A stretch of 64,000 nucleotides of DNA from an uncultured Leptolinea sp. (GTDB lineage: Bacteria; Chloroflexota; Anaerolineae; Anaerolineales; Anaerolineaceae), in the NCBI GenBank assembly GCA_903828565.1, contig CAIKMQ010000046.1:1-64000 (forward strand), in the 5' to 3' direction. Positions 1 to 64,000 of this stretch are shown in pieces. A program made the position numbers and the translations under genes. Positions within the stretch are counted from its first letter, which is position 1, and the number at the start of each line of letters is the position of its first letter. The notes beneath the pieces are model-generated. The model did no database searches. It saw nothing but the letters and a program-made list of their open reading frames with translations, and was not told the origin of the DNA.

Positions 1-290
1 AGTTGATATCAAGCCCCATCGAGGGGTGATAAGGTCGTAGGCCCCCGGAAGGGGATGGTATTCGAGCCTTTTCCGCCCACTGTCTATCCAGTTGATATCA
101 AGCCCCATCGAGGGGTGATAAGGTCGTAGGCCCCCGGAAGGGGATGGTATTCGAGCCTTTTCCGCCCACTGTCTATCCAGTTGATATCAAGCCCAATCGA
201 GGGGTGATAAGGTCGTAGGTCCCCGGAAGGGGATGGTATTCGAGCCCTATACCGGGGTACAACACCCGGCACTTTTCCGCCCACTTTCTA
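1..290. repeat. Three tandem 89-bp repeats downstream of thrB
   Basis: The unit starts at 1, 90 and 179. Copies 1 and 2 appear identical. Copy 3 has two substitutions and about 26 extra bases near 257-282 before the shared end (CTTTTCCGCCCACT). Each unit has two short GC-rich stem-loops (CCCC-ATCGA-GGGG and CCCCC-GGAA-GGGG) and the string TATTCGAGCC. No convincing gene lies here; the one 66-residue open frame simply translates the repeat and is internally repetitive. The array may extend left of the window. Its function is unknown. Confidence 0.9.
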
Positions 291-1220
291 TTACCACTGC
301 TCCACCCTTTCGACGCTCGCGCCAACCTCGCTCACCTGCAGGGTAAAGGTCCGGGCAGAGAGGCCTGCCTGACGAAAGGCGGATGCCATCGCCTCTGCTG
401 CGGATTGCATATCGACCAAGCCGAAAGCGATCACTGACGGGCCAGCACCGGAGAGTACGGCAGCCGCAGCACCAGACTCCCGGGCAGCCCGGATGGCCGC
501 CTCTGCACCGGGGATCAAATTCAAGCGGTAGGGTTGGTGCAGCCTGTCTTGCATCACCTCACCCAGCAATTCCATATCCCCATCCAGTAACGCCTGCACC
601 ACCAGTGCGGTCATTGCATTGTTGAAGACCGCGTCTGCCATGGGGACAGCGGCAGGCAAGGCTGCCCGCGCAGCATGTGTGGTTAATTGAAAATCTGGCA
701 ATACGACCGCGGCTTGAAGCGGTTCACCGCCCACACGCACCATCCCCAGGGGATAGGTGATCAACCTGGTACCGGTATTGCCCACCAGCACCAATCCGCC
801 TGCCTCTGCCGCCGCGGCATTATCGGGGTGTCCTTCCATCTCCACTGCCAATGCCAGCAATTGTTCTCGTGAGAGCAGATTGCCGCACAGTTCGTTCGCA
901 CCCAGTAATCCCGCCAAAACCGCCGCGGCACTGGACCCTAAACCAGAGCCGAGTGGGATCTGATTATTGCATAACAGGGAGATCCCTTCGGGCGCCTGAC
1001 AACCAGTGAGCGCGAAGACGCGCTGCATGGCTTGCCAGACCAGGTTACTCCCATCCCGTGGCAGGCTATCCTCACCTTCACCGTGGATGCGGATGGCGAG
1101 CCCTTCTCCCGCCAGTTCGATCGAGAGGTCGTTCCACAAGTCCAATGCCATCGCCAGGCAATCAAAACCCGGCCCGAGGTTGGCCGTGGTGGCGGGAACA
1201 TGCACCAGCACTTCAGACAT
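291..1220 (-). CDS. thrB: Homoserine kinase
   Basis: Phosphorylates L-homoserine with ATP to O-phosphohomoserine, the substrate of threonine synthase, in the cytoplasm. The 309-residue length is normal for the GHMP kinase family. The ATP-binding loop GSGLGSSAAA is at residues 91-100, and the C-terminal GHMP motif LSGAGPSVIAF is near residue 256. The ATG at 1220 is preceded by a GGAAAG Shine-Dalgarno lying inside the 3' end of thrC; thrC stops only 3 bp upstream, so the two genes are translationally coupled in the order thrC-thrB. The product of thrB feeds thrC directly. Nothing is unusual in the protein. Confidence 0.96.
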   Translation of the reverse strand: MSEVLVHVPATTANLGPGFDCLAMALDLWNDLSIELAGEGLAIRIHGEGEDSLPRDGSNLVWQAMQRVFALTGCQAPEGISLLCNNQIPLGSGLGSSAAAVLAGLLGANELCGNLLSREQLLALAVEMEGHPDNAAAAEAGGLVLVGNTGTRLITYPLGMVRVGGEPLQAAVVLPDFQLTTHAARAALPAAVPMADAVFNNAMTALVVQALLDGDMELLGEVMQDRLHQPYRLNLIPGAEAAIRAARESGAAAAVLSGAGPSVIAFGLVDMQSAAEAMASAFRQAGLSARTFTLQVSEVGASVERVEQW

Positions 1221-1223
1221 GGC

Positions 1224-2279
1224 TCACTTTCCTTTCAGAACCACCGCTTCGATCGCGGCGGCATCCGCGGGCAGTGCCTGGTAACTGAAACCACGGGTGA
1301 CGATCTCGGGGTCCTTCAAACCATGCCCGGTGCAGACCGCCACAATGCGCATCCCCCGGGGGTGGATCATCCCCTCATTAATCTGTTTTCGTAACCCGGC
1401 CAAACCAGCCGCTGATGCCGGCTCCACCCAGATACCACTGCCTGCGAGCAATTTCTGCATGGCGAGGATCTCGTCATCGGTGGAGGCGATGATGCGTCCG
1501 CTGGATTCTTCGGCCGCCTGCAGAGCCTGCTCTCCGCGTGCCGGCCGGCCAATGCGGATGGCTGTCGCCACTGTCTCTGGATGTTCCACAGGGTGCCCCA
1601 ATACCAGCGGGGCAGCGCCGGCTGCCTGAACCCCCAGAATCTGCGGCAGGGCAGTGCCTTTCGCTTGGTCGTATTGTTTGAATCCCATCCAGTAGGCTGA
1701 GATGTTCCCTGCGTTGCCTACCGGCAGGCACAACCAGTCTGGCGCGCTGCCCAACACATCGCAGATCTCGAAGGCTGCGGTCTTCTGGCCTTCCAGCCGG
1801 TAAGGGTTGAGGGAATTGACCAGAGCTACCGGGTAGCGGGAGGTCAGGTCCACCACCAGGGACAGGGCATCATCGAAGGAGCCCTGGATCTGCAGCACTT
1901 CCGCGCCGTAAGCAATCGCGCCGGCCAGCTTGCCGGCAGCCACCTTGCCTTCCGGGATGAGCACAATACAGCGCATCCCCGCCCGCGCCGCGTAGGCGGC
2001 AGCCGATGCTGCGGTGTTGCCGGTGGAGGCGCACATGACGGTCTTGACATCCCTGCCGGCGGCTTCGCTGATGGCAGCGGTCATGCCGCGATCTTTGAAG
2101 GAACCGGTGGGGTTGAGCCCTTCGAATTTGACGAACAGTTCAAAACCGCCGCCCAGCACTTCCGCCACGGCCGGCAGCGGGATGAGCGGGGTGTTCCCTT
2201 CGAGCAGTGTGACCACCCGCGTGTGCGAAGGCAGGTCAAGATATTGGCGATAGGCTTCGATCACTCCCGGATGCGGCAT
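1224..2279 (-). CDS. thrC: Threonine synthase
   Basis: PLP enzyme converting O-phosphohomoserine to L-threonine and phosphate. It has 351 residues, the short form of fold-type II threonine synthases. The PLP lysine is K62 in the motif GSFKDRG, and the phosphate-binding loop GNAGN is at 188-192. The ATG at 2279 is preceded by AAGGGAG at a suitable distance. It is the first gene of the thrC-thrB pair and is divergent from the T-box-controlled thrS, so threonine synthesis and threonyl-tRNA charging flank one intergenic region. No T-box is seen on the thrC side. Confidence 0.96.
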   Translation of the reverse strand: MPHPGVIEAYRQYLDLPSHTRVVTLLEGNTPLIPLPAVAEVLGGGFELFVKFEGLNPTGSFKDRGMTAAISEAAGRDVKTVMCASTGNTAASAAAYAARAGMRCIVLIPEGKVAAGKLAGAIAYGAEVLQIQGSFDDALSLVVDLTSRYPVALVNSLNPYRLEGQKTAAFEICDVLGSAPDWLCLPVGNAGNISAYWMGFKQYDQAKGTALPQILGVQAAGAAPLVLGHPVEHPETVATAIRIGRPARGEQALQAAEESSGRIIASTDDEILAMQKLLAGSGIWVEPASAAGLAGLRKQINEGMIHPRGMRIVAVCTGHGLKDPEIVTRGFSYQALPADAAAIEAVVLKGK

Positions 2280-2415
2280 AACAACTACTCCCTTGGAAAG
2301 ATGATGGTTGATAAAAATGCCAAAATTCGCAATCTAACTACACTTTATTGATTTTACCATTCGACACAGCAGGTAACAGCATGGATAAACACCATCAATC
2401 ACGCATGAAAACACC

Positions 2416-2425
2416 GTGATATAAT
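2416..2425 (+). promoter_or_regulatory. Extended -10 promoter of the thrS T-box transcript
   Basis: TATAAT at 2420-2425 preceded by TGA gives an extended -10 (TGATATAAT). No clear -35 is present. The predicted start of RNA is near 2432, just before the T-box stem I sequence. Confidence 0.65.
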
Positions 2426-2431
2426 GCATAG

Positions 2432-2675
2432 AAAGCGATGACCGGGAAGAGTACCCCCGCCCGCAGCAGACAGGAATGGCAGCCGCGACTGAGAGCCTGC
2501 CACTGCCGCCCGGAGGGAAAACCACCCGCGAGCTGAGAGCTGAACGCCCTGTGCCAGTAAGCCGCCCGGCCGCAGCCGTTACCTGCAGTGGAGATATCCC
2601 CCACCAGGGGATAAATCCGGGTGGAACCGCGAAAACTCTCTCGCCCCGGAACGGGCGAGAGTTCTATTTAACACA
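2432..2675 (+). promoter_or_regulatory. T-box riboswitch (threonine) with intrinsic terminator
   Basis: Leader of thrS that senses uncharged tRNA-Thr. The hallmark T-box sequence GGGTGGAACCGCG is at 2619-2631. Its TGGA bulge would pair with a tRNA acceptor end carrying discriminator U. A GC-rich terminator follows: stem 2638-2646 with 2653-2661, then a short T-rich stretch. Stem I begins with a GAAGAGTACC segment near 2446. The best specifier candidate is ACC (Thr) at 2521-2523, but I assigned it by eye and it is the least certain part. By the known mechanism, uncharged tRNA stabilises the antiterminator and lets thrS be read. Confidence 0.93.
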
Positions 2676-2709
2676 GCCACCCCTCCGCCGGAGGGAGGAA
2701 CGAGGAAGA

Positions 2710-4494
2710 ATGGAAGAACACTACGAACAAAGCAAGCTGTACCGCATCCGCCACTCTGCCGCGCATATCATGGCGCAGGCGGTGATGGAATTATTCCCGG
2801 ACGGCAAGGTCACTATTGGCCCGCCGATCGAAGACGGCTTCTATTACGACTTTGACCTGCCGCGCGCGTTGACACCGGAAGACCTGGCAGGCATTGAGAA
2901 ACGTATGCGCCAGATCATCGCCGGCCGGCACCAGTTCGTGCGGCGCGAGCTCAGCGCGGATGAAGCGCGGCAGTTCTTCCAGGATCAGCCGTACAAAGTG
3001 GAGCTGATCGACGGGCTGGATAAAGGCGGGCAGGATGAATACGGCAACCCGATCGTTGAACGCCCGGTGATCTCCACCTATACGCATGACAGCTTCACCG
3101 ACCTGTGCCGCGGCCCGCACGTTGAAAACACCGGCCAGATCAATCCCTCTGCCATCAAGCTGATGAGTGTGGCCGGCGCCTACTGGCGCGGGGATGAAAA
3201 ACGCCCGATGCTGCAGCGCATCTACGGCACCGCCTGGGAAACCCCCAAGGAACTGGAAGAATACCTGTGGAAGCTGGAAGAGGCCAAGAAGCGCGACCAT
3301 CGCAAACTGGGCAAGGAACTTGGCCTGTTCTACTTTTCAGAAGATGTCGGCCCCGGCCTGCCGCTTTTCACCCCGAAAGGTGAAATGCTGCGCCATCTGA
3401 TGGAAACCTATGTACGCGATGTGCAGACCAGGTACGGTTTTCAGCACGTGTGGACAGGTAACCTGGTGAAGGAAGACCTGTACAAGCGCTCCGGCCATTA
3501 TGAGAACTACAAAGATGCCATGTTCCCGCCGATGGTGGACGAGAACATCGCCTTCCGCTTGAAGCCGATGAACTGCCCCAGCCACATGACCCTGTTCAAC
3601 GAGATGGGCCGCCACTCCTATCGCGAATTGCCGCTGCGCTTTGCTGAATTCGCCACACTTTACCGCTACGAGAAGACCGGCGAGTTGAATGGGCTGACAC
3701 GCGTCCGCGCCCTGACGCAGGATGACTGCCACACCTTCTGCACCCCTGAGCAGATTGAAAGCGAATTTTCGCTCGACCTGCAAGTGATCAAAGAGGTGCT
3801 GCAGCGCTACCGCTTCACCGATTACCGGGTCCGGCTATCGCTGCGGGGAGAAGGCGGCAAATACGTTCAGGATCCAGAGAAATGGGATAAAGCCGAAGCC
3901 GCGCTGCGCAGCGCCTTGCAGGCCAACCATGTGGATTATTACGAAGCCAGCGGCGAAGCAGCGTTCTACGGGCCGAAAGCCGACTTCATGGCACGCGACG
4001 TGCTGGGCCGCGAATGGCAGCTTTCCACTATTCAGGTAGATTTCATCCAGCCAGCCCGGTTGGGGTGCAGCTACATCTCTGACGACGGCATGGAACACAC
4101 CCCCGTAGTGCTCCACCGCGCAGTGACTGGTACGACCGAGCGCTTCCTGGGTGTGATTATCGAACACTTTGCAGGCGCATTCCCCGTCTGGCTCAGCCCG
4201 GTGCAGACCGTGTTGATCCCCATTGCTGACCGGCATGTGGAATACTGCCGGTCACTGGCAGCGCGGCTCAAGGCTCTGGGTTTGCGCGTGGAAGTGGATG
4301 AGCGCGGTGAACGGATGAACTCCAAGATCCGCGATGCTCAGAAACAAAAGGTGCCTTACATGCTGGTAGTGGGGGACCAGGAAATGGAAAACGGTCAGGT
4401 CGCCTTGCGGCTGCGCAACGGGGAGAATCCCGGCGCAATGAGCGTGGACGATTTCCTCACGCGGGCAAACCGTGAAATTGAAGCTGGCGATTAA
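2710..4494 (+). CDS. thrS: Threonyl-tRNA synthetase lacking the TGS domain
   Basis: Charges tRNA-Thr. I place the start at ATG 2710, behind GAGGAACGAGGAAG. The open frame continues upstream to 2476, but that part is the T-box RNA. The resulting 594-residue protein starts almost directly at the editing domain (HSAAH at residues 15-19), so the N-terminal TGS domain of the about 640-residue E. coli enzyme is absent. The editing-domain Cys/His region DLCRGPH is near 131-137. The class II catalytic core carries the zinc Cys in MNCPSHM (C289), and the anticodon-binding domain follows from about residue 490. A terminator follows the stop. Confidence 0.97.
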   Translation: MEEHYEQSKLYRIRHSAAHIMAQAVMELFPDGKVTIGPPIEDGFYYDFDLPRALTPEDLAGIEKRMRQIIAGRHQFVRRELSADEARQFFQDQPYKVELIDGLDKGGQDEYGNPIVERPVISTYTHDSFTDLCRGPHVENTGQINPSAIKLMSVAGAYWRGDEKRPMLQRIYGTAWETPKELEEYLWKLEEAKKRDHRKLGKELGLFYFSEDVGPGLPLFTPKGEMLRHLMETYVRDVQTRYGFQHVWTGNLVKEDLYKRSGHYENYKDAMFPPMVDENIAFRLKPMNCPSHMTLFNEMGRHSYRELPLRFAEFATLYRYEKTGELNGLTRVRALTQDDCHTFCTPEQIESEFSLDLQVIKEVLQRYRFTDYRVRLSLRGEGGKYVQDPEKWDKAEAALRSALQANHVDYYEASGEAAFYGPKADFMARDVLGREWQLSTIQVDFIQPARLGCSYISDDGMEHTPVVLHRAVTGTTERFLGVIIEHFAGAFPVWLSPVQTVLIPIADRHVEYCRSLAARLKALGLRVEVDERGERMNSKIRDAQKQKVPYMLVVGDQEMENGQVALRLRNGENPGAMSVDDFLTRANREIEAGD

Positions 4495-4505
4495 TAGCAT
4501 CTGTC

Positions 4506-4536
4506 TGAAGCCGGGTCCTTACCCGATCCGGCTTCA
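4506..4536 (+). terminator. Intrinsic terminator of thrS
   Basis: Stem TGAAGCCGG (4506-4514) with CCGGCTTCA (4528-4536), followed by TTATTT. Confidence 0.75.
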
Positions 4537-4540
4537 TTAT

Positions 4541-4570
4541 TTGACGATTCAGGCTGAATCGTGGTATCAT
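4541..4570 (+). promoter_or_regulatory. Promoter of infC-rpmI-rplT
   Basis: A -35 TTGACG at 4541-4546, an 18-bp spacer and TATCAT at 4565-4570 preceded by TGG (extended -10). It lies directly after the thrS terminator and 55 bp before the infC start. Confidence 0.7.
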
Positions 4571-4625
4571 CAAACGAATTAACGCCGGCATTGCCGGGTA
4601 TGACGCAATTATTCAGGAGAACACT

Positions 4626-5195
4626 ATCAGCACAACTACATTTCGGGTAAATGATACCATCCGCTCCTCTCAGGTTCGCCTGATCGGGGCAAAAGGCGAG
4701 AACGTTGGCGTTGTGGATACCTCTGTAGCGATGCGCATGGCGCGCGACGCAGAATTGGACTTGGTGGAAGTAGCGCCAAACTCTGATCCACCGGTATGCC
4801 GCATCATGGACTTCGGCAAGTTCATCTATGAGAAAGAAAAGAAGGAACGCGAAGCCAGAAAAGCACAGACCAAGATAGAGATCAAAGAGATCCGTCTGCG
4901 GCCAAAGACCAATGAACACCACCGCGGCTTCAAAACCCGCGATGCCCGCAAATGGCTGCTGGAAGGCATGAAGGTCAAAGTGACCATCCGCTTCAGAGGC
5001 CGCGAGATCACCTACCCGGAACTGGCTTTGGAAGACCTGAAAGAGATTGCCGAAGAATTGGCAGATATCGCCACCGTGGAAGTACCCCCATCCATGGAAG
5101 GCAGGGTGATGAACATGGTGCTCAGCCCGGCAAAGTTCAGCAAGAAGAAAACCGTAGCCGAAGCCGCCCCATCCGCAACACCCGCGGAAGAATAA
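4626..5195 (+). CDS. infC: Translation initiation factor IF-3, probable AUC start
   Basis: Binds the 30S subunit and checks start-codon and initiator-tRNA pairing. The conserved N-terminal domain (FRVNDTIRSSQVRLIG) lies upstream of the first ATG/GTG/TTG available in frame (GTG 4713), so starting at 4713 would delete about 29 conserved residues. The only codon well placed behind the Shine-Dalgarno AGGAG (4615-4619, 6-nt spacer) is ATC at 4626-4628, giving 189 residues. A rare AUU start that IF3 itself rejects is the known basis of autorepression in E. coli infC; AUC would work the same way. Other motifs: VEVAPNSDPPVCRIMDFGK and a charged C-domain. First gene of the infC-rpmI-rplT operon. Confidence 0.93.
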   Translation: MSTTTFRVNDTIRSSQVRLIGAKGENVGVVDTSVAMRMARDAELDLVEVAPNSDPPVCRIMDFGKFIYEKEKKEREARKAQTKIEIKEIRLRPKTNEHHRGFKTRDARKWLLEGMKVKVTIRFRGREITYPELALEDLKEIAEELADIATVEVPPSMEGRVMNMVLSPAKFSKKKTVAEAAPSATPAEE

Positions 5196-5280
5196 CCCAG
5201 GGATTAGCCATTCTATTTGTAGAATGTGGAAGCCTGCGGCAGATGTTCACTGCCGTAAAAACCAATGAGAGGAGTATGCT

Positions 5281-5514
5281 GTGCCCCGCAAGTTAAAAGC
5301 AGGAAAAACCAAACTGAAGACCCACAAGGCAACCTCAAAACGGTTCCGCCTGACCGGGTCCGGTACGCTAATGCGCACCAAGGGTGGCAAGAGCCACCTG
5401 CGCCGTCGTACCTCTGAGCGCACCAAGGATTTGCTTTCCGAAATGATCCCCGTTCAGGGCGAGAATATCGTAAAGAGCGTGCGCCGTCTGGCCCCGTACA
5501 TGAAGAAGGACTAA
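5281..5514 (+). CDS. rpmI: 50S ribosomal protein L35
   Basis: Small basic ribosomal protein in the standard infC-rpmI-rplT order. The start is GTG at 5281, preceded by GAGAGGAG. The product has 77 residues, somewhat longer than the usual 64-66 because of an N-terminal PRKLKAGKTK stretch before the conserved KTHKATSKRFRLTGSG motif. The 85-bp gap from infC holds a small hairpin (ATTCTA-TTTG-TAGAAT). Confidence 0.95.
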   Translation: MPRKLKAGKTKLKTHKATSKRFRLTGSGTLMRTKGGKSHLRRRTSERTKDLLSEMIPVQGENIVKSVRRLAPYMKKD

Positions 5515-5621
5515 GTACGGATCAACCTTCGCGCAGAGCGCGAAGCTCATCAGCGCAGCTGTTGGGTGCGCACAACTGGCAAAACATCGCCGGCGCCCAG
5601 GGGTTTGCAAAGGAGTAATAT

Positions 5622-5972
5622 ATGGCTCGTGTGAAAGGTGGACCGAAAGGTCACCTGCGACATATCAAAGTATTAAAGATGAACCAGGGCTACTTTGGCA
5701 CTCGCCACCGTCTGTTCAGACGGGCGAACGAGGCAATGCTCAAAAGCCTGTTCTATGCGACCCGCGACCGCCGTGTCCGTAAACGTGACCTGCGGAAGCT
5801 GTGGATCACCCGCATCAACGCGGCTGCCCGGATTAACGGTGTCAGCTACAGCCGCCTGATCAACGGTATGAAGAATGCCAAGATCGAGCTGAATCGCAAG
5901 ATGCTGGCAGACCTCGCTGTTCGCGATCCCAAGGCTTTTGCTGCAGTTGTTGCCAAAGCAATGGCTGCGTAA
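5622..5972 (+). CDS. rplT: 50S ribosomal protein L20
   Basis: Early-assembly large-subunit protein that binds 23S rRNA. The 116-residue length and sequence are typical: a very basic N-terminus ([19 protein letters not shown]), then [16 protein letters not shown] and [14 protein letters not shown] 5622 follows AAAGGAG. The 107-bp gap after rpmI contains a strong hairpin (CTTCGCGC-AGA-GCGCGAAG). In other bacteria L20 represses this operon by binding leader RNA, so this gap is a plausible site, but that is inference. Last gene of the operon. Confidence 0.97.
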
Positions 5973-5989
5973 CCCAACCTCTCATATAG

Positions 5990-6022
5990 ACCGGGAAGGC
6001 TTGCCTTCCCGGTTTTTGTTTT
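5990..6022 (+). terminator. Intrinsic terminator of the infC operon
   Basis: Stem ACCGGGAAGG (5990-5999) with CCTTCCCGGT (6004-6013), 4-nt loop, then a run of T. Confidence 0.92.
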
Positions 6023-6027
6023 CCCTG

Positions 6028-6036
6028 TGCTACAAT
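6028..6036 (+). promoter_or_regulatory. Extended -10 for the SpoU methyltransferase gene
   Basis: TGCTACAAT, 12 bp before the ATG at 6049. There is no clear Shine-Dalgarno, so the leader would be very short. Confidence 0.5.
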
Positions 6037-6048
6037 TCAGATTGAGTT

Positions 6049-6828
6049 ATGATCACATCCATCCACAATCCCCTGCTGCAGCGTGTACGGCTGCTTGTTT
6101 CGCGTCCGAAAGAACGGCGTGAAGAGCAAGCCTATGTACTGGAAGGCGTGCGCCTGTTGGAAGAAGCTTGGGCTACCAGCCACCAGCCGGAAACCGTGCT
6201 GTATTCCAATACGCTGAGCAGCCGCGGGCAGGAACTACTGAGCCGGATGCAGACAGCCGGCATCCATGTGGAGGAAGTGCAAGCCAGCCTGTTGGAACGT
6301 CTGGGCGATACCGACACCTCCCAAGGTATTCTGGCGATCCTTCCCTATAAAACTCCAACACCGCCCACTACAACAAAACTAGCCATCATCCTGGATGGCA
6401 TCCGCGACCCCGGGAACCTGGGAACCATTTTGCGCACCGCCTGTGCCGCCGGCGCGGATTTGGCCCTGCTTTCTGAAGATTGTGCAGACCTCCTCTCCCC
6501 CAAGGTTTTGCGGTCCGGAATGGGAGCGCACTTCCATATCCCCGCGCTGTCCCTGCCGTGGGAGGAGATCAATACCTGGTGCCGCACGCATCTGCCTGCA
6601 GAGTCTGTTTATCTTTCAGATGTTTCCGGCGGGCACACGTTGTGGCAGTGCAACCTGCGTCAGCCCTGCGCCCTGATCATCTGCAATGAAGCCAGTGGAG
6701 CCAGCCCCGAAGCCCGCAGCCTGACCGAGGAAAGAATACACATCCCGATGCCTGGCGGCTTTGAGAGCCTGAACGCATCCACCGCTGCCGCCATCCTACT
6801 ATTCGAGGTCGTTCGTCAAAGGGGTTGA
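6049..6828 (+). CDS. TrmH/SpoU-family RNA 2'-O-methyltransferase
   Basis: SAM-dependent RNA ribose methyltransferase of the SPOUT class (259 residues). The N-terminal substrate-binding domain (residues 1-100) has the typical NPLLQRVRLL and EGVRLLEEA. The three SpoU motifs follow: DGIRDPGNLGTILRTA near 114-129, a central ALIICNEASGASPEA near 205-219, and IHIPMPGGFESLNASTAAAI near 228-247, which forms the trefoil-knot SAM pocket. The exact rRNA or tRNA target cannot be told from sequence. The gene after it starts one base past the stop, implying coupling. Confidence 0.93.
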   Translation: MITSIHNPLLQRVRLLVSRPKERREEQAYVLEGVRLLEEAWATSHQPETVLYSNTLSSRGQELLSRMQTAGIHVEEVQASLLERLGDTDTSQGILAILPYKTPTPPTTTKLAIILDGIRDPGNLGTILRTACAAGADLALLSEDCADLLSPKVLRSGMGAHFHIPALSLPWEEINTWCRTHLPAESVYLSDVSGGHTLWQCNLRQPCALIICNEASGASPEARSLTEERIHIPMPGGFESLNASTAAAILLFEVVRQRG

Positions 6829-6829
6829 A

Positions 6830-8032
6830 ATGAAAATCCGCTCACTTACATATTTTATTCACCCGCCAGCCGGCTTGCCCGCTCAGATACAGTCTGCCGC
6901 CAGGCATGCCGGAGAACTCTCTGCCCGCCTCGAAAAGGCTGGGGTAGAAGTGCAAACGCGCCGTTTGGCGACTACAGCCTTTCCGCGTTGGATGGATATC
7001 AAAGATCGGGAACATGCCGTTGAACAGGCATTGGATTTGGAGCAGAACGCATCCGCCGGGGGATTTACCTATACAGCCATTGGCGCGGCAGATCCGCTAC
7101 ACCCTGATAGTTATCACATTGCCAGAGAAGTTCTCTCACACACCGCGCTGTTTGCCAGCGCGCATCTCACCAGCGGTGAGTGGCTGCATCCGCAAGCCGT
7201 ACGTGCCTGCGCAGAGATCATCCATACTCTGGCAACCGTGGAGCAGAATGGTTTCGCAAACCTGCGCTTCACAGCCCTGGGCAATGTACCCGCCGGGTCA
7301 CCGTTCTTCCCGTGTGCCTGCGCGCCATCGGACGAATTATCTTTCGGCATCGCTCTCGAAGGAGCAGACCTGGCTGTTCAGGCGTTTGACTGCGCATCAT
7401 CCATAGCCGAAGCGCAATCTGCCCTCACTGGCCGAATGCAATCCGCGGCTGATGAATTGACTGCCATCAGTCAGTCCATGCCATCTGAAATCCACTTTAC
7501 CGGGATAGATATGACACTCGCGCCCTTCCCTGACGAGTTTACCTCGATTGGCGCAGCTCTCGAACACCTGGGAGTGTCTGCCTTCGGTCAGGCAGGGTCG
7601 GTCACAGCCGCAGCGATTTTAATGTCTGCCATGCAAGCGGTGGAGTATACTCGCATCGGGTTCAATGGTTTGATGCTGCCGGTTCTGGAGGACACCCGCC
7701 TGGCCCGGCAAGCTGCCCGGGGAATATTGGGTGTGCAAGATCTGCTGCTGTATTCCACCCTGTGCGGTACCGGATTGGATACCATCCCATTGCCCGGGGA
7801 CATATCCGAAGAACAACTGGCAGCCATCCTGATGGATACCGCCGCCCTTTCTCTGCGCCTGAACAAAGCCCTGACAGCCCGCCTGATGCCCATCCCAGGT
7901 AAATATGTGGGCGATCGAACGGATTTTGATTTCGCCTTCTTCGAAAACAGCCGGGTGATGGACCCGGATTCTGACGGTTTATACAGGCTGCTGGCGGGAG
8001 AGGAACCCTTTAAGATCCACCAGCGCAATTGA
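6830..8032 (+). CDS. DUF711 / UPF0210 family protein
   Basis: Member of the uncharacterised conserved family COG2848 (400 residues). Supporting motifs are IRSLTYF at the start, GNVPAGSPFFPCA near 146-158, GIDMTLAPFPDEF near 225, GFNGLMLPVLED near 275 and GLDTIPLPGDIS near 316. The Asp/Glu-rich and Thr/Cys positions resemble a metal- or nucleotide-binding pocket, but no reaction is known to me. It follows the RNA methyltransferase by one base and its stop codon abuts the stop of the convergent gene at 8033. Confidence 0.85.
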   Translation: MKIRSLTYFIHPPAGLPAQIQSAARHAGELSARLEKAGVEVQTRRLATTAFPRWMDIKDREHAVEQALDLEQNASAGGFTYTAIGAADPLHPDSYHIAREVLSHTALFASAHLTSGEWLHPQAVRACAEIIHTLATVEQNGFANLRFTALGNVPAGSPFFPCACAPSDELSFGIALEGADLAVQAFDCASSIAEAQSALTGRMQSAADELTAISQSMPSEIHFTGIDMTLAPFPDEFTSIGAALEHLGVSAFGQAGSVTAAAILMSAMQAVEYTRIGFNGLMLPVLEDTRLARQAARGILGVQDLLLYSTLCGTGLDTIPLPGDISEEQLAAILMDTAALSLRLNKALTARLMPIPGKYVGDRTDFDFAFFENSRVMDPDSDGLYRLLAGEEPFKIHQRN

Positions 8033-8815
8033 TTAACGCAACTGTTGGAAATTAATGATAATCAGGTTCTCATCACAATTTTCGCTGGTTGTGATGAACA
8101 CTTTTTCAGATACGGCGGTACCAGCCTGGTTGTATAGCTGAACCCAGAGGGTTTGATAAGTGTAGGATGGAATGTCATCCAGCTGGATCTCGTAACCGGC
8201 TCCACCATATCGTTGGACGCTCCCGGTAATGCTCATCTCAGCTTTTACATGGCCGTGGAATGACCCATACACCTGCACGCGCAAGCCGAGGATCGGCGCA
8301 CCGGTTTGATCTTCCACATTACCACCCACTCCCAGCCAGGCGCAGCCAACTTCAGGGACCATGACGTTGTACGGTAGGGTGGAGGGGCTTCCTTGCACCA
8401 CCGCAAAGGGATAAGGGCTGTCAACCGGTCCCTGCGTCGCTTCAAGCCCGGGGGTCTTCGTTGGCAGCAGGATCATAAATGGCGTGTAGGCTACAGTCGG
8501 TGTGCTGGTTTCTGTCGGTATGCCTTCTGTTGGCGTACTGCTGAACAACGGTGTCGCTGTGGCAGTCGGTTCAGGCGTAGCAGTTGCTGTGGAAGTCGGC
8601 GATGGTGTGATAGTAGGGATTACCGGAGGGACCGCGGTGGCCGGGGGAGGAAAGAGATTATAGTCTGCCATCGGATCCTGATAGATCGCGACCGCGTAAT
8701 AAACAAAGATCAGGGTGCCGACAAAAAATACACCGCTGAAGAAGTTCAACCCCCAACGATGCCGCGGAGATCTTGGCGGTTCTGAATCGGGGAATTGTTC
8801 ATCTGAATAATCCAT
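8033..8815 (-). CDS. Membrane-anchored exported protein with Thr/Pro linker, unknown
   Basis: 260 residues. An acidic, Pro-rich cytoplasmic N-terminus of about 22 residues is followed by one membrane segment (FFSGVFFVGTLIFVYYAVAI, about 25-44), a Thr/Pro-rich extracellular linker (about 55-130), and a C-terminal beta-rich domain (about 150-260) with two Cys (GCAWLGVGGNVEDQTG and SENCDENL). The VEDQTGAPILGLRVQVYG stretch resembles carboxypeptidase-regulatory-like beta sandwiches. No catalytic motif is seen. The PpiC lipoprotein gene lies 13 bp upstream on the same strand, so the two probably form one unit. Confidence 0.7.
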   Translation of the reverse strand: MDYSDEQFPDSEPPRSPRHRWGLNFFSGVFFVGTLIFVYYAVAIYQDPMADYNLFPPPATAVPPVIPTITPSPTSTATATPEPTATATPLFSSTPTEGIPTETSTPTVAYTPFMILLPTKTPGLEATQGPVDSPYPFAVVQGSPSTLPYNVMVPEVGCAWLGVGGNVEDQTGAPILGLRVQVYGSFHGHVKAEMSITGSVQRYGGAGYEIQLDDIPSYTYQTLWVQLYNQAGTAVSEKVFITTSENCDENLIIINFQQLR

Positions 8816-8828
8816 CCATACCCCACTA

Positions 8829-9731
8829 TCAGGGAGTCACTGAAATGCTGGCAGCGCTCTGCCGCTGCATCAACCAGGTTTCAACAGCCTGCTGCTGGAC
8901 AAAGAGCAAAGCATCCGGTGTCAGCGGATGCGCATCATCTTTTTCCACCGCATAGATTATATGGAAACCTACTTCAGTGGAGATCACATCGCTGTACCCG
9001 CCCACAGACAAGGCGAATGCGGCATCATCCACAGCAGGTTGAGACAAATAGCCGTGTGGGAACCACCCCAGGTCACCTCTGGTAACAGGATCGACCTGGG
9101 CAGCTAGTTCATCAAAAGACACTCCGGCCTGCAGTTGGGCGAGATACCCTCGGGCAGTGGATTCGCTGAGGACACGTATCTGCCTGGCATGCACCTGCGG
9201 CGCGGTTAGCGGGATGGCCGCTGTGAGCGCGTCACGAACACAGGCTGCCTGGCTAGAGCGTTTGAACGCGACTCTGAAGGTCGAAGCATCATAGAAGTTT
9301 TGCTGCAGCCAGGAATTGAATGCTTCCTGCCCTCCGACAGCCGCGATCATCGCATCCAGACGAGACTGTAATGCGCCGTCATCAAGGGTGCAGGTGAACT
9401 CTGCGGCAGCTTGATCCAGCAAAACCTGGCGGATCAATTCCTGCTGAACCGCTGCTTCCTGTTCTGCTTCTGCTGGTAACTGTTGACCGGCAGCTTGCAT
9501 ACCCGCGCGGTACCGTTGTACTTCGGACTGGTACTCCACCACTGTGACACCCTGCCCGTTCACCAGAACCGCCATTGGCTCGCTGGTAGCCGTGGGAAGC
9601 GGAAGCGCAGTTGGCACGTCACTTGTAACTGTAGGTAAAGAGGCTGTGTTGTTCCCCGCGCAGCCAGAAACCAATGCCAGCGTAAGGAGCGCAGCCAGTA
9701 TTTGCGCGGTGGGGAGGATGTTTCTTCTCAT
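8829..9731 (-). CDS. PpiC-type (parvulin) peptidyl-prolyl isomerase lipoprotein
   Basis: Exported foldase-like lipoprotein, 300 residues. The signal peptide ends in the lipobox VSGC (Cys24), followed by a Thr/Pro-rich spacer. A SurA/PrsA-type N-terminal helical region lies at about 55-165, and a parvulin domain from about 180 to 280 carries the motifs ARQIRVLSESTA, GDLGWFPHGYL and TEVGFHIIYAVEK. It should assist folding of secreted proteins at the outer face of the membrane. A perfect TATAAT lies 7 bp upstream of the ATG with no Shine-Dalgarno, so the mRNA is probably leaderless. Followed by the membrane-anchored gene at 8033-8815. Confidence 0.88.
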   Translation of the reverse strand: MRRNILPTAQILAALLTLALVSGCAGNNTASLPTVTSDVPTALPLPTATSEPMAVLVNGQGVTVVEYQSEVQRYRAGMQAAGQQLPAEAEQEAAVQQELIRQVLLDQAAAEFTCTLDDGALQSRLDAMIAAVGGQEAFNSWLQQNFYDASTFRVAFKRSSQAACVRDALTAAIPLTAPQVHARQIRVLSESTARGYLAQLQAGVSFDELAAQVDPVTRGDLGWFPHGYLSQPAVDDAAFALSVGGYSDVISTEVGFHIIYAVEKDDAHPLTPDALLFVQQQAVETWLMQRQSAASISVTP

Positions 9732-9738
9732 CCATCAG

Positions 9739-9744
9739 ATTATA
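9739..9744 (-). promoter_or_regulatory. -10 element giving a leaderless PpiC transcript
   Basis: TATAAT on the minus strand, 7 bp before the ATG at 9731. No ribosome-binding site is present in between. Confidence 0.6.
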
Positions 9745-9806
9745 ACCCATCTGCTGCCCACCTCGCCCCGGCGATAAAGCGCTGCCGTAACGAACAGGAG
9801 AAAACC

Positions 9807-10898
9807 ATGAAGACCAAAATAAAACTGCTAATACCCCTCATCACCATCCTACTGCTGGCAGTACCGTTCAATGCTGCCAGTGTTTCAGCCAAAACGGTCA
9901 TTCCCGGCATCGATATCGTCAGTGTCGTACCCGGAGAGGTCGTCACCATCCAAACCAGTAACTTCCCGGCCAACCTCGATTTTGATGTGGTCATCGGGCC
10001 TTACGGGAAATACGGCTTGACAGGGTACAAGGTCGCCACGACAAATTCCGGCCAGGGCGGCGCTTTTACAGCTACCTATAACATTCCTGCCGATTATAAA
10101 ACCGCAGCCCGGCTAGCCATCCGCCTGACGAACCAAAGCAAGGGTTATTATGCCTACAACTGGTTTGAAAACGTGGCTCCCACCCCAGCTCCAACCGCAG
10201 TTCAAAAGACACCCATCCCGGGATATAGCGGGACGCCCTCCATCAAGATCCAATCTGTTGAAAGCGGACAGTTCGTTGGTGTGGAAGGCGTGAATTTTCC
10301 GCCCAATGCCAATCTGACAGTACGGATGCATGTCATCGGCACACGCGGTGTGAACGGATACAAAGCCGGTACGGTGAAAGCGGGCGATACAGGAGTGTTC
10401 ACATCCAAATTCAGCATACCTTCCGAACTTGGCCGGTTGTTCATGATCGCCATCCGTGTTGAGGATGAAGCCAGCGGATACTATGCTTACAACTGGTTCT
10501 TTAATCTCACCTCTCCAACTGTGAGCGTCCAACCAACCGCAGAAACGACCGCGCAGGCTGGCAAGACAGATGCTGGTGCTGCGGTAACAGCAACCCCTGC
10601 CTACGAGGGATTCCCAACCCTGGAGATCACCGCGGTGGAGAAGGGCAAAAAGGTCACCCTGGCGGCTGATAACCTGCCGGCTGGTAAAAGTTTTGATGTC
10701 TACCTGGGCAGCTTGAAACAAATGACCGGTGGAGGGATCAAAGTGACCAGCCTGCAATCCACCGATGAGGGAAAAGCCACTCTGACGGTTGAAATCCCGC
10801 CGGAACTGAGCAGCCTTTGGCAGTTATCTGTACGCATCATCAGCCCAGATAGCGGGTATTACGCGTATAACTGGTTCTACAATCAGACATACCCTTAA
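9807..10898 (+). CDS. Exported protein with three YYAYNWF repeats
   Basis: 363 residues from ATG 9807, behind AGGAG at 9796-9800; an in-frame upstream extension to 9702 is rejected. A signal peptide (about 1-30) is followed by three repeats of roughly 100-115 residues, joined by Pro/Thr linkers. Each repeat starts with a strand such as IDIVSVVPGEVVTIQTSNFP, passes a GxYGxxGYK-type turn and ends in GYYAYNWF. The pattern looks like tandem beta-sandwich domains. No enzyme motif is visible; an extracellular structural or binding role is a guess. It is divergent from the PpiC gene and closed by a strong terminator. Confidence 0.8.
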   Translation: MKTKIKLLIPLITILLLAVPFNAASVSAKTVIPGIDIVSVVPGEVVTIQTSNFPANLDFDVVIGPYGKYGLTGYKVATTNSGQGGAFTATYNIPADYKTAARLAIRLTNQSKGYYAYNWFENVAPTPAPTAVQKTPIPGYSGTPSIKIQSVESGQFVGVEGVNFPPNANLTVRMHVIGTRGVNGYKAGTVKAGDTGVFTSKFSIPSELGRLFMIAIRVEDEASGYYAYNWFFNLTSPTVSVQPTAETTAQAGKTDAGAAVTATPAYEGFPTLEITAVEKGKKVTLAADNLPAGKSFDVYLGSLKQMTGGGIKVTSLQSTDEGKATLTVEIPPELSSLWQLSVRIISPDSGYYAYNWFYNQTYP

Positions 10899-10911
10899 CA
10901 GGATTACAATA

Positions 10912-10948
10912 GAACGGCATGTGATGTTACTCACATGCCGTTCTTTTT
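10912..10948 (+). terminator. Intrinsic terminator of the YYAYNWF-repeat gene
   Basis: Perfect 13-bp stem: GAACGGCATGTGA (10912-10924) with its complement at 10931-10943, followed by a T run. Confidence 0.93.
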
Positions 10949-10964
10949 ATTATCGTTTTTTTAT

Positions 10965-10970
10965 TATAAT
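10965..10970 (+). promoter_or_regulatory. -10 element of the AlkP-superfamily gene
   Basis: TATAAT 33 bp before the ATG at 11004, directly after the preceding terminator. An AGGA ribosome-binding site lies at about 10992. Confidence 0.55.
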
Positions 10971-11003
10971 GAAATCAATATCCAACCTCATAGGATTTCC
11001 ATT

Positions 11004-12632
11004 ATGAAACCTGCCTTCCGTTTGATATTAATCGTCCTGATGCTGGTAGTCCTTGCTGCCGGTTCCTATTCTGGCGCAACCGGCTTGATCGAAGCCATGA
11101 TGCAATATAAGAGCCCCCTGGCGCAAAATCCACCAATGCCATCCGCTCCTCTGGGAGAACCCGTCACAAGACAGCTGGTGATCATCCTGGTGGATGCCCT
11201 GCGGCTCGACACATCCCTGGATGATAATTTGATGCCAACTCTGAACGGGTTGAGACAGGCGGGGGCTTACGCGCCAATGCAATCCAGACCACCCAGCTAT
11301 TCCGCTCCCGGCTATTCCACCCTATTCACTGGTGCCTGGCCTGAGATCAACAGCGGGCCGGCCTTCAATACCGAATATGATCTGATCGAACAACCCTGGT
11401 CACAGGATAACTTGTTCTCAGCCGCGCATCGCTCTGGCCTCAGGGTTGGCGTGAGCGGCTTCAACTGGTTTGAAAAGCTGATCCCAGCGGAATCCATTGA
11501 CCTGAAATACTATACTCCGTACGAAGACGATCTGGCAGATACCGGCGTTTTATTAGCCGCCTTGCACTGGCTTGAGAATCCTCCCGCCCAGGTCATCCTG
11601 ATACACCTTGACCAGCTGGATTTTGCCGGCCACCATCAGGGCGGCCCGCAGGCAGAAGGCTGGCGCCTGGCGGCCGTCCGGGTGGATCGGATGATCGCGA
11701 AGGTCGTCTCTGCGGTAGACCTGGAACAGGATACTATTGTAATCTTTGGAGATCACGGCCAAATCGATAGCGGCGGACACGGCGGCACGGAAGATGTTGT
11801 CCTCAGAGAACCTTTCATTATGGTTGGTAAGGGAGTGCAGCCTGGGGAGTATCCCCAAATATTGATGGTGGATGTTGCTCCCACCCTTGCCGCCCTGCTC
11901 GGCACAAATATCCCGGCCAGCAGCCAGGGCAGCGCACAGCTGGAGATGCTGGACTTGCCAGCTGCGGTGGAATCCGCTGTTGAGCAACAGCAATCCGCGG
12001 TACACGCGGATCTGGCAAAAGCTTATCACGCTGCCATCGGACAGCCGAACCTGACGCAGACCGTTGATGAGTCCCGCGAAGCCCTGCTGAAAGTGCAGCG
12101 CGGATGGCGTCTGCCTGTGACACTCCTTCTGATGGCCGGCTTACCGTTGGTATTCCTCTGGAGAAAGGCCCGCGTTCGTCTTCCATTGTTAGCCGGCGGT
12201 CTGATCGCCTTCGTCCTTTTCCAGCTGCGCTATGCGATCCTGGATGGCAAAGGGTACTCCTTTAGCGAAATATCCTCAGCGGCAGACCTGGTTAGCTATT
12301 GTGCCGTGACAATTTTAGGCGCTATGCTGTTGGGCTTCATTTTCAGCCTACTGGTAAACCGCAAGAAATTTACAGATCGCATGGAAGCGGCGCTATTCAC
12401 AGCCAGCTACACATTCGCCAGCATCTACTTCTGGTTGATACCCCTGCTTGTCAATTTCTGGTGGAATGGGTTACTGCCTGGGTGGACATTACCTCAATTG
12501 GATGTTTATTTCTGGGCACTTCTGGGTTATATCGGAATTTTGTTTAGCGCTGCCGGTGGATTGTTGCTGCTTGTGATCTTCCCATTGTTTACAAAAAAAG
12601 CAAAAAACAGAATACCTGATCACGCTGGTTAG
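11004..12632 (+). CDS. Alkaline-phosphatase-superfamily phosphodiesterase with C-terminal membrane domain
   Basis: 542 residues from ATG 11004. An N-terminal membrane anchor (about 5-27) is followed by an extracellular type I phosphodiesterase/AlkP-like domain (about 50-330). Its two-metal motifs are visible: VDALRLDTS (first Asp and a candidate nucleophile), a Pro-rich SYSAPGYSTLFTGAWPE segment that may hold the nucleophile Thr, HLDQLDFAGHH, and GDHGQIDSGGHGG. Five hydrophobic segments follow from about residue 370 to the end, a layout resembling GPI-ethanolamine-phosphate transferases. It may act on lipid or glycan phosphoesters, but the substrate is not readable. The MFS gene follows. Confidence 0.83.
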   Translation: MKPAFRLILIVLMLVVLAAGSYSGATGLIEAMMQYKSPLAQNPPMPSAPLGEPVTRQLVIILVDALRLDTSLDDNLMPTLNGLRQAGAYAPMQSRPPSYSAPGYSTLFTGAWPEINSGPAFNTEYDLIEQPWSQDNLFSAAHRSGLRVGVSGFNWFEKLIPAESIDLKYYTPYEDDLADTGVLLAALHWLENPPAQVILIHLDQLDFAGHHQGGPQAEGWRLAAVRVDRMIAKVVSAVDLEQDTIVIFGDHGQIDSGGHGGTEDVVLREPFIMVGKGVQPGEYPQILMVDVAPTLAALLGTNIPASSQGSAQLEMLDLPAAVESAVEQQQSAVHADLAKAYHAAIGQPNLTQTVDESREALLKVQRGWRLPVTLLLMAGLPLVFLWRKARVRLPLLAGGLIAFVLFQLRYAILDGKGYSFSEISSAADLVSYCAVTILGAMLLGFIFSLLVNRKKFTDRMEAALFTASYTFASIYFWLIPLLVNFWWNGLLPGWTLPQLDVYFWALLGYIGILFSAAGGLLLLVIFPLFTKKAKNRIPDHAG

Positions 12633-12688
12633 TTAATGTACACTCCAGGGTATATTGCTCACTATACAGCCCAAAGGTCCTGATTTTC

Positions 12689-13915
12689 ATGCAAAGATCT
12701 TCATCGCTTCAACGGATTTTCTCCTCCTTCCAACACCAGAATTACCGCCTGTGGTTTGGCGGTCAACTGGTGTCGCTGGTGGGCACCTGGATGCAATCTA
12801 CAGCCCAGGGATACCTCATTTACACGCTGACGGGATCCACAGCCTACCTCGGGTATATCTCGATCGCTGCCGGGATACCCACCTGGATCTTCATGATGTA
12901 CGGCGGCGTGATCGCAGACCGCATCCCAAGGCGCAATCTCATTATGATCACCCAGGCAGCCATGATGTTTCTGGCTTTTGCCCTGGCAACGCTGGTATTC
13001 ACGAACACCATCCAACCCTGGCACATTCTGGTTCTGGCCTTTTTATTGGGGATCGCCAACGCATTTGATGCCCCGACCCGCCAATCTTTCGTGCTTGAAT
13101 TGGTTGGCCGGGAAGACATGACGAACGCCATCGCGCTCAACGGAGCGATGTTCAACCTGGGGATCATCATCGGTCCTTCTATCGCAGGCATCACCTACGC
13201 TGCTATCGGGCCAGCGTGGTGCTTTCTTATCAATGGGATATCTTTCATTGCGGTGCTGATAGCGCTGGGCTTGATGAAGATCACCTATGTGCCGGAAAGG
13301 TCGCCCTCCCGTAATGTGATGGAGGAGCTGAAGACCGGTATTCAGTATGTCGCGCAAAACCGCGAAGTTCGTTCGTTGATCACTAACCTCGGGCTGATGT
13401 CCATTTTTGGTTTTGGTGTGGTCGCGCTCATCCCTGCATGGGCCGTTGAGGTACTGCATGGGGATGTTCGGGTGAACGGGCTGCTGCTCACTGCCCGGGG
13501 TGTTGGCTCTGTAATCGCCACGCTGTGGATTGCCTCACGCGGAAACCGCCACGGCCGGGGGAAGATTTGGCAGCTGGGTAACCTGCTGCTGCCGGTCTTC
13601 TGGATCATCTTCTCCCTGATGACCGAACTTCCCTTTGCCTTGATGGCAATTGGCGTGGTCGGCTTGAGCTTTATTCTTTCAAACAACCTGTCTAATTCTA
13701 TTCTGCAGACAGCAGTACCAGATGCTTTACGCGGGCGTGTGATGGCAATCTATACCATGGTCTTTTTTGGCCTGACCCCAGTCGGTTCGCTGCTTGCCGG
13801 CCTGGCAGCTGAGAAATTCGGACTGCAAATGACCGTATTTGCCAGCGGATTGATCTTCCTGGTGATCGCGCTCTATACATTCTTCAGATATCCCTATCTT
13901 CGAAAAATGGATTGA
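12689..13915 (+). CDS. MFS transporter, EntS/MFS_3-like
   Basis: 408 residues, about 12 membrane segments. The start NYRLWFGGQLVSLVGTWMQS and the loop ADRIPRRNLI are typical of the enterobactin-exporter-like MFS_3 family, as is the late motif ALRGRVMAIYTMVFFGLTPVGSL. It is probably a drug or metabolite efflux pump of the inner membrane; the substrate is unknown. The gene stands between the AlkP-like gene and the YdjC deacetylase in the same direction, with short gaps. Confidence 0.88.
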   Translation: MQRSSSLQRIFSSFQHQNYRLWFGGQLVSLVGTWMQSTAQGYLIYTLTGSTAYLGYISIAAGIPTWIFMMYGGVIADRIPRRNLIMITQAAMMFLAFALATLVFTNTIQPWHILVLAFLLGIANAFDAPTRQSFVLELVGREDMTNAIALNGAMFNLGIIIGPSIAGITYAAIGPAWCFLINGISFIAVLIALGLMKITYVPERSPSRNVMEELKTGIQYVAQNREVRSLITNLGLMSIFGFGVVALIPAWAVEVLHGDVRVNGLLLTARGVGSVIATLWIASRGNRHGRGKIWQLGNLLLPVFWIIFSLMTELPFALMAIGVVGLSFILSNNLSNSILQTAVPDALRGRVMAIYTMVFFGLTPVGSLLAGLAAEKFGLQMTVFASGLIFLVIALYTFFRYPYLRKMD

Positions 13916-13949
13916 GCCGAATGAGACCGATTTACATAGAGAATATATT

Positions 13950-14771
13950 GTGACCCTTCAATTGATCTTCAATGCAGATGATTACGGGCTGACAGCCGGC
14001 GTTTCACGCGGTATCCGCCAGGCGCATCTGCAGGGCGTGGTAACTTCCACTACCTGTATGATGGGTATGCCCGGCACAGCGGCTGAGATGCAAACCGCGC
14101 TGGCAGAATGCCCCAACCTGGGGTTGGGAGTCCACCTGACGCTGACAGCCGGGCGGCCAGTTTTACCATCTGCGGATGTAGCGGGCCTGTGCGACACCAA
14201 TGGCCTTTTTCTCCGGCTGGGCGATGTGCTGGGACACCGCCATGAGTTGCCGCTGGAACAGGTGGAAGCTGAGTGGCGTGCCCAGGTGAATGCTTTCATT
14301 CAGGCAGCCGGGAAGCTACCAACCCATCTGGATTCGCACCATCACAGCTCTTATTTCACCCCGGCTCTTTTCCGCGTCATGCTAAAACTGGCCGGAGAAT
14401 ATGGCACAGCCATCCGCTTTCCAGTTGCTGCCTGTGAACCTTACCGCACAACCGGGTTGCCGGATGAAGTCAATGCGGAACTGGAAGCTGCGCTGCCTGA
14501 AATGCTGGCCGAGTTCGCACCCCGGCGGGCAGATGGCTTCTGCGCGGATTTTTACGATACGGATGCCACCTGGCAGACTCTGGCTGATTTTATTGACCAT
14601 CACCCTGCAGGCACCTGGGAGGTGATGTGTCACCCCGCTTTTTGGGATGATGAGCTGCAAGCCATATCCAGTTACAATACGCAGCGCCAGCAGGAACTCA
14701 GCCTGCTCACAAGCCCGGAAACGCTGCAGGGATTGCGCCGCAGGCATGTCAGTATAGTAAATTTTTCTTAG
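13950..14771 (+). CDS. ChbG/YdjC-family carbohydrate deacetylase
   Basis: 273 residues, with a GTG start at 13950. Family motifs: NADDYGLT (metal Asp pair, residues 8-15), GLGVHLTLTAGRPV (metal His) and HLDSHHHSSY (metal His), plus MCHPAFWDDE near the C-terminus. Known members remove N-acetyl groups from chitooligosaccharides or related sugars using a divalent metal. No chitin-utilisation genes lie nearby, so the physiological substrate is open. The ribosome-binding site is weak. Confidence 0.88.
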   Translation: MTLQLIFNADDYGLTAGVSRGIRQAHLQGVVTSTTCMMGMPGTAAEMQTALAECPNLGLGVHLTLTAGRPVLPSADVAGLCDTNGLFLRLGDVLGHRHELPLEQVEAEWRAQVNAFIQAAGKLPTHLDSHHHSSYFTPALFRVMLKLAGEYGTAIRFPVAACEPYRTTGLPDEVNAELEAALPEMLAEFAPRRADGFCADFYDTDATWQTLADFIDHHPAGTWEVMCHPAFWDDELQAISSYNTQRQQELSLLTSPETLQGLRRRHVSIVNFS

Positions 14772-14840
14772 GGAATTTCAGCAACTAACAACCAGCCATC
14801 GGACCATCGCATATGACGGATGGATTTTCGCTGAATTTTT

Positions 14841-15062
14841 GTGGTTAAACGGAAAATGAGCGAGCTGGATCGAACCCCGGTGCAAATCAACCGGGGCAGG
14901 TATATCCCTTGCAGACGATGGGACTCGCAGCAAAAGATGGTGGTTAAACAGAAAATGAACGAGCTGGATCGAACCCCGATGCAAATCAACCGGGGCATGT
15001 ATATCCCTTACAGATGATGGGACTCGCTGCAAAAGTTGGTGGTTAAACGGAAAATGAGCGAG
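14841..15062 (-). repeat. Tandem 99-bp repeats containing tRNA-Lys-like relics
   Basis: Copies start at 14841 and 14940; a third start at 15039 runs for 24 bp and then becomes the 3' part of the intact tRNA-Lys. The two full copies differ at about 8 of 99 positions. Read on the minus strand, each has GCGAGT, then about 40 nt, a CCCCGG...CCGGGG hairpin, TTCGATCC and CTCGCTC. This is a 71-nt tRNA-sized body (14858-14928 and 14957-15027) whose ends pair (GCGAG with CTCGC). The remaining 28 bp match the flank just downstream of the real tRNA. The D-arm and anticodon arm are not recognisable, so these are not functional tRNAs. Confidence 0.85.
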
Positions 15063-15126
15063 GAGAGGATCGAACTCTCAACAAATGGCTTAAAAGGCCA
15101 CTGCTCTGCCATTGAGCTACTCGCCC
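15055..15126 (-). tRNA. tRNA-Lys (anticodon UUU)
   Basis: 72 nt without encoded CCA. Acceptor GGGCGAG pairs with CTCGCTC (one G-U). D-stem GCTC/GAGC, anticodon stem GTGGC/GCCAT with loop CTTTTAA (anticodon TTT), and T-stem GAGAG/CTCTC with loop TTCGATC. Discriminator A. All arms close. Its downstream flank is the 99-bp repeat array. Confidence 0.97.
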
Positions 15127-15173
15127 ACAACGGCTCATATTCTATCATCAGCCGGTATTTTGGTCAATAAGGA

Positions 15174-15866
15174 TTAATGTGTTGGAAAGAATAGCCCGAG
15201 TAATGTTTTGGCAGTACTTGAACAACTGTTGTTGATTGTTGCGGCAGCCGCGGCATAATACCAGCCACCAGTTTGCATGGCTGCACCTATCCCAGCGGCA
15301 CATGACATCGCCTTCATTTCCTTGGATAATGTGTCGAAGAATGTATCCATGAATACATCCTCGTTAAAATCCTCGGTGTAATATGCCACTGTATCAAAAG
15401 CCGATCTCATATTTAGGTACATGCCATCCAAAGGGTCTTGAACCGGATTCAAGATGGAACCCTGCTCCCCACCCACACAACCATACCCGGGGACATAAAG
15501 GATTTCAACCCGCGGAGACCCATACGGTTGGTCCAGAACATCGAACAAACAGGTATCCGAACGAGTTTGGTATGTGTAGAGGTCGAGGTAAGTCACATTG
15601 ATCTGGGTAAAATCATCTACCCACCACCAACCTTTGGTATAGGCCATGCTAAAACCGGCCGGATCCGATTTATACCATGTGTTCCAGTAACCACTCTGGT
15701 TATAACCTCCGATACTGACGTTGGTCAACAGGATCCTGGTATCATCCACAAAGAATACGATCTGCCTTCCGGAAGAGATCGCCGATTGACTATTTGCCAG
15801 GACAGGGGATACTCCGGTAGACATCATGAAACTAACTATAAGAAGAACTATGATTCCTTTTTTCAC
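15174..15866 (-). CDS. Exported protein of unknown function
   Basis: 230 residues from a GTG at 15866, chosen because AGGAG lies 7 nt upstream and the protein then begins with a normal signal peptide (KKGIIVLLIVSFMMSTGVSPVLA). The mature part is rich in Tyr, Trp and Asn and has four to six Cys (TCLFD, YGCVGG, MSCAAG, NNSCSS), suggesting disulfides. The C-terminus has an Ala-rich stretch (YYAAAAATI) that could be a short membrane-interacting helix. I do not recognise the family. The tRNA-Lys gene lies downstream. Confidence 0.65.
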   Translation of the reverse strand: MKKGIIVLLIVSFMMSTGVSPVLANSQSAISSGRQIVFFVDDTRILLTNVSIGGYNQSGYWNTWYKSDPAGFSMAYTKGWWWVDDFTQINVTYLDLYTYQTRSDTCLFDVLDQPYGSPRVEILYVPGYGCVGGEQGSILNPVQDPLDGMYLNMRSAFDTVAYYTEDFNEDVFMDTFFDTLSKEMKAMSCAAGIGAAMQTGGWYYAAAAATINNSCSSTAKTLLGLFFPTH

Positions 15867-15948
15867 TCTTTTTCTCCTATTCGGATTTGATTCAATAGTA
15901 GTGAATAATCCAACAATGTCAATAGTCACTCATTGGTAATATCAGAAA

Positions 15949-15982
15949 CTCAGGCATCCCATTGCCAGATGTAATGCCTGAG
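15949..15982 (-). terminator. Probable terminator of the FGE/dockerin gene
   Basis: 9-bp stem CTCAGGCAT/ATGCCTGAG with a 16-nt loop, followed on the minus strand by TTTCTGATATT. It lies 34 bp past the stop at 16017. Confidence 0.5.
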
Positions 15983-16016
15983 CAGTCTGATTAACCGAAT
16001 ATTCGATAGATTCCAG

Positions 16017-19000
16017 CTACTGCGTGCACTGCTGCCCGTCCCAGGTACAACCGTTGGCCAGGCAGGTGGATTTATCGGTATAGCTCGTGCAAGTCTGGCT
16101 ACCCGGCGTGGATTGACAGGTCCCGTTCACCAGGTAGCAGCCGTTTTGCTCGCATTCATTCGGCGAGTAATCCGCGCAGGTAGCCTGATGCGGTTTGGCA
16201 GTCGGTGCCACCGTCAACTGGCAGACCGGCGGCATCAGCTCGTACCGCAGGATATACCCCGTGCCGTCACTGTATCTGCCTGAAACCAGCAGGTCTACAC
16301 GAGTATCGGTGAGCTCACGTGGGAGTAAGCAGGTCGCCAATGAGGTGCCCATGCCGCTGCAGTCACCAGCTGCCGGGGATGTGCCATTGAGAGTGACAGT
16401 GTCGATTGTATTGCCGGCATCCACCTGGATGGCCAGGACCGGTGTTTGACCGGTGCACGTTATTCGGGCGGTATTACCAGGCAAAGCACGCGGGGTGCAA
16501 CCCGGAGTGCAGGTTTCCCCGGTATGTGTGTTGAGGTAGTTGATCACCAATAAAACATCGACCGGGCTTAATGCCCCATCCCCGTTGACATCGAAGAAAC
16601 CGGCACCAGCCGGACGCGGCGAAGACAGTGGGCCTGATCCGAAGGAATTGATCCGGTTGATGATCAGCAACACATCCCTGGCGGTCACACAGCCGTCATT
16701 ATTCACATCTGCAGGCAGGCCGGGGTGGTTCCAGGATGATACAGAGGCATCATCCGCACAACTGCCGCTTCCGGGTGTGGTGGGGGTATTGGAACTATTG
16801 CACTGTTCCGGCACAAACGTAGTCAACCCGTCATAAGTGTGAGAGATGGTCGAGCCATCCACCAGCGTAGCCGTAAGGCTAACAGCAGGTTCCGGGCTTG
16901 CCGCGGTCACTGTGCAGTGGAATGTGCCACTCGTTGATGGGTCCGCGCCGCATGGTACATCCCCTGAACCGGTAGAAGCATTGACAGCCAGCACGCTCGG
17001 GCCGCCGCTGATGCTGACAGCCAAATCAAACCCGGATGCCCCCTGAGGCAAGCAGGCTGGCATGACCGTCCAGATGGCACTTCCCTGTTGACTGCCGCAT
17101 TGCGCAGGCAGTGCTGAACTGGCATAGGGATTTGGCTGACAGAGGACACTTACACCATCCAGTGCGGCACAGAATTGTAGATCTGCTGGCAGCGGGATTG
17201 GAAGTTCGCAAGTAAATGCCCTGGATGATGACGTAGCGGAAGAACAGGGGGTCAACGTACCGCCGGTGTTGACCCGTACCTCAGCGGCACCTGCCGGGCC
17301 GACAAACTGCACAGTGGTGACCGCCCCCGGTAATCCACCCGGGCGACAAGATGGCTGGCCAAACAATAAGGCCGCCTGCCCTTCAGGTGACTGGGGACAA
17401 TCCGCCGGCAAGAATACCTGTTCGGGGACTGGAACACCGGTGGCAGGGTCACTAGCTAATGAACAGGCAAGGTCCAGATGCACCAGGCCGTCGCTCGATA
17501 CCGGCGGGGTCAGGCAATCCCAGCGGACAGCCGGACTGCTGCTTGTGGTACAACTGGCCGGGGAACTGAGCGAGATCAGTAAACTCTCTGATGGTGTGGA
17601 TGAAAGCACGAAACGGGAAGTCCCCGACTGATCACAGATTGATTGCAGCACCAGAGCGGGAGTATTGCTTTGCTGACTGCATGCTGGTACCTCGCCGGAG
17701 AAAGAACCAGTGAAACGCGTAACACCATCTAGAGCGATGAGCGTGGCATTACCTTCCACAGATGCTGGACCGGTCATACCTGCCAGCGGGCAGTCGGCAA
17801 ATCCCACCACTGCCAGGCATTCACTGGCGGGGTCGGTGAATTCAAGGGTTGCAGATGGCGTGCGGACTGATATGGAATTGAAAATCGCTGGAACGGCAGA
17901 TGTCAGAGCCAGGGATGCCGTTCCTTCGGGGTTGCAATGTGCCGCAGCTGTGATCACAGCCTGGTTGGTGTCGGGCTCTTCCCCCTGGCAGGAGGCATAA
18001 GCACTATCCGGCAGGCGGATGGCATACTCGCTTCCCGATAACGGGGTTCCATCGTCCTGTGTAATGAAGAAGCGCAAATCATGACCCGCACTTCCACCCG
18101 CCGGTTCCAGGGTGAAACTACACATCAGCATGGAGCGGCTGCCGTCATAAGCGCATGACGCCTGTGAACCATCGTGGGTGCCGCCATAAGTACCGCCGAA
18201 GTTGTTATCGGCTGGCAGATAGACCAACCCCTCGGCAGTAAATCCGCACAGTGGTACGGGGTTTCCCCAACTCCAAGCGCGTGGTAAGTCGTCCGGTTCG
18301 CGGTAACCGCGCAATCCAGGTTCCACGCTTTCACCACCTTCCAGCACGCGATGAAGCGGGTCCGCCCCGCTGACACCGGACACTTCCGCTGCATCCAGTA
18401 CGCAACGGAAACCTACATCGTTGAAAGCAGCAGCCGGGTCGATCCCGGCACGGTTTGCGGTACGCAACTCACCCGCAGTAGAATTCCAGCCACCGCCACG
18501 GATCACCTTATAAGTACCTGACCAGGGACCTACCGGATCGACATCCGCGATGTATTTGTAATAGTTCGCGTCATACCAGTCATTTACCCACTCCCAGGCG
18601 TTCCCGGCAAAATCCGACCCACCCAGGTTTGTATTGCCCGCAGGGAAAGAACCCACCTGGAATGGAATAGCTTCTTTACCACAACCTGACATTGCGGTGG
18701 TAGTGCAATCTGCGGGAGCAGTTCCCCAGGGATACAGATTTTCGCCCATACCGCGGGCAGCAGCTTCCCACTCGGCTTCGGTAGGCAGCCTGCCGCCATA
18801 CCAGCGGCAATAATCAGATGCCATGAACCAATCCACACCCACCACCGGCATATCTTCTGTTATGCCTGGAGTCACTGCCGGGGTCAGGCAGGCACCCGCA
18901 GACACGCATGCCCGGTACATTTGATAGGTCACCTCGCTCCGCAGAATCCGGAAGCCTGTGATTTCCACCTTATGCTGCGGTATTTCATGCGGTAAAGCGT

Positions 19001-19232
19001 AACTATCTTGAACATCGCTTCCCAGAACATAGATACCGCCGGGTATGGTGATACTACCGTCATCCGGTACTGGTGGCGCAAGGTCTACGATCGCAGGTGC
19101 TGTCTCAGAGGGAAGGACAACAGGGCTGACCGTTTCGATTGGCGCTGGTTCTTCCACAGTTGTACAAGCAGGCAGAAAAAGTAAAAAGGATACCGGTATG
19201 ATCATCCACAGAGATCGCGTCAGTTTTTGCAT
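16017..19232 (-). CDS. Large lipoprotein: FGE-sulfatase-fold domain, repeats, dockerin-like module, Cys-rich tail
   Basis: 1071 residues, ATG 19232 behind GGAGGTG. Lipobox LPAC (Cys23). An FGE/SUMF1-type domain (about 60-285) contains ITIPGGIYVLGS, GRLPTEAEWEAAARG, GNAWEWVNDWYD, VIRGGGWNST and NDVGFRCVL. The catalytic Cys pair of true formylglycine-generating enzymes is not present after RGGGW, so it probably binds rather than oxidises. The middle (about 300-830) is made of Cys-containing beta-rich repeats. At about 835-905 two calcium-loop repeats (DVNNDGCVTARDVLLIINRI and DVNGDGALSPVDVLLVINYL) form a type I dockerin-like module. Two Cys-rich motifs end the protein (ECEQNGCYLVNGTC, TCLANGCTWDGQQC). 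No cohesin or sulfatase lies nearby. Confidence 0.85.
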   Translation of the reverse strand: MQKLTRSLWMIIPVSFLLFLPACTTVEEPAPIETVSPVVLPSETAPAIVDLAPPVPDDGSITIPGGIYVLGSDVQDSYALPHEIPQHKVEITGFRILRSEVTYQMYRACVSAGACLTPAVTPGITEDMPVVGVDWFMASDYCRWYGGRLPTEAEWEAAARGMGENLYPWGTAPADCTTTAMSGCGKEAIPFQVGSFPAGNTNLGGSDFAGNAWEWVNDWYDANYYKYIADVDPVGPWSGTYKVIRGGGWNSTAGELRTANRAGIDPAAAFNDVGFRCVLDAAEVSGVSGADPLHRVLEGGESVEPGLRGYREPDDLPRAWSWGNPVPLCGFTAEGLVYLPADNNFGGTYGGTHDGSQASCAYDGSRSMLMCSFTLEPAGGSAGHDLRFFITQDDGTPLSGSEYAIRLPDSAYASCQGEEPDTNQAVITAAAHCNPEGTASLALTSAVPAIFNSISVRTPSATLEFTDPASECLAVVGFADCPLAGMTGPASVEGNATLIALDGVTRFTGSFSGEVPACSQQSNTPALVLQSICDQSGTSRFVLSSTPSESLLISLSSPASCTTSSSPAVRWDCLTPPVSSDGLVHLDLACSLASDPATGVPVPEQVFLPADCPQSPEGQAALLFGQPSCRPGGLPGAVTTVQFVGPAGAAEVRVNTGGTLTPCSSATSSSRAFTCELPIPLPADLQFCAALDGVSVLCQPNPYASSALPAQCGSQQGSAIWTVMPACLPQGASGFDLAVSISGGPSVLAVNASTGSGDVPCGADPSTSGTFHCTVTAASPEPAVSLTATLVDGSTISHTYDGLTTFVPEQCNSSNTPTTPGSGSCADDASVSSWNHPGLPADVNNDGCVTARDVLLIINRINSFGSGPLSSPRPAGAGFFDVNGDGALSPVDVLLVINYLNTHTGETCTPGCTPRALPGNTARITCTGQTPVLAIQVDAGNTIDTVTLNGTSPAAGDCSGMGTSLATCLLPRELTDTRVDLLVSGRYSDGTGYILRYELMPPVCQLTVAPTAKPHQATCADYSPNECEQNGCYLVNGTCQSTPGSQTCTSYTDKSTCLANGCTWDGQQCTQ

Positions 19233-19308
19233 ATCACCTCCAGTTAATATCCGATTTTATTATTGCACTATCCTGATTTTTTACAACAGAAATACCCCGC
19301 GAAAAATG

Positions 19309-19314
19309 TATAAT
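19309..19314 (+). promoter_or_regulatory. -10 element of trxA
   Basis: TATAAT 16 bp before the trxA ATG; AGGAG lies at 19321-19325, so the leader is about 10 nt. Confidence 0.55.
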
Positions 19315-19330
19315 ATCCACAGGAGACCGA

Positions 19331-19654
19331 ATGGCTAAACTTAATTCTGTAAATACTGCATCTCTCAATGACCTTCTGAAGAGTTCCACTTTGCCAGTGC
19401 TGGTGGATTTTGGCGCTACCTGGTGCGGACCCTGCAAGATGATCGAACCTTTTGTTGAGAAACTGGCATTGGAATATGAAGGAAAAATGACGGTTGTGAA
19501 ATTGGATATTGATGAGAGCCCCGATACGGCTTACACGTACCAGGTGATGGGCGTACCCACCTTGATGCTTTTTAAGAATGGCGCAGCTGTAGAACGGACC
19601 AGCGGTTATCAACCTTATGAGAACCTGGTGAGCCGTTTCAGCAAACACCTCTGA
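19331..19654 (+). CDS. trxA: Thioredoxin
   Basis: 107 residues with the active site WCGPCK and the cis-Pro loop GVPTLMLFKNG. Cytoplasmic dithiol reductant. ATG 19331 follows AGGAGACCGA. The S9 peptidase gene starts 8 bp after its stop, so they are co-transcribed. Normal length and composition. Confidence 0.96.
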   Translation: MAKLNSVNTASLNDLLKSSTLPVLVDFGATWCGPCKMIEPFVEKLALEYEGKMTVVKLDIDESPDTAYTYQVMGVPTLMLFKNGAAVERTSGYQPYENLVSRFSKHL

Positions 19655-19662
19655 CCCGGTTC

Positions 19663-21525
19663 ATGAAAACTGTAACCCCTTTCGGTACCTGGCCATCAGT
19701 GATCACACCGGCCGGAGTTTCTGGCCGGTTGCGCCTGGCTGATGCCAGAGCGACTTCATCAGGTTGGGTATGGCTGGAAAACCGGAAAGATGGGGCTTAC
19801 TTCGTTCAACGGTCAGGGGACCAGTTGGAGGAAATCTGCCTGCCTGTATCACCACGAGGTGGCTTAGCCTATGGGGGAGGCGAATTCGACTGCCGCGCGA
19901 ACCGGTTGGTTTATTGCGGAAAAGATGGCTGTTTACACATCCGCATGGAAGGTGAACCAGTTTTCAGGGCGATTCCTTTACCTGCCGGCAGTACTTCCTC
20001 CCCGACCATCTCTGCGGATGGCCAACTGGCTCTCTTTCTCCATTCGGACGGTGTGATCGATTCCATCGGGCTGGTGAGCCTGGCGGGAGATCGCTGGCCG
20101 ATCCGCCTGGTGCAAGGCGCAGACTTTTATATGCAGCCTTGCTGGCATCCATCCGGGAACTGGATTGCCTGGGTGGAATGGAACGCGCCGGCTATGCCGT
20201 GGGATGCCAGCCTGCTGAAGCTGGCTGCCTTCTCCCGCGGTGAGGAAACGCCAGAGCCGGGTGTGATCATTGCCGGTGACGCGAGTACCCCGGTTTTTCA
20301 ACCTGAGTTTTCACCTAACGGCCGTTCGTTGAGCTATATCACCGGTTCGGGAGACACTGACGAGTTGGTCCTCTACGACCTGGGAAGCGGTGAGAAACGA
20401 ATACTGCTGCGGGGGAAATACCTGCTGCCGCCAGCCTGGGTGATGGGGATGCGCACCTATGGATGGGACTCTTCTTCCGCATCGTTGTTCATTATTATTC
20501 AGAATGGGGACGGCACGGGGTCGCGGGTTGCCCGTATTTCCGTCAGCAGCGGCGAGATGGAAATGCTGGACCTTTCACCGTATACCAACTTCTCACAGCT
20601 CGTTCCTTCGCCAGAACATCCCGGATTTGTCTGCTTTGCCTCTTCAGCAATGCTCTCAAGCAGCCTGGTGGAATGGCGGGAAGGTTCGTTTCACGAACTT
20701 CGCCCGGGCCTTTCCATACCGGTGTCGGCTGATGATATTTCCATTCCGGAGCCAGTCTCATGGGCGAACCCTGATGGTTCGATCGTGCACGGATTGTATT
20801 ACCCGCCTAAAAATCCGCGCTGCACCGCAGCAGGTCTTCCACCCGCGATTATCCATATCCACGGAGGGCCAACCGCTGCTGCTGAAGCCACGTTCTCGCT
20901 GGAAACCTCCTATTTCACCAGCCGCGGATATGCCGTGCTGGCCGTCAATTACCGCGGCAGCACCGGCTACGGCCGGTACTACCAGCAATCACTGAATGGA
21001 CAATGGGGCGAATACGATGTGGAAGATGTATTGCAAGGAACACGCTTCCTGGTGGAAAACCGTCTGGCAGATCCACAGCACCTGGTCATCAAGGGAAGCA
21101 GCGCGGGCGGATATACCCTGTTGAATGCGCTTATCCGCGAACCGGAGCTGTTCCGGGCTGCGATCTGCTCTTACCCGGTAGCCAACCTGCACACCATCCT
21201 GGAAGAGACCTTCAAGTTTGAAGCACATTATTACGACTCACTAATAGGACCATACCCGGCGGAGAAATGGAAGTATGATGCCTGGTCTCCCATCCAACGG
21301 ATCGCTGCTCTGCGTACCCCTATGCTGCTGTTCCACGGCGATGCAGATCCGGTCGTCCCACGCAGCCAGAGTGATGAGATCGCCCGGGCTCTCGAACAAA
21401 ATCGGGTGCCTTTCCAGTACCAGGTCTTCCCCGGAGAAGGCCATGGCTGGAAGCAATCGGAGACGATTGAAACCTACTACCGGATGATCGATGATTTTTT
21501 GCTCAGGCAATTGATCCATGGGTGA
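19663..21525 (+). CDS. S9-family prolyl oligopeptidase / acylaminoacyl peptidase
   Basis: 620 residues. An N-terminal beta-propeller (about 40-370) is followed by an alpha/beta hydrolase domain (about 390-620). The catalytic triad can be placed: Ser in GSSAGGY, Asp in HGDADPV and His in GEGHGW. The oxyanion region is IHIHGGPTAAAEATF. No signal peptide is seen, so it is probably cytoplasmic and cleaves short peptides. It lies between trxA (8-bp gap) and murJ (8-bp overlap). Confidence 0.93.
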   Translation: MKTVTPFGTWPSVITPAGVSGRLRLADARATSSGWVWLENRKDGAYFVQRSGDQLEEICLPVSPRGGLAYGGGEFDCRANRLVYCGKDGCLHIRMEGEPVFRAIPLPAGSTSSPTISADGQLALFLHSDGVIDSIGLVSLAGDRWPIRLVQGADFYMQPCWHPSGNWIAWVEWNAPAMPWDASLLKLAAFSRGEETPEPGVIIAGDASTPVFQPEFSPNGRSLSYITGSGDTDELVLYDLGSGEKRILLRGKYLLPPAWVMGMRTYGWDSSSASLFIIIQNGDGTGSRVARISVSSGEMEMLDLSPYTNFSQLVPSPEHPGFVCFASSAMLSSSLVEWREGSFHELRPGLSIPVSADDISIPEPVSWANPDGSIVHGLYYPPKNPRCTAAGLPPAIIHIHGGPTAAAEATFSLETSYFTSRGYAVLAVNYRGSTGYGRYYQQSLNGQWGEYDVEDVLQGTRFLVENRLADPQHLVIKGSSAGGYTLLNALIREPELFRAAICSYPVANLHTILEETFKFEAHYYDSLIGPYPAEKWKYDAWSPIQRIAALRTPMLLFHGDADPVVPRSQSDEIARALEQNRVPFQYQVFPGEGHGWKQSETIETYYRMIDDFLLRQLIHG

Positions 21526-23068
21526 GAGAACCGGCCGGCTGGCGCGGATCTCCCTTCTTTTAGCCAGCTTTTTTCTGGTTGACAAAATCCTGGCTATTGC
21601 GCGTCAATTACTGACCGCACGCGTCTTCGGGCTCTCACCTGAATTGGATGCCTTCAATGCCGCCAACAACCTGCCTGACCTGCTTTTCGCATTGATTTCA
21701 GGCGGAGCGCTGGCGATCGCTTTCATTCCTGTCCTTTCAGAAGTCTTCACCCGCGAAGGCAGTGCCCCGGCATGGCGCCTGTTCTCACGCGTGGCCAACC
21801 TGGCATTCATTACAACTGCTGCACTGGCAGCGATCACAGCTATCTTTGCCAGCCAGCTGGTCAATTGGCGGTTGGGGATCGCTCCAGGGTTTCAACCGGA
21901 GCAGCGCGCATTGGTTGCAGAACTGATGCGCCTGAACCTGGTCGCCACGTTGATCTTCTCCATCAGCGGATTGGTGATGGCTGGATTACAATCCCGCCAA
22001 CACTTCCTGCTGCCAGCAGCCGCTCCCTTGTTGTATAACCTGGGGCAGATCATCGGCGCTGTCATTCTGGCACCAAGCAAAGGACTGCAGATAGGCCCGC
22101 TGCAATTACCTGCCTTTGGGCTGGGGGTTCGCGGATTGGTGTATGGCGTGATCTTCGGTGCCGTCTTGCACCTGCTGATACAAATACCGGGTTTGATCAA
22201 ATTTCACTTTTGCTGGCAACCCGATTTCGGGCTGAAAGATCCCCATGTGCGGCGGGTGCTCAGCCTGCTGATGCCCAGGCTTGGGACGATGCTTTCCATC
22301 CAGATGATCTTCATTGCAAGAGATAACCTGGCATCCTCCCTCCCCGTAGGGGCTGTTTCCGCACTGACATACGGCTGGATGATACTGCAGGTACCGGAAA
22401 CACTGATAGGAACTGCCATCGGGACGGCCATGCTGCCCACCTTATCCGAAATGGCTGCCCGCCAGGACTGGGAGCCCTTCAAAGCCGCGATCACCCGCGC
22501 CATCCGCGTATTGACAGCCCTGACCATACCGATCGCGGCCATTCTGGCACTGTGGCTACGACCATGGATCGCACTGGCATTTGGTTTTGACCCTGCCGGT
22601 ACGACCCTGATACACCTGGTGACGGCGGCTTTTCTCGCGGGTTTACTGGCACATTCTGTGATCGAGGTTGAAGCCCGGGCTTTCTACTCCACACAGAATG
22701 CCCGTCTGCCGCTTCTGGCTTCCATCCTGACCCTGGCGGTCTTTCTTGGTAGTGGATGGCTGTTCACTCCAAAGTGGGGCGCCGCTGGTATTGCGATCGC
22801 TGTCAGCCTTGCTTTCACCGTGGAAATGGTTTTTCTGGGGTTCCTGCTGCACCGCCATGCTGGCTGGTCTCCCCGGCCAGGCAGCTTTTTATTGCGCGGG
22901 CTGGTTGTTGTGCTTGCAACCAGTGGGATCTACATGATCAGTGCCACTTACCTTCCATCCCACTCCCCTCTCACCTCACTGCCGATATCCTTCTTTGGTA
23001 TGGCAGCCAGCGTTTTCATTGCTTTCTGGGTGCTGCGGCCTGCCCTGCGTGAACTGATGCGCCTGTAG
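21518..23068 (+). CDS. murJ: Lipid II flippase MurJ (MviN family)
   Basis: 516 residues, about 14 membrane segments. The N-terminal pattern LARISLLLASFFLVDKILAI and GLSPELDAFNAANNLPDLLF is typical of MviN/MurJ, as is SGGALAIAFIPVLSE. It flips undecaprenyl-linked peptidoglycan precursor across the inner membrane. The gene overlaps the peptidase by 8 bp, implying coupling. It fits a Chloroflexota member that makes peptidoglycan, as do the LysM protein and the RodZ-like protein elsewhere here. Confidence 0.92.
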   Translation: MGERTGRLARISLLLASFFLVDKILAIARQLLTARVFGLSPELDAFNAANNLPDLLFALISGGALAIAFIPVLSEVFTREGSAPAWRLFSRVANLAFITTAALAAITAIFASQLVNWRLGIAPGFQPEQRALVAELMRLNLVATLIFSISGLVMAGLQSRQHFLLPAAAPLLYNLGQIIGAVILAPSKGLQIGPLQLPAFGLGVRGLVYGVIFGAVLHLLIQIPGLIKFHFCWQPDFGLKDPHVRRVLSLLMPRLGTMLSIQMIFIARDNLASSLPVGAVSALTYGWMILQVPETLIGTAIGTAMLPTLSEMAARQDWEPFKAAITRAIRVLTALTIPIAAILALWLRPWIALAFGFDPAGTTLIHLVTAAFLAGLLAHSVIEVEARAFYSTQNARLPLLASILTLAVFLGSGWLFTPKWGAAGIAIAVSLAFTVEMVFLGFLLHRHAGWSPRPGSFLLRGLVVVLATSGIYMISATYLPSHSPLTSLPISFFGMAASVFIAFWVLRPALRELMRL

Positions 23069-23089
23069 AAAAGGGGCAGGTGATTAAGG

Positions 23090-23095
23090 TATAAT
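23090..23095 (+). promoter_or_regulatory. -10 element giving a leaderless transcript
   Basis: TATAAT, 6 bp before the ATG at 23102 with no Shine-Dalgarno. It sits just behind the murJ stop. Confidence 0.6.
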
Positions 23096-23101
23096 CACCA
23101 C

Positions 23102-24388
23102 ATGGCAAAAAAGAAAATAGTACCTGAACCAATTTCATCCCCTGAGGTTTCCGTAAATCTTGAAACCCCATTGGAAGTTGAAACTGAAACCCCGATTAAA
23201 AAGAAAAAGAACGGCTTATTCATCCTGAGCATCCTGGCCGGAGTGCTGGTCATCACAGCGCTGGGCGGCCTAGCAGGATATTATGCCGGGCTGCAGGTGC
23301 GCCGCGCCGCTGAAGAAAACAATCGCGCCGTGGCAGCTGCCACCCAGTTCCAACTCGGGCTGGAAGACTTCAATCGCGGCAATTACGATTTTGCCCAGCA
23401 GCGGTTCGAATACGTCATCCAGTTGAATCCATCCTTCCCGGGTGTGTTGGAGAAGATGGCTGAGATTGCCATAATCACCAGCTCGACAGCAACCCCGGAG
23501 CCTACCCCGGCAGCCACTGCCATGCCGACCTTTGACTCACGCAACGTAGACGGGCTGCTCGGCCAGGTACAGCAATTCCTGGTGGCACATGATTGGGATT
23601 CAGCCTTGCTCGCGTTGGATGCCATGCGCAAAGATAATCCGGCGTACAAGACGCTCGAAGTGGACGGCCTTTATTACCTGGCTTACCGCAACAGGGGAAT
23701 AGACCAGATCCAAAAGCATGGCAAGCTTGAAAAAGGGATATTTGACATTGCCATGATGACCCTCTACGGGCCAATAGACAAGGACGCACGTGACGCGACG
23801 GAGTGGGCCTCGTATTATATCTACGGCGCCAGTTTCTACAAGATCGACTGGGGCCGCGTCATCAGAGATCTGCAGATCGTCAACGACAACTACCCCTACC
23901 TGTTAGATCAGGGAGGCGTTCCTGCCACCACACGCTATTGGACAGCACTCTATAAATATGGTGTGCAGCTCTGGCAAGAAAACAGCACCAAGAATGCCTG
24001 CAAGGTCTATAACGACTACTACATGCCAGCATGGAATATGAATCAGAACATCCCGCAAGAAGATCTGAACCAACTGGGTAGTGCTAAAAACCTATGCGAA
24101 GAGCAGTTAAAGAACCATGCGCCCACATTTACAGTTTCCTCTCTTCCAGATGCTCAGGTAAGCATTGCGTATGACACCAGCATAACAGCGACCGACCCGG
24201 ATAAAGACAAATTGCAATTTTCCATTACCAGCGGTGACCTGACAGCCTATGGGTTGGCAATGGATAGCCAGGGACATATAACCGGAACCCCAACCACCCC
24301 CGGCACCATCACGATCTCAGTTCAGGTGACTGATAACCGTGAGGACGGTACACTGAACTGGGACTTCACGATTAACATCCTGCCGTAA
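23102..24388 (+). CDS. Membrane-anchored TPR-like protein with C-terminal He_PIG Ig domain
   Basis: 428 residues. A Lys-rich cytoplasmic head (1-38) is followed by one membrane segment (GLFILSILAGVLVITALGGL, about 38-60) and an extracellular TPR-like helical part, for example GLEDFNRGNYDFAQQRFEYV. A short Pro/Thr linker and more helical repeats come next (about 140-335). The end is a He_PIG-type Ig-like domain (about 340-428) with the signature GLAMDSQGHITGTPTTPGT. Role unknown; probably an envelope scaffold. The start appears leaderless, although murJ lies only 33 bp upstream. Confidence 0.78.
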   Translation: MAKKKIVPEPISSPEVSVNLETPLEVETETPIKKKKNGLFILSILAGVLVITALGGLAGYYAGLQVRRAAEENNRAVAAATQFQLGLEDFNRGNYDFAQQRFEYVIQLNPSFPGVLEKMAEIAIITSSTATPEPTPAATAMPTFDSRNVDGLLGQVQQFLVAHDWDSALLALDAMRKDNPAYKTLEVDGLYYLAYRNRGIDQIQKHGKLEKGIFDIAMMTLYGPIDKDARDATEWASYYIYGASFYKIDWGRVIRDLQIVNDNYPYLLDQGGVPATTRYWTALYKYGVQLWQENSTKNACKVYNDYYMPAWNMNQNIPQEDLNQLGSAKNLCEEQLKNHAPTFTVSSLPDAQVSIAYDTSITATDPDKDKLQFSITSGDLTAYGLAMDSQGHITGTPTTPGTITISVQVTDNREDGTLNWDFTINILP

Positions 24389-24554
24389 ATGCCACCCATT
24401 GCCTGTATCCGGCACCCGTCTTGATGCGGTAATCCAGATGGAAGATGGAAATAGAAGATTGATGATGGAATGCGCAAGGTATGGACGGCCATCCGGTAGC
24501 TAATTGGTTTTGAACGGATAAAACCAACCTGGTGTAATCATCAAGATCATACTA

Positions 24555-24590
24555 AAGCGGCTTACGATTTTTTCGGAAGCCGCTTATTTT
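24555..24590 (+). terminator. Intrinsic terminator after the He_PIG protein gene
   Basis: Stem AAGCGGCTT (24555-24563) with AAGCCGCTT (24577-24585), then TATTTT. A weaker 8-bp hairpin lies at 24504-24527. The rest of 24389-24550 shows nothing I can assign. Confidence 0.65.
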
Positions 24591-24624
24591 CGGTAATCAT
24601 TGTCGATATATCATCTTGCAGAAA

Positions 24625-26151
24625 CTACCCACAACAGTTAGCGGAGCTGCAACCGCAGTTTCTGGATGGATTTTCTTCCGTCACGTTTTTGGCCGAGGAA
24701 ATAGGTTTCTGGGCAGAAACAATGATACTGTAAACCGAAACGCCCGATGTTTCGCCCATGCTGGTACTGCGACGCATCAAAGTATTCTGGAAACCTGCCT
24801 GAGAGATCAGATCCAGGTATTCCTGTTCGGGAAGAGCTCCAGATACACACTCAGCCCAGCTTGAGGAGCTTTGCCGGATTTCAAAAGGAAGGGACCCGAA
24901 TGTAACCATATCGCTGACTTCCAACCGGCCTCCGGGCTTTAGAACACGGAAAGCCTCCCGAAAAACAAGCCCTTTATCCTCAGAGAGGTTGATCACACAG
25001 TTTGAGATTATCACATCCACGCTCTCGTCATGCATTGGCAACTCTTCTGCATATCCGTGGCGAAACTCCACATTCTGGATGTTGTTTTTTATGGCGGTTG
25101 CTTTCGCCCGATCCAACATAGCTGGAGTCATATCCACACCGATCACATGGCCACCCGACCCGACCGTATCTGCAGCCAGAAATGCATCCAAACCACCACC
25201 GCTGCCAATATCCAGAACGATGTCACCCGGCTTCAAGTTTGCCATCGCGATTGGATTCCCGCAGCCAAGAGAACTATCCGCTGCTTCACCTGGAACGGAG
25301 GATAACTCTTCCTGAGAATATCCGGTTGAAAAAGTCACATCCGTAAATTCTTTCTCGCCGCAACAATTAGAAGAGTTTTCCGAACTCGTACAAAAACATG
25401 TATTTTTACTGTCTGTGCCCGCCTGGCAACACCCTGCGGATGGTTCGGCTGTTGCGATGGCAGAGTAGTTTTCTTGGACTGATGCGCGCATGGTTACCTT
25501 ACGGGTACCAATCGCAACGAAAACGCTGATCCTTTCTTCATGTTCCCGCTGACCTGATTTAGAAATTGTGGAAGATACGGCACAGCATTTCTCGCCGGTT
25601 CCATTAACGATTACATTCACCAAATCTGAATCTTGATACCATATACGCAGTTGATCACGTTTGAATCCCAGCCAGATATCTGCCATATCGTTCTTCATCC
25701 AGGCATTGGGATGCTCATCCATATCGGTAATGACCAGCCTGCCGCCTGGACGCAGTACCCGCGCCATTTCGCGTATCGCTGCTGCCGGTTCCAGGGTGTG
25801 GTGAAGATACATATTTGCAAAGACAGCATCCAAGCTTCCATCCGGGAAAGGCAGATCGGCTCCATCCGCTATAAAATACTGGATGTTCCCAAATGCAGAC
25901 AGGTTCTTTTTTGCTACCTCAAGCATGGCTGCTGAGTTGTCCACAACATTAACCTGCTTCACTAAGGCCGCGATCCCTGCAGCCACATACCCGGTTCCAG
26001 AGCCTACATCAGCCACAACCATTTCGGGGCGTAAGTATGCCTTTGAAATAGCTGCTTCCCGTATTTGTTTCCCAAAGTATCCGGCACTAATCTGATCCCA
26101 GTCATTTGCCACCTGATCAAAATAATCTGCTGATGCTTGCGTTGTGGTCAT
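24625..26151 (-). CDS. arsM: ArsM arsenite methyltransferase fused to an N-terminal SAM methyltransferase
   Basis: 508 residues with two SAM domains. The N-terminal domain (about 1-185) is UbiE-like (DVGSGTG at 48-54, RVLRPGGRLVITDMD). The C-terminal half (about 221-482) begins like a free-standing ArsM and has DIGSGGG at 314-320 and the three Cys typical of ArsM: C297 (SLGCGNP), C385 (SNCVINL) and C435 (WAECVSG). The linker and tail are Cys-rich (CC at 241-242, CFC at 252-254, CC at 263-264, and the end CGCSSANCCG), which suggests As(III) capture. ArsM methylates As(III) to volatile or less-bound species. ATG 26151 follows CAGGAGGTACTCGA. It sits 75 bp behind arsR. Confidence 0.9.
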   Translation of the reverse strand: MTTTQASADYFDQVANDWDQISAGYFGKQIREAAISKAYLRPEMVVADVGSGTGYVAAGIAALVKQVNVVDNSAAMLEVAKKNLSAFGNIQYFIADGADLPFPDGSLDAVFANMYLHHTLEPAAAIREMARVLRPGGRLVITDMDEHPNAWMKNDMADIWLGFKRDQLRIWYQDSDLVNVIVNGTGEKCCAVSSTISKSGQREHEERISVFVAIGTRKVTMRASVQENYSAIATAEPSAGCCQAGTDSKNTCFCTSSENSSNCCGEKEFTDVTFSTGYSQEELSSVPGEAADSSLGCGNPIAMANLKPGDIVLDIGSGGGLDAFLAADTVGSGGHVIGVDMTPAMLDRAKATAIKNNIQNVEFRHGYAEELPMHDESVDVIISNCVINLSEDKGLVFREAFRVLKPGGRLEVSDMVTFGSLPFEIRQSSSSWAECVSGALPEQEYLDLISQAGFQNTLMRRSTSMGETSGVSVYSIIVSAQKPISSAKNVTEENPSRNCGCSSANCCG

Positions 26152-26226
26152 TCGAGTACCTCCTGATTTGGATGTATCATTTCTTCATCAAAGCTAGAAA
26201 CTAACTGGAACGTTAGGGTTGCGTCA

Positions 26227-26580
26227 TTATTCACAGCATGTGGTGTTATCTGGATCTACCTGTGAATTACAGCAATTCGGCAGCCAGCATTCAATCTGCT
26301 CCTTTAGGAATTGCACACCTTGCCGACTGATGCAGTAGCAGGTTGCTGGCCCTTCGATTTCTCCTTCGATCAGGCCAGCTTCGCGTAACACCTTCAAATG
26401 TTGGCTGACAGTAGATTGTGCCAGAGCAGTAAATTCAACGATCTCTCCGGTGATGCAAACTTGCCTGGCAGCCAGGTACTTCATGATTTGAAAGCGAATG
26501 GGGTTGCCAAGGGCCTTCAACATCGCCGCGACGCGGAGCTCATTCTGATCAAGTTCATCTATATCTGGTACTGGATTCAT
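26227..26580 (-). CDS. arsR: ArsR/SmtB-family arsenic-responsive repressor
   Basis: 117 residues. A winged helix (LKALGNPIRFQIMKYLAA, then the recognition helix QSTVSQHLKVLREAGLI at about 55-71). Potential As(III) ligands are C42, C81, C83, C98, the pair C103-C104 and the terminal pair C115-C116. The exact sensor triad cannot be fixed by eye. ATG 26580 follows AGAGGT. A perfect palindrome just upstream is the likely operator; derepression by arsenite would then express arsR and arsM together. Confidence 0.93.
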   Translation of the reverse strand: MNPVPDIDELDQNELRVAAMLKALGNPIRFQIMKYLAARQVCITGEIVEFTALAQSTVSQHLKVLREAGLIEGEIEGPATCYCISRQGVQFLKEQIECWLPNCCNSQVDPDNTTCCE

Positions 26581-26586
26581 TCTTAC

Positions 26587-26614
26587 CTCTATATCGTAAT
26601 TTTACGATATAGAG
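26587..26614 (-). promoter_or_regulatory. ArsR operator palindrome
   Basis: Perfect 13-bp inverted repeat (arms 26587-26599 and 26602-26614, 2-bp spacer TT) with core ATATCGTAA/TTACGATAT. It begins 6 bp upstream of the arsR ATG. From 26620 to 26855 I see nothing assignable. Confidence 0.85.
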
Positions 26615-26855
26615 ACCAATAAATCAAGCCACACCCTCCTGCGGGTATGATTGTTTTTAATATCCTCCTGATTAAACCTAAACGGTTACCCCCAATCAGC
26701 CTAGAAAAGATTACTACCTAGCTATTATGATGCATAAGAAATTGGTGCGAATAATGCTAACAATCCATACTACTTACAAAAAGATGCAAATCCCCCCCGG
26801 GTGTGTTGTATCTCGTGCTGCTCTACACTATAAAACGCCATCAACGGAAATAACT

Positions 26856-28184
26856 CTACACCCGTTGACCTGAGAGGTCATGCGCCATCGCACCATCGAT
26901 GCGGACTTGAATAAAGGTGCCCATCTCTGCTTCACCCGGGCAGATCACCAACCCGTCGATCTCCGGCGCGTCGCGATAGGTACGCCCAACGGTGATGCCG
27001 TCCCCCGCCCCTTCCACCAGTACTTGCAAGGTTTGACCAACCATTGCCTGGTTCTTTTCAAGAGATATTTGTTCCTGGACTTCCATGAAACGCTGCAGCC
27101 TTTCCTGCTTTACTTCAGCCGGGATGGGATCTCCCAGCGGTTCGCTTGCCGTTCCCGGTTCGAAGGAGAATGTGAAAGCACCTGCCCTGTCAAGACGGAT
27201 CTCACGCATAAACTCCAATAAAGCGTTGAATTCTGCTTCGGTCTCGCCAGGGTATCCTACTATGAAAGTTGAGCGAATCGCCAGATCTGGCATGGCAGTG
27301 CGCATTTTCTGTAGTGTGTTCCGTACCCAATCAAGATTATGCGGCCGTTTCATGCGCTTCAGTGTATCGGGGTGGCCGTGCTGCAGGGGGATATCGAGGT
27401 AATGTAGTATTTGCGGGCGGGAGGCCATGACATCGATCAACCGGTCGGTGACGAAGCCTGGATAAGCATACATGACCCGCAGCCAGGGTAGGTCCGGAAC
27501 ATCCCGTGTTACCCGGTCCAAAAGCTCTGCCAGGCCGTCCGTCATGCCCAGGTCTGTGCCGTAATCGGTAGTATCCTGAGCGATAAGAACCACTTCATTA
27601 ATACCAGTATCGCGCAATGACTTCACCTCAGTAACGATCGAGCCGACCGGTCTGCTGGCTGGCAACCCTTTGATCAGGGGAATGGCACAAAAGGCGCACG
27701 GCCGACGGCAGCCATCTGCGATCTTCAGGTACGCACTGCCACCCTGGATCGCTGTCCGGAGAACGCCTGCTACCTCCCCACCGCTGGTGGGGACTTCAGG
27801 GAGGTGATAAAGCGTTTTCCCCGGCCTGGCTTCTCTGAGTGCCCGGACAACTTGGGCGATATCCATCCAACGCCTGGTTCCCAGGATCCCATCAATGCCC
27901 GGCATCTGCCCGGCAACAGTTTCGCGGTAACGCTGCGTGAGGCACCCGGCCGCTATAAGAAGCTGGCCACTCTTCTTGTTTTCGCTCAACTCCTGCAAGA
28001 CCGCATAGGATTCCTCCCGTGCGTCTCCAATAAAACCGCAGGTATTTACCACCACGACCTCCGCCCGGGCAGGATCCTCAACCAGCTGGAAGCCATCCCT
28101 TCCCAGCACCTGGGCCATGGATTCGGAATCTACCGTATTCTTGGCACAGCCAAGAGAAATAATGCAAACAGTGTCTTTTTTCAT
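26856..28184 (-). CDS. rimO: Ribosomal protein S12 methylthiotransferase RimO
   Basis: 442 residues. Adds a methylthio group to the conserved Asp of ribosomal protein S12. An N-terminal MTTase domain with cluster Cys (SLGCAKNTVDSE, NTCGF, AGCLTQR) is followed by a radical-SAM domain (CRRPCAFCAIPLIKG, the CxxxCxxC motif) and a C-terminal TRAM domain (about 375-435). ATG 28184 follows TTGAGG, 12 bp behind the stop of the RodZ-like gene, so both share a transcript. Length and motifs distinguish it from MiaB only moderately, but the SLGCAKN and IPLIKG wording is RimO-like. Confidence 0.93.
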   Translation of the reverse strand: MKKDTVCIISLGCAKNTVDSESMAQVLGRDGFQLVEDPARAEVVVVNTCGFIGDAREESYAVLQELSENKKSGQLLIAAGCLTQRYRETVAGQMPGIDGILGTRRWMDIAQVVRALREARPGKTLYHLPEVPTSGGEVAGVLRTAIQGGSAYLKIADGCRRPCAFCAIPLIKGLPASRPVGSIVTEVKSLRDTGINEVVLIAQDTTDYGTDLGMTDGLAELLDRVTRDVPDLPWLRVMYAYPGFVTDRLIDVMASRPQILHYLDIPLQHGHPDTLKRMKRPHNLDWVRNTLQKMRTAMPDLAIRSTFIVGYPGETEAEFNALLEFMREIRLDRAGAFTFSFEPGTASEPLGDPIPAEVKQERLQRFMEVQEQISLEKNQAMVGQTLQVLVEGAGDGITVGRTYRDAPEIDGLVICPGEAEMGTFIQVRIDGAMAHDLSGQRV

Positions 28185-28196
28185 GAAAACCTCAAG

Positions 28197-29573
28197 TTAT
28201 GGGGTGGGAGTGCGCGTGGGTGTCGGAGTCCGCGTTGGCCACTGCGTGGAAGTAGGCCGGGGCGTTCGGGTAGGCGGGTAGGTATTTGAAGGGATGGGTG
28301 TTTTACTTGGCCGTAAAGTAGCGGTGGGAGTGGTGGTTGCTGTGAGGGTTGGCGCACCGTAACTGTTCTCTGTAAAGATCAAGTCGATCACGGTTCCCTG
28401 CTGGCCGAGCGTCCCCAGATCCAACTGATTATAGATCACCTGGATTGCTGTCGCATTACCACAGATCAATTCAATACGCTTCTTACCTTCAAAATAATAC
28501 GGTGTTCCAGCCTTCACGCGGCCAACGAAAGCGACCTTGCCATCCACGATCACCTGCAGGTACGCCTGCTGCCTGGCTACTACGAACAATTGTATGGGTG
28601 CCCCGGAGCGGGTTGGCGCGATGAGCGTTGCCGTTGCCTCTTCCACATTCACAGGTGGTGTGATGGTTTCTACCGCGAAGAGCGTGTTCGTTGCCGCAGG
28701 GATACTGGCGGCAGCATTTAAAGTCCCCTGGGCATATTCCACTTCAGCCGTCTGGGTAAGTCTAGGGTCCATACGGTAGCTCAATACCCGGCTGCCACCC
28801 CAGATCAGGATTACAAAAGTGATTAGCGCCAACCCCAGAATGATCATCACATCCATCGAGATCAAATTACGCAGCAGGTGCCACCAATTACTGGCAGGGA
28901 CTTCCACCTTGACCCGCTTTTTCAGCTTTACGGTTGATGCCGGAATGGGGTTTACCTCCTGCCGCCTGGTCTGCAACGCATCCGCAAAGGCCAGCAGGAG
29001 ATCTTCAACGTCCATATCCATGTAATCGGCATAATTCTGCAGCAAGCCGCGGGCTTGCACAGGGGAAGGCAAATCTTCCAACCGGCCTTCCTCCAGAGCA
29101 CGCAGGTAATGCACCGGTATGCGGGTCACCTGTTCAACACTCTCCAGGCTGAGGGTCAATCGTCTGCGGCGCTCCCGTAGCTGAGCGCCGATTCGTTTGA
29201 GTTGCTCGCCGGATATTTCAACCGGAGTTACAGCCGGTTCATCGTTCGAGGAAGAATTATCTTCCCCTGTATCACTGACGATGGATATCGGCGTGGGAGT
29301 TTCTGCTGCCGGTTCAGACTCTGATGGAACAACGGTGGTTTCAGGCGGATGCCAGAAGGCAGCCAATTCCTCTTCGGGCAGGTTCAGGTATTCCCAGTAT
29401 AAGCGGATGAACCCGCGGCCCTGTACAGTGGATGGCAGATCTTCCGGCCGGTCCTCTTCCATAGCCAGCAGGTATTTTTCACGGATATGCAGGTCCGTAT
29501 ACGCCTGCCGCAGGGTGATCCCTTTTTGCAGACGTGCCCGGGCTAGTTTTTGACCGATGGTTTCCATTGTCAT
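28197..29573 (-). CDS. RodZ-like membrane protein with two HTH domains
   Basis: 458 residues. Two Cro/RodZ-type HTH_25 domains, at about 5-73 (GQKLARARLQKGITLRQ) and 124-197 (GAQLRERRRRLTLSLES), are separated by a Ser/Pro/Glu linker. Each carries the RodZ-like EDLPSxVQxRG turn. A basic stretch, one membrane helix (about 239-259) and a DUF4115-like extracellular domain (about 330-400) follow, then a Thr/Pro-rich tail ending in TPTP. RodZ links the cytoskeleton to cell-wall growth; duplication of its HTH domain is unusual. A perfect TATAAT 7 bp before the ATG and no Shine-Dalgarno suggest a leaderless mRNA. Confidence 0.85.
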   Translation of the reverse strand: MTMETIGQKLARARLQKGITLRQAYTDLHIREKYLLAMEEDRPEDLPSTVQGRGFIRLYWEYLNLPEEELAAFWHPPETTVVPSESEPAAETPTPISIVSDTGEDNSSSNDEPAVTPVEISGEQLKRIGAQLRERRRRLTLSLESVEQVTRIPVHYLRALEEGRLEDLPSPVQARGLLQNYADYMDMDVEDLLLAFADALQTRRQEVNPIPASTVKLKKRVKVEVPASNWWHLLRNLISMDVMIILGLALITFVILIWGGSRVLSYRMDPRLTQTAEVEYAQGTLNAAASIPAATNTLFAVETITPPVNVEEATATLIAPTRSGAPIQLFVVARQQAYLQVIVDGKVAFVGRVKAGTPYYFEGKKRIELICGNATAIQVIYNQLDLGTLGQQGTVIDLIFTENSYGAPTLTATTTPTATLRPSKTPIPSNTYPPTRTPRPTSTQWPTRTPTPTRTPTP

Positions 29574-29580
29574 ATGATTG

Positions 29581-29586
29581 ATTATA
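29581..29586 (-). promoter_or_regulatory. -10 element giving a leaderless RodZ-like transcript
   Basis: TATAAT on the minus strand, 7 bp before the ATG at 29573; no ribosome-binding site in between. Confidence 0.6.
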
Positions 29587-29624
29587 AAACAAACCAGCCT
29601 GCCACCCCACGGGAAGACAGGCTG
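29587..29624 (-). terminator. Intrinsic terminator of rplI
   Basis: Stem CAGCCTG/CAGGCTG (29595-29601 with 29618-29624), followed on the minus strand by GGTTTGTTTT. The -10 of the next gene lies directly behind it. Confidence 0.7.
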
Positions 29625-29648
29625 ATATGGTTTTTCTTTCTCAACTAA

Positions 29649-30173
29649 TTATTCGGCGGTTTCAGCAGCTGGTGTTTCAACAACCGGGGCTGCAGCCACG
29701 GGTTCTTGGATCAGGCTGGCGACTGCCTCACCTTCACGATGAACGATGATCTTGATCTCAGGCATGAGGTCAACGGTCAGACGGATGTGGGCTTTCTTCT
29801 CACCGAGGGTGCGAATGGGTTCCACATCGATCTGGTGGCGATCCACAGTGATGCCTGTCTTGGCCTTGATCGCATCTGTGATCATCTGATGGGTAATGGA
29901 ACCGTACAGCTTACCGGTTTCACCAGCTTTTGAGGGGAAGGTCAGAACAACTTTGGCCAGCACTTCGGCGACGCTGCCCATTTCTTCATTCAATGCGGCG
30001 CGGCGGACAGTAGCCTGTTGGCGGATATGATCCACCTGTTTTAAGGCACCGGCAGTAGCCAGTACAGCAAGGTGCTGCGGGATAAGGAAGTTGCGGCCAA
30101 ATCCATCGGCTACACGTTTGACATCACCGGCACGACCTAATTTGTAAACATCTTTAAGGAGGAGAACTTTCAT
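29649..30173 (-). CDS. rplI: 50S ribosomal protein L9
   Basis: 174 residues; the family usually has about 148. The N-terminal domain (MKVLLLKDVYKLGRAGDVKR, NFLIPQHLAVLAT) and the C-terminal RNA-binding domain (KLYGSITHQMITDAIK, GEKKAHIRLT) are clear. An extra Ala/Pro/Val-rich tail of about 20 residues ends in PAAETAE. It is transcribed alone, with its own extended -10 and terminator. Confidence 0.96.
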   Translation of the reverse strand: MKVLLLKDVYKLGRAGDVKRVADGFGRNFLIPQHLAVLATAGALKQVDHIRQQATVRRAALNEEMGSVAEVLAKVVLTFPSKAGETGKLYGSITHQMITDAIKAKTGITVDRHQIDVEPIRTLGEKKAHIRLTVDLMPEIKIIVHREGEAVASLIQEPVAAAPVVETPAAETAE

Positions 30174-30234
30174 TCTTCAAGCCCTTCTTCATGGAATACT
30201 CTGGGGCGAAGGGTACAACGCCGCAGGCGCAAGG

Positions 30235-30243
30235 AGTATACCA
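30235..30243 (-). promoter_or_regulatory. Extended -10 promoter of rplI
   Basis: TGGTATACT on the minus strand, about 62 bp before the ATG at 30173. Confidence 0.5.
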
Positions 30244-30244
30244 T

Positions 30245-30277
30245 AAAAAAACAGGAAGATGGTCTGTGCCATCTTCC
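30245..30277 (-). terminator. Intrinsic terminator behind the SDR relic
   Basis: Stem GGAAGATGG/CCATCTTCC (30254-30262 with 30269-30277), then a run of T on the minus strand. The relic kept the terminator of the ancestral gene. Confidence 0.85.
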
Positions 30278-30300
30278 CTTTACATTCCGTACAGGGTGAG

Positions 30301-30471
30301 TTACTTCAAAAGAGAACGCATCTGCGAGTAGATGATCTTGGCAGCCCGTTCGGGGATGAGGCGGGTTAGGAAGTCCATCATCTTGGAATCCTGGCCGACA
30401 AAGATATGATATTTATCTTTTTCCATGCCATCCACAATGATGGCAGGGGCACGCTGTTCAGGGTTCTTGTT
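30301..30471 (-). pseudogene. C-terminal relic of a short-chain dehydrogenase
   Basis: About 56 residues from NPEQRAPAIIVDGMEKDKY to the stop resemble the extreme C-terminus of SDR oxidoreductases (a PERAAKIIYSQMRSLL-type end). No Rossmann motif, catalytic Ser-Tyr-Lys or start is present. Upstream, the frame runs straight into the terminator hairpin of the rhodanese gene. I therefore read it as the remaining 3' end of a gene lost by deletion. The family assignment is from memory of sequence style. Confidence 0.65.
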
Positions 30472-30480
30472 AAAAATAGA

Positions 30481-30506
30481 AAATGGGCTGCTTCCGCAGC
30501 CCATTT
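30481..30506 (-). terminator. Intrinsic terminator of the cytochrome-rhodanese operon
   Basis: 11-bp stem AAATGGGCTGC/GCAGCCCATTT with a 4-nt loop, then TCTATTTTT on the minus strand; 18 bp past the rhodanese stop. Confidence 0.9.
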
Positions 30507-30523
30507 CTTATGATAGTACCTGA

Positions 30524-32224
30524 TTACTTCACAACGGGTAGTTCAGCAGCGACCCAGGCGCCCATGCCACCGGCAAGGTTGGTCACTTCAGTGTAGCCAT
30601 TCATACGCAACGCTTCCAAAGCCATTGCACCTCGATGACCGGAACCGCAGACGACTACGATCTTTGCAGTCTTATCCTGTGGAAGTTCGCCGAGGCGAGC
30701 CCAGAGTTCTACCACGGGGATATTCACTGCGCCTTCGATCATACCGCCATCCGTTACCTCTTTGGCTGTGCGCAGATCTACGATGAAAGGTTTTTCAGCT
30801 TCACCCAGCAACAGGTTCAAGTCCAGAGCTTTGACGGCATAGAAACCTTCAGGCAGGCTTGACAGGAAAGCGTCCAGAGCAGCCAGACGAGTTGCATCCA
30901 CAACTGGTGCTGTGCCAGCAGGTAATGCAGTGGCTTCACCGGCTTCGACAGCAAACTCAGCTTTCTTCCAGGCGTTCATACCACCGCCCAGATTGCGGAC
31001 GTCGGTATAGCCCAGCAGGCGCAATGCTGCGGTTGCGAGCGCACCACGATGGCCAGAAACACAGTAGATGACAATCGGTTGAGCCTGATCGGGGAGTTTA
31101 TCCAGGTTCTGCAGCAAGCTGCGGACAGGTAAATTGATGGCACCAGAGAGATGGCCGTCAGCAAATTCGGTAGCTTCGCGAACATCCACCAGGAGCGGTG
31201 TCTTTTCTACAAGCTCTGCATTGAGATTTGCAGCAGATACAGCATAGTACCCTTCAGGGAGGGAGGTGAGGAATTCGCCCCAGACTGCGTTCCAATCGAC
31301 GTATCCGACGATGGGGAATTGTGCAGCTTTCCAACCATTAATTCCACCAGCTAAGTTCTTAACATTGGTGTAACCAAGCAACTGCAGGCCCATCTGAGCA
31401 ACAGCGCCACGGTGGCCGGAAACACAGTAGATGACGATCGGTTGATCCTTGGCAGGGAGTTTATCGAGTGAAGCAAAGAGCTCCTGCAGCGGAACGTTGA
31501 TGGCACCTTCGATCCGGCCATTTTTATTGTATTCATCCGCGGTACGAATATCCACCAGGGTCGGGGCACTCTCAGCGATCGCAGTATTCAATGAATCCGC
31601 TTTGATGGTGCCGAAACCTTCCGGCAGATTGGACATGTAATCATTCAGCAGGGTATAGAGAGCCTGATCCGCAATGATCGGGGCAGTACCGGCGACGGGA
31701 GCGGCAGGAACAGAACCTGTGACAACAGGGAATTCGGCTTTCTTCCATCCACCCAGGCCGCCTGCAAGATTACGGACATTGGTGTATCCCAACTGGCGCA
31801 GAGCTGCCATGGTGTAAGCGCCACGATGGCCGGAAGCGCAGTATACGACAATGGCGTCATCCAAACCGGGAAGCTTATCCAGGTTCTTCAGGACATCGCG
31901 AACGGGAATGTTGACAGCCCCATCAATGTAGCCATCGGTTTCCAACTCGGCAGCTTGGCGCACATCCAACAAGAAAGGTGCGTTTTCCACCAATTCGGTA
32001 TTCAGATTGGCAACAGAGATGGTTCCATAGCCCTTATCTGCCGGGATGGAGGCTACCAGTGAAGACCACAGTGCCTGTACATCTGGCGCGGGTGCCTCTA
32101 CTACCGGCTCGGCAGTCGCTTCTACTACTGGAGCTTCCACCACCGGTGCTGCAGCCGGCGCGCATGCGCCAAGCAACAGGCTGAACAAGAGGACGAGCAA
32201 TACTGCTAACGATAGTTTTTTCAT
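30524..32224 (-). CDS. Lipoprotein with four tandem rhodanese domains
   Basis: 566 residues, ATG 32224 behind AAAAGGAGAGAAA. Lipobox LGAC (Cys21), then an Ala/Pro/Val/Glu linker. Four rhodanese domains of about 120-138 residues follow; each keeps its catalytic Cys in a CxSGHRGA loop: C129, C267, C388 and C526. Each also has the LNxxL and AxNIP/NVP strand motifs and a GWK or AWK end. The domains are similar to one another, so they arose by internal duplication. Rhodaneses carry sulfane sulfur as a Cys persulfide; here the sites would face outside the membrane. The multihaem cytochrome ORF ends 25 bp upstream, implying one operon. Confidence 0.93.
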   Translation of the reverse strand: MKKLSLAVLLVLLFSLLLGACAPAAAPVVEAPVVEATAEPVVEAPAPDVQALWSSLVASIPADKGYGTISVANLNTELVENAPFLLDVRQAAELETDGYIDGAVNIPVRDVLKNLDKLPGLDDAIVVYCASGHRGAYTMAALRQLGYTNVRNLAGGLGGWKKAEFPVVTGSVPAAPVAGTAPIIADQALYTLLNDYMSNLPEGFGTIKADSLNTAIAESAPTLVDIRTADEYNKNGRIEGAINVPLQELFASLDKLPAKDQPIVIYCVSGHRGAVAQMGLQLLGYTNVKNLAGGINGWKAAQFPIVGYVDWNAVWGEFLTSLPEGYYAVSAANLNAELVEKTPLLVDVREATEFADGHLSGAINLPVRSLLQNLDKLPDQAQPIVIYCVSGHRGALATAALRLLGYTDVRNLGGGMNAWKKAEFAVEAGEATALPAGTAPVVDATRLAALDAFLSSLPEGFYAVKALDLNLLLGEAEKPFIVDLRTAKEVTDGGMIEGAVNIPVVELWARLGELPQDKTAKIVVVCGSGHRGAMALEALRMNGYTEVTNLAGGMGAWVAAELPVVK

Positions 32225-32249
32225 TTTCTCTCCTTTTAATATTCCCGAT

Positions 32250-33596
32250 CTATTCAGGAATTGATTCCACTATCACATCTTTGTTGGCATCCAATTCTTC
32301 CGGTTTTACTTTATCTACAGTCAGGAAGAGGTCCGAATTACCATGGCACGCATCGCAGCTTTGATTCTGGGGTGTGACTCGCTGAATATTGTGCGGAGTG
32401 GCGTATGCCCAAGTTGCCACAAGGTCGAAATTTGGCAGCAGATCTTCCCCATAGAACGAATAACTATCCGGGGCAATGGGTATATGTCGGACAGTCACAT
32501 ACTCATACGGTCTCTCTTCACTTTGGATTGGATTGCGCCCAATATAGAAGCCGAGGTAGTGCGCATCGGTGGTATAGAATGGATTCCCGGTTTTACTGCT
32601 GATCTCTACATGGCAGTTGTCACAACTGCTGTATTCGATGGAGTGGCATACCTGGCATTGAACTTTGTCTTGATGGATGGAGTGCTGTGCTACAGTATCA
32701 CCTGCAGCTCCAATTTCCGCATGGCAGCCACGGCAGGATGGTTCCTGGGAAGCGGTGTAGCGGGTATTCCCTGTATCGACCGAACTAGCATGCAAAGCCG
32801 ATCCGGTATGGCAAGAAACACAATTCATCCGCGCAATCCTGAAGTGTACATCTCCGGGGATCTCTTCGCTGTTCTTACCAAGATACTCGTTACCCACCCG
32901 GCTTCCGTGGCAGGCAGTACAAGTTCGCGTCATGGGTGGAGTTTCTACAAATTCATGGCCGCTCAAGAAGCCACCACCTACAGAATCCGGTTGGCTGATA
33001 TGGCAATCTCCACAGGATGTATGGCAGGAGGAGCAGTGATTACCAAAAGCTTCATCCAGGGCAGGATGGTTTTCTGGAATTGAGCGGCTATACATGGAAA
33101 CCTTGTAACCGGACAGGGTACTATGCAATGACTCCTGCGATGAATTCACAACATCCGCATGGCAGGTAGCGCAATAGGCTGCAGCATCATCACTTGGATG
33201 TGTCACCAAACCGGTGTGAGCAGTTTCTTTATCTGGTGACTGCTCACCCCCATGGCATGAAATGCACGAGACACTCCCATGAGAAGAGATTAAGAAATTC
33301 TCACTGACCAATACTTTTTCCCAGGGCTCCAACGGAGCCACATCGCCCCCTCAGCCAGTACCTTCACTTTCCTTTACCACCACCTCCTCCGGTTTCGCTG
33401 TGTCGATCAGCTTGCTTTTGTCAGTGTGACATTCAACGCACTGGTCAACCGTAGAACTTTCAGATATCACTACCCCGGTTGCTGATGACGCTGGCTGACC
33501 TTCTGCCTCCTTATCATCAACCGGGACTGATGCAGGAGAACACGCTGCCAGGATGCACAGGGTGATCATCATTGGAATAAATATGGATCTTCTCAT
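32250..33596 (-). pseudogene. Multihaem c-type cytochrome lipoprotein interrupted by one in-frame UGA
   Basis: One continuous frame of 449 codons with a single internal TGA at 33351-33353. The first part (33351-33596, 81 residues, ATG behind GGGAGAGTGA) has a lipoprotein signal (LAAC, Cys19) and one haem site CVECH. The second part (to 32250) has ten more CxxCH sites: CISCH, CATCH, CSSCH, CGDCH, CTACH, CVSCH, CRGCH, CQVCH, CDNCH and CDACH. The second part has no signal of its own, yet cytochrome c maturation needs export. The local sequence reads GTG-stop-GGDVAPLEPW; TGG (Trp) to TGA is the simplest origin. Readthrough, selenocysteine or a sequencing error are alternatives. The haem-site scaffold is otherwise undamaged. 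Confidence 0.85.
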
Positions 33597-33679
33597 TCAC
33601 TCTCCCAAGTTTTGTCTCTTACTTTTCAATTGTAGGCATCGCAGATAAATGGGATAGTGACAAACATCATAATCAATTA

Positions 33680-33706
33680 TTGGACTTACTTATCATGATT
33701 TATAAT
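33680..33706 (+). promoter_or_regulatory. Promoter of the LysR gene in the divergent intergenic region
   Basis: TTGGAC (33680-33685), a 15-bp spacer and TATAAT (33701-33706). The AT-rich 135-bp gap between the LysR and cytochrome genes is where a LysR regulator would be expected to bind. A candidate T-N11-A stretch lies at about 33690-33705. Confidence 0.5.
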
Positions 33707-33731
33707 AATTACTTATATATGGAGGATTGCC

Positions 33732-34646
33732 ATGCTCGATCTACATCAATTGGAAGTATTCATCACTGCAGCTGAACTGCTTAATTTCTCTCAAGCCGGC
33801 TCCCGCCTGCACATCAGCCAGCCTAGTGTGACCCAGCACATCCAAAGCCTTGAATCGCAACTCGGGAATCCCTTATTCATCCGCCAGGGAAAAAAGTTGG
33901 CACTGACCGAGGCTGGCTCCCTGCTTTTACCTATTGCCCGCAGACTGGTATTATCATCCATGCGAGCCGAAGAAACGCTCGAGTCATTAACTACGGAAGT
34001 TTCAGGGCACCTGCATGTTGGATGCAGTACCACACCTGGGAAATATCGCCTCCCCCGGCTGATGGCTGACTTCATGCGGGCAAACCCGCATGTTCAGGCT
34101 ACCTGTTCAGTCACTTCCCGCAGCCAGGTGCTGCGCCTGTTGGAAAAAGGCAGCGTGGATTTCGCTTTCACATCCAGCACTCGCGAATTTAACCAGTACA
34201 CGGAGTTTAAAAAGTTTTTATCTGACCCGGTATTATTGATCGTCCACCCGAACCATCCTTGGGCGACACTCGGTCAGATACAGCTGGAAGATTTGCGCAC
34301 AGAGCGTTTTATTATGCGGGAAGATAGTTCAGGGACTTATGAAGTCACCCGAACTTCACTGGCACAAGCAGGTTTCAATATTCATGATCTACAAGTCATT
34401 CTCACTCTGGGAAACTCAGAAGCCATAGCCATGGCGGTTATGCAGCAAATTGGTGTGGGATTTATATCTCAAAGCGTGGTACAGAACTTTATTTGCGGTC
34501 GGGTGATACCGATCCAAATGGAAGGGATACAGATCACCCAGGAGATCTACTTCTGTCGCAATAAACTGCACACCATGGGAAACGCCCAGAGCAAATTCTG
34601 GTCGTTCATCCTCAGTCAGGCGGAAGCTTCAGAACCGATCCATTAA
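33732..34646 (+). CDS. LysR-family transcriptional regulator
   Basis: 304 residues. N-terminal winged HTH (LDLHQLEVFITAAELLNFSQ, then ISQPSVTQHIQSLESQLG), and an effector-binding domain from about 90 (periplasmic-binding-protein fold, as in CysB/CbbR). ATG 33732 follows GGAGG. It is divergent from the cytochrome-rhodanese operon, the classical arrangement for a LysR regulator and its target. Its effector is unknown; a sulfur compound would fit the target genes but is inference. Its stop overlaps the convergent PII-like gene by 4 bp. Confidence 0.92.
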   Translation: MLDLHQLEVFITAAELLNFSQAGSRLHISQPSVTQHIQSLESQLGNPLFIRQGKKLALTEAGSLLLPIARRLVLSSMRAEETLESLTTEVSGHLHVGCSTTPGKYRLPRLMADFMRANPHVQATCSVTSRSQVLRLLEKGSVDFAFTSSTREFNQYTEFKKFLSDPVLLIVHPNHPWATLGQIQLEDLRTERFIMREDSSGTYEVTRTSLAQAGFNIHDLQVILTLGNSEAIAMAVMQQIGVGFISQSVVQNFICGRVIPIQMEGIQITQEIYFCRNKLHTMGNAQSKFWSFILSQAEASEPIH

Positions 34647-35002
34647 TGCCTGTTCAAACCCAGAGCCTTGAGTACTGGCATGACCACCAAAATTCCGGTA
34701 CCCGGCTGGTTCAAGTCCCCAGCGATCTGCTCTGTGCGTTGTAATATGTCGTTCATCAGATCCTCACCCTCAACTACGGTGAACAGCGTCCGGTTAAGGG
34801 TCTCCCCGCTTTCGAACAGCGAATTGAGGGTAGGCAATAACGGCAGGTCTTCCCGCAACCCGGCTTGCTGAGCCAGACCATTCATGCCGATGCTCTGGAG
34901 GACGGTCACTCCTTTTACACCGGCATCGCTCCAGGATTGCAGCATCGGTTCCAGCTTTTCCGGGTCGTGCAATACATGCAGGATGAAGAAATGCATATTC
35001 AC
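34643..35002 (-). CDS. PII-like small protein paired with a CPA2 antiporter
   Basis: 119 residues with a ferredoxin-like beta-alpha-beta pattern: HFFILHVLHDPEKLEPMLQS, then GVKGVTVLQSIGMNG, GETLNRTLFTVVEGEDLMND and TGILVVMPVLKALGL. The GVTVLQSxG segment and the final strand match PII/CutA-like folds, but the Tyr-bearing T-loop of GlnB is absent. ATG 35002 follows AAGGAG. It overlaps the antiporter's 3' end by 4 bp, so the two are coupled. PII-like proteins next to transporters usually gate them by binding nucleotides; that role is inference here. Confidence 0.7.
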   Translation of the reverse strand: MNMHFFILHVLHDPEKLEPMLQSWSDAGVKGVTVLQSIGMNGLAQQAGLREDLPLLPTLNSLFESGETLNRTLFTVVEGEDLMNDILQRTEQIAGDLNQPGTGILVVMPVLKALGLNRH

Positions 35003-36222
35003 GCTCCTTGTTGATTCTGAGGTACCGCTTTGTTCTGCGCACGGCCAAATAACCCACGCAGCAGGAGGGGTGTGATTAAAGTTGTAATGACCACCATCCC
35101 AATGATGGCTGAAAATTCCGCATCTGTCACCAGGCCGTTGCTTAGCCCAACCGCACCGACAATCAAACCAACTTCACCGCGCGAAACCATCCCGGCACCC
35201 AGCTGAATGCTTTCACGCCAGGAAAATCCGGCCAGGCGGGCTCCAAACCCTGAGCCCAGCCATTTCCCGCCGATGGCGGTGATACAAACTGCCAGCATCA
35301 ACCAGAGTGCCGATGCCGGTACCTGGCGCAGGTTGATTGACAGCCCAATACTAATGAAAAATATGGGGACAAAAAAACCGTACGATAATGCCAGCAGGCC
35401 GTTTTCCACCCGGCTTTTGTCACTGCTGCGGGCGTACATCAACCCGGCAATGAACGTTCCGGTGATGGCGGCCATGCCGCCAACGATCTCTGCCGCCAGG
35501 CCGTACACCAGCATTACCACCACTGCCAGAGCCAGGCTGCCCTGGCTGATGTGCAATTCCGCCACGCGCCGGGTAAGGCGGGGCAAGACCCAGCGGCCGA
35601 AAGCCATGGATAGAAGCAAGAAAGCCAGAATGCGGGTGAAGATCCAGCCGACCCTGGCGAAACCGCCTCCACCGCCGGATAGGGCCAGGAAAATAGACAG
35701 CAGAACGATGACAAGTACATCATCGAAGACAGCCGCGCCAAGCAGTGATAAGCCGACTCGCGTCCGCAGGGCTTTCAATTCCATCAGGGTCTGCACGGAG
35801 ATACTGACAGAGGTGGCACCCAGCGTCAGCCCCAGGAAGAGGGCAGCGCTGGTGTCCATCCCAAAAAGGGCGCCGATTCCCCATCCCATAACGACCGGAA
35901 CTATGACACCCAAGACACCTGCCAATGCAGAAACCCTGACATGGCCGAACAGCTCATCCAGATGCAGTTCGAGCCCCGCCATGAACATGATCAGCAGCAC
36001 CCCCAGTTCACCCAACTGAAGGATCACTTCGGTCAGGTGGCTATCAGTCACAAATTGCAGATGGGTAATGTCGAGCAGGCTTGGCCCCAGGGCAATACCT
36101 ACCAGCAATTCCCCTAAAACCGATGGCTGCCCCAGGCGGGTTGTCAACCAGCCTGCCAGCTTGGCTGCCACCAGGATGATGACCAGCATGGAAGTCAGTT
36201 GCAGGAAAGGCGTCATGTTCAC
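34999..36222 (-). CDS. CPA2-family Na+(K+)/H+ antiporter
   Basis: 407 residues, about 12-13 membrane segments. Kef/NapA-like motifs: RLGQPSVLGELLVGIALGPS at the start, FMAGLELHLDELF, and AAVFDDVLVIVLLSIFLAL, which carries the Asp-Asp ion-binding pair. It stops at the membrane domain, with no RCK/TrkA-N or TrkA-C domain; the adjacent PII-like protein may supply regulation instead. A TAGAAT preceded by TGC lies 12 bp before the ATG, with CAGGTGA as ribosome-binding site. Confidence 0.9.
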   Translation of the reverse strand: MNMTPFLQLTSMLVIILVAAKLAGWLTTRLGQPSVLGELLVGIALGPSLLDITHLQFVTDSHLTEVILQLGELGVLLIMFMAGLELHLDELFGHVRVSALAGVLGVIVPVVMGWGIGALFGMDTSAALFLGLTLGATSVSISVQTLMELKALRTRVGLSLLGAAVFDDVLVIVLLSIFLALSGGGGGFARVGWIFTRILAFLLLSMAFGRWVLPRLTRRVAELHISQGSLALAVVVMLVYGLAAEIVGGMAAITGTFIAGLMYARSSDKSRVENGLLALSYGFFVPIFFISIGLSINLRQVPASALWLMLAVCITAIGGKWLGSGFGARLAGFSWRESIQLGAGMVSRGEVGLIVGAVGLSNGLVTDAEFSAIIGMVVITTLITPLLLRGLFGRAQNKAVPQNQQGA

Positions 36223-36255
36223 CTGCTGATTCTAGCAGATTTCCGCTGAGGAGCG

Positions 36256-39153
36256 CTACCCGCGCGGGATTGCCGGCATGCCGCGCATGTGACCCTTGAG
36301 GTATTGCCCGGTATACGAGCCTTCCTGTCGGCAGAGCTCCTCGGGAGTACCGCTGGCGATGATCTCCCCGCCGCGGTTGCCGCCTTCGGGACCCAGATCT
36401 ATGATGTAATCCGCCACCTTGATGATATCCAAATTGTGCTCGATGATCACCACACTGTTGCCGGCATCCACCAGGCGCTGCAATACCTCGATCAATTTAT
36501 GCACATCCGCGGCATGCAATCCCACGGACGGCTCATCCAACACATAGATCGTGCGGCCGGTTGCCCGGCGGGAAAGCTCCCTGGCCAGTTTGACACGCTG
36601 CGCCTCACCACCGGAAAGAGTTGTTGCCGGCTGCCCGATGCGTATGTATCCCAGCCCGACCTCATACAAGAGCTGCAGTTTATTCTTCAATGCTGGCATA
36701 CTGTTGAAGAGCTCCAACCCGGCTTCAACTGTCGTATCAAGCACTTCGGCGATCGACAATCCCTTGAAATGCACCTGCAGCGTCTCCCGGTTGAAGCGCG
36801 CGCCATGGCAGACATCGCAAGGCACATAGACATCCGGCATAAATTGCATTTCAATGCGCAACTGCCCCTGCCCCTGGCAGGCTTCACAGCGCCCGCCATG
36901 GACGTTGAAGGAAAACCTGCCTGCCTTGTATCCGCGCATCTTGCTTTCCGGCAGCTCCGCGTACAGGCTACGGATCTCATCGAACATGCCGGTATAAGTA
37001 CCCGGATTGGAGCGTGGTGTCCGTCCGATGGGGGATTGATCGATATTGATGATCTTATCCAGGTGTTCCAACCCTTCAATGCGTTGGAACGCCCCCGGTT
37101 GTGTGCGCGCACCGTTCAATTCATGGGCAAGCGCCTTATAGAGGATATCCACCATCAGGGTAGATTTGCCAGAGCCGGATACACCAGTGATGCATACCAA
37201 CCTGCCCAGGGGAATTTCCACATCGATATTCTTCAGGTTGTTAGAATGGGCTCCGACAACTTTGAGGATCTTGCCATTCCCAAGGCGCCTTTTTTCAGGC
37301 AACGGGACGCTCATCCGCCCGGATAGGTAGGCACCGGTGAGCGAGCGGGGATGCGCCAGGATGGTCTCGACCGTCCCTTCTGCCACGATCTCACCGCCGT
37401 GCACCCCGGCAGCCGGCCCCAGGTCGATAATCCAGTCCGCGCTGCGGATGGTTTCATCATCATGTTCCACCACCAGTACAGTATTCCCCAAGTCTCTTAA
37501 CCCGGTCAAAGTTTCCAACAGGCGGCTGTTATCCCGCGGGTGCAGGCCGATGGATGGCTCATCCAGAACATACAGGACACCCATCAGACGGGAGCCGATC
37601 TGCGTGGCCAGGCGGATACGCTGCGCTTCACCCCCGGATAATGAACCGGCTGGACGCCGCAAGGTCAGGTAATCCAGCCCCACATTTACCAGAAAGCCGA
37701 GACGGCTTTCAATTTCCTTGATGATGCGTTCCGATATGATCCGCTTGCGATCTGAGAGCATCCCCTCTTTACCCAGGCTTCTGATCCAGGCGAGGGTGTC
37801 ACCTACCGGCCAGTCGGTCACCTGCAGAATGTTCTGCCCTTCAATGGTAACTGCCAGTGCTTCCGGTTTTAAGCGATTGCCGCCGCAAGCCGGGCAGGGT
37901 TTATCTGACATGAACTCGGAGATCTTGCCGCGGATGTATTCGGATTGCGTATCTTTGAAACGGCGCATCATGTTACCCACGACGCCTTCAAAAGTCATGG
38001 AGAGATTGGATTGACGGTTCTCATGGTGAAAGCTCATGGGAATGGGTTCAGCACCAGTGCCGAACAGTATGAGATTCACCTGTTCCTGCGACAGGTCTTT
38101 CACCGGCTTCTCCAGATCAATATGGAAATGCCTGGCAACATTTATGATCATCTGCCAGTAATAACCACCCTCTACGCGCGGGCCATTCCACTCCATCGCC
38201 ACGATCGCGCCTTCGTTGAAAGACCTCTCCCGGTCGGGGATCAGTAATTCCGGGTCGATCTCCATCTTGCTCCCCAGACCCTGACATTCCGGGCAGGCGC
38301 CGTGGGGTGTATTGAATGAGAAGGTGCGCGGTTCAATTTCGGGTAGTGAAAAGCCGTGCTCGGGGCAGGCCAGGTGTTCCGAGAACATCAAATCCACCGG
38401 CGGTTCCGCGCTGATGTTCTGAACAGTCAGGTAGCCTTCGCCCACCTTCAGGGCAGTTTCCACCGAGTCGTTCAATCGCGAAAGCGCAGAACGGCTCTCT
38501 TCGGTGTCGACCGGGTGCGATATGACCAGTCGGTCTACAACTGCTTCGATTGTGTGCTGTTTATACCTATCCAGAGTGATCTCATCATCCAGCGAATGCA
38601 CTTCGCCATCCACCCGCACACGGGTGAAACCGGCCTTGCTGATCTCTTCAAAAATATTCTGGTATGTACCTTTGCGTCCGCGGATAATGGGTGCCAGGAT
38701 GAGCAGTTTGGTCCCTTCGGGTAACCGGGCGACTGTATCCACAATTTCCTGCGCGCTTTGCTTAACCACTTCCCTGCCGCAGGTGATGCAGTGCGGTATG
38801 CCGATGCGGGCAAACAACAGGCGTAAGTAGTCGTAGATTTCGGTGACCGTACCAACCGTGGAGCGCGGATTGTGCGAAGTGGCTTTTTGATCGATGGATA
38901 CGGCAGGGGAAAGGCCGTCAATGTAATCCACATCCGGCTTTTCCATCTGCCCGAGGAACTGGCGGGCATAAGCCGAGAGCGACTCAACATAACGGCGCTG
39001 TCCTTCCGCGAAAATGGTATCAAAGGCAAGGGAAGATTTACCGGAACCCGAAAGCCCGGTAATTACCACAAATTTATCACGCGGGATCTCCACGGTGATG
39101 TTCTTCAGGTTGTGCTGACGCGCCCCGACCACGCGAATGACATTCTGGCTCAT
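36256..39153 (-). CDS. uvrA: Excinuclease ABC subunit A
   Basis: 965 residues. Damage-recognition ATPase of nucleotide excision repair. I chose ATG 39153 because GAGGT precedes it at 5 nt; an in-frame TTG 12 bp further upstream overlaps that site. Walker A motifs GLSGSGKSS (about 28-36) and GVSGSGKST (about 640), two ABC signatures ([10 protein letters not shown] and [10 protein letters not shown]), and zinc-finger Cys sets ([14 protein letters not shown] and [15 protein letters not shown] with [10 protein letters not shown]). Transcribed alone; no LexA-type operator was recognised upstream. Confidence 0.97.
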
Positions 39154-39342
39154 AACTGACCTCAAGTTCGGAATATAAACACGTAATTATACCGCGGCTG
39201 GCTTATTCACCAACTTCACCCTATTCAAGGGCTACACACAGATTATAGAACTATTGTGCTATTATTTCAAGTTGTATCTTTCCCTGCCAGACGGGGTTAA
39301 AAGATGTGCAATCCGCATGCGTACCAAACCGGAGGGCTGAAT

Positions 39343-39348
39343 TATAAT
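39343..39348 (+). promoter_or_regulatory. -10 element of the UMF1/Atg22-like transporter gene
   Basis: TATAAT 41 bp before the ATG at 39390, with AAAGGA as ribosome-binding site. No -35 is evident. The rest of the 236-bp gap to uvrA is unassigned. Confidence 0.45.
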
Positions 39349-39389
39349 AATTTATCTGCATTATTCACCATATCTGAAAGGAATGATCC

Positions 39390-40676
39390 ATGGACGAAAA
39401 AGCGCATAAGAAGGCCATTTGGGCCTGGACGATGTACGACTGGGCTAACTCCGGTTATGTTACCACCATCATGGCCGCAGTTCTACCTGTTTATTACTCC
39501 TCTGTTGCTGCATCCAACCTGGCACCCAATGTAGCCACAGCATACTGGGGATACACCACCAGTCTTGCCGCTCTACTGGCAGCCCTAGTCTCTCCTGTTC
39601 TCGGAGCGATGGCGGATTTCCGCGGCAGCAAGAAACAATTCCTGGCAATCTTCATGCTGCTTGGTGTCGTTGCAGCCGCCCTGATGTATTTCATTCAGGA
39701 AGGCGCCTGGCTGTTCGCCTCCATCCTCTTCATCTTCAGCCAGATCGGTTTTGCCGGTTCTCTGGTCTATTATGATGCCCTTCTACCGCATGTTGCCGGA
39801 CCAGATGAGATTGATATGGTCAGCAGCCGCGGTTATGCCATGGGGTACATCGGCGGCGGTCTACTACTGGCGATCAACCTGGCGATGATCATGCTTGTAC
39901 CTGGTGAATTAACCGGCCTGATGACCCGTTTGAGCTTTGTGACCGTGGCTGTCTGGTGGGCGGGTTTCTCGATTCCCATTCTCAAGATCGTTTCCGAACC
40001 GAAACGCCGCGTTCTTGCCGGTGAAGAAAACTTCAATCCGCTGCAGGCTGCCATTTCCCGCCTGGCTGGCACCTTCAAAGAAATCCGCAAATACAAAGAA
40101 CTTTCCAAGTTCCTGCTCGCCTTCTGGGTCTATTCCAACGGCATCGGCACGATCATTTTGATGGCAACCATCTACGGCGCGGAGATCGGCATCAGCCAGA
40201 TCACCCTGATCGGTACACTGTTGATGGTCCAATTCCTGGCTGCACCATTCGCCATTTTGTTCGGCTGGTTGCCGAAAAAGATGGGCACGAAGAACACCAT
40301 CTATCTGGCACTGGGGATCTATACCATCATCGCCATTGCCGGTTTCTTCTTGCAGCACGAATGGCAATTCTGGGCACTCGGCGCGGGTGTTGCCACTGTC
40401 CAGGGTGGGGCTCAGGCACTCAGCCGTTCCCTCTTTGGCCGGATGGTCCCCAAGAGCAAGAGCGCGGAGTTCTACTCCTTCTTCAGCGTGTTTGAAAAGT
40501 TCTCCACCATTCTTGGCCCGGCCATGTTCGGTGTCGTATCACAGCTGACCGGCCACAGCCGGTGGAGCATCGTCTCACTTGTGATCTTCTTCATTGCCGG
40601 CTCACTGATCCTGACCACAGTGAAAGAAGCAGATGGGATCCGGGTCGCGCAGGAAGAGGAATTAAGCCTGTCCTAA
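39390..40676 (+). CDS. MFS transporter, UMF1/Atg22 family
   Basis: 428 residues, about 12 membrane segments. The N-terminal AIWAWTMYDWANSGYVTTIM is the family signature, followed by LGAMADFRGSKKQ (MFS loop motif). Fungal Atg22 is a vacuolar amino-acid exporter; bacterial members are uncharacterised efflux candidates. Single gene with a terminator shared with the convergent mce. Confidence 0.9.
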   Translation: MDEKAHKKAIWAWTMYDWANSGYVTTIMAAVLPVYYSSVAASNLAPNVATAYWGYTTSLAALLAALVSPVLGAMADFRGSKKQFLAIFMLLGVVAAALMYFIQEGAWLFASILFIFSQIGFAGSLVYYDALLPHVAGPDEIDMVSSRGYAMGYIGGGLLLAINLAMIMLVPGELTGLMTRLSFVTVAVWWAGFSIPILKIVSEPKRRVLAGEENFNPLQAAISRLAGTFKEIRKYKELSKFLLAFWVYSNGIGTIILMATIYGAEIGISQITLIGTLLMVQFLAAPFAILFGWLPKKMGTKNTIYLALGIYTIIAIAGFFLQHEWQFWALGAGVATVQGGAQALSRSLFGRMVPKSKSAEFYSFFSVFEKFSTILGPAMFGVVSQLTGHSRWSIVSLVIFFIAGSLILTTVKEADGIRVAQEEELSLS

Positions 40677-40725
40677 CCCAGGATGATCCTGTTTCTGACT
40701 GAATCGTGACTAGATTAAAAAACAC

Positions 40726-40757
40726 AGAAGCCGGCTGAAATCTCTCAGCCGGCTTCT
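40726..40757. terminator. Bidirectional terminator between the UMF1 gene and mce
   Basis: 13-bp stem AGAAGCCGGCTGA with its complement at 40745-40757. The T run is strong on the minus side (TGTGTTTTTT) and weaker on the plus side. Confidence 0.85.
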
Positions 40758-40775
40758 AATTTCTCTGATTTTGAA

Positions 40776-41183
40776 TTACTTGGTTACTTCATATAGTTCC
40801 AGCAAGACACCACCGGTGGACTTGGGGTGCACAAACGCCATCTTGCGGCCGGGTTCTTCCACCGGTGTCTCATTAATAAGGCGGAAACCCTTGGCTTTCA
40901 GGTCATTCATTAAACCTTCAATGTCATCCGTTTCCACACACAGGTGATGGATGCCCTGGCCTTTATCCACCAGGTATTTGGCCATGACCGAATCTTCAGC
41001 AGTTGGCGCAACCAGTTCCACATCACTTTCACCGACCGGCAGGAAGGCGACTTTGCTTTTCTGGCGGGCGACCTCTTCGACATGATGCAGTTTCATCCCC
41101 AGCCCTTCCGTCCAGAAAGGCAGGGCTTCTTCAATATTATGGACGGCAATACCTACGTGATTGATCTTTAGTAATTTAGCCAT
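40776..41183 (-). CDS. mce: Methylmalonyl-CoA epimerase
   Basis: 135 residues. Interconverts (S)- and (R)-methylmalonyl-CoA. Vicinal-oxygen-chelate fold with the metal ligands in NHVGIAVHNI (His), IHHLCVETDDI (His) and LLELYEV (Glu); the VELVAPTAEDS strand is typical. It lies 33 bp downstream of the mutase gene on the same strand, so both steps of the propionyl-CoA/succinyl-CoA route are co-expressed. Confidence 0.95.
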   Translation of the reverse strand: MAKLLKINHVGIAVHNIEEALPFWTEGLGMKLHHVEEVARQKSKVAFLPVGESDVELVAPTAEDSVMAKYLVDKGQGIHHLCVETDDIEGLMNDLKAKGFRLINETPVEEPGRKMAFVHPKSTGGVLLELYEVTK

Positions 41184-41216
41184 GAGTCTCTCCTGTTCTC
41201 GCGAAATTTTAAGGGG

Positions 41217-42866
41217 TTATCCCCATGCGGGTGTGTGGTATTCTCCCCACACAGTACGAAGCACACCAGTGATCTCGCCCAGGGTGATCATATGCGACAC
41301 ACATTCAATGAACAAAGGCATCAGGTTCTCGTTCCCACGCGCAGCTGTTTCAAGCTGCCCCAGTAATTCACTGACCCTGGCTGCATCGCGACTCTGGCGG
41401 ACTTCGGCCAGCCGGGCGCGCTGATTTTGTTCGATCGCCGGGTCCACTTTCAGGCGTTCCATGTCCAGCTTTTCTTCCACCTGGAAGGCATTGACACCGA
41501 CGAGGGTAGCCTCTTTATTTTCCAGTGCTCTTTGGTATTGGTACGCCGCTTCCTGGATCTCATTCTGCATGTAGCCAGCTTCGATGGCTGCCAGCGCGCC
41601 ACCCATGCTGTCGATTTTTGCCAGGTAATCGTTGGCACGTTGTTCAATCTCATCCGTCAGGTATTCCACCACGTAAGAACCGGCAAGCGGGTCTACTGTA
41701 TCGGCCACACCGGATTCATAGGCAATGATCTGCTGCGTCCGCAGTGCCACGCGCACACTTTTTTCGGTCGGCAGCCAGAGGGCTTCGTCACGGCTGTTGG
41801 TATGCAGACTCTGCGTACCGCCCATGACAGCAGCCAGCGCTTGCAGGGTGACACGTACTACATTGTTATCAGGCTGCTGGGCAGTCAGCGTAGAACCTGC
41901 TGTCTGCGTGTGGAAACGCAACTGCCAGCTTTTGGGATCCTTTGCCCCGAAACGTTCTCGCATGATGCGCGCCCACATGCGCCGGGCAGCGCGGTATTTG
42001 GCGATCTCCTCAAGGAAGTTATTATGCGCATTGAAGAAGAAGGAAAGTTGTGAAGCAAAGCCATCCACATCCAGGCCGGCCTTGATCGCGGTCTGCACAT
42101 AAGCGATCCCATTCGCCAGAGTGAAGGCGACTTCTTGCACCGCGGTCGAACCTGCCTCGCGGATATGGTAGCCTGAGATGCTGATGGTATTCCATTTTTT
42201 GACGTTCTGCTCACAGAATTGGAAGATATCCGTAATCAGGCGCATGGAAGGAGTAGGCGGGAAGATGTAAGTTCCCCGCGCGACATATTCTTTCAAGATA
42301 TCATTTTGGATCGTGCCGCGCAGTTCGCTCATCGGCACACCCTGCTTTTTCGCCACCGCAATATACATGGCAAGCAAGATGGCAGCAGGCGCATTGATCG
42401 TCATGCTGGTGGACACCTGATCCAGTGGAATTTCCCGGAAAAGGGTTTCCATATCGGCCAGAGATGAGATCGATACACCCACCTTACCTACCTCGCCCAT
42501 CGCCATCGGGTGATCGGCATCATAGCCGATCTGTGTGGGCAAGTCAAAAGCTACCGAAAGACCGGTTTGCCCCTGCTGTAAGAGATAGCGATAGCGCTTG
42601 TTTGATTCCTCGGCACTGGCAAACCCGGCATACTGGCGCATGGTCCAAAAGCGGCCACGATACATATTGGGCTGCACGCCGCGGGTAAAAGGATACTCCC
42701 CGGGGAAACCGAGTTGATCCATGTAATCCGCTTCCCCTGGAGTAGCTACAACAGGCACCGGAATCCCGGAAGGTGTTGTAAACTGCTGGCTGCGTTCCTT
42801 ATTCTTTGCTGTGGCAGGCTGGAGCATACCCGCTTCCCAACGCTTCTTTTCCTGTTCGACAGTCAT
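41217..42866 (-). CDS. Methylmalonyl-CoA mutase, catalytic (N-terminal) subunit
   Basis: 549 residues from ATG 42866 (GAGG 5 nt upstream; an in-frame GTG 6 bp earlier overlaps that site). B12-dependent isomerase converting (R)-methylmalonyl-CoA to succinyl-CoA. Substrate-binding barrel motifs: [62 protein letters not shown] and [15 protein letters not shown]. The cobalamin-binding domain (DxHxxG) is absent, so a separate small subunit must exist elsewhere, as in two-subunit mutases. No MeaB/ArgK chaperone is nearby. Followed by mce. Confidence 0.95.
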
Positions 42867-42992
42867 TGGCACCTCGTAGAGAGTGATATGTAGTGCAATC
42901 TTACACCAGTATATAGCACCCGGGGAGGAAATCCAAATAAGAGCCGGTGCTAATAGGGCTGAAAAGGCATGCTTTATGTCACATTTTTTGCA

Positions 42993-43001
42993 TGCTATAA
43001 T
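42993..43001 (+). promoter_or_regulatory. Extended -10 promoter of the Tad-like gene set
   Basis: TGCTATAAT, 54 bp before the ATG at 43056. Confidence 0.55.
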
Positions 43002-43055
43002 TAACCATGCAGGATTATATTGCCGTTTCGGCAGTACCCTGGATAGTAGACGCTG

Positions 43056-43547
43056 ATGAAAAAAGATTTGCCTCGTGCGAAGGGTGCAAGCGGCCAGACA
43101 CTGGTGGAGTTTGCACTCACGCTCACATTATTGCTCATGATCCTGGTCGGCTTGTTTGAGATGGGCCGGCTGGTGGTCAGTTATGCCGCAGTTGCCGCTG
43201 CCGGGCGGGAGGCCGCCCGATATGGATCGGGGGTTTCCACCAACTATTCCAACGGTATCGCGCTTTACAATGATTGCGCCGGTATGCGACTGGCGGCTCG
43301 TAAGGTGGGCTGGCTGGCCAATGTTCAGGATGCAGATGTCCATATCTTCTTTGATACCGGACCATCTACCACGCAGACGGAATACTGCAACCCGTCGGCT
43401 GCGATCACCATCTCCCGGCAAACGCGCATCGTGGTCTTCATCACCACACCCTACAGCCCGATGCTCTCCTTTTTACAATTACCGGGTACAACCTTACGTT
43501 CCAAGAGCGCCCGATCCATCCTGATTGGCGCGCAGGTGATACCCTGA
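43056..43547 (+). CDS. TadE-like pseudopilin
   Basis: 163 residues. A short basic lead is followed by the TadE signature [20 protein letters not shown], a membrane helix (about 16-38) and the typical [13 protein letters not shown] after it. The extracellular part holds Cys residues (NDCAGM, EYCNPS). TadE/TadF minor pseudopilins are processed by a TadV/PilD-type peptidase and act in Flp pilus or secretion assembly. Its stop overlaps the next start (TGATG), so translation is coupled. Confidence 0.88.
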
Positions 43548-44074
43548 TGCCTGATAAATTTATCTCTTCACGCCGGCGTAATATCCACACCCGGGCAGCC
43601 CGTGATCTTCAAAAAGGGCAGGGTCTGGTGGAATTGGCCATCAGCCTTCTTATCCTGCTAATCCTGCTGAATGGCATTGTTGATCTGGGAGCGATGGCGT
43701 ACTCCTACCTCGCCCTACGCGACACAGCCCAGGAGGGGATCGTGTTCGGGTCGTACGACCCGAAGAATAGCAGCGCAATCAAATCCCGCATTCGCGCGTC
43801 CGCCGATTTCCCCCTGCTCTCCAGCACGATCCAGGACGCGGACATCAGCATACATTGCTGCCTGAAAACCACGGTCGGAGAATGCACCTCACCCTGTGCC
43901 AGTAATTCAACCACTACCTGCCCCGGGCAGAAATTTACTGTCAGTGTAAACTATAACTATCCATTAACCCTGCCATTTATCAGCGCCGCATTGGGCGGCA
44001 ATACTGTCCCATTACGCGTCAGCACTACCGGGACGATCGTAGAATCACCGGGTATGAGCGTATCATGCCCATGA
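43547..44074 (+). CDS. TadE/TadF-like pseudopilin
   Basis: 175 residues; a second member with QKGQGLVELAISLLILLIL and one membrane helix (about 25-50), then YLALRDTAQEGIVFGSYDP. The exposed part has CC-, CTSPC- and TTCPG-type cysteines, consistent with disulfides outside the cell. It starts on the stop codon of the preceding gene, and 10 bp separate it from the third gene. Confidence 0.85.
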   Translation: MPDKFISSRRRNIHTRAARDLQKGQGLVELAISLLILLILLNGIVDLGAMAYSYLALRDTAQEGIVFGSYDPKNSSAIKSRIRASADFPLLSSTIQDADISIHCCLKTTVGECTSPCASNSTTTCPGQKFTVSVNYNYPLTLPFISAALGGNTVPLRVSTTGTIVESPGMSVSCP

Positions 44075-44084
44075 GGATGAATTT

Positions 44085-45431
44085 ATGAAAAGTGAAAAAG
44101 GTCAGGTCGTTCTCCTGGTGGCACTGATCATCGTGGGGTTGATCGGTGCGCTGGCGCTGGCCGTGGACGGCAGCATGATCATGCTGGACCGCCGTAACGC
44201 CCAGGCGGCTGCGGATTCAGCCGCTATTGCCGGCAGTTACGAGATTGCCAGAAATTTTAATGACCCGATAGGAACGCTAACACAGAAGGCTGTCACTGCG
44301 GCCATCAGCCGTGCCGCGGACAACGGTTACACGATCACAGCTGCGAATGTGGAGTATCCCATCACAGGCAATTTTAACAAGGTCAATAATGACCCGGATA
44401 CTTATAACTATATCCGCGTGAATATCCATTCTCCGGTACAAACCACGTTTCTAGATATCATTGGTGCATTGAATCCGATCATCAATCATGTCCATGCCAC
44501 CGCCTATATCTCCCCTGAAACCAGCCTGGCATCTTTTGGCCTGATCGCGCTGGCGCCATCCGGCTGCGGTATCCGTGAAGAGTACGGCGGGCTATATATG
44601 GGCGGCGGTGGCACGCTGGATATTACCGGCGGGGGGATCCTGGTAAATTCCAGTGGGGATGGTTCGAACGGCTGCTACGCCATGGAACTCAGCAACAACA
44701 GCATCATCAACGCGCATACGAACCCGATCGTGATCGTTGGTACCCGCCTGGTATCCGGTACGGTCAGCCCAGTACCGTTGGATCATATGCCATCGTATGC
44801 CATGTCCTTTCCTCCAGATGGCGCGCCCAACATACCGAAATCTTCCGCCTATGCATCCTACGGTTTTTGCGCCAGCAATGCCGTGATCACCAGCACTACG
44901 CGCGTATATAACGGCCTCACTTATCATGAAATGACCCCGGGAAATGCAACCGCTCTATTCAATAAAGATTACAACATCTGGATGAGACCTGGCGTGTACT
45001 GCTTCCCGAATGGAATGAGCATCAGCAACAAAGCAGTCTATGGCGACAACGTGCTGGTGTACATCACACCGCAGGCCACCAAGTATGAGGTTTCCCTGCT
45101 GGGTAGCTCTTCCTTCGAACTGCATAACTACGATTCAGATCCATATAAAGGGATGGTTTTATTCATTGACCCCAAGGGTTATGCCGCGGCCTCCCAGAAC
45201 TACTGCTCGCTGTTGATGTCCGGCTCCAGTACCTTCAATGTGGATGGCACCGTCTACGCACCGATGTGCACGATCACCCTGGGCGGTTCGCAGGGTTCCA
45301 CAATCAGCGCACAGGTGGTCGGATATAAGATCAACCTGCAAGGCGGCAGTACATTCAATGTACGCAGCTTTACAGGCAATAATTTTCAAAGCCTGCATCC
45401 TATGCCGGGAGCGTTGAATCTCTCTCAATAG
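44085..45431 (+). CDS. TadG-like protein with beta-helix-like C-terminal part
   Basis: 448 residues. N-terminal TadE/G-like helix (KGQVVLLVALIIVGLIGALA, then DGSMIMLDRRNAQAAADSAA). The rest is Gly/Ser/Asn-rich with recurring short strands (GGGTLDITGGGILVN, NNSIINAHTNPIVIVG, SSTFNVDGTVYAPMC), suggesting a right-handed beta-helix or polymer-like fold. No VWA domain is seen. Third gene of the set; tadA/B/C/Z and cpaB are absent from the window, so the machinery must be encoded elsewhere. Confidence 0.82.
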   Translation: MKSEKGQVVLLVALIIVGLIGALALAVDGSMIMLDRRNAQAAADSAAIAGSYEIARNFNDPIGTLTQKAVTAAISRAADNGYTITAANVEYPITGNFNKVNNDPDTYNYIRVNIHSPVQTTFLDIIGALNPIINHVHATAYISPETSLASFGLIALAPSGCGIREEYGGLYMGGGGTLDITGGGILVNSSGDGSNGCYAMELSNNSIINAHTNPIVIVGTRLVSGTVSPVPLDHMPSYAMSFPPDGAPNIPKSSAYASYGFCASNAVITSTTRVYNGLTYHEMTPGNATALFNKDYNIWMRPGVYCFPNGMSISNKAVYGDNVLVYITPQATKYEVSLLGSSSFELHNYDSDPYKGMVLFIDPKGYAAASQNYCSLLMSGSSTFNVDGTVYAPMCTITLGGSQGSTISAQVVGYKINLQGGSTFNVRSFTGNNFQSLHPMPGALNLSQ

Positions 45432-45524
45432 GTTTGAGCGTTTTTTTGATGGTTGGCAGAAACACCGGCTTTCAGGTAGAATAAAAAGGAAATACCAATA
45501 CGTAAAGAAAATAAAGGGAAACCT

Positions 45525-46250
45525 ATGGCGAAAAAAATCTTGCCGTACGAAACACTAAAGGATTATAAAAAAAAGCAGCGAATCGGGCCTTTCCTCATTG
45601 GCGCATTGGCAGTAGTGTTAGTTGTATCAGGTATCTTCATCCTGATCTTCTGGCTTTCAAGCCAGGGAAGCGTCAGCATCTCACTTTTTGCAACGCGCAC
45701 CCCGACCCCCACTGCTACATTCACACCCACCCCGGTCACACCAACCAGCACCCCGACGAATACACCTCTGCCCACCGAGACACCGACCATCACCCCCACG
45801 CCCACCGCAACGGGACCTTTTGAGTATGTCATCCAGGAAGGCGAGTATTGCTCTACAGTGGCCGAACGTTTCAATGCAGACCTGTATGTGCTAATCAAGC
45901 TCAATGAAGCGCTCTACGGGAAGGAATGCAATATTTCCGTCGGCTCCAAGATACTGGTTCCCCCGCCCGGCGCAACGCTCCCTACGCCCACACCAGTCGA
46001 CCTGACGCAATTCTCACGCGGTTTTATCTTCCGTGGCTATGAAGTGCAGCCCGGCGATTACCTCGGCTTGATCGCAGAAAAGTTCAACAGCACCGTGGAT
46101 GCAATCATCAAGCAGAACAAGCTGGAAAGCAATGCCCTGCAAATTGGCCAGGTATTGGATATCCCGGTCAACCTGGTGACACCAGTCCCCACAAAGCCGG
46201 CTACGATCACTCCGACACCAGGGGCAATCGCTCCCACCGCAACCCCGTAA
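45525..46250 (+). CDS. Membrane-anchored protein with two LysM domains
   Basis: 241 residues. A basic cytoplasmic head is followed by one membrane helix (about 21-43), a Thr/Pro linker, LysM 1 (about 100-150, YVIQEGEYCSTVAERFNADL) and LysM 2 (about 171-218, YEVQPGDYLGLIAEKFNSTV), then a Thr/Pro tail. LysM domains bind N-acetylglucosamine polymers such as peptidoglycan. There is no hydrolase domain, so it probably tethers the membrane to the wall. ATG 45525 follows AAAGGGA. Confidence 0.88.
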   Translation: MAKKILPYETLKDYKKKQRIGPFLIGALAVVLVVSGIFILIFWLSSQGSVSISLFATRTPTPTATFTPTPVTPTSTPTNTPLPTETPTITPTPTATGPFEYVIQEGEYCSTVAERFNADLYVLIKLNEALYGKECNISVGSKILVPPPGATLPTPTPVDLTQFSRGFIFRGYEVQPGDYLGLIAEKFNSTVDAIIKQNKLESNALQIGQVLDIPVNLVTPVPTKPATITPTPGAIAPTATP

Positions 46251-46266
46251 TTCTACCAATCACTGT

Positions 46267-46306
46267 GCCGGGTAACTTCATGCGAAGCTACCCGGCCTTT
46301 CATTTT
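46267..46306 (+). terminator. Intrinsic terminator of the LysM gene
   Basis: Stem GCCGGGTAACTTC (46267-46279) with GAAGCTACCCGGC (46284-46296), one mismatch, followed by a T run. Confidence 0.88.
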
Positions 46307-46323
46307 TTTACCAGACGAAGAAG

Positions 46324-47010
46324 ATGCAAAACTCAACAATACCTACCCGTACATTCCGCTGGTTGGACCTGGTTACCGCGGCTTTCGTTGCTGTTCTGCT
46401 GATCTCCAACATTGCATCCACCAAGATCCTGCAGCTGGGGCCATTCTCTTTCGATGGCGGTACTATCCTTTTCCCTCTGGCTTATATCTTCGGCGACATT
46501 CTGACAGAAGTGTACGGGTACAGGCGATCGCGCCGGGTCATCTGGACTGGATTCTTCTGGATCGGCGCTGCTGCCGGCATTTTTGCCCTGGTGGACGCCC
46601 TCCCACCTGCCCGCGGTTGGGAGTTACAGGAAAGTTATCACAATATTCTGGGCCAGGCACCGCGGATTGTTGCCGGCAGTTTACTGGCGTATTTTGCCGG
46701 TGAATTCAGCAATAGTACCATCCTCGCACGTTTGAAGGTCGTAACACAGGGCCGCTGGCTGTGGCTGCGGACGATCTCATCCACGCTCGTCGGTGAAGGC
46801 GTGGATACGCTGATCTTCCTTTTCGTGGCTTTCTGGGGGGTGCTGCCACCAGATCTGCTGACAGCAGTCTTCATTTCTAATTTCATCTTCAAAGTAGGCG
46901 TGGAAGTCTGCTTTACCCCCCTGACTTACTTGGTCGTGAACTGGTTGAAACGGGCAGAGCAGGAGGATTTCTACGATCGGGGTACCAAGTTTAATCCTTT
47001 TTCGCTTTAA
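46324..47010 (+). CDS. yhhQ: Queuosine precursor transporter (YhhQ/VUT family)
   Basis: 228 residues, about six membrane segments. Family motifs: LLISNIASTKIL, GGTILFPLAYIFGDILTEVYG and FVISNF-like late segments. Imports preQ0/preQ1 for queuosine synthesis. The window also encodes QueG, the last step of that pathway, at 50077. The 70-bp space before it is filled by a terminator, so no preQ1 riboswitch fits. ATG 46324 follows GAAGAAG. Confidence 0.88.
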   Translation: MQNSTIPTRTFRWLDLVTAAFVAVLLISNIASTKILQLGPFSFDGGTILFPLAYIFGDILTEVYGYRRSRRVIWTGFFWIGAAAGIFALVDALPPARGWELQESYHNILGQAPRIVAGSLLAYFAGEFSNSTILARLKVVTQGRWLWLRTISSTLVGEGVDTLIFLFVAFWGVLPPDLLTAVFISNFIFKVGVEVCFTPLTYLVVNWLKRAEQEDFYDRGTKFNPFSL

Positions 47011-47053
47011 GTTCATACATCTCAATTCAGGGGGAGCAATCCAACTTATCCTA

Positions 47054-47083
47054 TGGTATTATTGAAAAGAGTTTTCATTATCA
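47054..47083 (+). promoter_or_regulatory. Fur/Zur-type operator over an extended -10
   Basis: TGG plus TATTAT (47057-47062) forms an extended -10. It overlaps an inverted repeat TGAAAA-GAG-TTTTCA (47063-47077) flanked by ATTATCA, giving a Fur-box-like GATAATGAAAA pattern on the minus strand. Repressor bound here would block the promoter of the Fur-family gene and the zinc operon. Confidence 0.7.
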
Positions 47084-47095
47084 ATAAAGGATAAG

Positions 47096-47542
47096 ATGGC
47101 ACAGTATTCAGAAACCTGGATGAAATTATTAGCCGCGGACGGCTGCCGCCAGACACCTGCCCGCCGGGTGATCGTGGACATTCTGCTTGAATCACCGCGT
47201 GCTCTCGAACCGATGGAAGTTTTTAGCGCAGGCCGTGAACGCCTGGCTAATCTGGGGCTGGTCACAGTCTATCGCACGTTGGAAAAACTGGAGGAACTTG
47301 GCCTGGTGCAGCGCGTCCACCACCACGGTGGGTGTAACCTCTATCTGCGCGCCACGAACGCACATGAACATCTGCTGATCTGTTCTCACTGCGGGAAGGC
47401 TGAGTACTTCTCAGGGGATAATCTTTCAGCATTGATGGCTGACATCACCCGGACAACCGGGTTTGCCATCACAGAACATTGGCTGCAGTTATTTGGCACC
47501 TGCCCTGCCTGTACACGATCAGGTGAGGTAATCCATGCGTAG
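47096..47542 (+). CDS. Fur-family regulator, probably Zur
   Basis: 148 residues. N-terminal winged helix (ADGCRQTPARRVIVDILLES) with recognition helix VTVYRTLEKLEELGLVQRVH; the metal-sensing part has HHHGGCNLYLRATNAHEHL and two CxxC pairs (CSHC and CPAC) for structural zinc. It is the first gene of an operon with a ZnuABC-type transporter, which argues for zinc (Zur) rather than iron. It overlaps the binding-protein gene by 8 bp. Autoregulation is likely through the operator at 47054. Confidence 0.9.
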   Translation: MAQYSETWMKLLAADGCRQTPARRVIVDILLESPRALEPMEVFSAGRERLANLGLVTVYRTLEKLEELGLVQRVHHHGGCNLYLRATNAHEHLLICSHCGKAEYFSGDNLSALMADITRTTGFAITEHWLQLFGTCPACTRSGEVIHA

Positions 47543-48437
47543 GACTCTCCCCCTCACACTCATTCTCTCACTCCTGTTGGCTGGACTCCTGTCCGCGTGT
47601 TCGACCGGGAGCGTAATCCCGGCGCACTCCGGTCCACGCATTGTGGCGGCAGAATCTTTCCTTGCAGACATTGCGCAGAACATCGCGGGTGACCATCTGC
47701 AGATAGATACTCTCATACCTGTTGGAAGTGATCCCCACGCTTATGAACTGACACCGCGGGATGCAGCCAAACTTGCTGATGCCGACCTGTTGCTAATCAA
47801 CGGTGCCGGGTTTGAAAGCTGGCTGATACCCTCACTGGATACCCTGCCGGGTACTGTCACTGTGGTTGAGGTTTCGCACGGGGTACCTTTTTCCGCATCA
47901 CGCCCCGGAGATCCACATTTTTGGCTCGACCCAATTTCAGTCATTCAATATGCCAACAACATCCGGGATGCCTTCATTGCGTTTGATCCGCAGAATGCTG
48001 CTGATTACGAAGAGAACGCCCGGCGCTACACCCTGAGCCTGCAAGATCTGGATACCTGGGTCCACCAGCAGGTTGAAAGTATCCCTGTGCAAGATCGCCT
48101 GCTCCTCACCAACCACGAGAGTCTGGGGTACTACGCCGATCGCTACGGCTTCACTGTGATAGGTACCATTCTAGAGAGCCAGTCCACCGGTTCAGCACCA
48201 TCTGCAGAGCACCTGGTGCAACTGGTAGAACTGATCCGATCCAGCCATGCGCGGGCAATCTTCCTTGAAACAGGCGCTAACCCGAATCTGGCGCAAACCC
48301 TTTCTGATGAAACCGGCATCCGCGTGATAACGGATCTCCAGACCCATTCTGTCACCCCGGCGGATGGTGTCGCCCCCACTTACCTGAAAATGATCGAATG
48401 GAATACCCTGATGATCGTGAAAGCTCTGAAAAAATGA
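47535..48437 (+). CDS. znuA: Zinc ABC transporter substrate-binding lipoprotein (ZnuA-like)
   Basis: 300 residues. Lipobox LSAC (Cys22), then a cluster-9 metal-binding fold. Metal ligand candidates are in GSDPHAYELTP (His), GDPHFWLDP (His) and LTNHESLGYY (His), with an acidic ligand near TGIRVITDLQ. The His-rich loop common in ZnuA proteins is absent, so manganese cannot be fully excluded; the Zur-like first gene favours zinc. Its stop overlaps the ATPase start (ATGA). Confidence 0.88.
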   Translation: MRRTLPLTLILSLLLAGLLSACSTGSVIPAHSGPRIVAAESFLADIAQNIAGDHLQIDTLIPVGSDPHAYELTPRDAAKLADADLLLINGAGFESWLIPSLDTLPGTVTVVEVSHGVPFSASRPGDPHFWLDPISVIQYANNIRDAFIAFDPQNAADYEENARRYTLSLQDLDTWVHQQVESIPVQDRLLLTNHESLGYYADRYGFTVIGTILESQSTGSAPSAEHLVQLVELIRSSHARAIFLETGANPNLAQTLSDETGIRVITDLQTHSVTPADGVAPTYLKMIEWNTLMIVKALKK

Positions 48438-49246
48438 ACCATACACTACCAATCGATCCAGCCAGACTGGAATTCCGCAATGTGTCCGTCAAGTATGGAT
48501 CCCGCCATGCCATCGAAGATGTATCCATCCAGGTACCACATGGCGCCCGGGGTGCAGTAGTTGGCCCGAACGGCGCCGGCAAATCCACGCTGTTCAAAGC
48601 CCTGGTCAGCTTGCTGCCACTGGATACAGGAAACATCTACATTCACGGTAGGCCGCTAGGCCACCATCTGGATTGTGTGGCCTATGTACCACAGCGGGAA
48701 GAGGTGGACTGGCATTTTCCTGTGACCGTGAGGGATGTCGTCATGATGGGTCGTTACGGTCGTCTTGGGCTGCTGAAACAACCGGGACAAAAAGATCGTA
48801 CTGCGGTCGATCGCGCTTTGCAGCAAATGGAAATTGACCATCTCAGCAACCGCTCCATCCAGGATCTTTCCGGCGGACAGCAACAACGGGTTTTTCTGGC
48901 GCGGGCGCTGGCTCAGCAGCCCCATATACTGGTGATGGATGAACCTTTCAACGGTGTGGATGCGATTACGCGGGATGCAACGCTCCGCCTGCTAAAAGAC
49001 CTGACAACACGGGATGTGACCATGATGGTCTCCACACATGACTTTTTGCTGGCGCGGGAGCATTTTGACCTGGTTCTGCTAATCAACCGTAAAGTAATCG
49101 CCTTTGGCACCCCGGTTGAGGTCTTTACAACTGAGCATGTCTCGCTGGCATTCCAATCGCAAATGATGCTGATCGATGGCGCGCTGGTGGTGGACCAATG
49201 TTGTGGTGATGAAGAACACACACATATTCACGGAGGGGAAGAATGA
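48434..49246 (+). CDS. znuC: Zinc ABC transporter ATP-binding protein (ZnuC-like)
   Basis: 270 residues from ATG 48434, which overlaps the znuA stop. Walker A GPNGAGKST, Q-loop VPQREEVDWHFP (typical of manganese/zinc ATPases), signature LSGGQQQRV, Walker B ILVMDEPFNGVD, and the H-loop STHD. The tail CCGDEEHTHIHGGEE could bind metal. Couples ATP hydrolysis to uptake with the permease gene that follows (4-bp overlap). Confidence 0.93.
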   Translation: MNHTLPIDPARLEFRNVSVKYGSRHAIEDVSIQVPHGARGAVVGPNGAGKSTLFKALVSLLPLDTGNIYIHGRPLGHHLDCVAYVPQREEVDWHFPVTVRDVVMMGRYGRLGLLKQPGQKDRTAVDRALQQMEIDHLSNRSIQDLSGGQQQRVFLARALAQQPHILVMDEPFNGVDAITRDATLRLLKDLTTRDVTMMVSTHDFLLAREHFDLVLLINRKVIAFGTPVEVFTTEHVSLAFQSQMMLIDGALVVDQCCGDEEHTHIHGGEE

Positions 49247-50085
49247 ACTGGCTGTTGGAACCCTTCACATACGGCTTTATGCAGCGCGGATTTGCCGCTG
49301 CCGTGATTGTTGGTGTTCTCTGCGCAATAATCGGGGTCTATATCGTTTTACGCGGTATGGCATTTATGGGCGATGCCATGGCACACGCCATATTGCCCGG
49401 CGTGGCTATCGCCTACCTGCTAAAAGGCAACCTGTTGGTTGGCGCCCTGGTCGCATCCCTGATCGTTGCGGGAGGGATCACTCTCTTCTCCCGGAAAGGA
49501 TCCATCAAAGAAGATACAGCCATCGGCATCTTTTTTGCTGCCGCGCTCTCCCTGGGTGTTGCCATCATCAGCGGAGTCCATTCTTATGCGGTAGACCTCT
49601 CTCACATCTTATTTGGCAATGTGCTGGGGGTCTCATCCATGGACCTGCTGGTAACCGCATTATTGGCTGTAACCGTCCTGGCAGTCATCCTGGTGCTGTA
49701 TAAACCATTCCTTGTGATCTCTTTCGACCCCGTGCTGGCTGCCACGCTGCGTATGCCGACTGAGACTTTGCGAGGTGTCCTGCTGGTCTTGATCGCGCTG
49801 ACTGTAGTGATCTCGATGCAAACGGTGGGTGTTGGGCTGGTTGCTGCCATGCTTGTCACCCCCGCAGCAGCGGCTTACCTGCTGGCCAGGCGCCTTCCAG
49901 CCATGTTCCTGATCTCGGCTGCCATCGGCGCGATCTCAGGGGCAAGCGGACTTCTTCTGAGTTATTATTTGAACATTGCCTCAGGTTCTGCCATTGTCTT
50001 ATTTGCCACCTTTATTTTCTTTCTGGCATACCTGTTCGCCCCGCAAAAAGGCGTTCTCACCCGCCGCTGGCGGAGATTAGTTTAG
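49243..50085 (+). CDS. znuB: Zinc ABC transporter permease (ZnuB-like)
   Basis: 280 residues, about eight or nine membrane segments. Family motifs: FMQRGFAAAVIVGVLCAIIG, GMAFMGDAMAHAILPGVAIA, and a late VGLVAAMLVTPAAAAYLLA. It forms the membrane channel of the cluster-9 importer with the two preceding genes. Its 3' end overlaps that of the convergent queG by 9 bp. Confidence 0.93.
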   Translation: MNWLLEPFTYGFMQRGFAAAVIVGVLCAIIGVYIVLRGMAFMGDAMAHAILPGVAIAYLLKGNLLVGALVASLIVAGGITLFSRKGSIKEDTAIGIFFAAALSLGVAIISGVHSYAVDLSHILFGNVLGVSSMDLLVTALLAVTVLAVILVLYKPFLVISFDPVLAATLRMPTETLRGVLLVLIALTVVISMQTVGVGLVAAMLVTPAAAAYLLARRLPAMFLISAAIGAISGASGLLLSYYLNIASGSAIVLFATFIFFLAYLFAPQKGVLTRRWRRLV

Positions 50086-51213
50086 TTTTTCAAGCGCGGC
50101 TCTGACCACAACCTGCACATCGGGATCGTTCTCTTCACTCAGGTGTGATTCCAGAACCGGCTGGACGGAGGCGGTACCGATCTGGCCCAGCGCCCAGGCG
50201 CTTGCCAGTCGAATGACAGCGGACTGGCTGCTGGATAATAGACCAGACAGGGCATCGATCGCATTGGCATCGCGCTGATTACCGGCCACGATCGCCAGGT
50301 TGCGGATGTATCCTTCCCATCTGGCACGAGCAACCGGATAACCCCCAAAATGCGATTTGAATTCTGTTTCGGTCAGCCCCAATTCACTGCAAACATCAAT
50401 ATATCCGGCTAAAGCCATCTCTTCTTCGGGAATGCTCTTTGAGCGGTTGGTTTTTATTACCCACGGGCAGCAAGTTTGACAATCATCACATCCAAAGACA
50501 TGCGTGTTGATCGCCGAGAGCAGGTCTACCGGGATGTGGCCGCGATGCTCAATAGTAAGGTAGGATATACAATGCCGGGCATCGATGGTTCTGTCTTCCC
50601 GGATGCACCTGGTGGGACAGGCCTCCAGGCAGCGCCTGCAGTTTCCGCAGTGGTCTGTAACTGGTTCACTGGCAGCTGGGGGAAGTTCGAGGTCGGTTAC
50701 CAGTTCGGCCAGAAAAAAGGCCGAGCCATGTTGGGCATGGATCAGGCAGCCGTTCCGGCCAACCCAACCTAAACCTGCTTGCCAGGCAAGATCCCTTTCA
50801 AGGATCGGGGCGGAATCAGTGAAAACGCGATAATGAAAGGGTTTTTCCAGCTGGCTATTGACTCTCTGTGCCAGTTCTTCCACCCGTGCGGCAAGCCGTC
50901 CATGGTAATCTGGCAGACAGGCATACGCAGCGATGCTGCCGTATTCAGGCTTATTGACGGTACTGTCACAAGCCTGCATTTGATAGGGATATGCCAGACT
51001 CAGTATGGAGCGGGCGCCCTCCATCAGGAGAAGCGGATGTTCGCGTTTGGCCAGTGTATCCGGACGCGCCAGGTAAGACATACCCGCATGAAAACCTCCC
51101 GCTAGCCAGGAGGTGAATAGGTCAAAATGTGCCGGCCTGGCGGCACTCACCCATCCGGAAAGGGAAAAGCCGAGGTGTTCAGCCTCGGCTTTTAGTTGTT
51201 CAAAAGCATCCAT
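50077..51213 (-). CDS. queG: Epoxyqueuosine reductase QueG with HEAT-repeat tail
   Basis: 378 residues. Cobalamin- and FeS-dependent enzyme that reduces epoxyqueuosine in tRNA, the last step of queuosine synthesis. Two [4Fe-4S] sets are visible: CGNCRRCLEACP with a later Cys in HCISYLTIEHRG, and CDDCQTCCPW. A C-terminal HEAT repeat domain (about 300-378, ASAWALGQIG) is present, as in many QueG proteins. Its ATG is 2 bp past the stop of the NBR1-domain lipoprotein gene, without its own strong Shine-Dalgarno, so the two are coupled. It pairs functionally with yhhQ. Confidence 0.93.
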   Translation of the reverse strand: MDAFEQLKAEAEHLGFSLSGWVSAARPAHFDLFTSWLAGGFHAGMSYLARPDTLAKREHPLLLMEGARSILSLAYPYQMQACDSTVNKPEYGSIAAYACLPDYHGRLAARVEELAQRVNSQLEKPFHYRVFTDSAPILERDLAWQAGLGWVGRNGCLIHAQHGSAFFLAELVTDLELPPAASEPVTDHCGNCRRCLEACPTRCIREDRTIDARHCISYLTIEHRGHIPVDLLSAINTHVFGCDDCQTCCPWVIKTNRSKSIPEEEMALAGYIDVCSELGLTETEFKSHFGGYPVARARWEGYIRNLAIVAGNQRDANAIDALSGLLSSSQSAVIRLASAWALGQIGTASVQPVLESHLSEENDPDVQVVVRAALEKLN

Positions 51214-51215
51214 GC

Positions 51216-52199
51216 TTACGGGCAGGTACTTTCGGCAACGTAGGCATAACCGTATTCATTCATGTTCAGGCGGACTTTGAGCACATCCCCAGTATTCAAG
51301 CCGGCAACGGTGCAGGCTCCTGCCTTACCACCCGTATAAGAATCGACATTCGAGTGAATGCTGGTGAATGTATCAATCTTCGGATCAGTCAGGTTTGGCC
51401 AGGATGTACCGGTATAAACCTGCCAGCTGTAATTCACGGTCGCATTGGTTGTCGTGATGGTACCCACATAGTTTGTGCCATCAAATGATGCTGCACCAAC
51501 CACTGAACTCGGTGTTACAGAACCTGTTTTGCTGACCTTGATATTCACCCACCAACCAGCGCCATTGGGTCCGCCAATACCAAAGGGTTTGCCTTCAGCA
51601 TCATTCATCTTCCAGACCTGGGTATAGGTGCCATCAGTAGCAGGAGCTTTCATGGTCACACTGATCAGCAGGATACCACCCGGAACCACCTGCGCGGGTA
51701 CCTTGAAAATATTATCACCGGTGATCGCCGGTGTGGATGGGTCATTACTGAATGGTGCGGCACTATAGGCGGTATTCCAGGTGCAGGTGCCATCATTGCG
51801 GATCTTCCAGGATTTGGTGAATGTTTCACCTGGTTTGAAAACGGTGCCGTCAGGAATGGTTTCATCATTGATGAAGAAAACCACATTGCACTGTGAATTG
51901 ACTGCCTGGCTGGGCAATGGAACCAGGGTGCTGGTGGCTAATCCCAGTGTCGGGATGGCGGTCAGATCCAGCGTGGGCACTGCCAGGGTTGGTGTGGCTG
52001 TCGGGGGTTCAGTAGGCAGGGGAGTGGCGGTCGCCGGGGGCGGAGCCATCTGCGTGGTAAGCGCATCCACAGTTGCCTTAGCAATGGTGCTTACCTGTTC
52101 AGGGCTCAGCTGGGTGGGTGCGGCTGCCTGTAAATTACATGCGCTCAGCACGATGCTGAGTAAAAGCAGAACAGATGCAGCCAGAGTAATCTTTTTCAT
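51216..52199 (-). CDS. Lipoprotein with NBR1-type Ig-like domain (paralog 1)
   Basis: 327 residues from ATG 52199 (AAGGAG upstream; the frame extends further but without support). Lipobox LSAC, then a Thr/Pro linker to about 85. The NBR1-type Ig-like domain (about 90-215) has the hallmarks FKPGETFTKSWKIRNDGTCT and QVVPGGILLISVTMKAP, ending in GAGWWVNIKV. A smaller C-terminal domain with GTCxY-like cysteines follows (about 225-327). In bacteria these domains occur in secreted carbohydrate-related proteins. The exact ligand is unknown. A paralog lies directly upstream. Confidence 0.85.
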   Translation of the reverse strand: MKKITLAASVLLLLSIVLSACNLQAAAPTQLSPEQVSTIAKATVDALTTQMAPPPATATPLPTEPPTATPTLAVPTLDLTAIPTLGLATSTLVPLPSQAVNSQCNVVFFINDETIPDGTVFKPGETFTKSWKIRNDGTCTWNTAYSAAPFSNDPSTPAITGDNIFKVPAQVVPGGILLISVTMKAPATDGTYTQVWKMNDAEGKPFGIGGPNGAGWWVNIKVSKTGSVTPSSVVGAASFDGTNYVGTITTTNATVNYSWQVYTGTSWPNLTDPKIDTFTSIHSNVDSYTGGKAGACTVAGLNTGDVLKVRLNMNEYGYAYVAESTCP

Positions 52200-52303
52200 T
52201 ATTTTCTCCTTCGTTTGCCGGCCTAGTCTCCCAGACCGGTTCATTTTCGTATTTTACGACAAATAAGGCATGCAAGCAACCCGTATCGCACACCGAATTA
52301 TCC

Positions 52304-53308
52304 TCAGTCCAGACAATTGATATCGTACTTTACCCGGTCAAATGCCTGATGGTTGGGTTCATCAATATACAGGTACACCGAATTTTCGTGATAGCCTGTG
52401 TATATCTTGATGGTGTAGGTCACGCGGACCTGATCCGCACCGATCAATACCACTTCCTGTACATTGCTAGATTTCATGCCAAAACCTTCCCAGTGATATT
52501 TTACGATCCCGGCTTTGTTCGTTTTGATGTATCCGGTGAATGTGATCGGCAAGCCGCCGTTGCCACAATATCCCTTGAAAGTGGATGGATAGACGCTGAC
52601 TGGCGCAGAGAGAACAGCAAAATCATCCTTCGTTGCAGGCCCAACTTTTATATAGATCCAAAAAGCTTTACCGTGGCCAGTAAGGCCGAATAGCTGGCCG
52701 TAAGAATTGGACAAGCGCCAGAAACCTGTGTACTCACCGGGTGTTTCAGGGGCGACCATGTCCACAGTTACTGTGACCATCTCGCCCGGCGGGACTTCTG
52801 CTACAGTCAATGGCTTCGTTGTGGTTTTGCTCATTGCTTCCCCTGATTCAAATACCAACTTGTAGTTTGAGTTCCAGGTGCAAGTACCCGTGTTCATCAG
52901 TGTCCAACTCTTGGTGAATTTCGTCCCGGGAAGTAATTCGGCACCATCGATGATGGTTTCATAGATCAATTCCGCTGAGTCGCAATTATTCCAGGGAGTT
53001 GCCAGGGTGGCTGCCTGAGTTGCCGTGCTACTGGGTAACGGGCTGGCAGTCGGGGCAGGAGTTTCTGTGGCCACGACTTCAGGAGTCTTTGTCAGTATCT
53101 GTGTGGGCGTGAGCGTAGCAGGCGGCACCTTCGCAAGCTGTGTGCTAAGTGCTTCCACTGTCTGCATGGCAGCGGTGCTGGAGGCGACCAACCCATCCGC
53201 GGCAATGGGTACCGGTTGACAGGCTGTCATCAGTAAAGCTGTTGAAATGATGATTGTTTTGCTGATCGCTGATACGACAGTTCGCATGGAGTATCTGGTC
53301 TTTCCCAT
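52304..53308 (-). CDS. Lipoprotein with NBR1-type Ig-like domain (paralog 2)
   Basis: 334 residues. Same plan as its neighbour: lipobox MTAC, Thr/Pro linker, NBR1-type Ig-like domain (LLPGTKFTKSWTLMNTGTCT, EVPPGEMVTVTVDMVAPETP, GKAFWIYIKV) and a C-terminal beta domain with Cys (YCGNGG, DINCLD). I chose ATG 53308 because an extended -10 (TGG plus TATCAT) lies 7 bp upstream, which suggests a leaderless start; ATG 53287 is an alternative. The pair probably arose by tandem duplication. Confidence 0.8.
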   Translation of the reverse strand: MGKTRYSMRTVVSAISKTIIISTALLMTACQPVPIAADGLVASSTAAMQTVEALSTQLAKVPPATLTPTQILTKTPEVVATETPAPTASPLPSSTATQAATLATPWNNCDSAELIYETIIDGAELLPGTKFTKSWTLMNTGTCTWNSNYKLVFESGEAMSKTTTKPLTVAEVPPGEMVTVTVDMVAPETPGEYTGFWRLSNSYGQLFGLTGHGKAFWIYIKVGPATKDDFAVLSAPVSVYPSTFKGYCGNGGLPITFTGYIKTNKAGIVKYHWEGFGMKSSNVQEVVLIGADQVRVTYTIKIYTGYHENSVYLYIDEPNHQAFDRVKYDINCLD

Positions 53309-53315
53309 ACGAATA

Positions 53316-53324
53316 ATGATACCA
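53316..53324 (-). promoter_or_regulatory. Extended -10 giving a leaderless NBR1-paralog transcript
   Basis: TGGTATCAT on the minus strand ends 7 bp before the ATG at 53308; no Shine-Dalgarno. Confidence 0.5.
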
Positions 53325-53445
53325 CAACCAGTATTGCCAAAAGATAACCCGGATATCAGAGCCTGGTGCCTGACCATTATTCACCTCAGGCAGGGCGTCA
53401 GGGTTGGGGTATGTAACCTTACTCATTAAGCGATAATAGCCGGCA

Positions 53446-53454
53446 TGCTATAAT
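53446..53454 (+). promoter_or_regulatory. Extended -10 promoter of the URO-D family gene
   Basis: TGCTATAAT, 28 bp before the ATG at 53483; AGAGGA serves as ribosome-binding site. Confidence 0.6.
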
Positions 53455-53482
53455 CGTTCCAATACTTACGAAAGAGGACCCT

Positions 53483-54634
53483 ATGCCACAGACTCCCCGA
53501 CAGCGTGTGTTAGAAGCGATCGATCACGGCTCCCCCGACCGGGTGCCGATCATTATTGGAACCAGCAACACTACCAGCTTGAAGGCACCGCCTTACCGGG
53601 GAGTGAAAAAACTACTGGGCATAGAATCGCCTGAACGATATATCTATGACTGGCCGGAACTGGGCACTGTGATTCCGGATGAAGCAGTTCTGGAACGCCT
53701 GCACAGCGATGCCCGCGGGGTTCTGGACAGCTTCCCGGCAGACACGCTCACACGCAATAAAAACCGTCCGCCGCATGACCCTTTCATTGACGACTGGGGC
53801 AGCGGCCAACGCGAGATCGAACCGGGCAACTGGTTCCCGGGAGTACACCCGATGCGCGGTGCCACAACGATCGAGGAGATCGAAGCTTATCCCTGGCCGG
53901 ACATGGATGACCCTACCCGGGTGGCGCACGTCCGTGAAGCTGCGCGAATACTAATGGAGCAGGGTCAGTACGCCATCATCGGCACACCCTGGCTGCTATT
54001 CCCGTTCGAACGCGCGCATGCCATGCAAGGCATGGATGTATTCCTGGAGAATATGGCGCTCAGGCCGGATTTTGCTGAAGCACTGCTGCGCAAGATCGCC
54101 GGTTTGTGCACGACACTCATGGGCCACTTTTTGGATGAGATCGGTGACAACATCGATATGATCAAGATCGGGGACGACCTGGGAACCCAGGAAAGCCTGT
54201 TGATTTCCCCGCGGATGTACCGGCGTATGTTGAAACCCATCCATGCTGAATTCATTGCGTACATCAAACAACGCACCAAAGCAAAGGTGTTCTTCCATAC
54301 GGATGGTGATGTATTTGACCTGATCCCGGATTTCATCGATATGGGAGTGGATATCCTCAACCCGATCCAAACCTCTGCCGGGAAGATGGCGGACCTGCAG
54401 GAATTAAAGAAACGATTTGGTGATTCGATCACATTCTGCGGCGCAGTGGATACACATCACATCCTGCCGCACGGCACCATCCAGGAAGTGCGTGACGAAG
54501 TCAAGCGTGTTGTGGATATTATGGCACCCGGCGGCGGTTTCATGGTAGCATCGGTGCATACCATCATGGATGAGGTCCCTCCTGAGAACATCCTGGCCAT
54601 GGTGGATGCAGTGGAAGAATTCGGGAAATATTAG
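53483..54634 (+). CDS. Uroporphyrinogen-decarboxylase-family protein, probably a corrinoid methyltransferase type
   Basis: 383 residues in the URO-D fold. Motifs: RVLEAIDHGSPDRVPI at the start, MIKIGDDLGTQESLLISP in the middle, KVFFHTDGDVFDLIPDFIDM and FCGAVDTHHILPHGT late. The DDLGTQ and FHTDG pattern is that of the MtaA/CmuA-like branch, which moves methyl groups to or from corrinoid proteins, rather than haem-synthesis HemE, which has an Arg-rich N-terminus. No corrinoid protein or reactivase lies nearby, so the substrate is unknown. It has its own promoter and terminator. Confidence 0.85.
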   Translation: MPQTPRQRVLEAIDHGSPDRVPIIIGTSNTTSLKAPPYRGVKKLLGIESPERYIYDWPELGTVIPDEAVLERLHSDARGVLDSFPADTLTRNKNRPPHDPFIDDWGSGQREIEPGNWFPGVHPMRGATTIEEIEAYPWPDMDDPTRVAHVREAARILMEQGQYAIIGTPWLLFPFERAHAMQGMDVFLENMALRPDFAEALLRKIAGLCTTLMGHFLDEIGDNIDMIKIGDDLGTQESLLISPRMYRRMLKPIHAEFIAYIKQRTKAKVFFHTDGDVFDLIPDFIDMGVDILNPIQTSAGKMADLQELKKRFGDSITFCGAVDTHHILPHGTIQEVRDEVKRVVDIMAPGGGFMVASVHTIMDEVPPENILAMVDAVEEFGKY

Positions 54635-54661
54635 CCTTTCTTCTGGGTAGTGAACTATAAA

Positions 54662-54687
54662 AAAGGCGCTCTTGTGAGAGCGCCTTT
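54662..54687. terminator. Bidirectional terminator
   Basis: 11-bp stem AAAGGCGCTCT/AGAGCGCCTTT with loop TGTG. It serves the URO-D gene (plus) and the ABC permease operon (minus), which ends 6 bp beyond it. Confidence 0.92.
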
Positions 54688-54692
54688 TGTGT

Positions 54693-55961
54693 TCATTCTT
54701 TCTCGTATGGCTGACCGCCAGCCGCAGGAGGTTGTCCACGGCCGACCACTCCAGCCAGGACGATCATCGTCACCAGATAAGGTGCCATCTCAAGGAACTT
54801 ATTCGGGATCGGAACCTTCAAGATTGCCAGCTTCGAAGCCAGGGAATCCGCGAACCCGAAGAGCATACCCGCCCCCAATGATCCGATCGGGTTCCAGTTG
54901 CCGAAGATCATCGCAGCCAGTCCCACAAAACCGCGACCGGCCGTCATCACTTCATCAAACCGGCCGACGGAACCCAGCACAAAATACGCACCGGCGAAAC
55001 CAGCCATCGCCCCGCCGATAAGGACTGAAATGTATCGGGTGCGGTTCACATTGATGCCCAGTGTGTCTGCCGCCTTGGGGTGTTCACCCACAGCACGCGT
55101 CCGTAAGCCCCAGCGGGTATAGAAGAAGAGCACTGTTAGAACAGCCGTAAAAATAAACATCGCATAGATGAACATATTATGGCTGAAAAGGATAGGTCCA
55201 AAGAATGGGATCTCTGACAACCCGGGGATATTCCAGGTAGTGAATCTGCCTGAATCATTTAATTCAGAATGCCGCTGCAGGAATTTTGCGGAGAGAAAGG
55301 AGGTGATACCAGTAGCGAAGATGTTGATCACCGTGCCAGAGATGATCTGATTGACCTTGTATTTGATCGAGAGGACAGCCAACACATAAGCCAGTAAGAT
55401 ACCACTGAGGACAGCGGTGAACAATCCGAACCAAATGTTGACCAGGCTGCCGAAGAGCGCCGCACAAAAAGCCGCGGTGAGCATCATCCCTTCAATGGCA
55501 ATATTGAAAACGCCTGAACGTTCGCAGAAGATCCCGGAGAAAGCACCGAGGGTGAGGGGAACAGCGCGTACAACTGCAACTTTGAGTAAGCCGGCCAGGT
55601 TCAGGGATGTCCCTGAGGAACCCCACACGAGGAAGGCTGCAATGAACAGCCCCGCGACAACACCCAGAAGGGTATTTGTCCATTTCCCGAACCCTTTGGC
55701 GAGTTGATAAGCTCCCAGCCCGGCACAAAGGAATGCCAGAATGTTCAAGATTGGGCGGGACGCAAATATCAGGTCGGCTACGACCACATCTGAACCGCCA
55801 GGGTAGAGGACAAAGGTTGTCAGGGCATCTGAGGTAGTGGAGATGACGAAGCCGAACCAGATGGTCAAAGCCATCACCAGGAATACCACGCCCATTGTTG
55901 TCCGCCGGGCGGGTGAGATGTAATCTGTCTGTTTACTGGAGATCACGGAAGATTGAGCCAT
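54693..55961 (-). CDS. Nucleoside-type ABC transporter permease 2
   Basis: 422 residues, about 10 membrane segments; YufQ/NupC-like BPD_transp_2 permease. Motifs: PLTLGAFSGIFCERSGVFNI (the EAA-like conserved start) and AIEGMMLTAAFCAALFGS, then GEHPKAADTLGINVNRTRYI. It works with the permease gene that ends 2 bp upstream and with the ATPase and BMP lipoprotein. Last gene of the operon. Confidence 0.9.
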   Translation of the reverse strand: MAQSSVISSKQTDYISPARRTTMGVVFLVMALTIWFGFVISTTSDALTTFVLYPGGSDVVVADLIFASRPILNILAFLCAGLGAYQLAKGFGKWTNTLLGVVAGLFIAAFLVWGSSGTSLNLAGLLKVAVVRAVPLTLGAFSGIFCERSGVFNIAIEGMMLTAAFCAALFGSLVNIWFGLFTAVLSGILLAYVLAVLSIKYKVNQIISGTVINIFATGITSFLSAKFLQRHSELNDSGRFTTWNIPGLSEIPFFGPILFSHNMFIYAMFIFTAVLTVLFFYTRWGLRTRAVGEHPKAADTLGINVNRTRYISVLIGGAMAGFAGAYFVLGSVGRFDEVMTAGRGFVGLAAMIFGNWNPIGSLGAGMLFGFADSLASKLAILKVPIPNKFLEMAPYLVTMIVLAGVVGRGQPPAAGGQPYEKE

Positions 55962-55963
55962 GA

Positions 55964-57208
55964 TTATTTCCCTTTCTTCGTTTCTACTGCCGGAGTTTCC
56001 AGTTCAGGCTTGGGTTCTTTTAAGCGGTAGATTGTGCGGATGATAGCTGGTGCTGCAATGAACGCCAGGATCAAGGCTTGCAGCACTGAGATAATGTCGA
56101 TCGGGATGCCAGCTGTCAATTGCATCTGGATGGCACCATTTCTCAGGAAGCCAAACAGGAGCGCTGCCAGTACGACACCCAGGGGGTGACTGTTACCCAG
56201 CAAAGCCAGCGCGATGCTATCAAACCCGTAACCGGAGGAGAATGCGACACCGAGGTTATGGTTAACACCGAGCACTTCGTTCGCCCCGGCCAAGCCAGCC
56301 AGCGCACCTGAAAGTACCATCGTGATCACAATGCTGCGGGTGATGCTCATCCCCGCGTAGCGGGCGGCATTCGGGTTATGGCCGACCGTGCGCAATTCGT
56401 ATCCCCAGGTGGTTTTGAACAATAACCAGTAGACCAGGAAAGCCATGAGGAGTGCTACAAAGAATCCCCAGTGGAAGCGGTTGGGGTCTGGGAAAAGGCG
56501 GGGCAGCCAGGCGCTTTTTTCGATTGGGGCGGAGATAGGGGTTGCCTTATTCGGGTCACCCAGAACACCATTCAGCAGGTATTCACTGAGACGGAAGGCA
56601 ATGTAGTTCATCATAATCGTATTGATCACTTCGTGCGCACCAGTCTTTGCCTTGAGCCAGCCAGGGATCATTCCCCAGAACCCACCTGCGGCGGCACCAG
56701 CCAGCAATGCGAGCGGTACATGCACAAGGGCTGGCCAACCTTTGAGGGATGTAGCCACCCAGACCGTTGCCAGGGCGCCGACAAAGATCTGGCCTTCGGC
56801 GCCAATGTTGAACAATCCTACCCGGAAGCCCAACGCGACGGCCAGGCCGGCAAAGATATAAGGTGTTGCCTGTACGAGGGATTCGAAGAAAGGAGCCAGG
56901 GAACGATTGATCGCGTCCCAGCTGCCTGAGCTGATCGCGGCAATGATATCGGCTGGAACACCCACAGAGCCGGTAAATAACGCCTTGTAGGTATTCCAGA
57001 AGACTGTAAAGATCGCGCCGATACCGGCAAGGAAGGATTCCCCGAAAGCTGCATACACATTTTCCGATGTGACTGCGGCGATTAGTCCGCCCACCAGCAA
57101 GCCGGAGACGATAGCCAGGATCGTTACCGTCAGGGAATTTTTACGGATTTCTTCAATAAATATCGAGAAAGATCCGGTTTTTTTCTGTTTCTGTTCTGAA
57201 GTGGTCAT
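55964..57208 (-). CDS. Nucleoside-type ABC transporter permease 1
   Basis: 414 residues from ATG 57208, behind AGGATGA; an upstream in-frame start at 57253 lacks a ribosome-binding site. About ten membrane segments. YufP-like motifs: TPYIFAGLAVALGFRVGLFN, IGAEGQIFVGALATVW, MMNYIAFRLSEYLLNG and TVGHNPNAARYAGMS. Forms the membrane channel with permease 2. Confidence 0.9.
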   Translation of the reverse strand: MTTSEQKQKKTGSFSIFIEEIRKNSLTVTILAIVSGLLVGGLIAAVTSENVYAAFGESFLAGIGAIFTVFWNTYKALFTGSVGVPADIIAAISSGSWDAINRSLAPFFESLVQATPYIFAGLAVALGFRVGLFNIGAEGQIFVGALATVWVATSLKGWPALVHVPLALLAGAAAGGFWGMIPGWLKAKTGAHEVINTIMMNYIAFRLSEYLLNGVLGDPNKATPISAPIEKSAWLPRLFPDPNRFHWGFFVALLMAFLVYWLLFKTTWGYELRTVGHNPNAARYAGMSITRSIVITMVLSGALAGLAGANEVLGVNHNLGVAFSSGYGFDSIALALLGNSHPLGVVLAALLFGFLRNGAIQMQLTAGIPIDIISVLQALILAFIAAPAIIRTIYRLKEPKPELETPAVETKKGK

Positions 57209-57230
57209 GAGATCATCCTGTCTGACTATT

Positions 57231-58751
57231 CTATACAGCTGCCTGTTTGACACCAGCCATCAATAGGCCGATCTCTTCACGGGTAGTCTTCCTGGCATCA
57301 ACCACTGCCAGTATCTGCCCGCGATACATCACCGCGATGCGGTCCGAAAGCTGCATGACTTCATCCAATTCGGTAGAGACGAGCAATACCGCGCATCCCT
57401 GGTCGCGTTTTTCGATGATGCGCTGATGAATGTATTCGATCGATCCGACATCGAGGCCGCGCGTCGGCTGGGAAGCGACCAGGAATTTGATCGGGCGCGA
57501 AAACTCGCGTGCAACGATCACTTTCTGTTGGTTACCACCCGAAAGGTGACTGGTGGCTGTCAATGCATTCGGTGCGCGAATATCAAACCGCTTCACCAGT
57601 TTATTGGCGTAATCCAAGATCACCTTACGCTGCAAAATATTTCTTCGCGCGTATGGTGCTTCATACCAGGTATTGAGGATCAGGTTATCTTCAATGGAGT
57701 ATGGAAGGACCAGCCCATCTTTTTGTCTATCTTCAGGGATATGAGCCGTTCCGATCTCTTTGACGGTTTTTGCATTTGCATGGGTCACATTTTTCCCCAG
57801 CAGGGTGATCTTTCCGGCGACAGGGCGAGTCAAACCGGTCAGGCAGCGAACAAGCTCCGTTTGCCCATTCCCCTGAACACCGGCTATACCCAGAACCTCA
57901 CCTGCGCGTACCTCAAATGAAACGTTGTCAACCGCGACCTGGTGGCTTGTATTCAGCACTTTGAGATCATTCACTTGAAGAACAGGGTCGCCTGTAACGG
58001 CAGCCTCTTTTTTAATATTCAATTCGATCTGCCTGCCAACCATCATGGAAGCCAACTGTTTCTGATTGGTTTCTTTCGGGAGGGTGGTACCGACCACTTT
58101 CCCGCCGCGGATGACGGTGATGCGATCCGCAAATTCCATTACCTCGCGCAATTTATGGGTGATGAAAATGATGGATTTACCCTGCTCTACCAGCTTTTTC
58201 ATAATGGAGAACAGTTCATTAACTTCCTGCGGGGTTAGTACGGCTGTGGGTTCATCCAGGATGAGGATATCCGCATGTCGGAAGAGAAGTTTGATGATCT
58301 CCACCCGCTGCTGGATACCGACAGGGAGGTCTTTGATATAGGAACCGGGTTCGACTGCCAGGTTATACTGCTGAGAGATCTCCAGGATGCGGTTGGCGGC
58401 TTTCTTTCTGTCCAGCAATCCACCCGGCAGCAGGTATTCATCACCAAGCATCACATTTTCTGTGACAGTAAAAACCGGTACAAGCATGAAATGCTGGTGG
58501 ACCATCCCCACCCCGGCATGGATAGCGTCTCGTGGAGAGGAAACTTCCAACTTTTTCCCCTTGACGAAGATTTCACCTTCATCGGGTTTGTACAAACCGT
58601 ACAGGATATTCATGAGCGTGGTTTTCCCAGCACCATTCTCGCCCAGCAACGCGTGGATCTCACCTTTTTTTAAATCTATGGAGATCTGGTCATTTGCCAG
58701 TACTCCGGGAAAGCGCTTGGTGATGCCGCGCAATTCAAGAACAGGTTCCAT
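57231..58751 (-). CDS. Nucleoside-type ABC transporter ATP-binding protein (two ABC domains)
   Basis: 506 residues with two ATPase domains (YufO/RbsA-like). Domain 1: Walker A GENGAGKTT, Walker B ILILDEPTAVL. Domain 2: GVQGNGQTEL in place of a canonical Walker A, and signature LSGGNQQKV. This asymmetry is usual in the sugar/nucleoside class. ATG 58751 follows GAGGCGAG. The BMP lipoprotein gene lies upstream, behind a hairpin. Confidence 0.94.
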   Translation of the reverse strand: MEPVLELRGITKRFPGVLANDQISIDLKKGEIHALLGENGAGKTTLMNILYGLYKPDEGEIFVKGKKLEVSSPRDAIHAGVGMVHQHFMLVPVFTVTENVMLGDEYLLPGGLLDRKKAANRILEISQQYNLAVEPGSYIKDLPVGIQQRVEIIKLLFRHADILILDEPTAVLTPQEVNELFSIMKKLVEQGKSIIFITHKLREVMEFADRITVIRGGKVVGTTLPKETNQKQLASMMVGRQIELNIKKEAAVTGDPVLQVNDLKVLNTSHQVAVDNVSFEVRAGEVLGIAGVQGNGQTELVRCLTGLTRPVAGKITLLGKNVTHANAKTVKEIGTAHIPEDRQKDGLVLPYSIEDNLILNTWYEAPYARRNILQRKVILDYANKLVKRFDIRAPNALTATSHLSGGNQQKVIVAREFSRPIKFLVASQPTRGLDVGSIEYIHQRIIEKRDQGCAVLLVSTELDEVMQLSDRIAVMYRGQILAVVDARKTTREEIGLLMAGVKQAAV

Positions 58752-58834
58752 GCTCGCCTCGGTTCAACTAGAGTAAAAAACGCAAAAAATATTTAAATGA
58801 TTCTACCATAGGAGTATTTATTCGATTAATAGCA

Positions 58835-58862
58835 AAAGCAGGGCCATTGCTGGCCCTGCTTT
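58835..58862 (-). terminator. Hairpin terminator between the BMP gene and the ABC operon
   Basis: 12-bp stem AAAGCAGGGCCA with its complement, followed on the minus strand by TGCTATT. Partial readthrough would give more binding protein than transporter, a common arrangement. Confidence 0.75.
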
Positions 58863-58882
58863 AGGTTTAGAACTCGTAGATT

Positions 58883-60004
58883 TTAGTAAACGCCTTCGGG
58901 CAAAGTGGCGATTTCGCCAGCGATGATCTTGGCAGCGAGGGCTTCGATTTCAGCCTTGACTTCAGCAGGGATCTGGTCAGCAAATGCGGTGCCATAAGCA
59001 AGTCCGACACCACCATTTTCCAGATTACCGATCCAGTTTTCACCAACGAAGGAACCATCGATGACCTTACCAATGGTTTCGGTTACGAAGACATCCATGT
59101 TCTTCATGGCGCTGGAGAGAACATACGGAGCCTTGTCGGGGTTGGCAAGTGACCAGTCGTTATCCACACCGATGAGCATGCCGGAGCCGCGTTCTTCCAT
59201 CACAGCCAGGGTGCCAAGGCCAACGGGGCCAGCAACCGGCATGATGACGTCAGCGCCTTCGTCCATCAGCTGTTCGCCCATCTTGCGGCCGTCATCTGTG
59301 GATTCAAAGTTGCCAACTTCGAGACCCTGGCGGGTCTTGTAGTCCCAACCTAATACCTGGACATTGGTGCCCTTCTGGGTGTTGTAGTATTCTACGCCTA
59401 GAGCGAAGCCATCCATGAATTTGGTGGTAGCGGGGAAGGCGATACCAACATAGGTACCAACTTTACCGGTCTTGGTCATGGCAGCGGCGAGGTAACCATT
59501 GAGGAAGGTAGCCTGGTCAATGGAGAAGCCGGAACCACGCAGGTTCGGGAAGGCAAGCCAGTCAACATCGATGATCGCGAATTTCTGATCAGGGTTGGCG
59601 GTGGCGGCGGCGGCGGTGGCATCAGCCAGCAGGAAGCCGACGGGGATGATCACATCGCAATTTTCAGCAACGAACGCGTTCAGGTTGACTTCGTAGTCAG
59701 CCTGCTGCTGAGATTCGAGGTATTTGCCTTCTACGTTGCCGTAGAGAGCAATGGCATCCTCGACACCTTTCCAGGCGGTCTGGTTGAAGGATTTGTCATC
59801 GATACCACCGGTGTCAGTAACCTGGCAGGCTACGAATTTGGGGGCTTCGACAACGGGTTCCGCTGTTGGCTCAACCGGGGCAACCTGTTCTACTGGTGCG
59901 GCGGCGGGTTCTTCTACGACCGCGGGTGCAGCGGGTGCGCATGCAGCAAGCATCATGCTCGCCAGAAGAACAACTGAGAAAACGATGTACAGTTTCTTGG
60001 ACAT
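58883..60004 (-). CDS. BMP-family nucleoside-binding lipoprotein
   Basis: 373 residues from ATG 60004 (AGGAGAAGAGAA upstream). Lipobox LAAC, then an Ala/Pro/Val/Glu linker. Periplasmic-binding fold of the BMP/Med class: VTDTGGIDDKSFNQTAWKGV, YVGIAFPATTKFMDGFALGV, VIMPVAGPVGLGTLAVMEER and IGVDNDWSLANPDKAPYVLS. It captures nucleosides (or related compounds) outside the cell and passes them to the downstream ABC genes. Confidence 0.93.
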   Translation of the reverse strand: MSKKLYIVFSVVLLASMMLAACAPAAPAVVEEPAAAPVEQVAPVEPTAEPVVEAPKFVACQVTDTGGIDDKSFNQTAWKGVEDAIALYGNVEGKYLESQQQADYEVNLNAFVAENCDVIIPVGFLLADATAAAATANPDQKFAIIDVDWLAFPNLRGSGFSIDQATFLNGYLAAAMTKTGKVGTYVGIAFPATTKFMDGFALGVEYYNTQKGTNVQVLGWDYKTRQGLEVGNFESTDDGRKMGEQLMDEGADVIMPVAGPVGLGTLAVMEERGSGMLIGVDNDWSLANPDKAPYVLSSAMKNMDVFVTETIGKVIDGSFVGENWIGNLENGGVGLAYGTAFADQIPAEVKAEIEALAAKIIAGEIATLPEGVY

Positions 60005-60157
60005 TTCTCTTCTCCTCTTTAGGATGAAAATAGATTTAATGGGCTGGTACGCCAAATACAGGCGCAAACACCTGCCCCACTGGTGTCAGTATACAACCTT
60101 TCACAACGCACTGCAAGTGATTCAATCCTCAAATTCCATAACGATACTGGATTCGGA

Positions 60158-61402
60158 TCAAGCTACTTTCGCTTCACCGCGCTTCACGCCCAGCATCAAG
60201 ACCAATGCCACGATCATAAAGACGGGAGATACTACCATGATCGCATTGTAGTTATTGTTCGTAAGTTGAACGATCCAACCGTTCATATTGGGGCCCACAA
60301 TGGCAGAAAGAGTGGAAAAGAGGTAATACAAGCCAGTGTAGGTACCAATTCTTGCTTCTGTGGTCATATCCACGACCATTGGCAGGGAATTGATATTGAT
60401 CAACGCCCAACCCGCGCCAGCCACCATCAGGATGACCCCAACCCAGGGAACCTCGCCCAGAACCGGCAACTTTGTCAGCACGGTGGCTAAGGTACCCACA
60501 GGTAACAGATACATCGCCATTGTGCAGGCAGCCATGATGATCAAACCGAAAGAAATGGTGATCTTACGGCCGATCTTGCCCCCAATATAACCTGCGGGTA
60601 GGGCGAAGATCACAAAGATGAGGGACAACTGCCCCAACAGGCGGGCACCATCCGCTTCTTGCATCAGGAGGTGCTTATTGGCATACAGGCTAAAGAATGC
60701 TTCAATGGCAGTATAGCCGATGAACCAGAAGAATATGGCACCCAGGATGCGCAGGGCACTTTTGTCTTTATCCATCCAAACTGTCTTCAGGCTATCCCAC
60801 ATGCCTGGCTGTTTCTGTGCATCTTCAAAGACTTTGGGCTCGCGAATGAAGAGGAGCAATAATGCTGTTGATAAGAGTACCAAACCGGAGCCAAGCCAGA
60901 ACGGGAATGCCGGGTTCATCTTATACAGCGCGGACCCACCCAGGAAGGAGATAATGGCACCGACACCACCCATGAAGTTGATGATCCCGTTGGCTTGTGA
61001 GCGGAAACGGGAAGGCGTAATGTCGGGCATCAATGCCACGACCGGCGTGCGCCAGAAAGCCATGCTTAATAACAGGGAGGTCGTGCAGGCAACGAATAAC
61101 GGCAAGATGGATGCCAGGGGGATCAGGCCAAATACCAGCGCTCCGACCGGCGCGCCGATCAGTATGAAAGGCATACGGCGGCCAATCTTCGTTCGCAACT
61201 TATCAGACCAGGCGCCCACAGGTGGTTGGATCAACAGCGCGGCAATATTATCCAATGTCATAAAGAAACCGATCAGCGCCGGTGCCAGGTTGAACTTATT
61301 CGCCAGGAAAAGCGGGACAAAAGCATTGTAGACGCCCCAGATAACGCTGACTCCAAAAAAACCAAATCCCAGTAAAAACGTCTTGCCATAGTTTAATTTC
61401 AT
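60158..61402 (-). CDS. MFS transporter, glycoside/sugar (GPH or SLC45-like) type
   Basis: 414 residues from ATG 61402 (GGAAGGTGG upstream; the upstream frame extension overlaps ybjQ). About 12 membrane segments. Motifs: GVYNAFVPLFLANKFNLAPA, PPVGAWSDKLRTKIGRRMPF (the RxxGRR loop typical of sugar-cation symporters) and DITPSRFRSQANGIINFMGG. Sucrose or disaccharide uptake is likely by family, but the substrate is not readable. The YbjQ stop lies 1 bp before this ATG. Confidence 0.85.
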   Translation of the reverse strand: MKLNYGKTFLLGFGFFGVSVIWGVYNAFVPLFLANKFNLAPALIGFFMTLDNIAALLIQPPVGAWSDKLRTKIGRRMPFILIGAPVGALVFGLIPLASILPLFVACTTSLLLSMAFWRTPVVALMPDITPSRFRSQANGIINFMGGVGAIISFLGGSALYKMNPAFPFWLGSGLVLLSTALLLLFIREPKVFEDAQKQPGMWDSLKTVWMDKDKSALRILGAIFFWFIGYTAIEAFFSLYANKHLLMQEADGARLLGQLSLIFVIFALPAGYIGGKIGRKITISFGLIIMAACTMAMYLLPVGTLATVLTKLPVLGEVPWVGVILMVAGAGWALININSLPMVVDMTTEARIGTYTGLYYLFSTLSAIVGPNMNGWIVQLTNNNYNAIMVVSPVFMIVALVLMLGVKRGEAKVA

Positions 61403-61403
61403 G

Positions 61404-61742
61404 CTAACCACCTTCCTTTTCAATGATGACTGCGGTTCCATAGGCTAGTACTTCGGTGACACCATCCATTACTTCATTGGCATCATAACGCATTGCGACC
61501 ACAGCATTGGCTCCCATCTGGCGAGCATGCTCCATCATCAGGTCAAATGCTTCCTGACGGGCATGCTCGCACAGCTCGGTGTAAATGGTGATATTGCCAC
61601 CCACCAGCGTTTGAATACTGCCTACAAAATTACCCACTACACTGCGCGAACGTACTGTGATCCCCCGCACAACTCCAAGATACCTGGTTACCCGGTATCC
61701 TTCAAAACCAAATGTCGTGGTCACCCAAAGCGCAGTAGACAT
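61404..61742 (-). CDS. YbjQ/UPF0145 (DUF74) family protein
   Basis: 112 residues, typical for the family: WVTTTFGFEGYRVTRYLGVV, then IYTELCEHARQEAFDLMMEH and ARQMGANAVVAMRYDANEV. Members form pentamers and are annotated heavy-metal-binding without a known reaction. It is coupled to the MFS gene downstream (1-bp gap) and lies 15 bp behind trmD. Confidence 0.9.
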   Translation of the reverse strand: MSTALWVTTTFGFEGYRVTRYLGVVRGITVRSRSVVGNFVGSIQTLVGGNITIYTELCEHARQEAFDLMMEHARQMGANAVVAMRYDANEVMDGVTEVLAYGTAVIIEKEGG

Positions 61743-61757
61743 TTCATCTCCTTTCTT

Positions 61758-62519
61758 TCAGGTTTCATTCTTCTTAGATAAATCCGGATCAGCTTCAGGG
61801 TTAATCGACCGTAAATATGCCCGGTCTGTATCCGTTAGGTCCGCTTTTAAAAGCATATCGGGGCGTCTTGCTTGAGTTCTCATTAACGATTGCTGCCGCC
61901 GCCAGCGGCTGATCTCGGCATGATTACCGGATTGGAGGACATCTGGTACCCGCCAGCCACGGAAGACCTGCGGACGGGTGTAGTGGGGATATTCGATCAA
62001 CCCGCTGGCATGTGAATCATCCGATGCTCCATCCGGGTCGCCCAGCACCCCGGGCAGGAGGCGCGAGATCACATCAATAAATATCAAGGCAGGTAGTTCC
62101 CCGCCTGTCAGGACATAATCTCCGATCGAAATCTCATCAGTGACGATATGCTCGCGGATGCGCTCATCGATCCCCTCATACCGGCCACAAAGGATGGCCA
62201 GGCGCGGAAGGGCTGCGTATTCGTAAGCCAGCTGCTGAGTTAGAACGCGCCCCTGGGGGGTCATCAGGACTACTTTGCAGGCCGGCGGTGATCCCAGCAC
62301 ACTTTCGAGGGCTGTAAAGACGGGCTCCGGTTTCATCACCATACCCCCGCCCCCACCGTAGGGAGTGTCATCACAGACATGGTGGCGGTCTGTTGTGAAA
62401 GCACGAATATCATGCACCCGCACATCGATCAGATCGTTCTTGGCTGCCCGTGCCAGGATGGAAGCATCCAAGTACGGTGCAAAGACCCCAGGAAGCAGTG
62501 TGAAAATGTCCATTTGCAT
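61758..62519 (-). CDS. trmD: tRNA (guanine37-N1)-methyltransferase
   Basis: 253 residues. Methylates G37 next to the anticodon, preventing frameshifts. SPOUT trefoil-knot motifs: [48 protein letters not shown], and [19 protein letters not shown]. Usual neighbours rpsP, rimM and rplS are absent; instead it heads a unit with ybjQ and an MFS transporter. A promoter TTGCCC-17 bp-TAGAAT ends 6 bp before the ATG, implying a leaderless start. Confidence 0.96.
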
Positions 62520-62525
62520 GGCTTT

Positions 62526-62554
62526 ATTCTAGCTTTAAGAAGACTTTCGGGCAA
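62526..62554 (-). promoter_or_regulatory. Promoter giving a leaderless trmD transcript
   Basis: On the minus strand, -35 TTGCCC (62549-62554), 17-bp spacer, -10 TAGAAT (62526-62531), then 6 bp to the ATG at 62519. No Shine-Dalgarno. The remaining gap 62555-62893 carries small hairpins (for example 62580-62603, CAAGAAA...TTTCTTG) but no RNA gene or ORF I can support. Confidence 0.6.
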
Positions 62555-62893
62555 GCCGGGCATAGCTCAATCCATTACAAACAAGAAACACCCGCATTTT
62601 TCTTGATACGTAGAGTTGAAGTATTACAATACTTGCTATTATGTTATTCATCGTCCGTTGTAATCATCCAAAGTTTCCCAACAACCTCTCCTTCCGGTAA
62701 AGGTCAGGGTTGCATACAAGAAAATGAGTAACGGTAAAAGACCCGCAGGGCAGCTATCTAGGAAGATATTTCTGGAAGGTTATATTTTTGGGGGTCAAGA
62801 AAACAGGAGTCGTCGGGAAACCAAGATAGATGTAAAATATCAGGTAGCAAGCATTAATCAGGATGTTGTTTTTAATAACCCAAGGAGAGAAAG

Positions 62894-63670
62894 ATGAAAA
62901 CCAGTATTGTCAAGATAGTAGCAATTTTGTTTGTGGCAGTCTTTATTCTCGCTGCCTGCGCTCCCGCTGCACCAGCAGCCGAAGTTGAAGCTCCTGCTGG
63001 CACAGTCTATCGAATCGCTTCCGATGCCACCTGGCCTCCATTTGAAATGGTCGATGAGACATCTAAAGATCTTGTTGGCTTCGATATTGATCTGATCGCT
63101 GCCGTCGCCGAGGAAGCAGGCTTCCAGTATGAGGTCATTAATATATCCTGGGACGCTCTTTTAGCCGGTGTTTCTCAATGTCAGTATGATGGCGCCATTT
63201 CGTCGATATCGATCACCGATGAGCGCAAAGAATCCATGGCTTTCTCGGATCCGTACGCGACCGCCGGACAGATCATTACAGTCGGCATCAATGAAACCGA
63301 AATCAAAGGTCTCGATACTCTGGTCGGGAAACGCATTGGTGTTCAAATGGGCACCACCGGTGATTTTGCCGCTCAGGACGTGGAAGGCGCTCAGATTATC
63401 AGCTACGATACTGTGGATCTGGCATTCCAGGATTTGATGAACGGCCAGGTGGATGCAGTGATCGCTGACCTTGCCCCATCCGCCAATTTTGTCCTGCTCA
63501 ATGCAGATAAGATCAAACTGGTGGGTGAACAGTTCACCGATGAGGCTCTTGGAATTGCAGTCTGCAAAACCAACCCGGAATTCCTCGCCCTGGTCAATCA
63601 AGGTCTGGCTGGTATTCAGGCCAATGGCAAGCTCGATGAGCTCAAAGCCAAATGGTTCGGCGCTGAGTAA
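62894..63670 (+). CDS. Amino-acid ABC transporter substrate-binding lipoprotein
   Basis: 258 residues. Lipobox LAAC, then a short Ala/Pro spacer. SBP_bac_3 fold: YRIASDATWPPFEMVDE, GFDIDLIAAVAEEAGFQYEV, YDGAISSISITDERKESMAF (ligand-binding strand) and GKRIGVQMGTTGDFAA. It binds polar amino acids, probably basic or glutamine-like. ATG 62894 follows AAGGAG. No permease or ATPase follows; a strong terminator closes it at once, so its partners are elsewhere. Confidence 0.92.
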   Translation: MKTSIVKIVAILFVAVFILAACAPAAPAAEVEAPAGTVYRIASDATWPPFEMVDETSKDLVGFDIDLIAAVAEEAGFQYEVINISWDALLAGVSQCQYDGAISSISITDERKESMAFSDPYATAGQIITVGINETEIKGLDTLVGKRIGVQMGTTGDFAAQDVEGAQIISYDTVDLAFQDLMNGQVDAVIADLAPSANFVLLNADKIKLVGEQFTDEALGIAVCKTNPEFLALVNQGLAGIQANGKLDELKAKWFGAE

Positions 63671-63689
63671 GCTGGCAAGTAAGTATCAC

Positions 63690-63720
63690 AACACCCCCGG
63701 ATACTCCGGGGGTGTTGTTG
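63690..63720 (+). terminator. Intrinsic terminator of the amino-acid-binding gene
   Basis: 12-bp stem AACACCCCCGGA with its complement at 63705-63716, 3-nt loop, then GTTGTT. It lies between this gene and the convergent lysS. Confidence 0.88.
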
Positions 63721-63748
63721 TTCATACTCTTATACGGTAAAACAGAAG

Positions 63749-64000
63749 CTATGCTTCATCCCGATTGCGCAGGTGGGGGAAGAGGATCACTTCGCGGATG
63801 GAATGAACTCCGGCGAGCAACATCACCAGCCGATCCACGCCCATGCCAAAACCACCATTCGGGGGCATACCGTAAGACATGGCACGTAAGTAATCTTCAT
63901 CCAGCGGATTGCTTTCTTCATCATCCGCGGCGTACTCCCGCCCCATCTCAAGGAAACGGGCTTCCTGATCCAATGGATCATTCAACTCGGTAAATGCATT
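63749..64000 (-). CDS. lysS: Lysyl-tRNA synthetase, C-terminal end (cut by window edge)
   Basis: The last 83 residues of a class II LysRS; the 5' part lies beyond 64000. Motifs: [16 protein letters not shown] (motif 2/3 linker) and [20 protein letters not shown] (class II motif 3 with its Arg), then [11 protein letters not shown]. The reading frame is open to the window edge. Charges tRNA-Lys, one gene of which is at 15055. Confidence 0.94.

Follow-up and report, generated by a model that had tools for sequence, protein, structure and literature searches.

A conserved in-frame UGA as a predicted selenocysteine codon in an undecahaem c-type cytochrome gene linked to a rhodanese in at least three bacterial phyla

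The window analysed here is a stretch of 64,000 nt from an uncultured Leptolinea sp. (contig CAIKMQ010000046.1, positions 1 to 64,000), and on its minus strand (32250..33596) it carries a cytochrome gene with a single in-frame UGA at 33351-33353. This UGA is very probably read as selenocysteine (Sec). The gene would then most likely encode an undecahaem c-type cytochrome that contains Sec, in this case a lipoprotein of 448 aa (TAG included in the coordinates) with Sec as residue 82. Comparison supports this prediction by the conservation of the UGA, by a conserved and covarying hairpin, by a rhodanese partner and its fusions, and by the Sec machinery in the genome. The best explanation of the whole, held with high confidence, is that a SECIS element directs Sec into position 82 of an undecahaem lipoprotein, which is exported and would act in rhodanese-linked reduction of sulfur species. 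The homologues apparently form a widespread, uncatalogued selenoprotein family present in at least three phyla. Gene callers that treat UGA as a stop split each of these genes into two broken pieces and thereby hide the signal and the first haem.

Anatomy of the cytochrome gene

Translation begins at ATG 33594-33596 on the minus strand and opens MRRSIFIPMMITLCILAAC... The segment located 5′ of the UGA encodes a signal peptide with the lipobox LAAC (33537..33596, minus strand; judged by eye from the sequence, not with a predictor) and one CxxCH motif (haem motif 1). Past the TGA, which lies in the motif G-U-G-G, the frame continues through ten further CxxCH motifs (2-11) to the TAG at 32250-32252. 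Two open reading frames in one frame, split only by this TGA, had been described in an earlier reading made from the sequence alone (the sequence-only reading), and this arrangement was confirmed. With multiple CxxCH motifs (11 haem sites) and an export signal, the latter recognised by eye, the protein shows the features by which a multihaem c-type cytochrome is defined. A GTG at 33341-33339 and a GAGGGGG-like site are both located 3′ of the UGA. Elsewhere in the window UGA serves as an ordinary stop, as had been stated before: 15 of 47 mechanically picked ORFs (≥150 aa) end in TGA, including the one at 12689-13915.

The previously noted hairpin GGCTCC-GUU-GGAGCC (33325..33339, minus strand) begins 11 nt past the UGA and consists of a 6-bp stem and a 3-nt loop starting with G, with a free energy of -9.1 kcal/mol; the loop lies 17 nt past the UGA. 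These values are within the limits for bacterial SECIS (bSECIS) elements given in the available part of a recent catalogue, namely a loop of 3-9 nt with G in the first two positions, a stem of 4-16 bp, a distance of 16-37 nt between UGA and loop, and a minimum free energy of at most -7.5 (PMC13188914). Folded alone, the window hairpin is not unusual (z +0.53) and a competing hairpin appears in the centroid, so that the case stands on comparison and not on a single fold. An Rfam search of 32200-33800 returned sub-threshold matches only.

Conservation of the UGA and of the hairpin

The codon at the site was read at 70 homologous loci from three phyla without choosing for TGA. TGA was found at 67 loci and TAC at one, while two (L120 and L122) do not extend to the site; among the 68 site-spanning loci, window included, TAA, TAG, Trp and Cys codons were all absent. 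An alignment of homologues at this position had been proposed in the sequence-only reading, which had considered Trp, Cys/Sec or a stop. The first four relatives, from metagenome-assembled genomes labelled Anaerolineae, Anaerolineaceae, Chloroflexi and, in one case, "bacterium", have TGA at the same place within the context E-S-x-G-x-G-U-G-G-x-V-x-x-L-E-x-W-E-(K/R). Matches at E 0.001 were obtained in 12 of 41 close genomes, nine of them strong. Wider searches, in which frames were read through and any stop was counted, gave matches in 13 of 400 Chloroflexota genomes, 12 of which have a copy with one TGA, and in 47 of 395 genomes of Desulfobacterota (which we take to be the GTDB phylum holding the Geobacter genome), with a one-TGA copy in 45. 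In the third phylum, that of locus L004, 10 of 39 genomes matched and all ten have a one-TGA copy. The name Chloroflexota follows the titles under which close homologues are recorded, and the third phylum is distinguished by its size alone. The Desulfobacterota matches correspond to 53 rows, of which 49 contain a single TGA and four contain none; 40 of these loci were fetched. No relative was found in viral contigs, nor in a search of plasmids.

The single TAC (Tyr) occurs in G812, where the gene runs uninterrupted over 717 aa and also encodes rhodanese-like domains; this genome still has selB. A candidate Cys variant in G058 was rejected, as it is a paralogue lacking Sec together with the whole segment around it.

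In 22 chosen diverse rows covering the three phyla, G81, U82 and the 11 haem sites are invariant, the last haem site being CxxxCH in some of these rows. After the UGA, G84 is invariant and G83 is conserved in more than 90% (29 rows), and GUAG or GUGV replaces GUGG in parts of the family. A divergent Desulfobacterota subfamily (L116-L118, L121 and L123-L130) carries the motif GUAG(A/P/S)PP and different SECIS stems; a rhodanese match is present at 11 of its 12 loci, and the remaining one, L126, ends just past the cytochrome gene. A tree of 65 rows, from which G030 was left out as from alignment A2, showed the phyla mildly mixed (four changes against a minimum of two) on long branches, and no history was drawn from it.

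A hairpin conforming to the bSECIS limits (at most -7.5 kcal/mol) was present in 53 of 66 copies, which had been chosen by scripts that sought TGA, compared with 670 of 22036 control windows (3.0%) of the same genes; the other 13 copies fell short of -7.5 kcal/mol in this contiguous-stem test. Locus L100, whose contig ends close 5′ of the UGA, was counted in the 70-locus codon reading and is absent from the 66-copy set. In alignment A1, which contains 30 copies over 48 nt from the UGA, 85.8% of the stem cells are paired, against 40.4-47.9% with the partner slid, and six of the eight stem pairs show double changes on both sides. At column pair 16/28, for example, 16 copies have G-C and the other 14 have C-G. 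The encoded residues track the RNA stem, reading A-P-L-E-P, P-P-L-E-A or P-P-L-E-G. Synonymous identity, analysed without G030 (gene cut off by the end of its contig) and G050a (uncertain start), reached 0.98 at codons +4 to +8 in 18 Chloroflexota copies, the highest of 211 five-codon windows (mean 0.457). In ten copies of the third phylum, where several stems are used, the window from +4 ranked fifth of 167 (0.54, mean 0.416), a weak signal, and the loop is shifted by 3 nt in four third-phylum copies. RNAalifold applied to all 30 rows recovered only five of the eight pairs. Judged from this covariation and conservation, the hairpin is very probably a bacterial SECIS element.

Selenocysteine machinery and other readings of the UGA

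The genome of the window encodes all four components by which a selenoprotein producer is recognised, tRNA-Sec, SelA, SelB and SelD, and the search for selA, selB and selC (tRNA-Sec) proposed in the sequence-only reading thus returned each of them. The tRNA-Sec match reached 70.8 bits (cut-off 47; next match 45.5) and ARAGORN likewise reported a tRNA-SeC with anticodon TCA. SelA scored 515.5 bits, SelB 331 bits, which is above its cut-off, and SelD 354 bits. The selD gene (G000:C9:15133-16065, locus L094) itself contains an in-frame TGA in ...SNCAG-U-ASKL and is of the Sec type, with Sec at what we take to be the active-site position; it is an independent sign that UGA is decoded as Sec in this genome. 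In every part of the decoding system and in the geometry of the SECIS, the case agrees with bacterial selenoproteins in general.

Across genomes, selB exceeded the cut-off in 20 of 21 surveyed, among them G058, which has no Sec copy, and in 19 of 20 carriers of the cytochrome, the exception being G010 with selB in pieces. Among Desulfobacterota, selB was found in 352 of 395 genomes (44 of the 47 carriers, 308 of the 348 non-carriers) and is therefore too common for the carrier comparison to be informative; the three of 47 carriers without selB at E 1e-75 (G506, G739 and G759) are all in many contigs. Within the 41 closest genomes, a tRNA-Sec match above 50 bits was obtained in 27, which include all nine strong carriers (hypergeometric ~0.013, a hand estimate in which relatedness is not corrected for).

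These observations bear on three readings in which the UGA is not a Sec codon. One might suspect that the cytochrome gene is intact apart from a nonsense mutation or an error of sequencing, given that UGA is one base from TGG and that the genome is in 48 contigs, and the sequence-only reading had considered a very recent break, an error or a TGG to TGA change. A UGA conserved across three phyla is not a recent break, however, the same TGA recurs in nearly all loci from many assemblies with TGG in none, and the hairpin is kept with compensatory changes; the probability of this reading is practically negligible. Reinitiation at the GTG, which would yield a short monohaem lipoprotein followed by a decahaem protein, draws on the GAGGGGG-like site and GTG after the UGA, on the UGA in nearly every homologue and on retention of the GTG in 17 of 20 Chloroflexota copies. 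Beyond that phylum the GTG is kept in only one of ten third-phylum and 12 of 37 Desulfobacterota TGA copies, and the Chloroflexota GTG shares bases with the conserved stem. Moreover, no signal peptide was recognised by eye in the downstream part, whereas attachment of haem c requires the extracytoplasmic side; G84 and G83 are conserved although they would be untranslated; and in G812 one open frame runs through the site. The sequence-only reading had named homologues that always form two proteins, with a stop at this site, as a refuting outcome. The codon is indeed nearly always UGA, but in the loci read it is never TAA or TAG, the frame, the flanks and the covarying hairpin are kept, and reading of the UGA is not refuted. 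The two-protein arrangement is accordingly given a very small probability.

Programmed read-through with another amino acid, inserted by a near-cognate tRNA with the hairpin as stimulator, is a further reading. Known read-through sites have a structured element after the stop, and one is present here 3′ of the UGA. The complete Sec system with a Sec-type SelD and the bSECIS geometry in most copies argue against it, and we consider it highly unlikely. Selenocysteine, one of the options raised in the sequence-only reading, is by comparison strongly supported by the conserved UGA, the covarying hairpin and the Sec machinery. Cys homologues, which are a usual, non-obligatory support for a selenoprotein, are lacking in the 68 loci, where Tyr is the only alternative. 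The G-U-G-G motif within a multihaem cytochrome, without CxxU or UxxC, also differs from other bacterial selenoproteins.

Rhodanese partner, relation to known families and proposed function

Twenty-five nt past the cytochrome stop starts the gene of a four-domain rhodanese lipoprotein (30524..32224, minus strand), with Pfam PF00581 in four stretches and four CxSGHRG loops. The cytochrome has a rhodanese next to it or fused to it in 28 of 30 neighbourhoods and at 36 of 40 Desulfobacterota loci. Clustering accounted for 26 of the 30 neighbourhoods, 25 with the rhodanese directly downstream on the same strand and G159 with it upstream; the other two are G150, read by eye, and G050a, an in-frame upstream fusion. 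No rhodanese was found beside G050b, and the G030 contig ends at that place. All 36 Desulfobacterota matches are on the cytochrome strand, fusions included (G812, G474 and G717). It is highly probable that the rhodanese is the working partner of the Sec cytochrome. In the fusions L115 (G812:C82) and L120 (G474:C219) the first rhodanese domain lacks a Cys at the expected active-site position and has Asp instead, as seen by eye.

A divergent gene on the plus strand (33732..34646) encodes a LysR-type regulator according to Pfam, which may regulate the operon; its cluster is present in 16 of 30 neighbourhoods, in Chloroflexota only. In G031, G029 and G135 a divergent set contains a multihaem cytochrome and a 4Fe-4S protein, joined in G031 and G135 by an NrfD-like protein (Pfam assignments cover the proteins of G031). 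The region just upstream of the G409 cytochrome encodes a molybdopterin oxidoreductase together with a 4Fe-4S/DmsC protein. In these few relatives the neighbours belong to the quinone side of electron transfer; no quinone module was recognised beside the window gene itself.

Neither the window protein nor eight other members reached any NCBIfam cut-off; across the 29 A2 rows no NCBIfam model gave an E-value better than 8.9e-11 (cut-offs not applied row by row). A close parallel is ExtKL (NF040886), likewise a multihaem c-type cytochrome with one in-frame UGA. ExtKL has five haems with Sec after all of them, whereas the present protein has 11 haems with Sec between haems 1 and 2. The NF040886 model (cut-off 250 bits) gave no match to G000 at E 0.001 and scored 586 against Geobacter G473; BLASTP against ExtKL gave 26.6 bits. 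A profile comparison with ExtKL reached a probability of 84.7 (E 6.7e-6) and extended over just 143 columns, in which the Sec of the present family is aligned to a Cys of the ExtKL signal-peptide region. Some haem stretches may share a remote common origin with ExtKL.

The AlphaFold model has a pLDDT of 74.9, with the Sec loop (79-82) below 50. Its best structural match was octahaem tetrathionate reductase (OTR; 1sp3, Z 9.4, 274 residues, rmsd 5.0 Å), which we regard as weak; the structure tool cautions that a Z of this kind can reflect a common arrangement. Foldseek found no significant match in the PDB. The OTR family TIGR04315 is octahaem and the present one has 11 haems; the window protein had no match to it at E 0.1, and the best of the eight other members scored 30.5 bits against a cut-off of 375. 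Similarity to the DmsE and GSU2203 decahaem cytochromes (TIGR03508 and NF041028) was weak as well, with 30.1 and 24 bits far below the cut-offs of 192.2 and 325.

A 2026 catalogue covering 119 families of prokaryotic selenoproteins mentions, in its available part, two Sec multihaem cytochromes, ExtKL and a form of TIGR04315 listed as "GenBank annotated" whose Sec position is not given there, as well as a CXXCH-containing barrel protein (PMC13188914). A "cytochrome c family protein" appears in the accessible part of an older selenoprotein list (PMC9312934). The newer list, in the part available, seems to equate this protein with ExtKL; it may, with small likelihood, be the present family. No description of this family was found in the open-access PMC literature as far as its accessible passages extend. 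Word searches in PMC12013277 and PMC2398784 returned no mention of cytochromes.

On the gene anatomy, SelB with Sec-tRNA would read the hairpin and insert Sec at residue 82 of a protein that is predicted to be exported and loaded with haem. Located in the periplasm or on the cell surface, the rhodanese would bind sulfane sulfur (or selenium) in the form of a cysteine persulfide, and linkage in three phyla together with repeated fusion suggests that it feeds this sulfur to Sec. Sec could then attack the persulfide or accept its sulfur to form a selenylsulfide, and the haem chain would supply electrons, most likely from quinol, with release of sulfide. Overall, the protein would be a haem-wired sulfur-species reductase. 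NrfD/DmsC-type neighbours in a few relatives and the weak OTR resemblance point to reduction; the reverse direction, oxidation, is possible. From the neighbours, we infer sulfur chemistry as the function with roughly even confidence. More tentatively, the protein may be a haem-wired selenoenzyme of sulfur metabolism in which sulfane sulfur (or selenium) passes from the rhodanese to Sec, forming a selenylsulfide, and electrons run directly between this chalcogen and the eleven haems; within this reading, Sec perhaps ligates a haem iron in the resting state.

With Sec retained, the function could instead be selenite or tellurite reduction, to which the Geobacter Ext cluster is linked in the available part of PMC5877670. 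According to the same source, this cluster pairs ExtKL, whose gene was first numbered as two (gsu2937-gsu2936), with the rhodanese-like ExtH. A Sec pentahaem cytochrome sharing a cluster with a rhodanese-like protein speaks for this function, but the resemblance to ExtKL is confined to parts and no Ext porin was recognised beside the window gene, so that this function is rather unlikely. Should the rhodanese-linked Sec cytochrome be confirmed, it would be a second pairing of this kind beside ExtH/ExtKL and would tie selenium use to extracytoplasmic electron transfer and rhodanese chemistry. With motif, partner and likely regulator defined, it can now be tested what Sec does in a multihaem cytochrome.

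Some further genes were observed near the cytochrome genes or within the window. In G035 the gene of a protein with a VKOR domain and a thioredoxin-like CGHC motif (L068:6042-7238) is divergent from the cytochrome gene, and its cluster also adjoins the cytochrome gene in G150. In the window, a 508-aa protein (24625-26151, minus strand) appears by eye to consist of two methyltransferase-like halves, the second of which resembles arsenite methyltransferases and has a Cys-rich tail, and beside it a small ArsR-like regulator is encoded at 26227-26580 on the minus strand.
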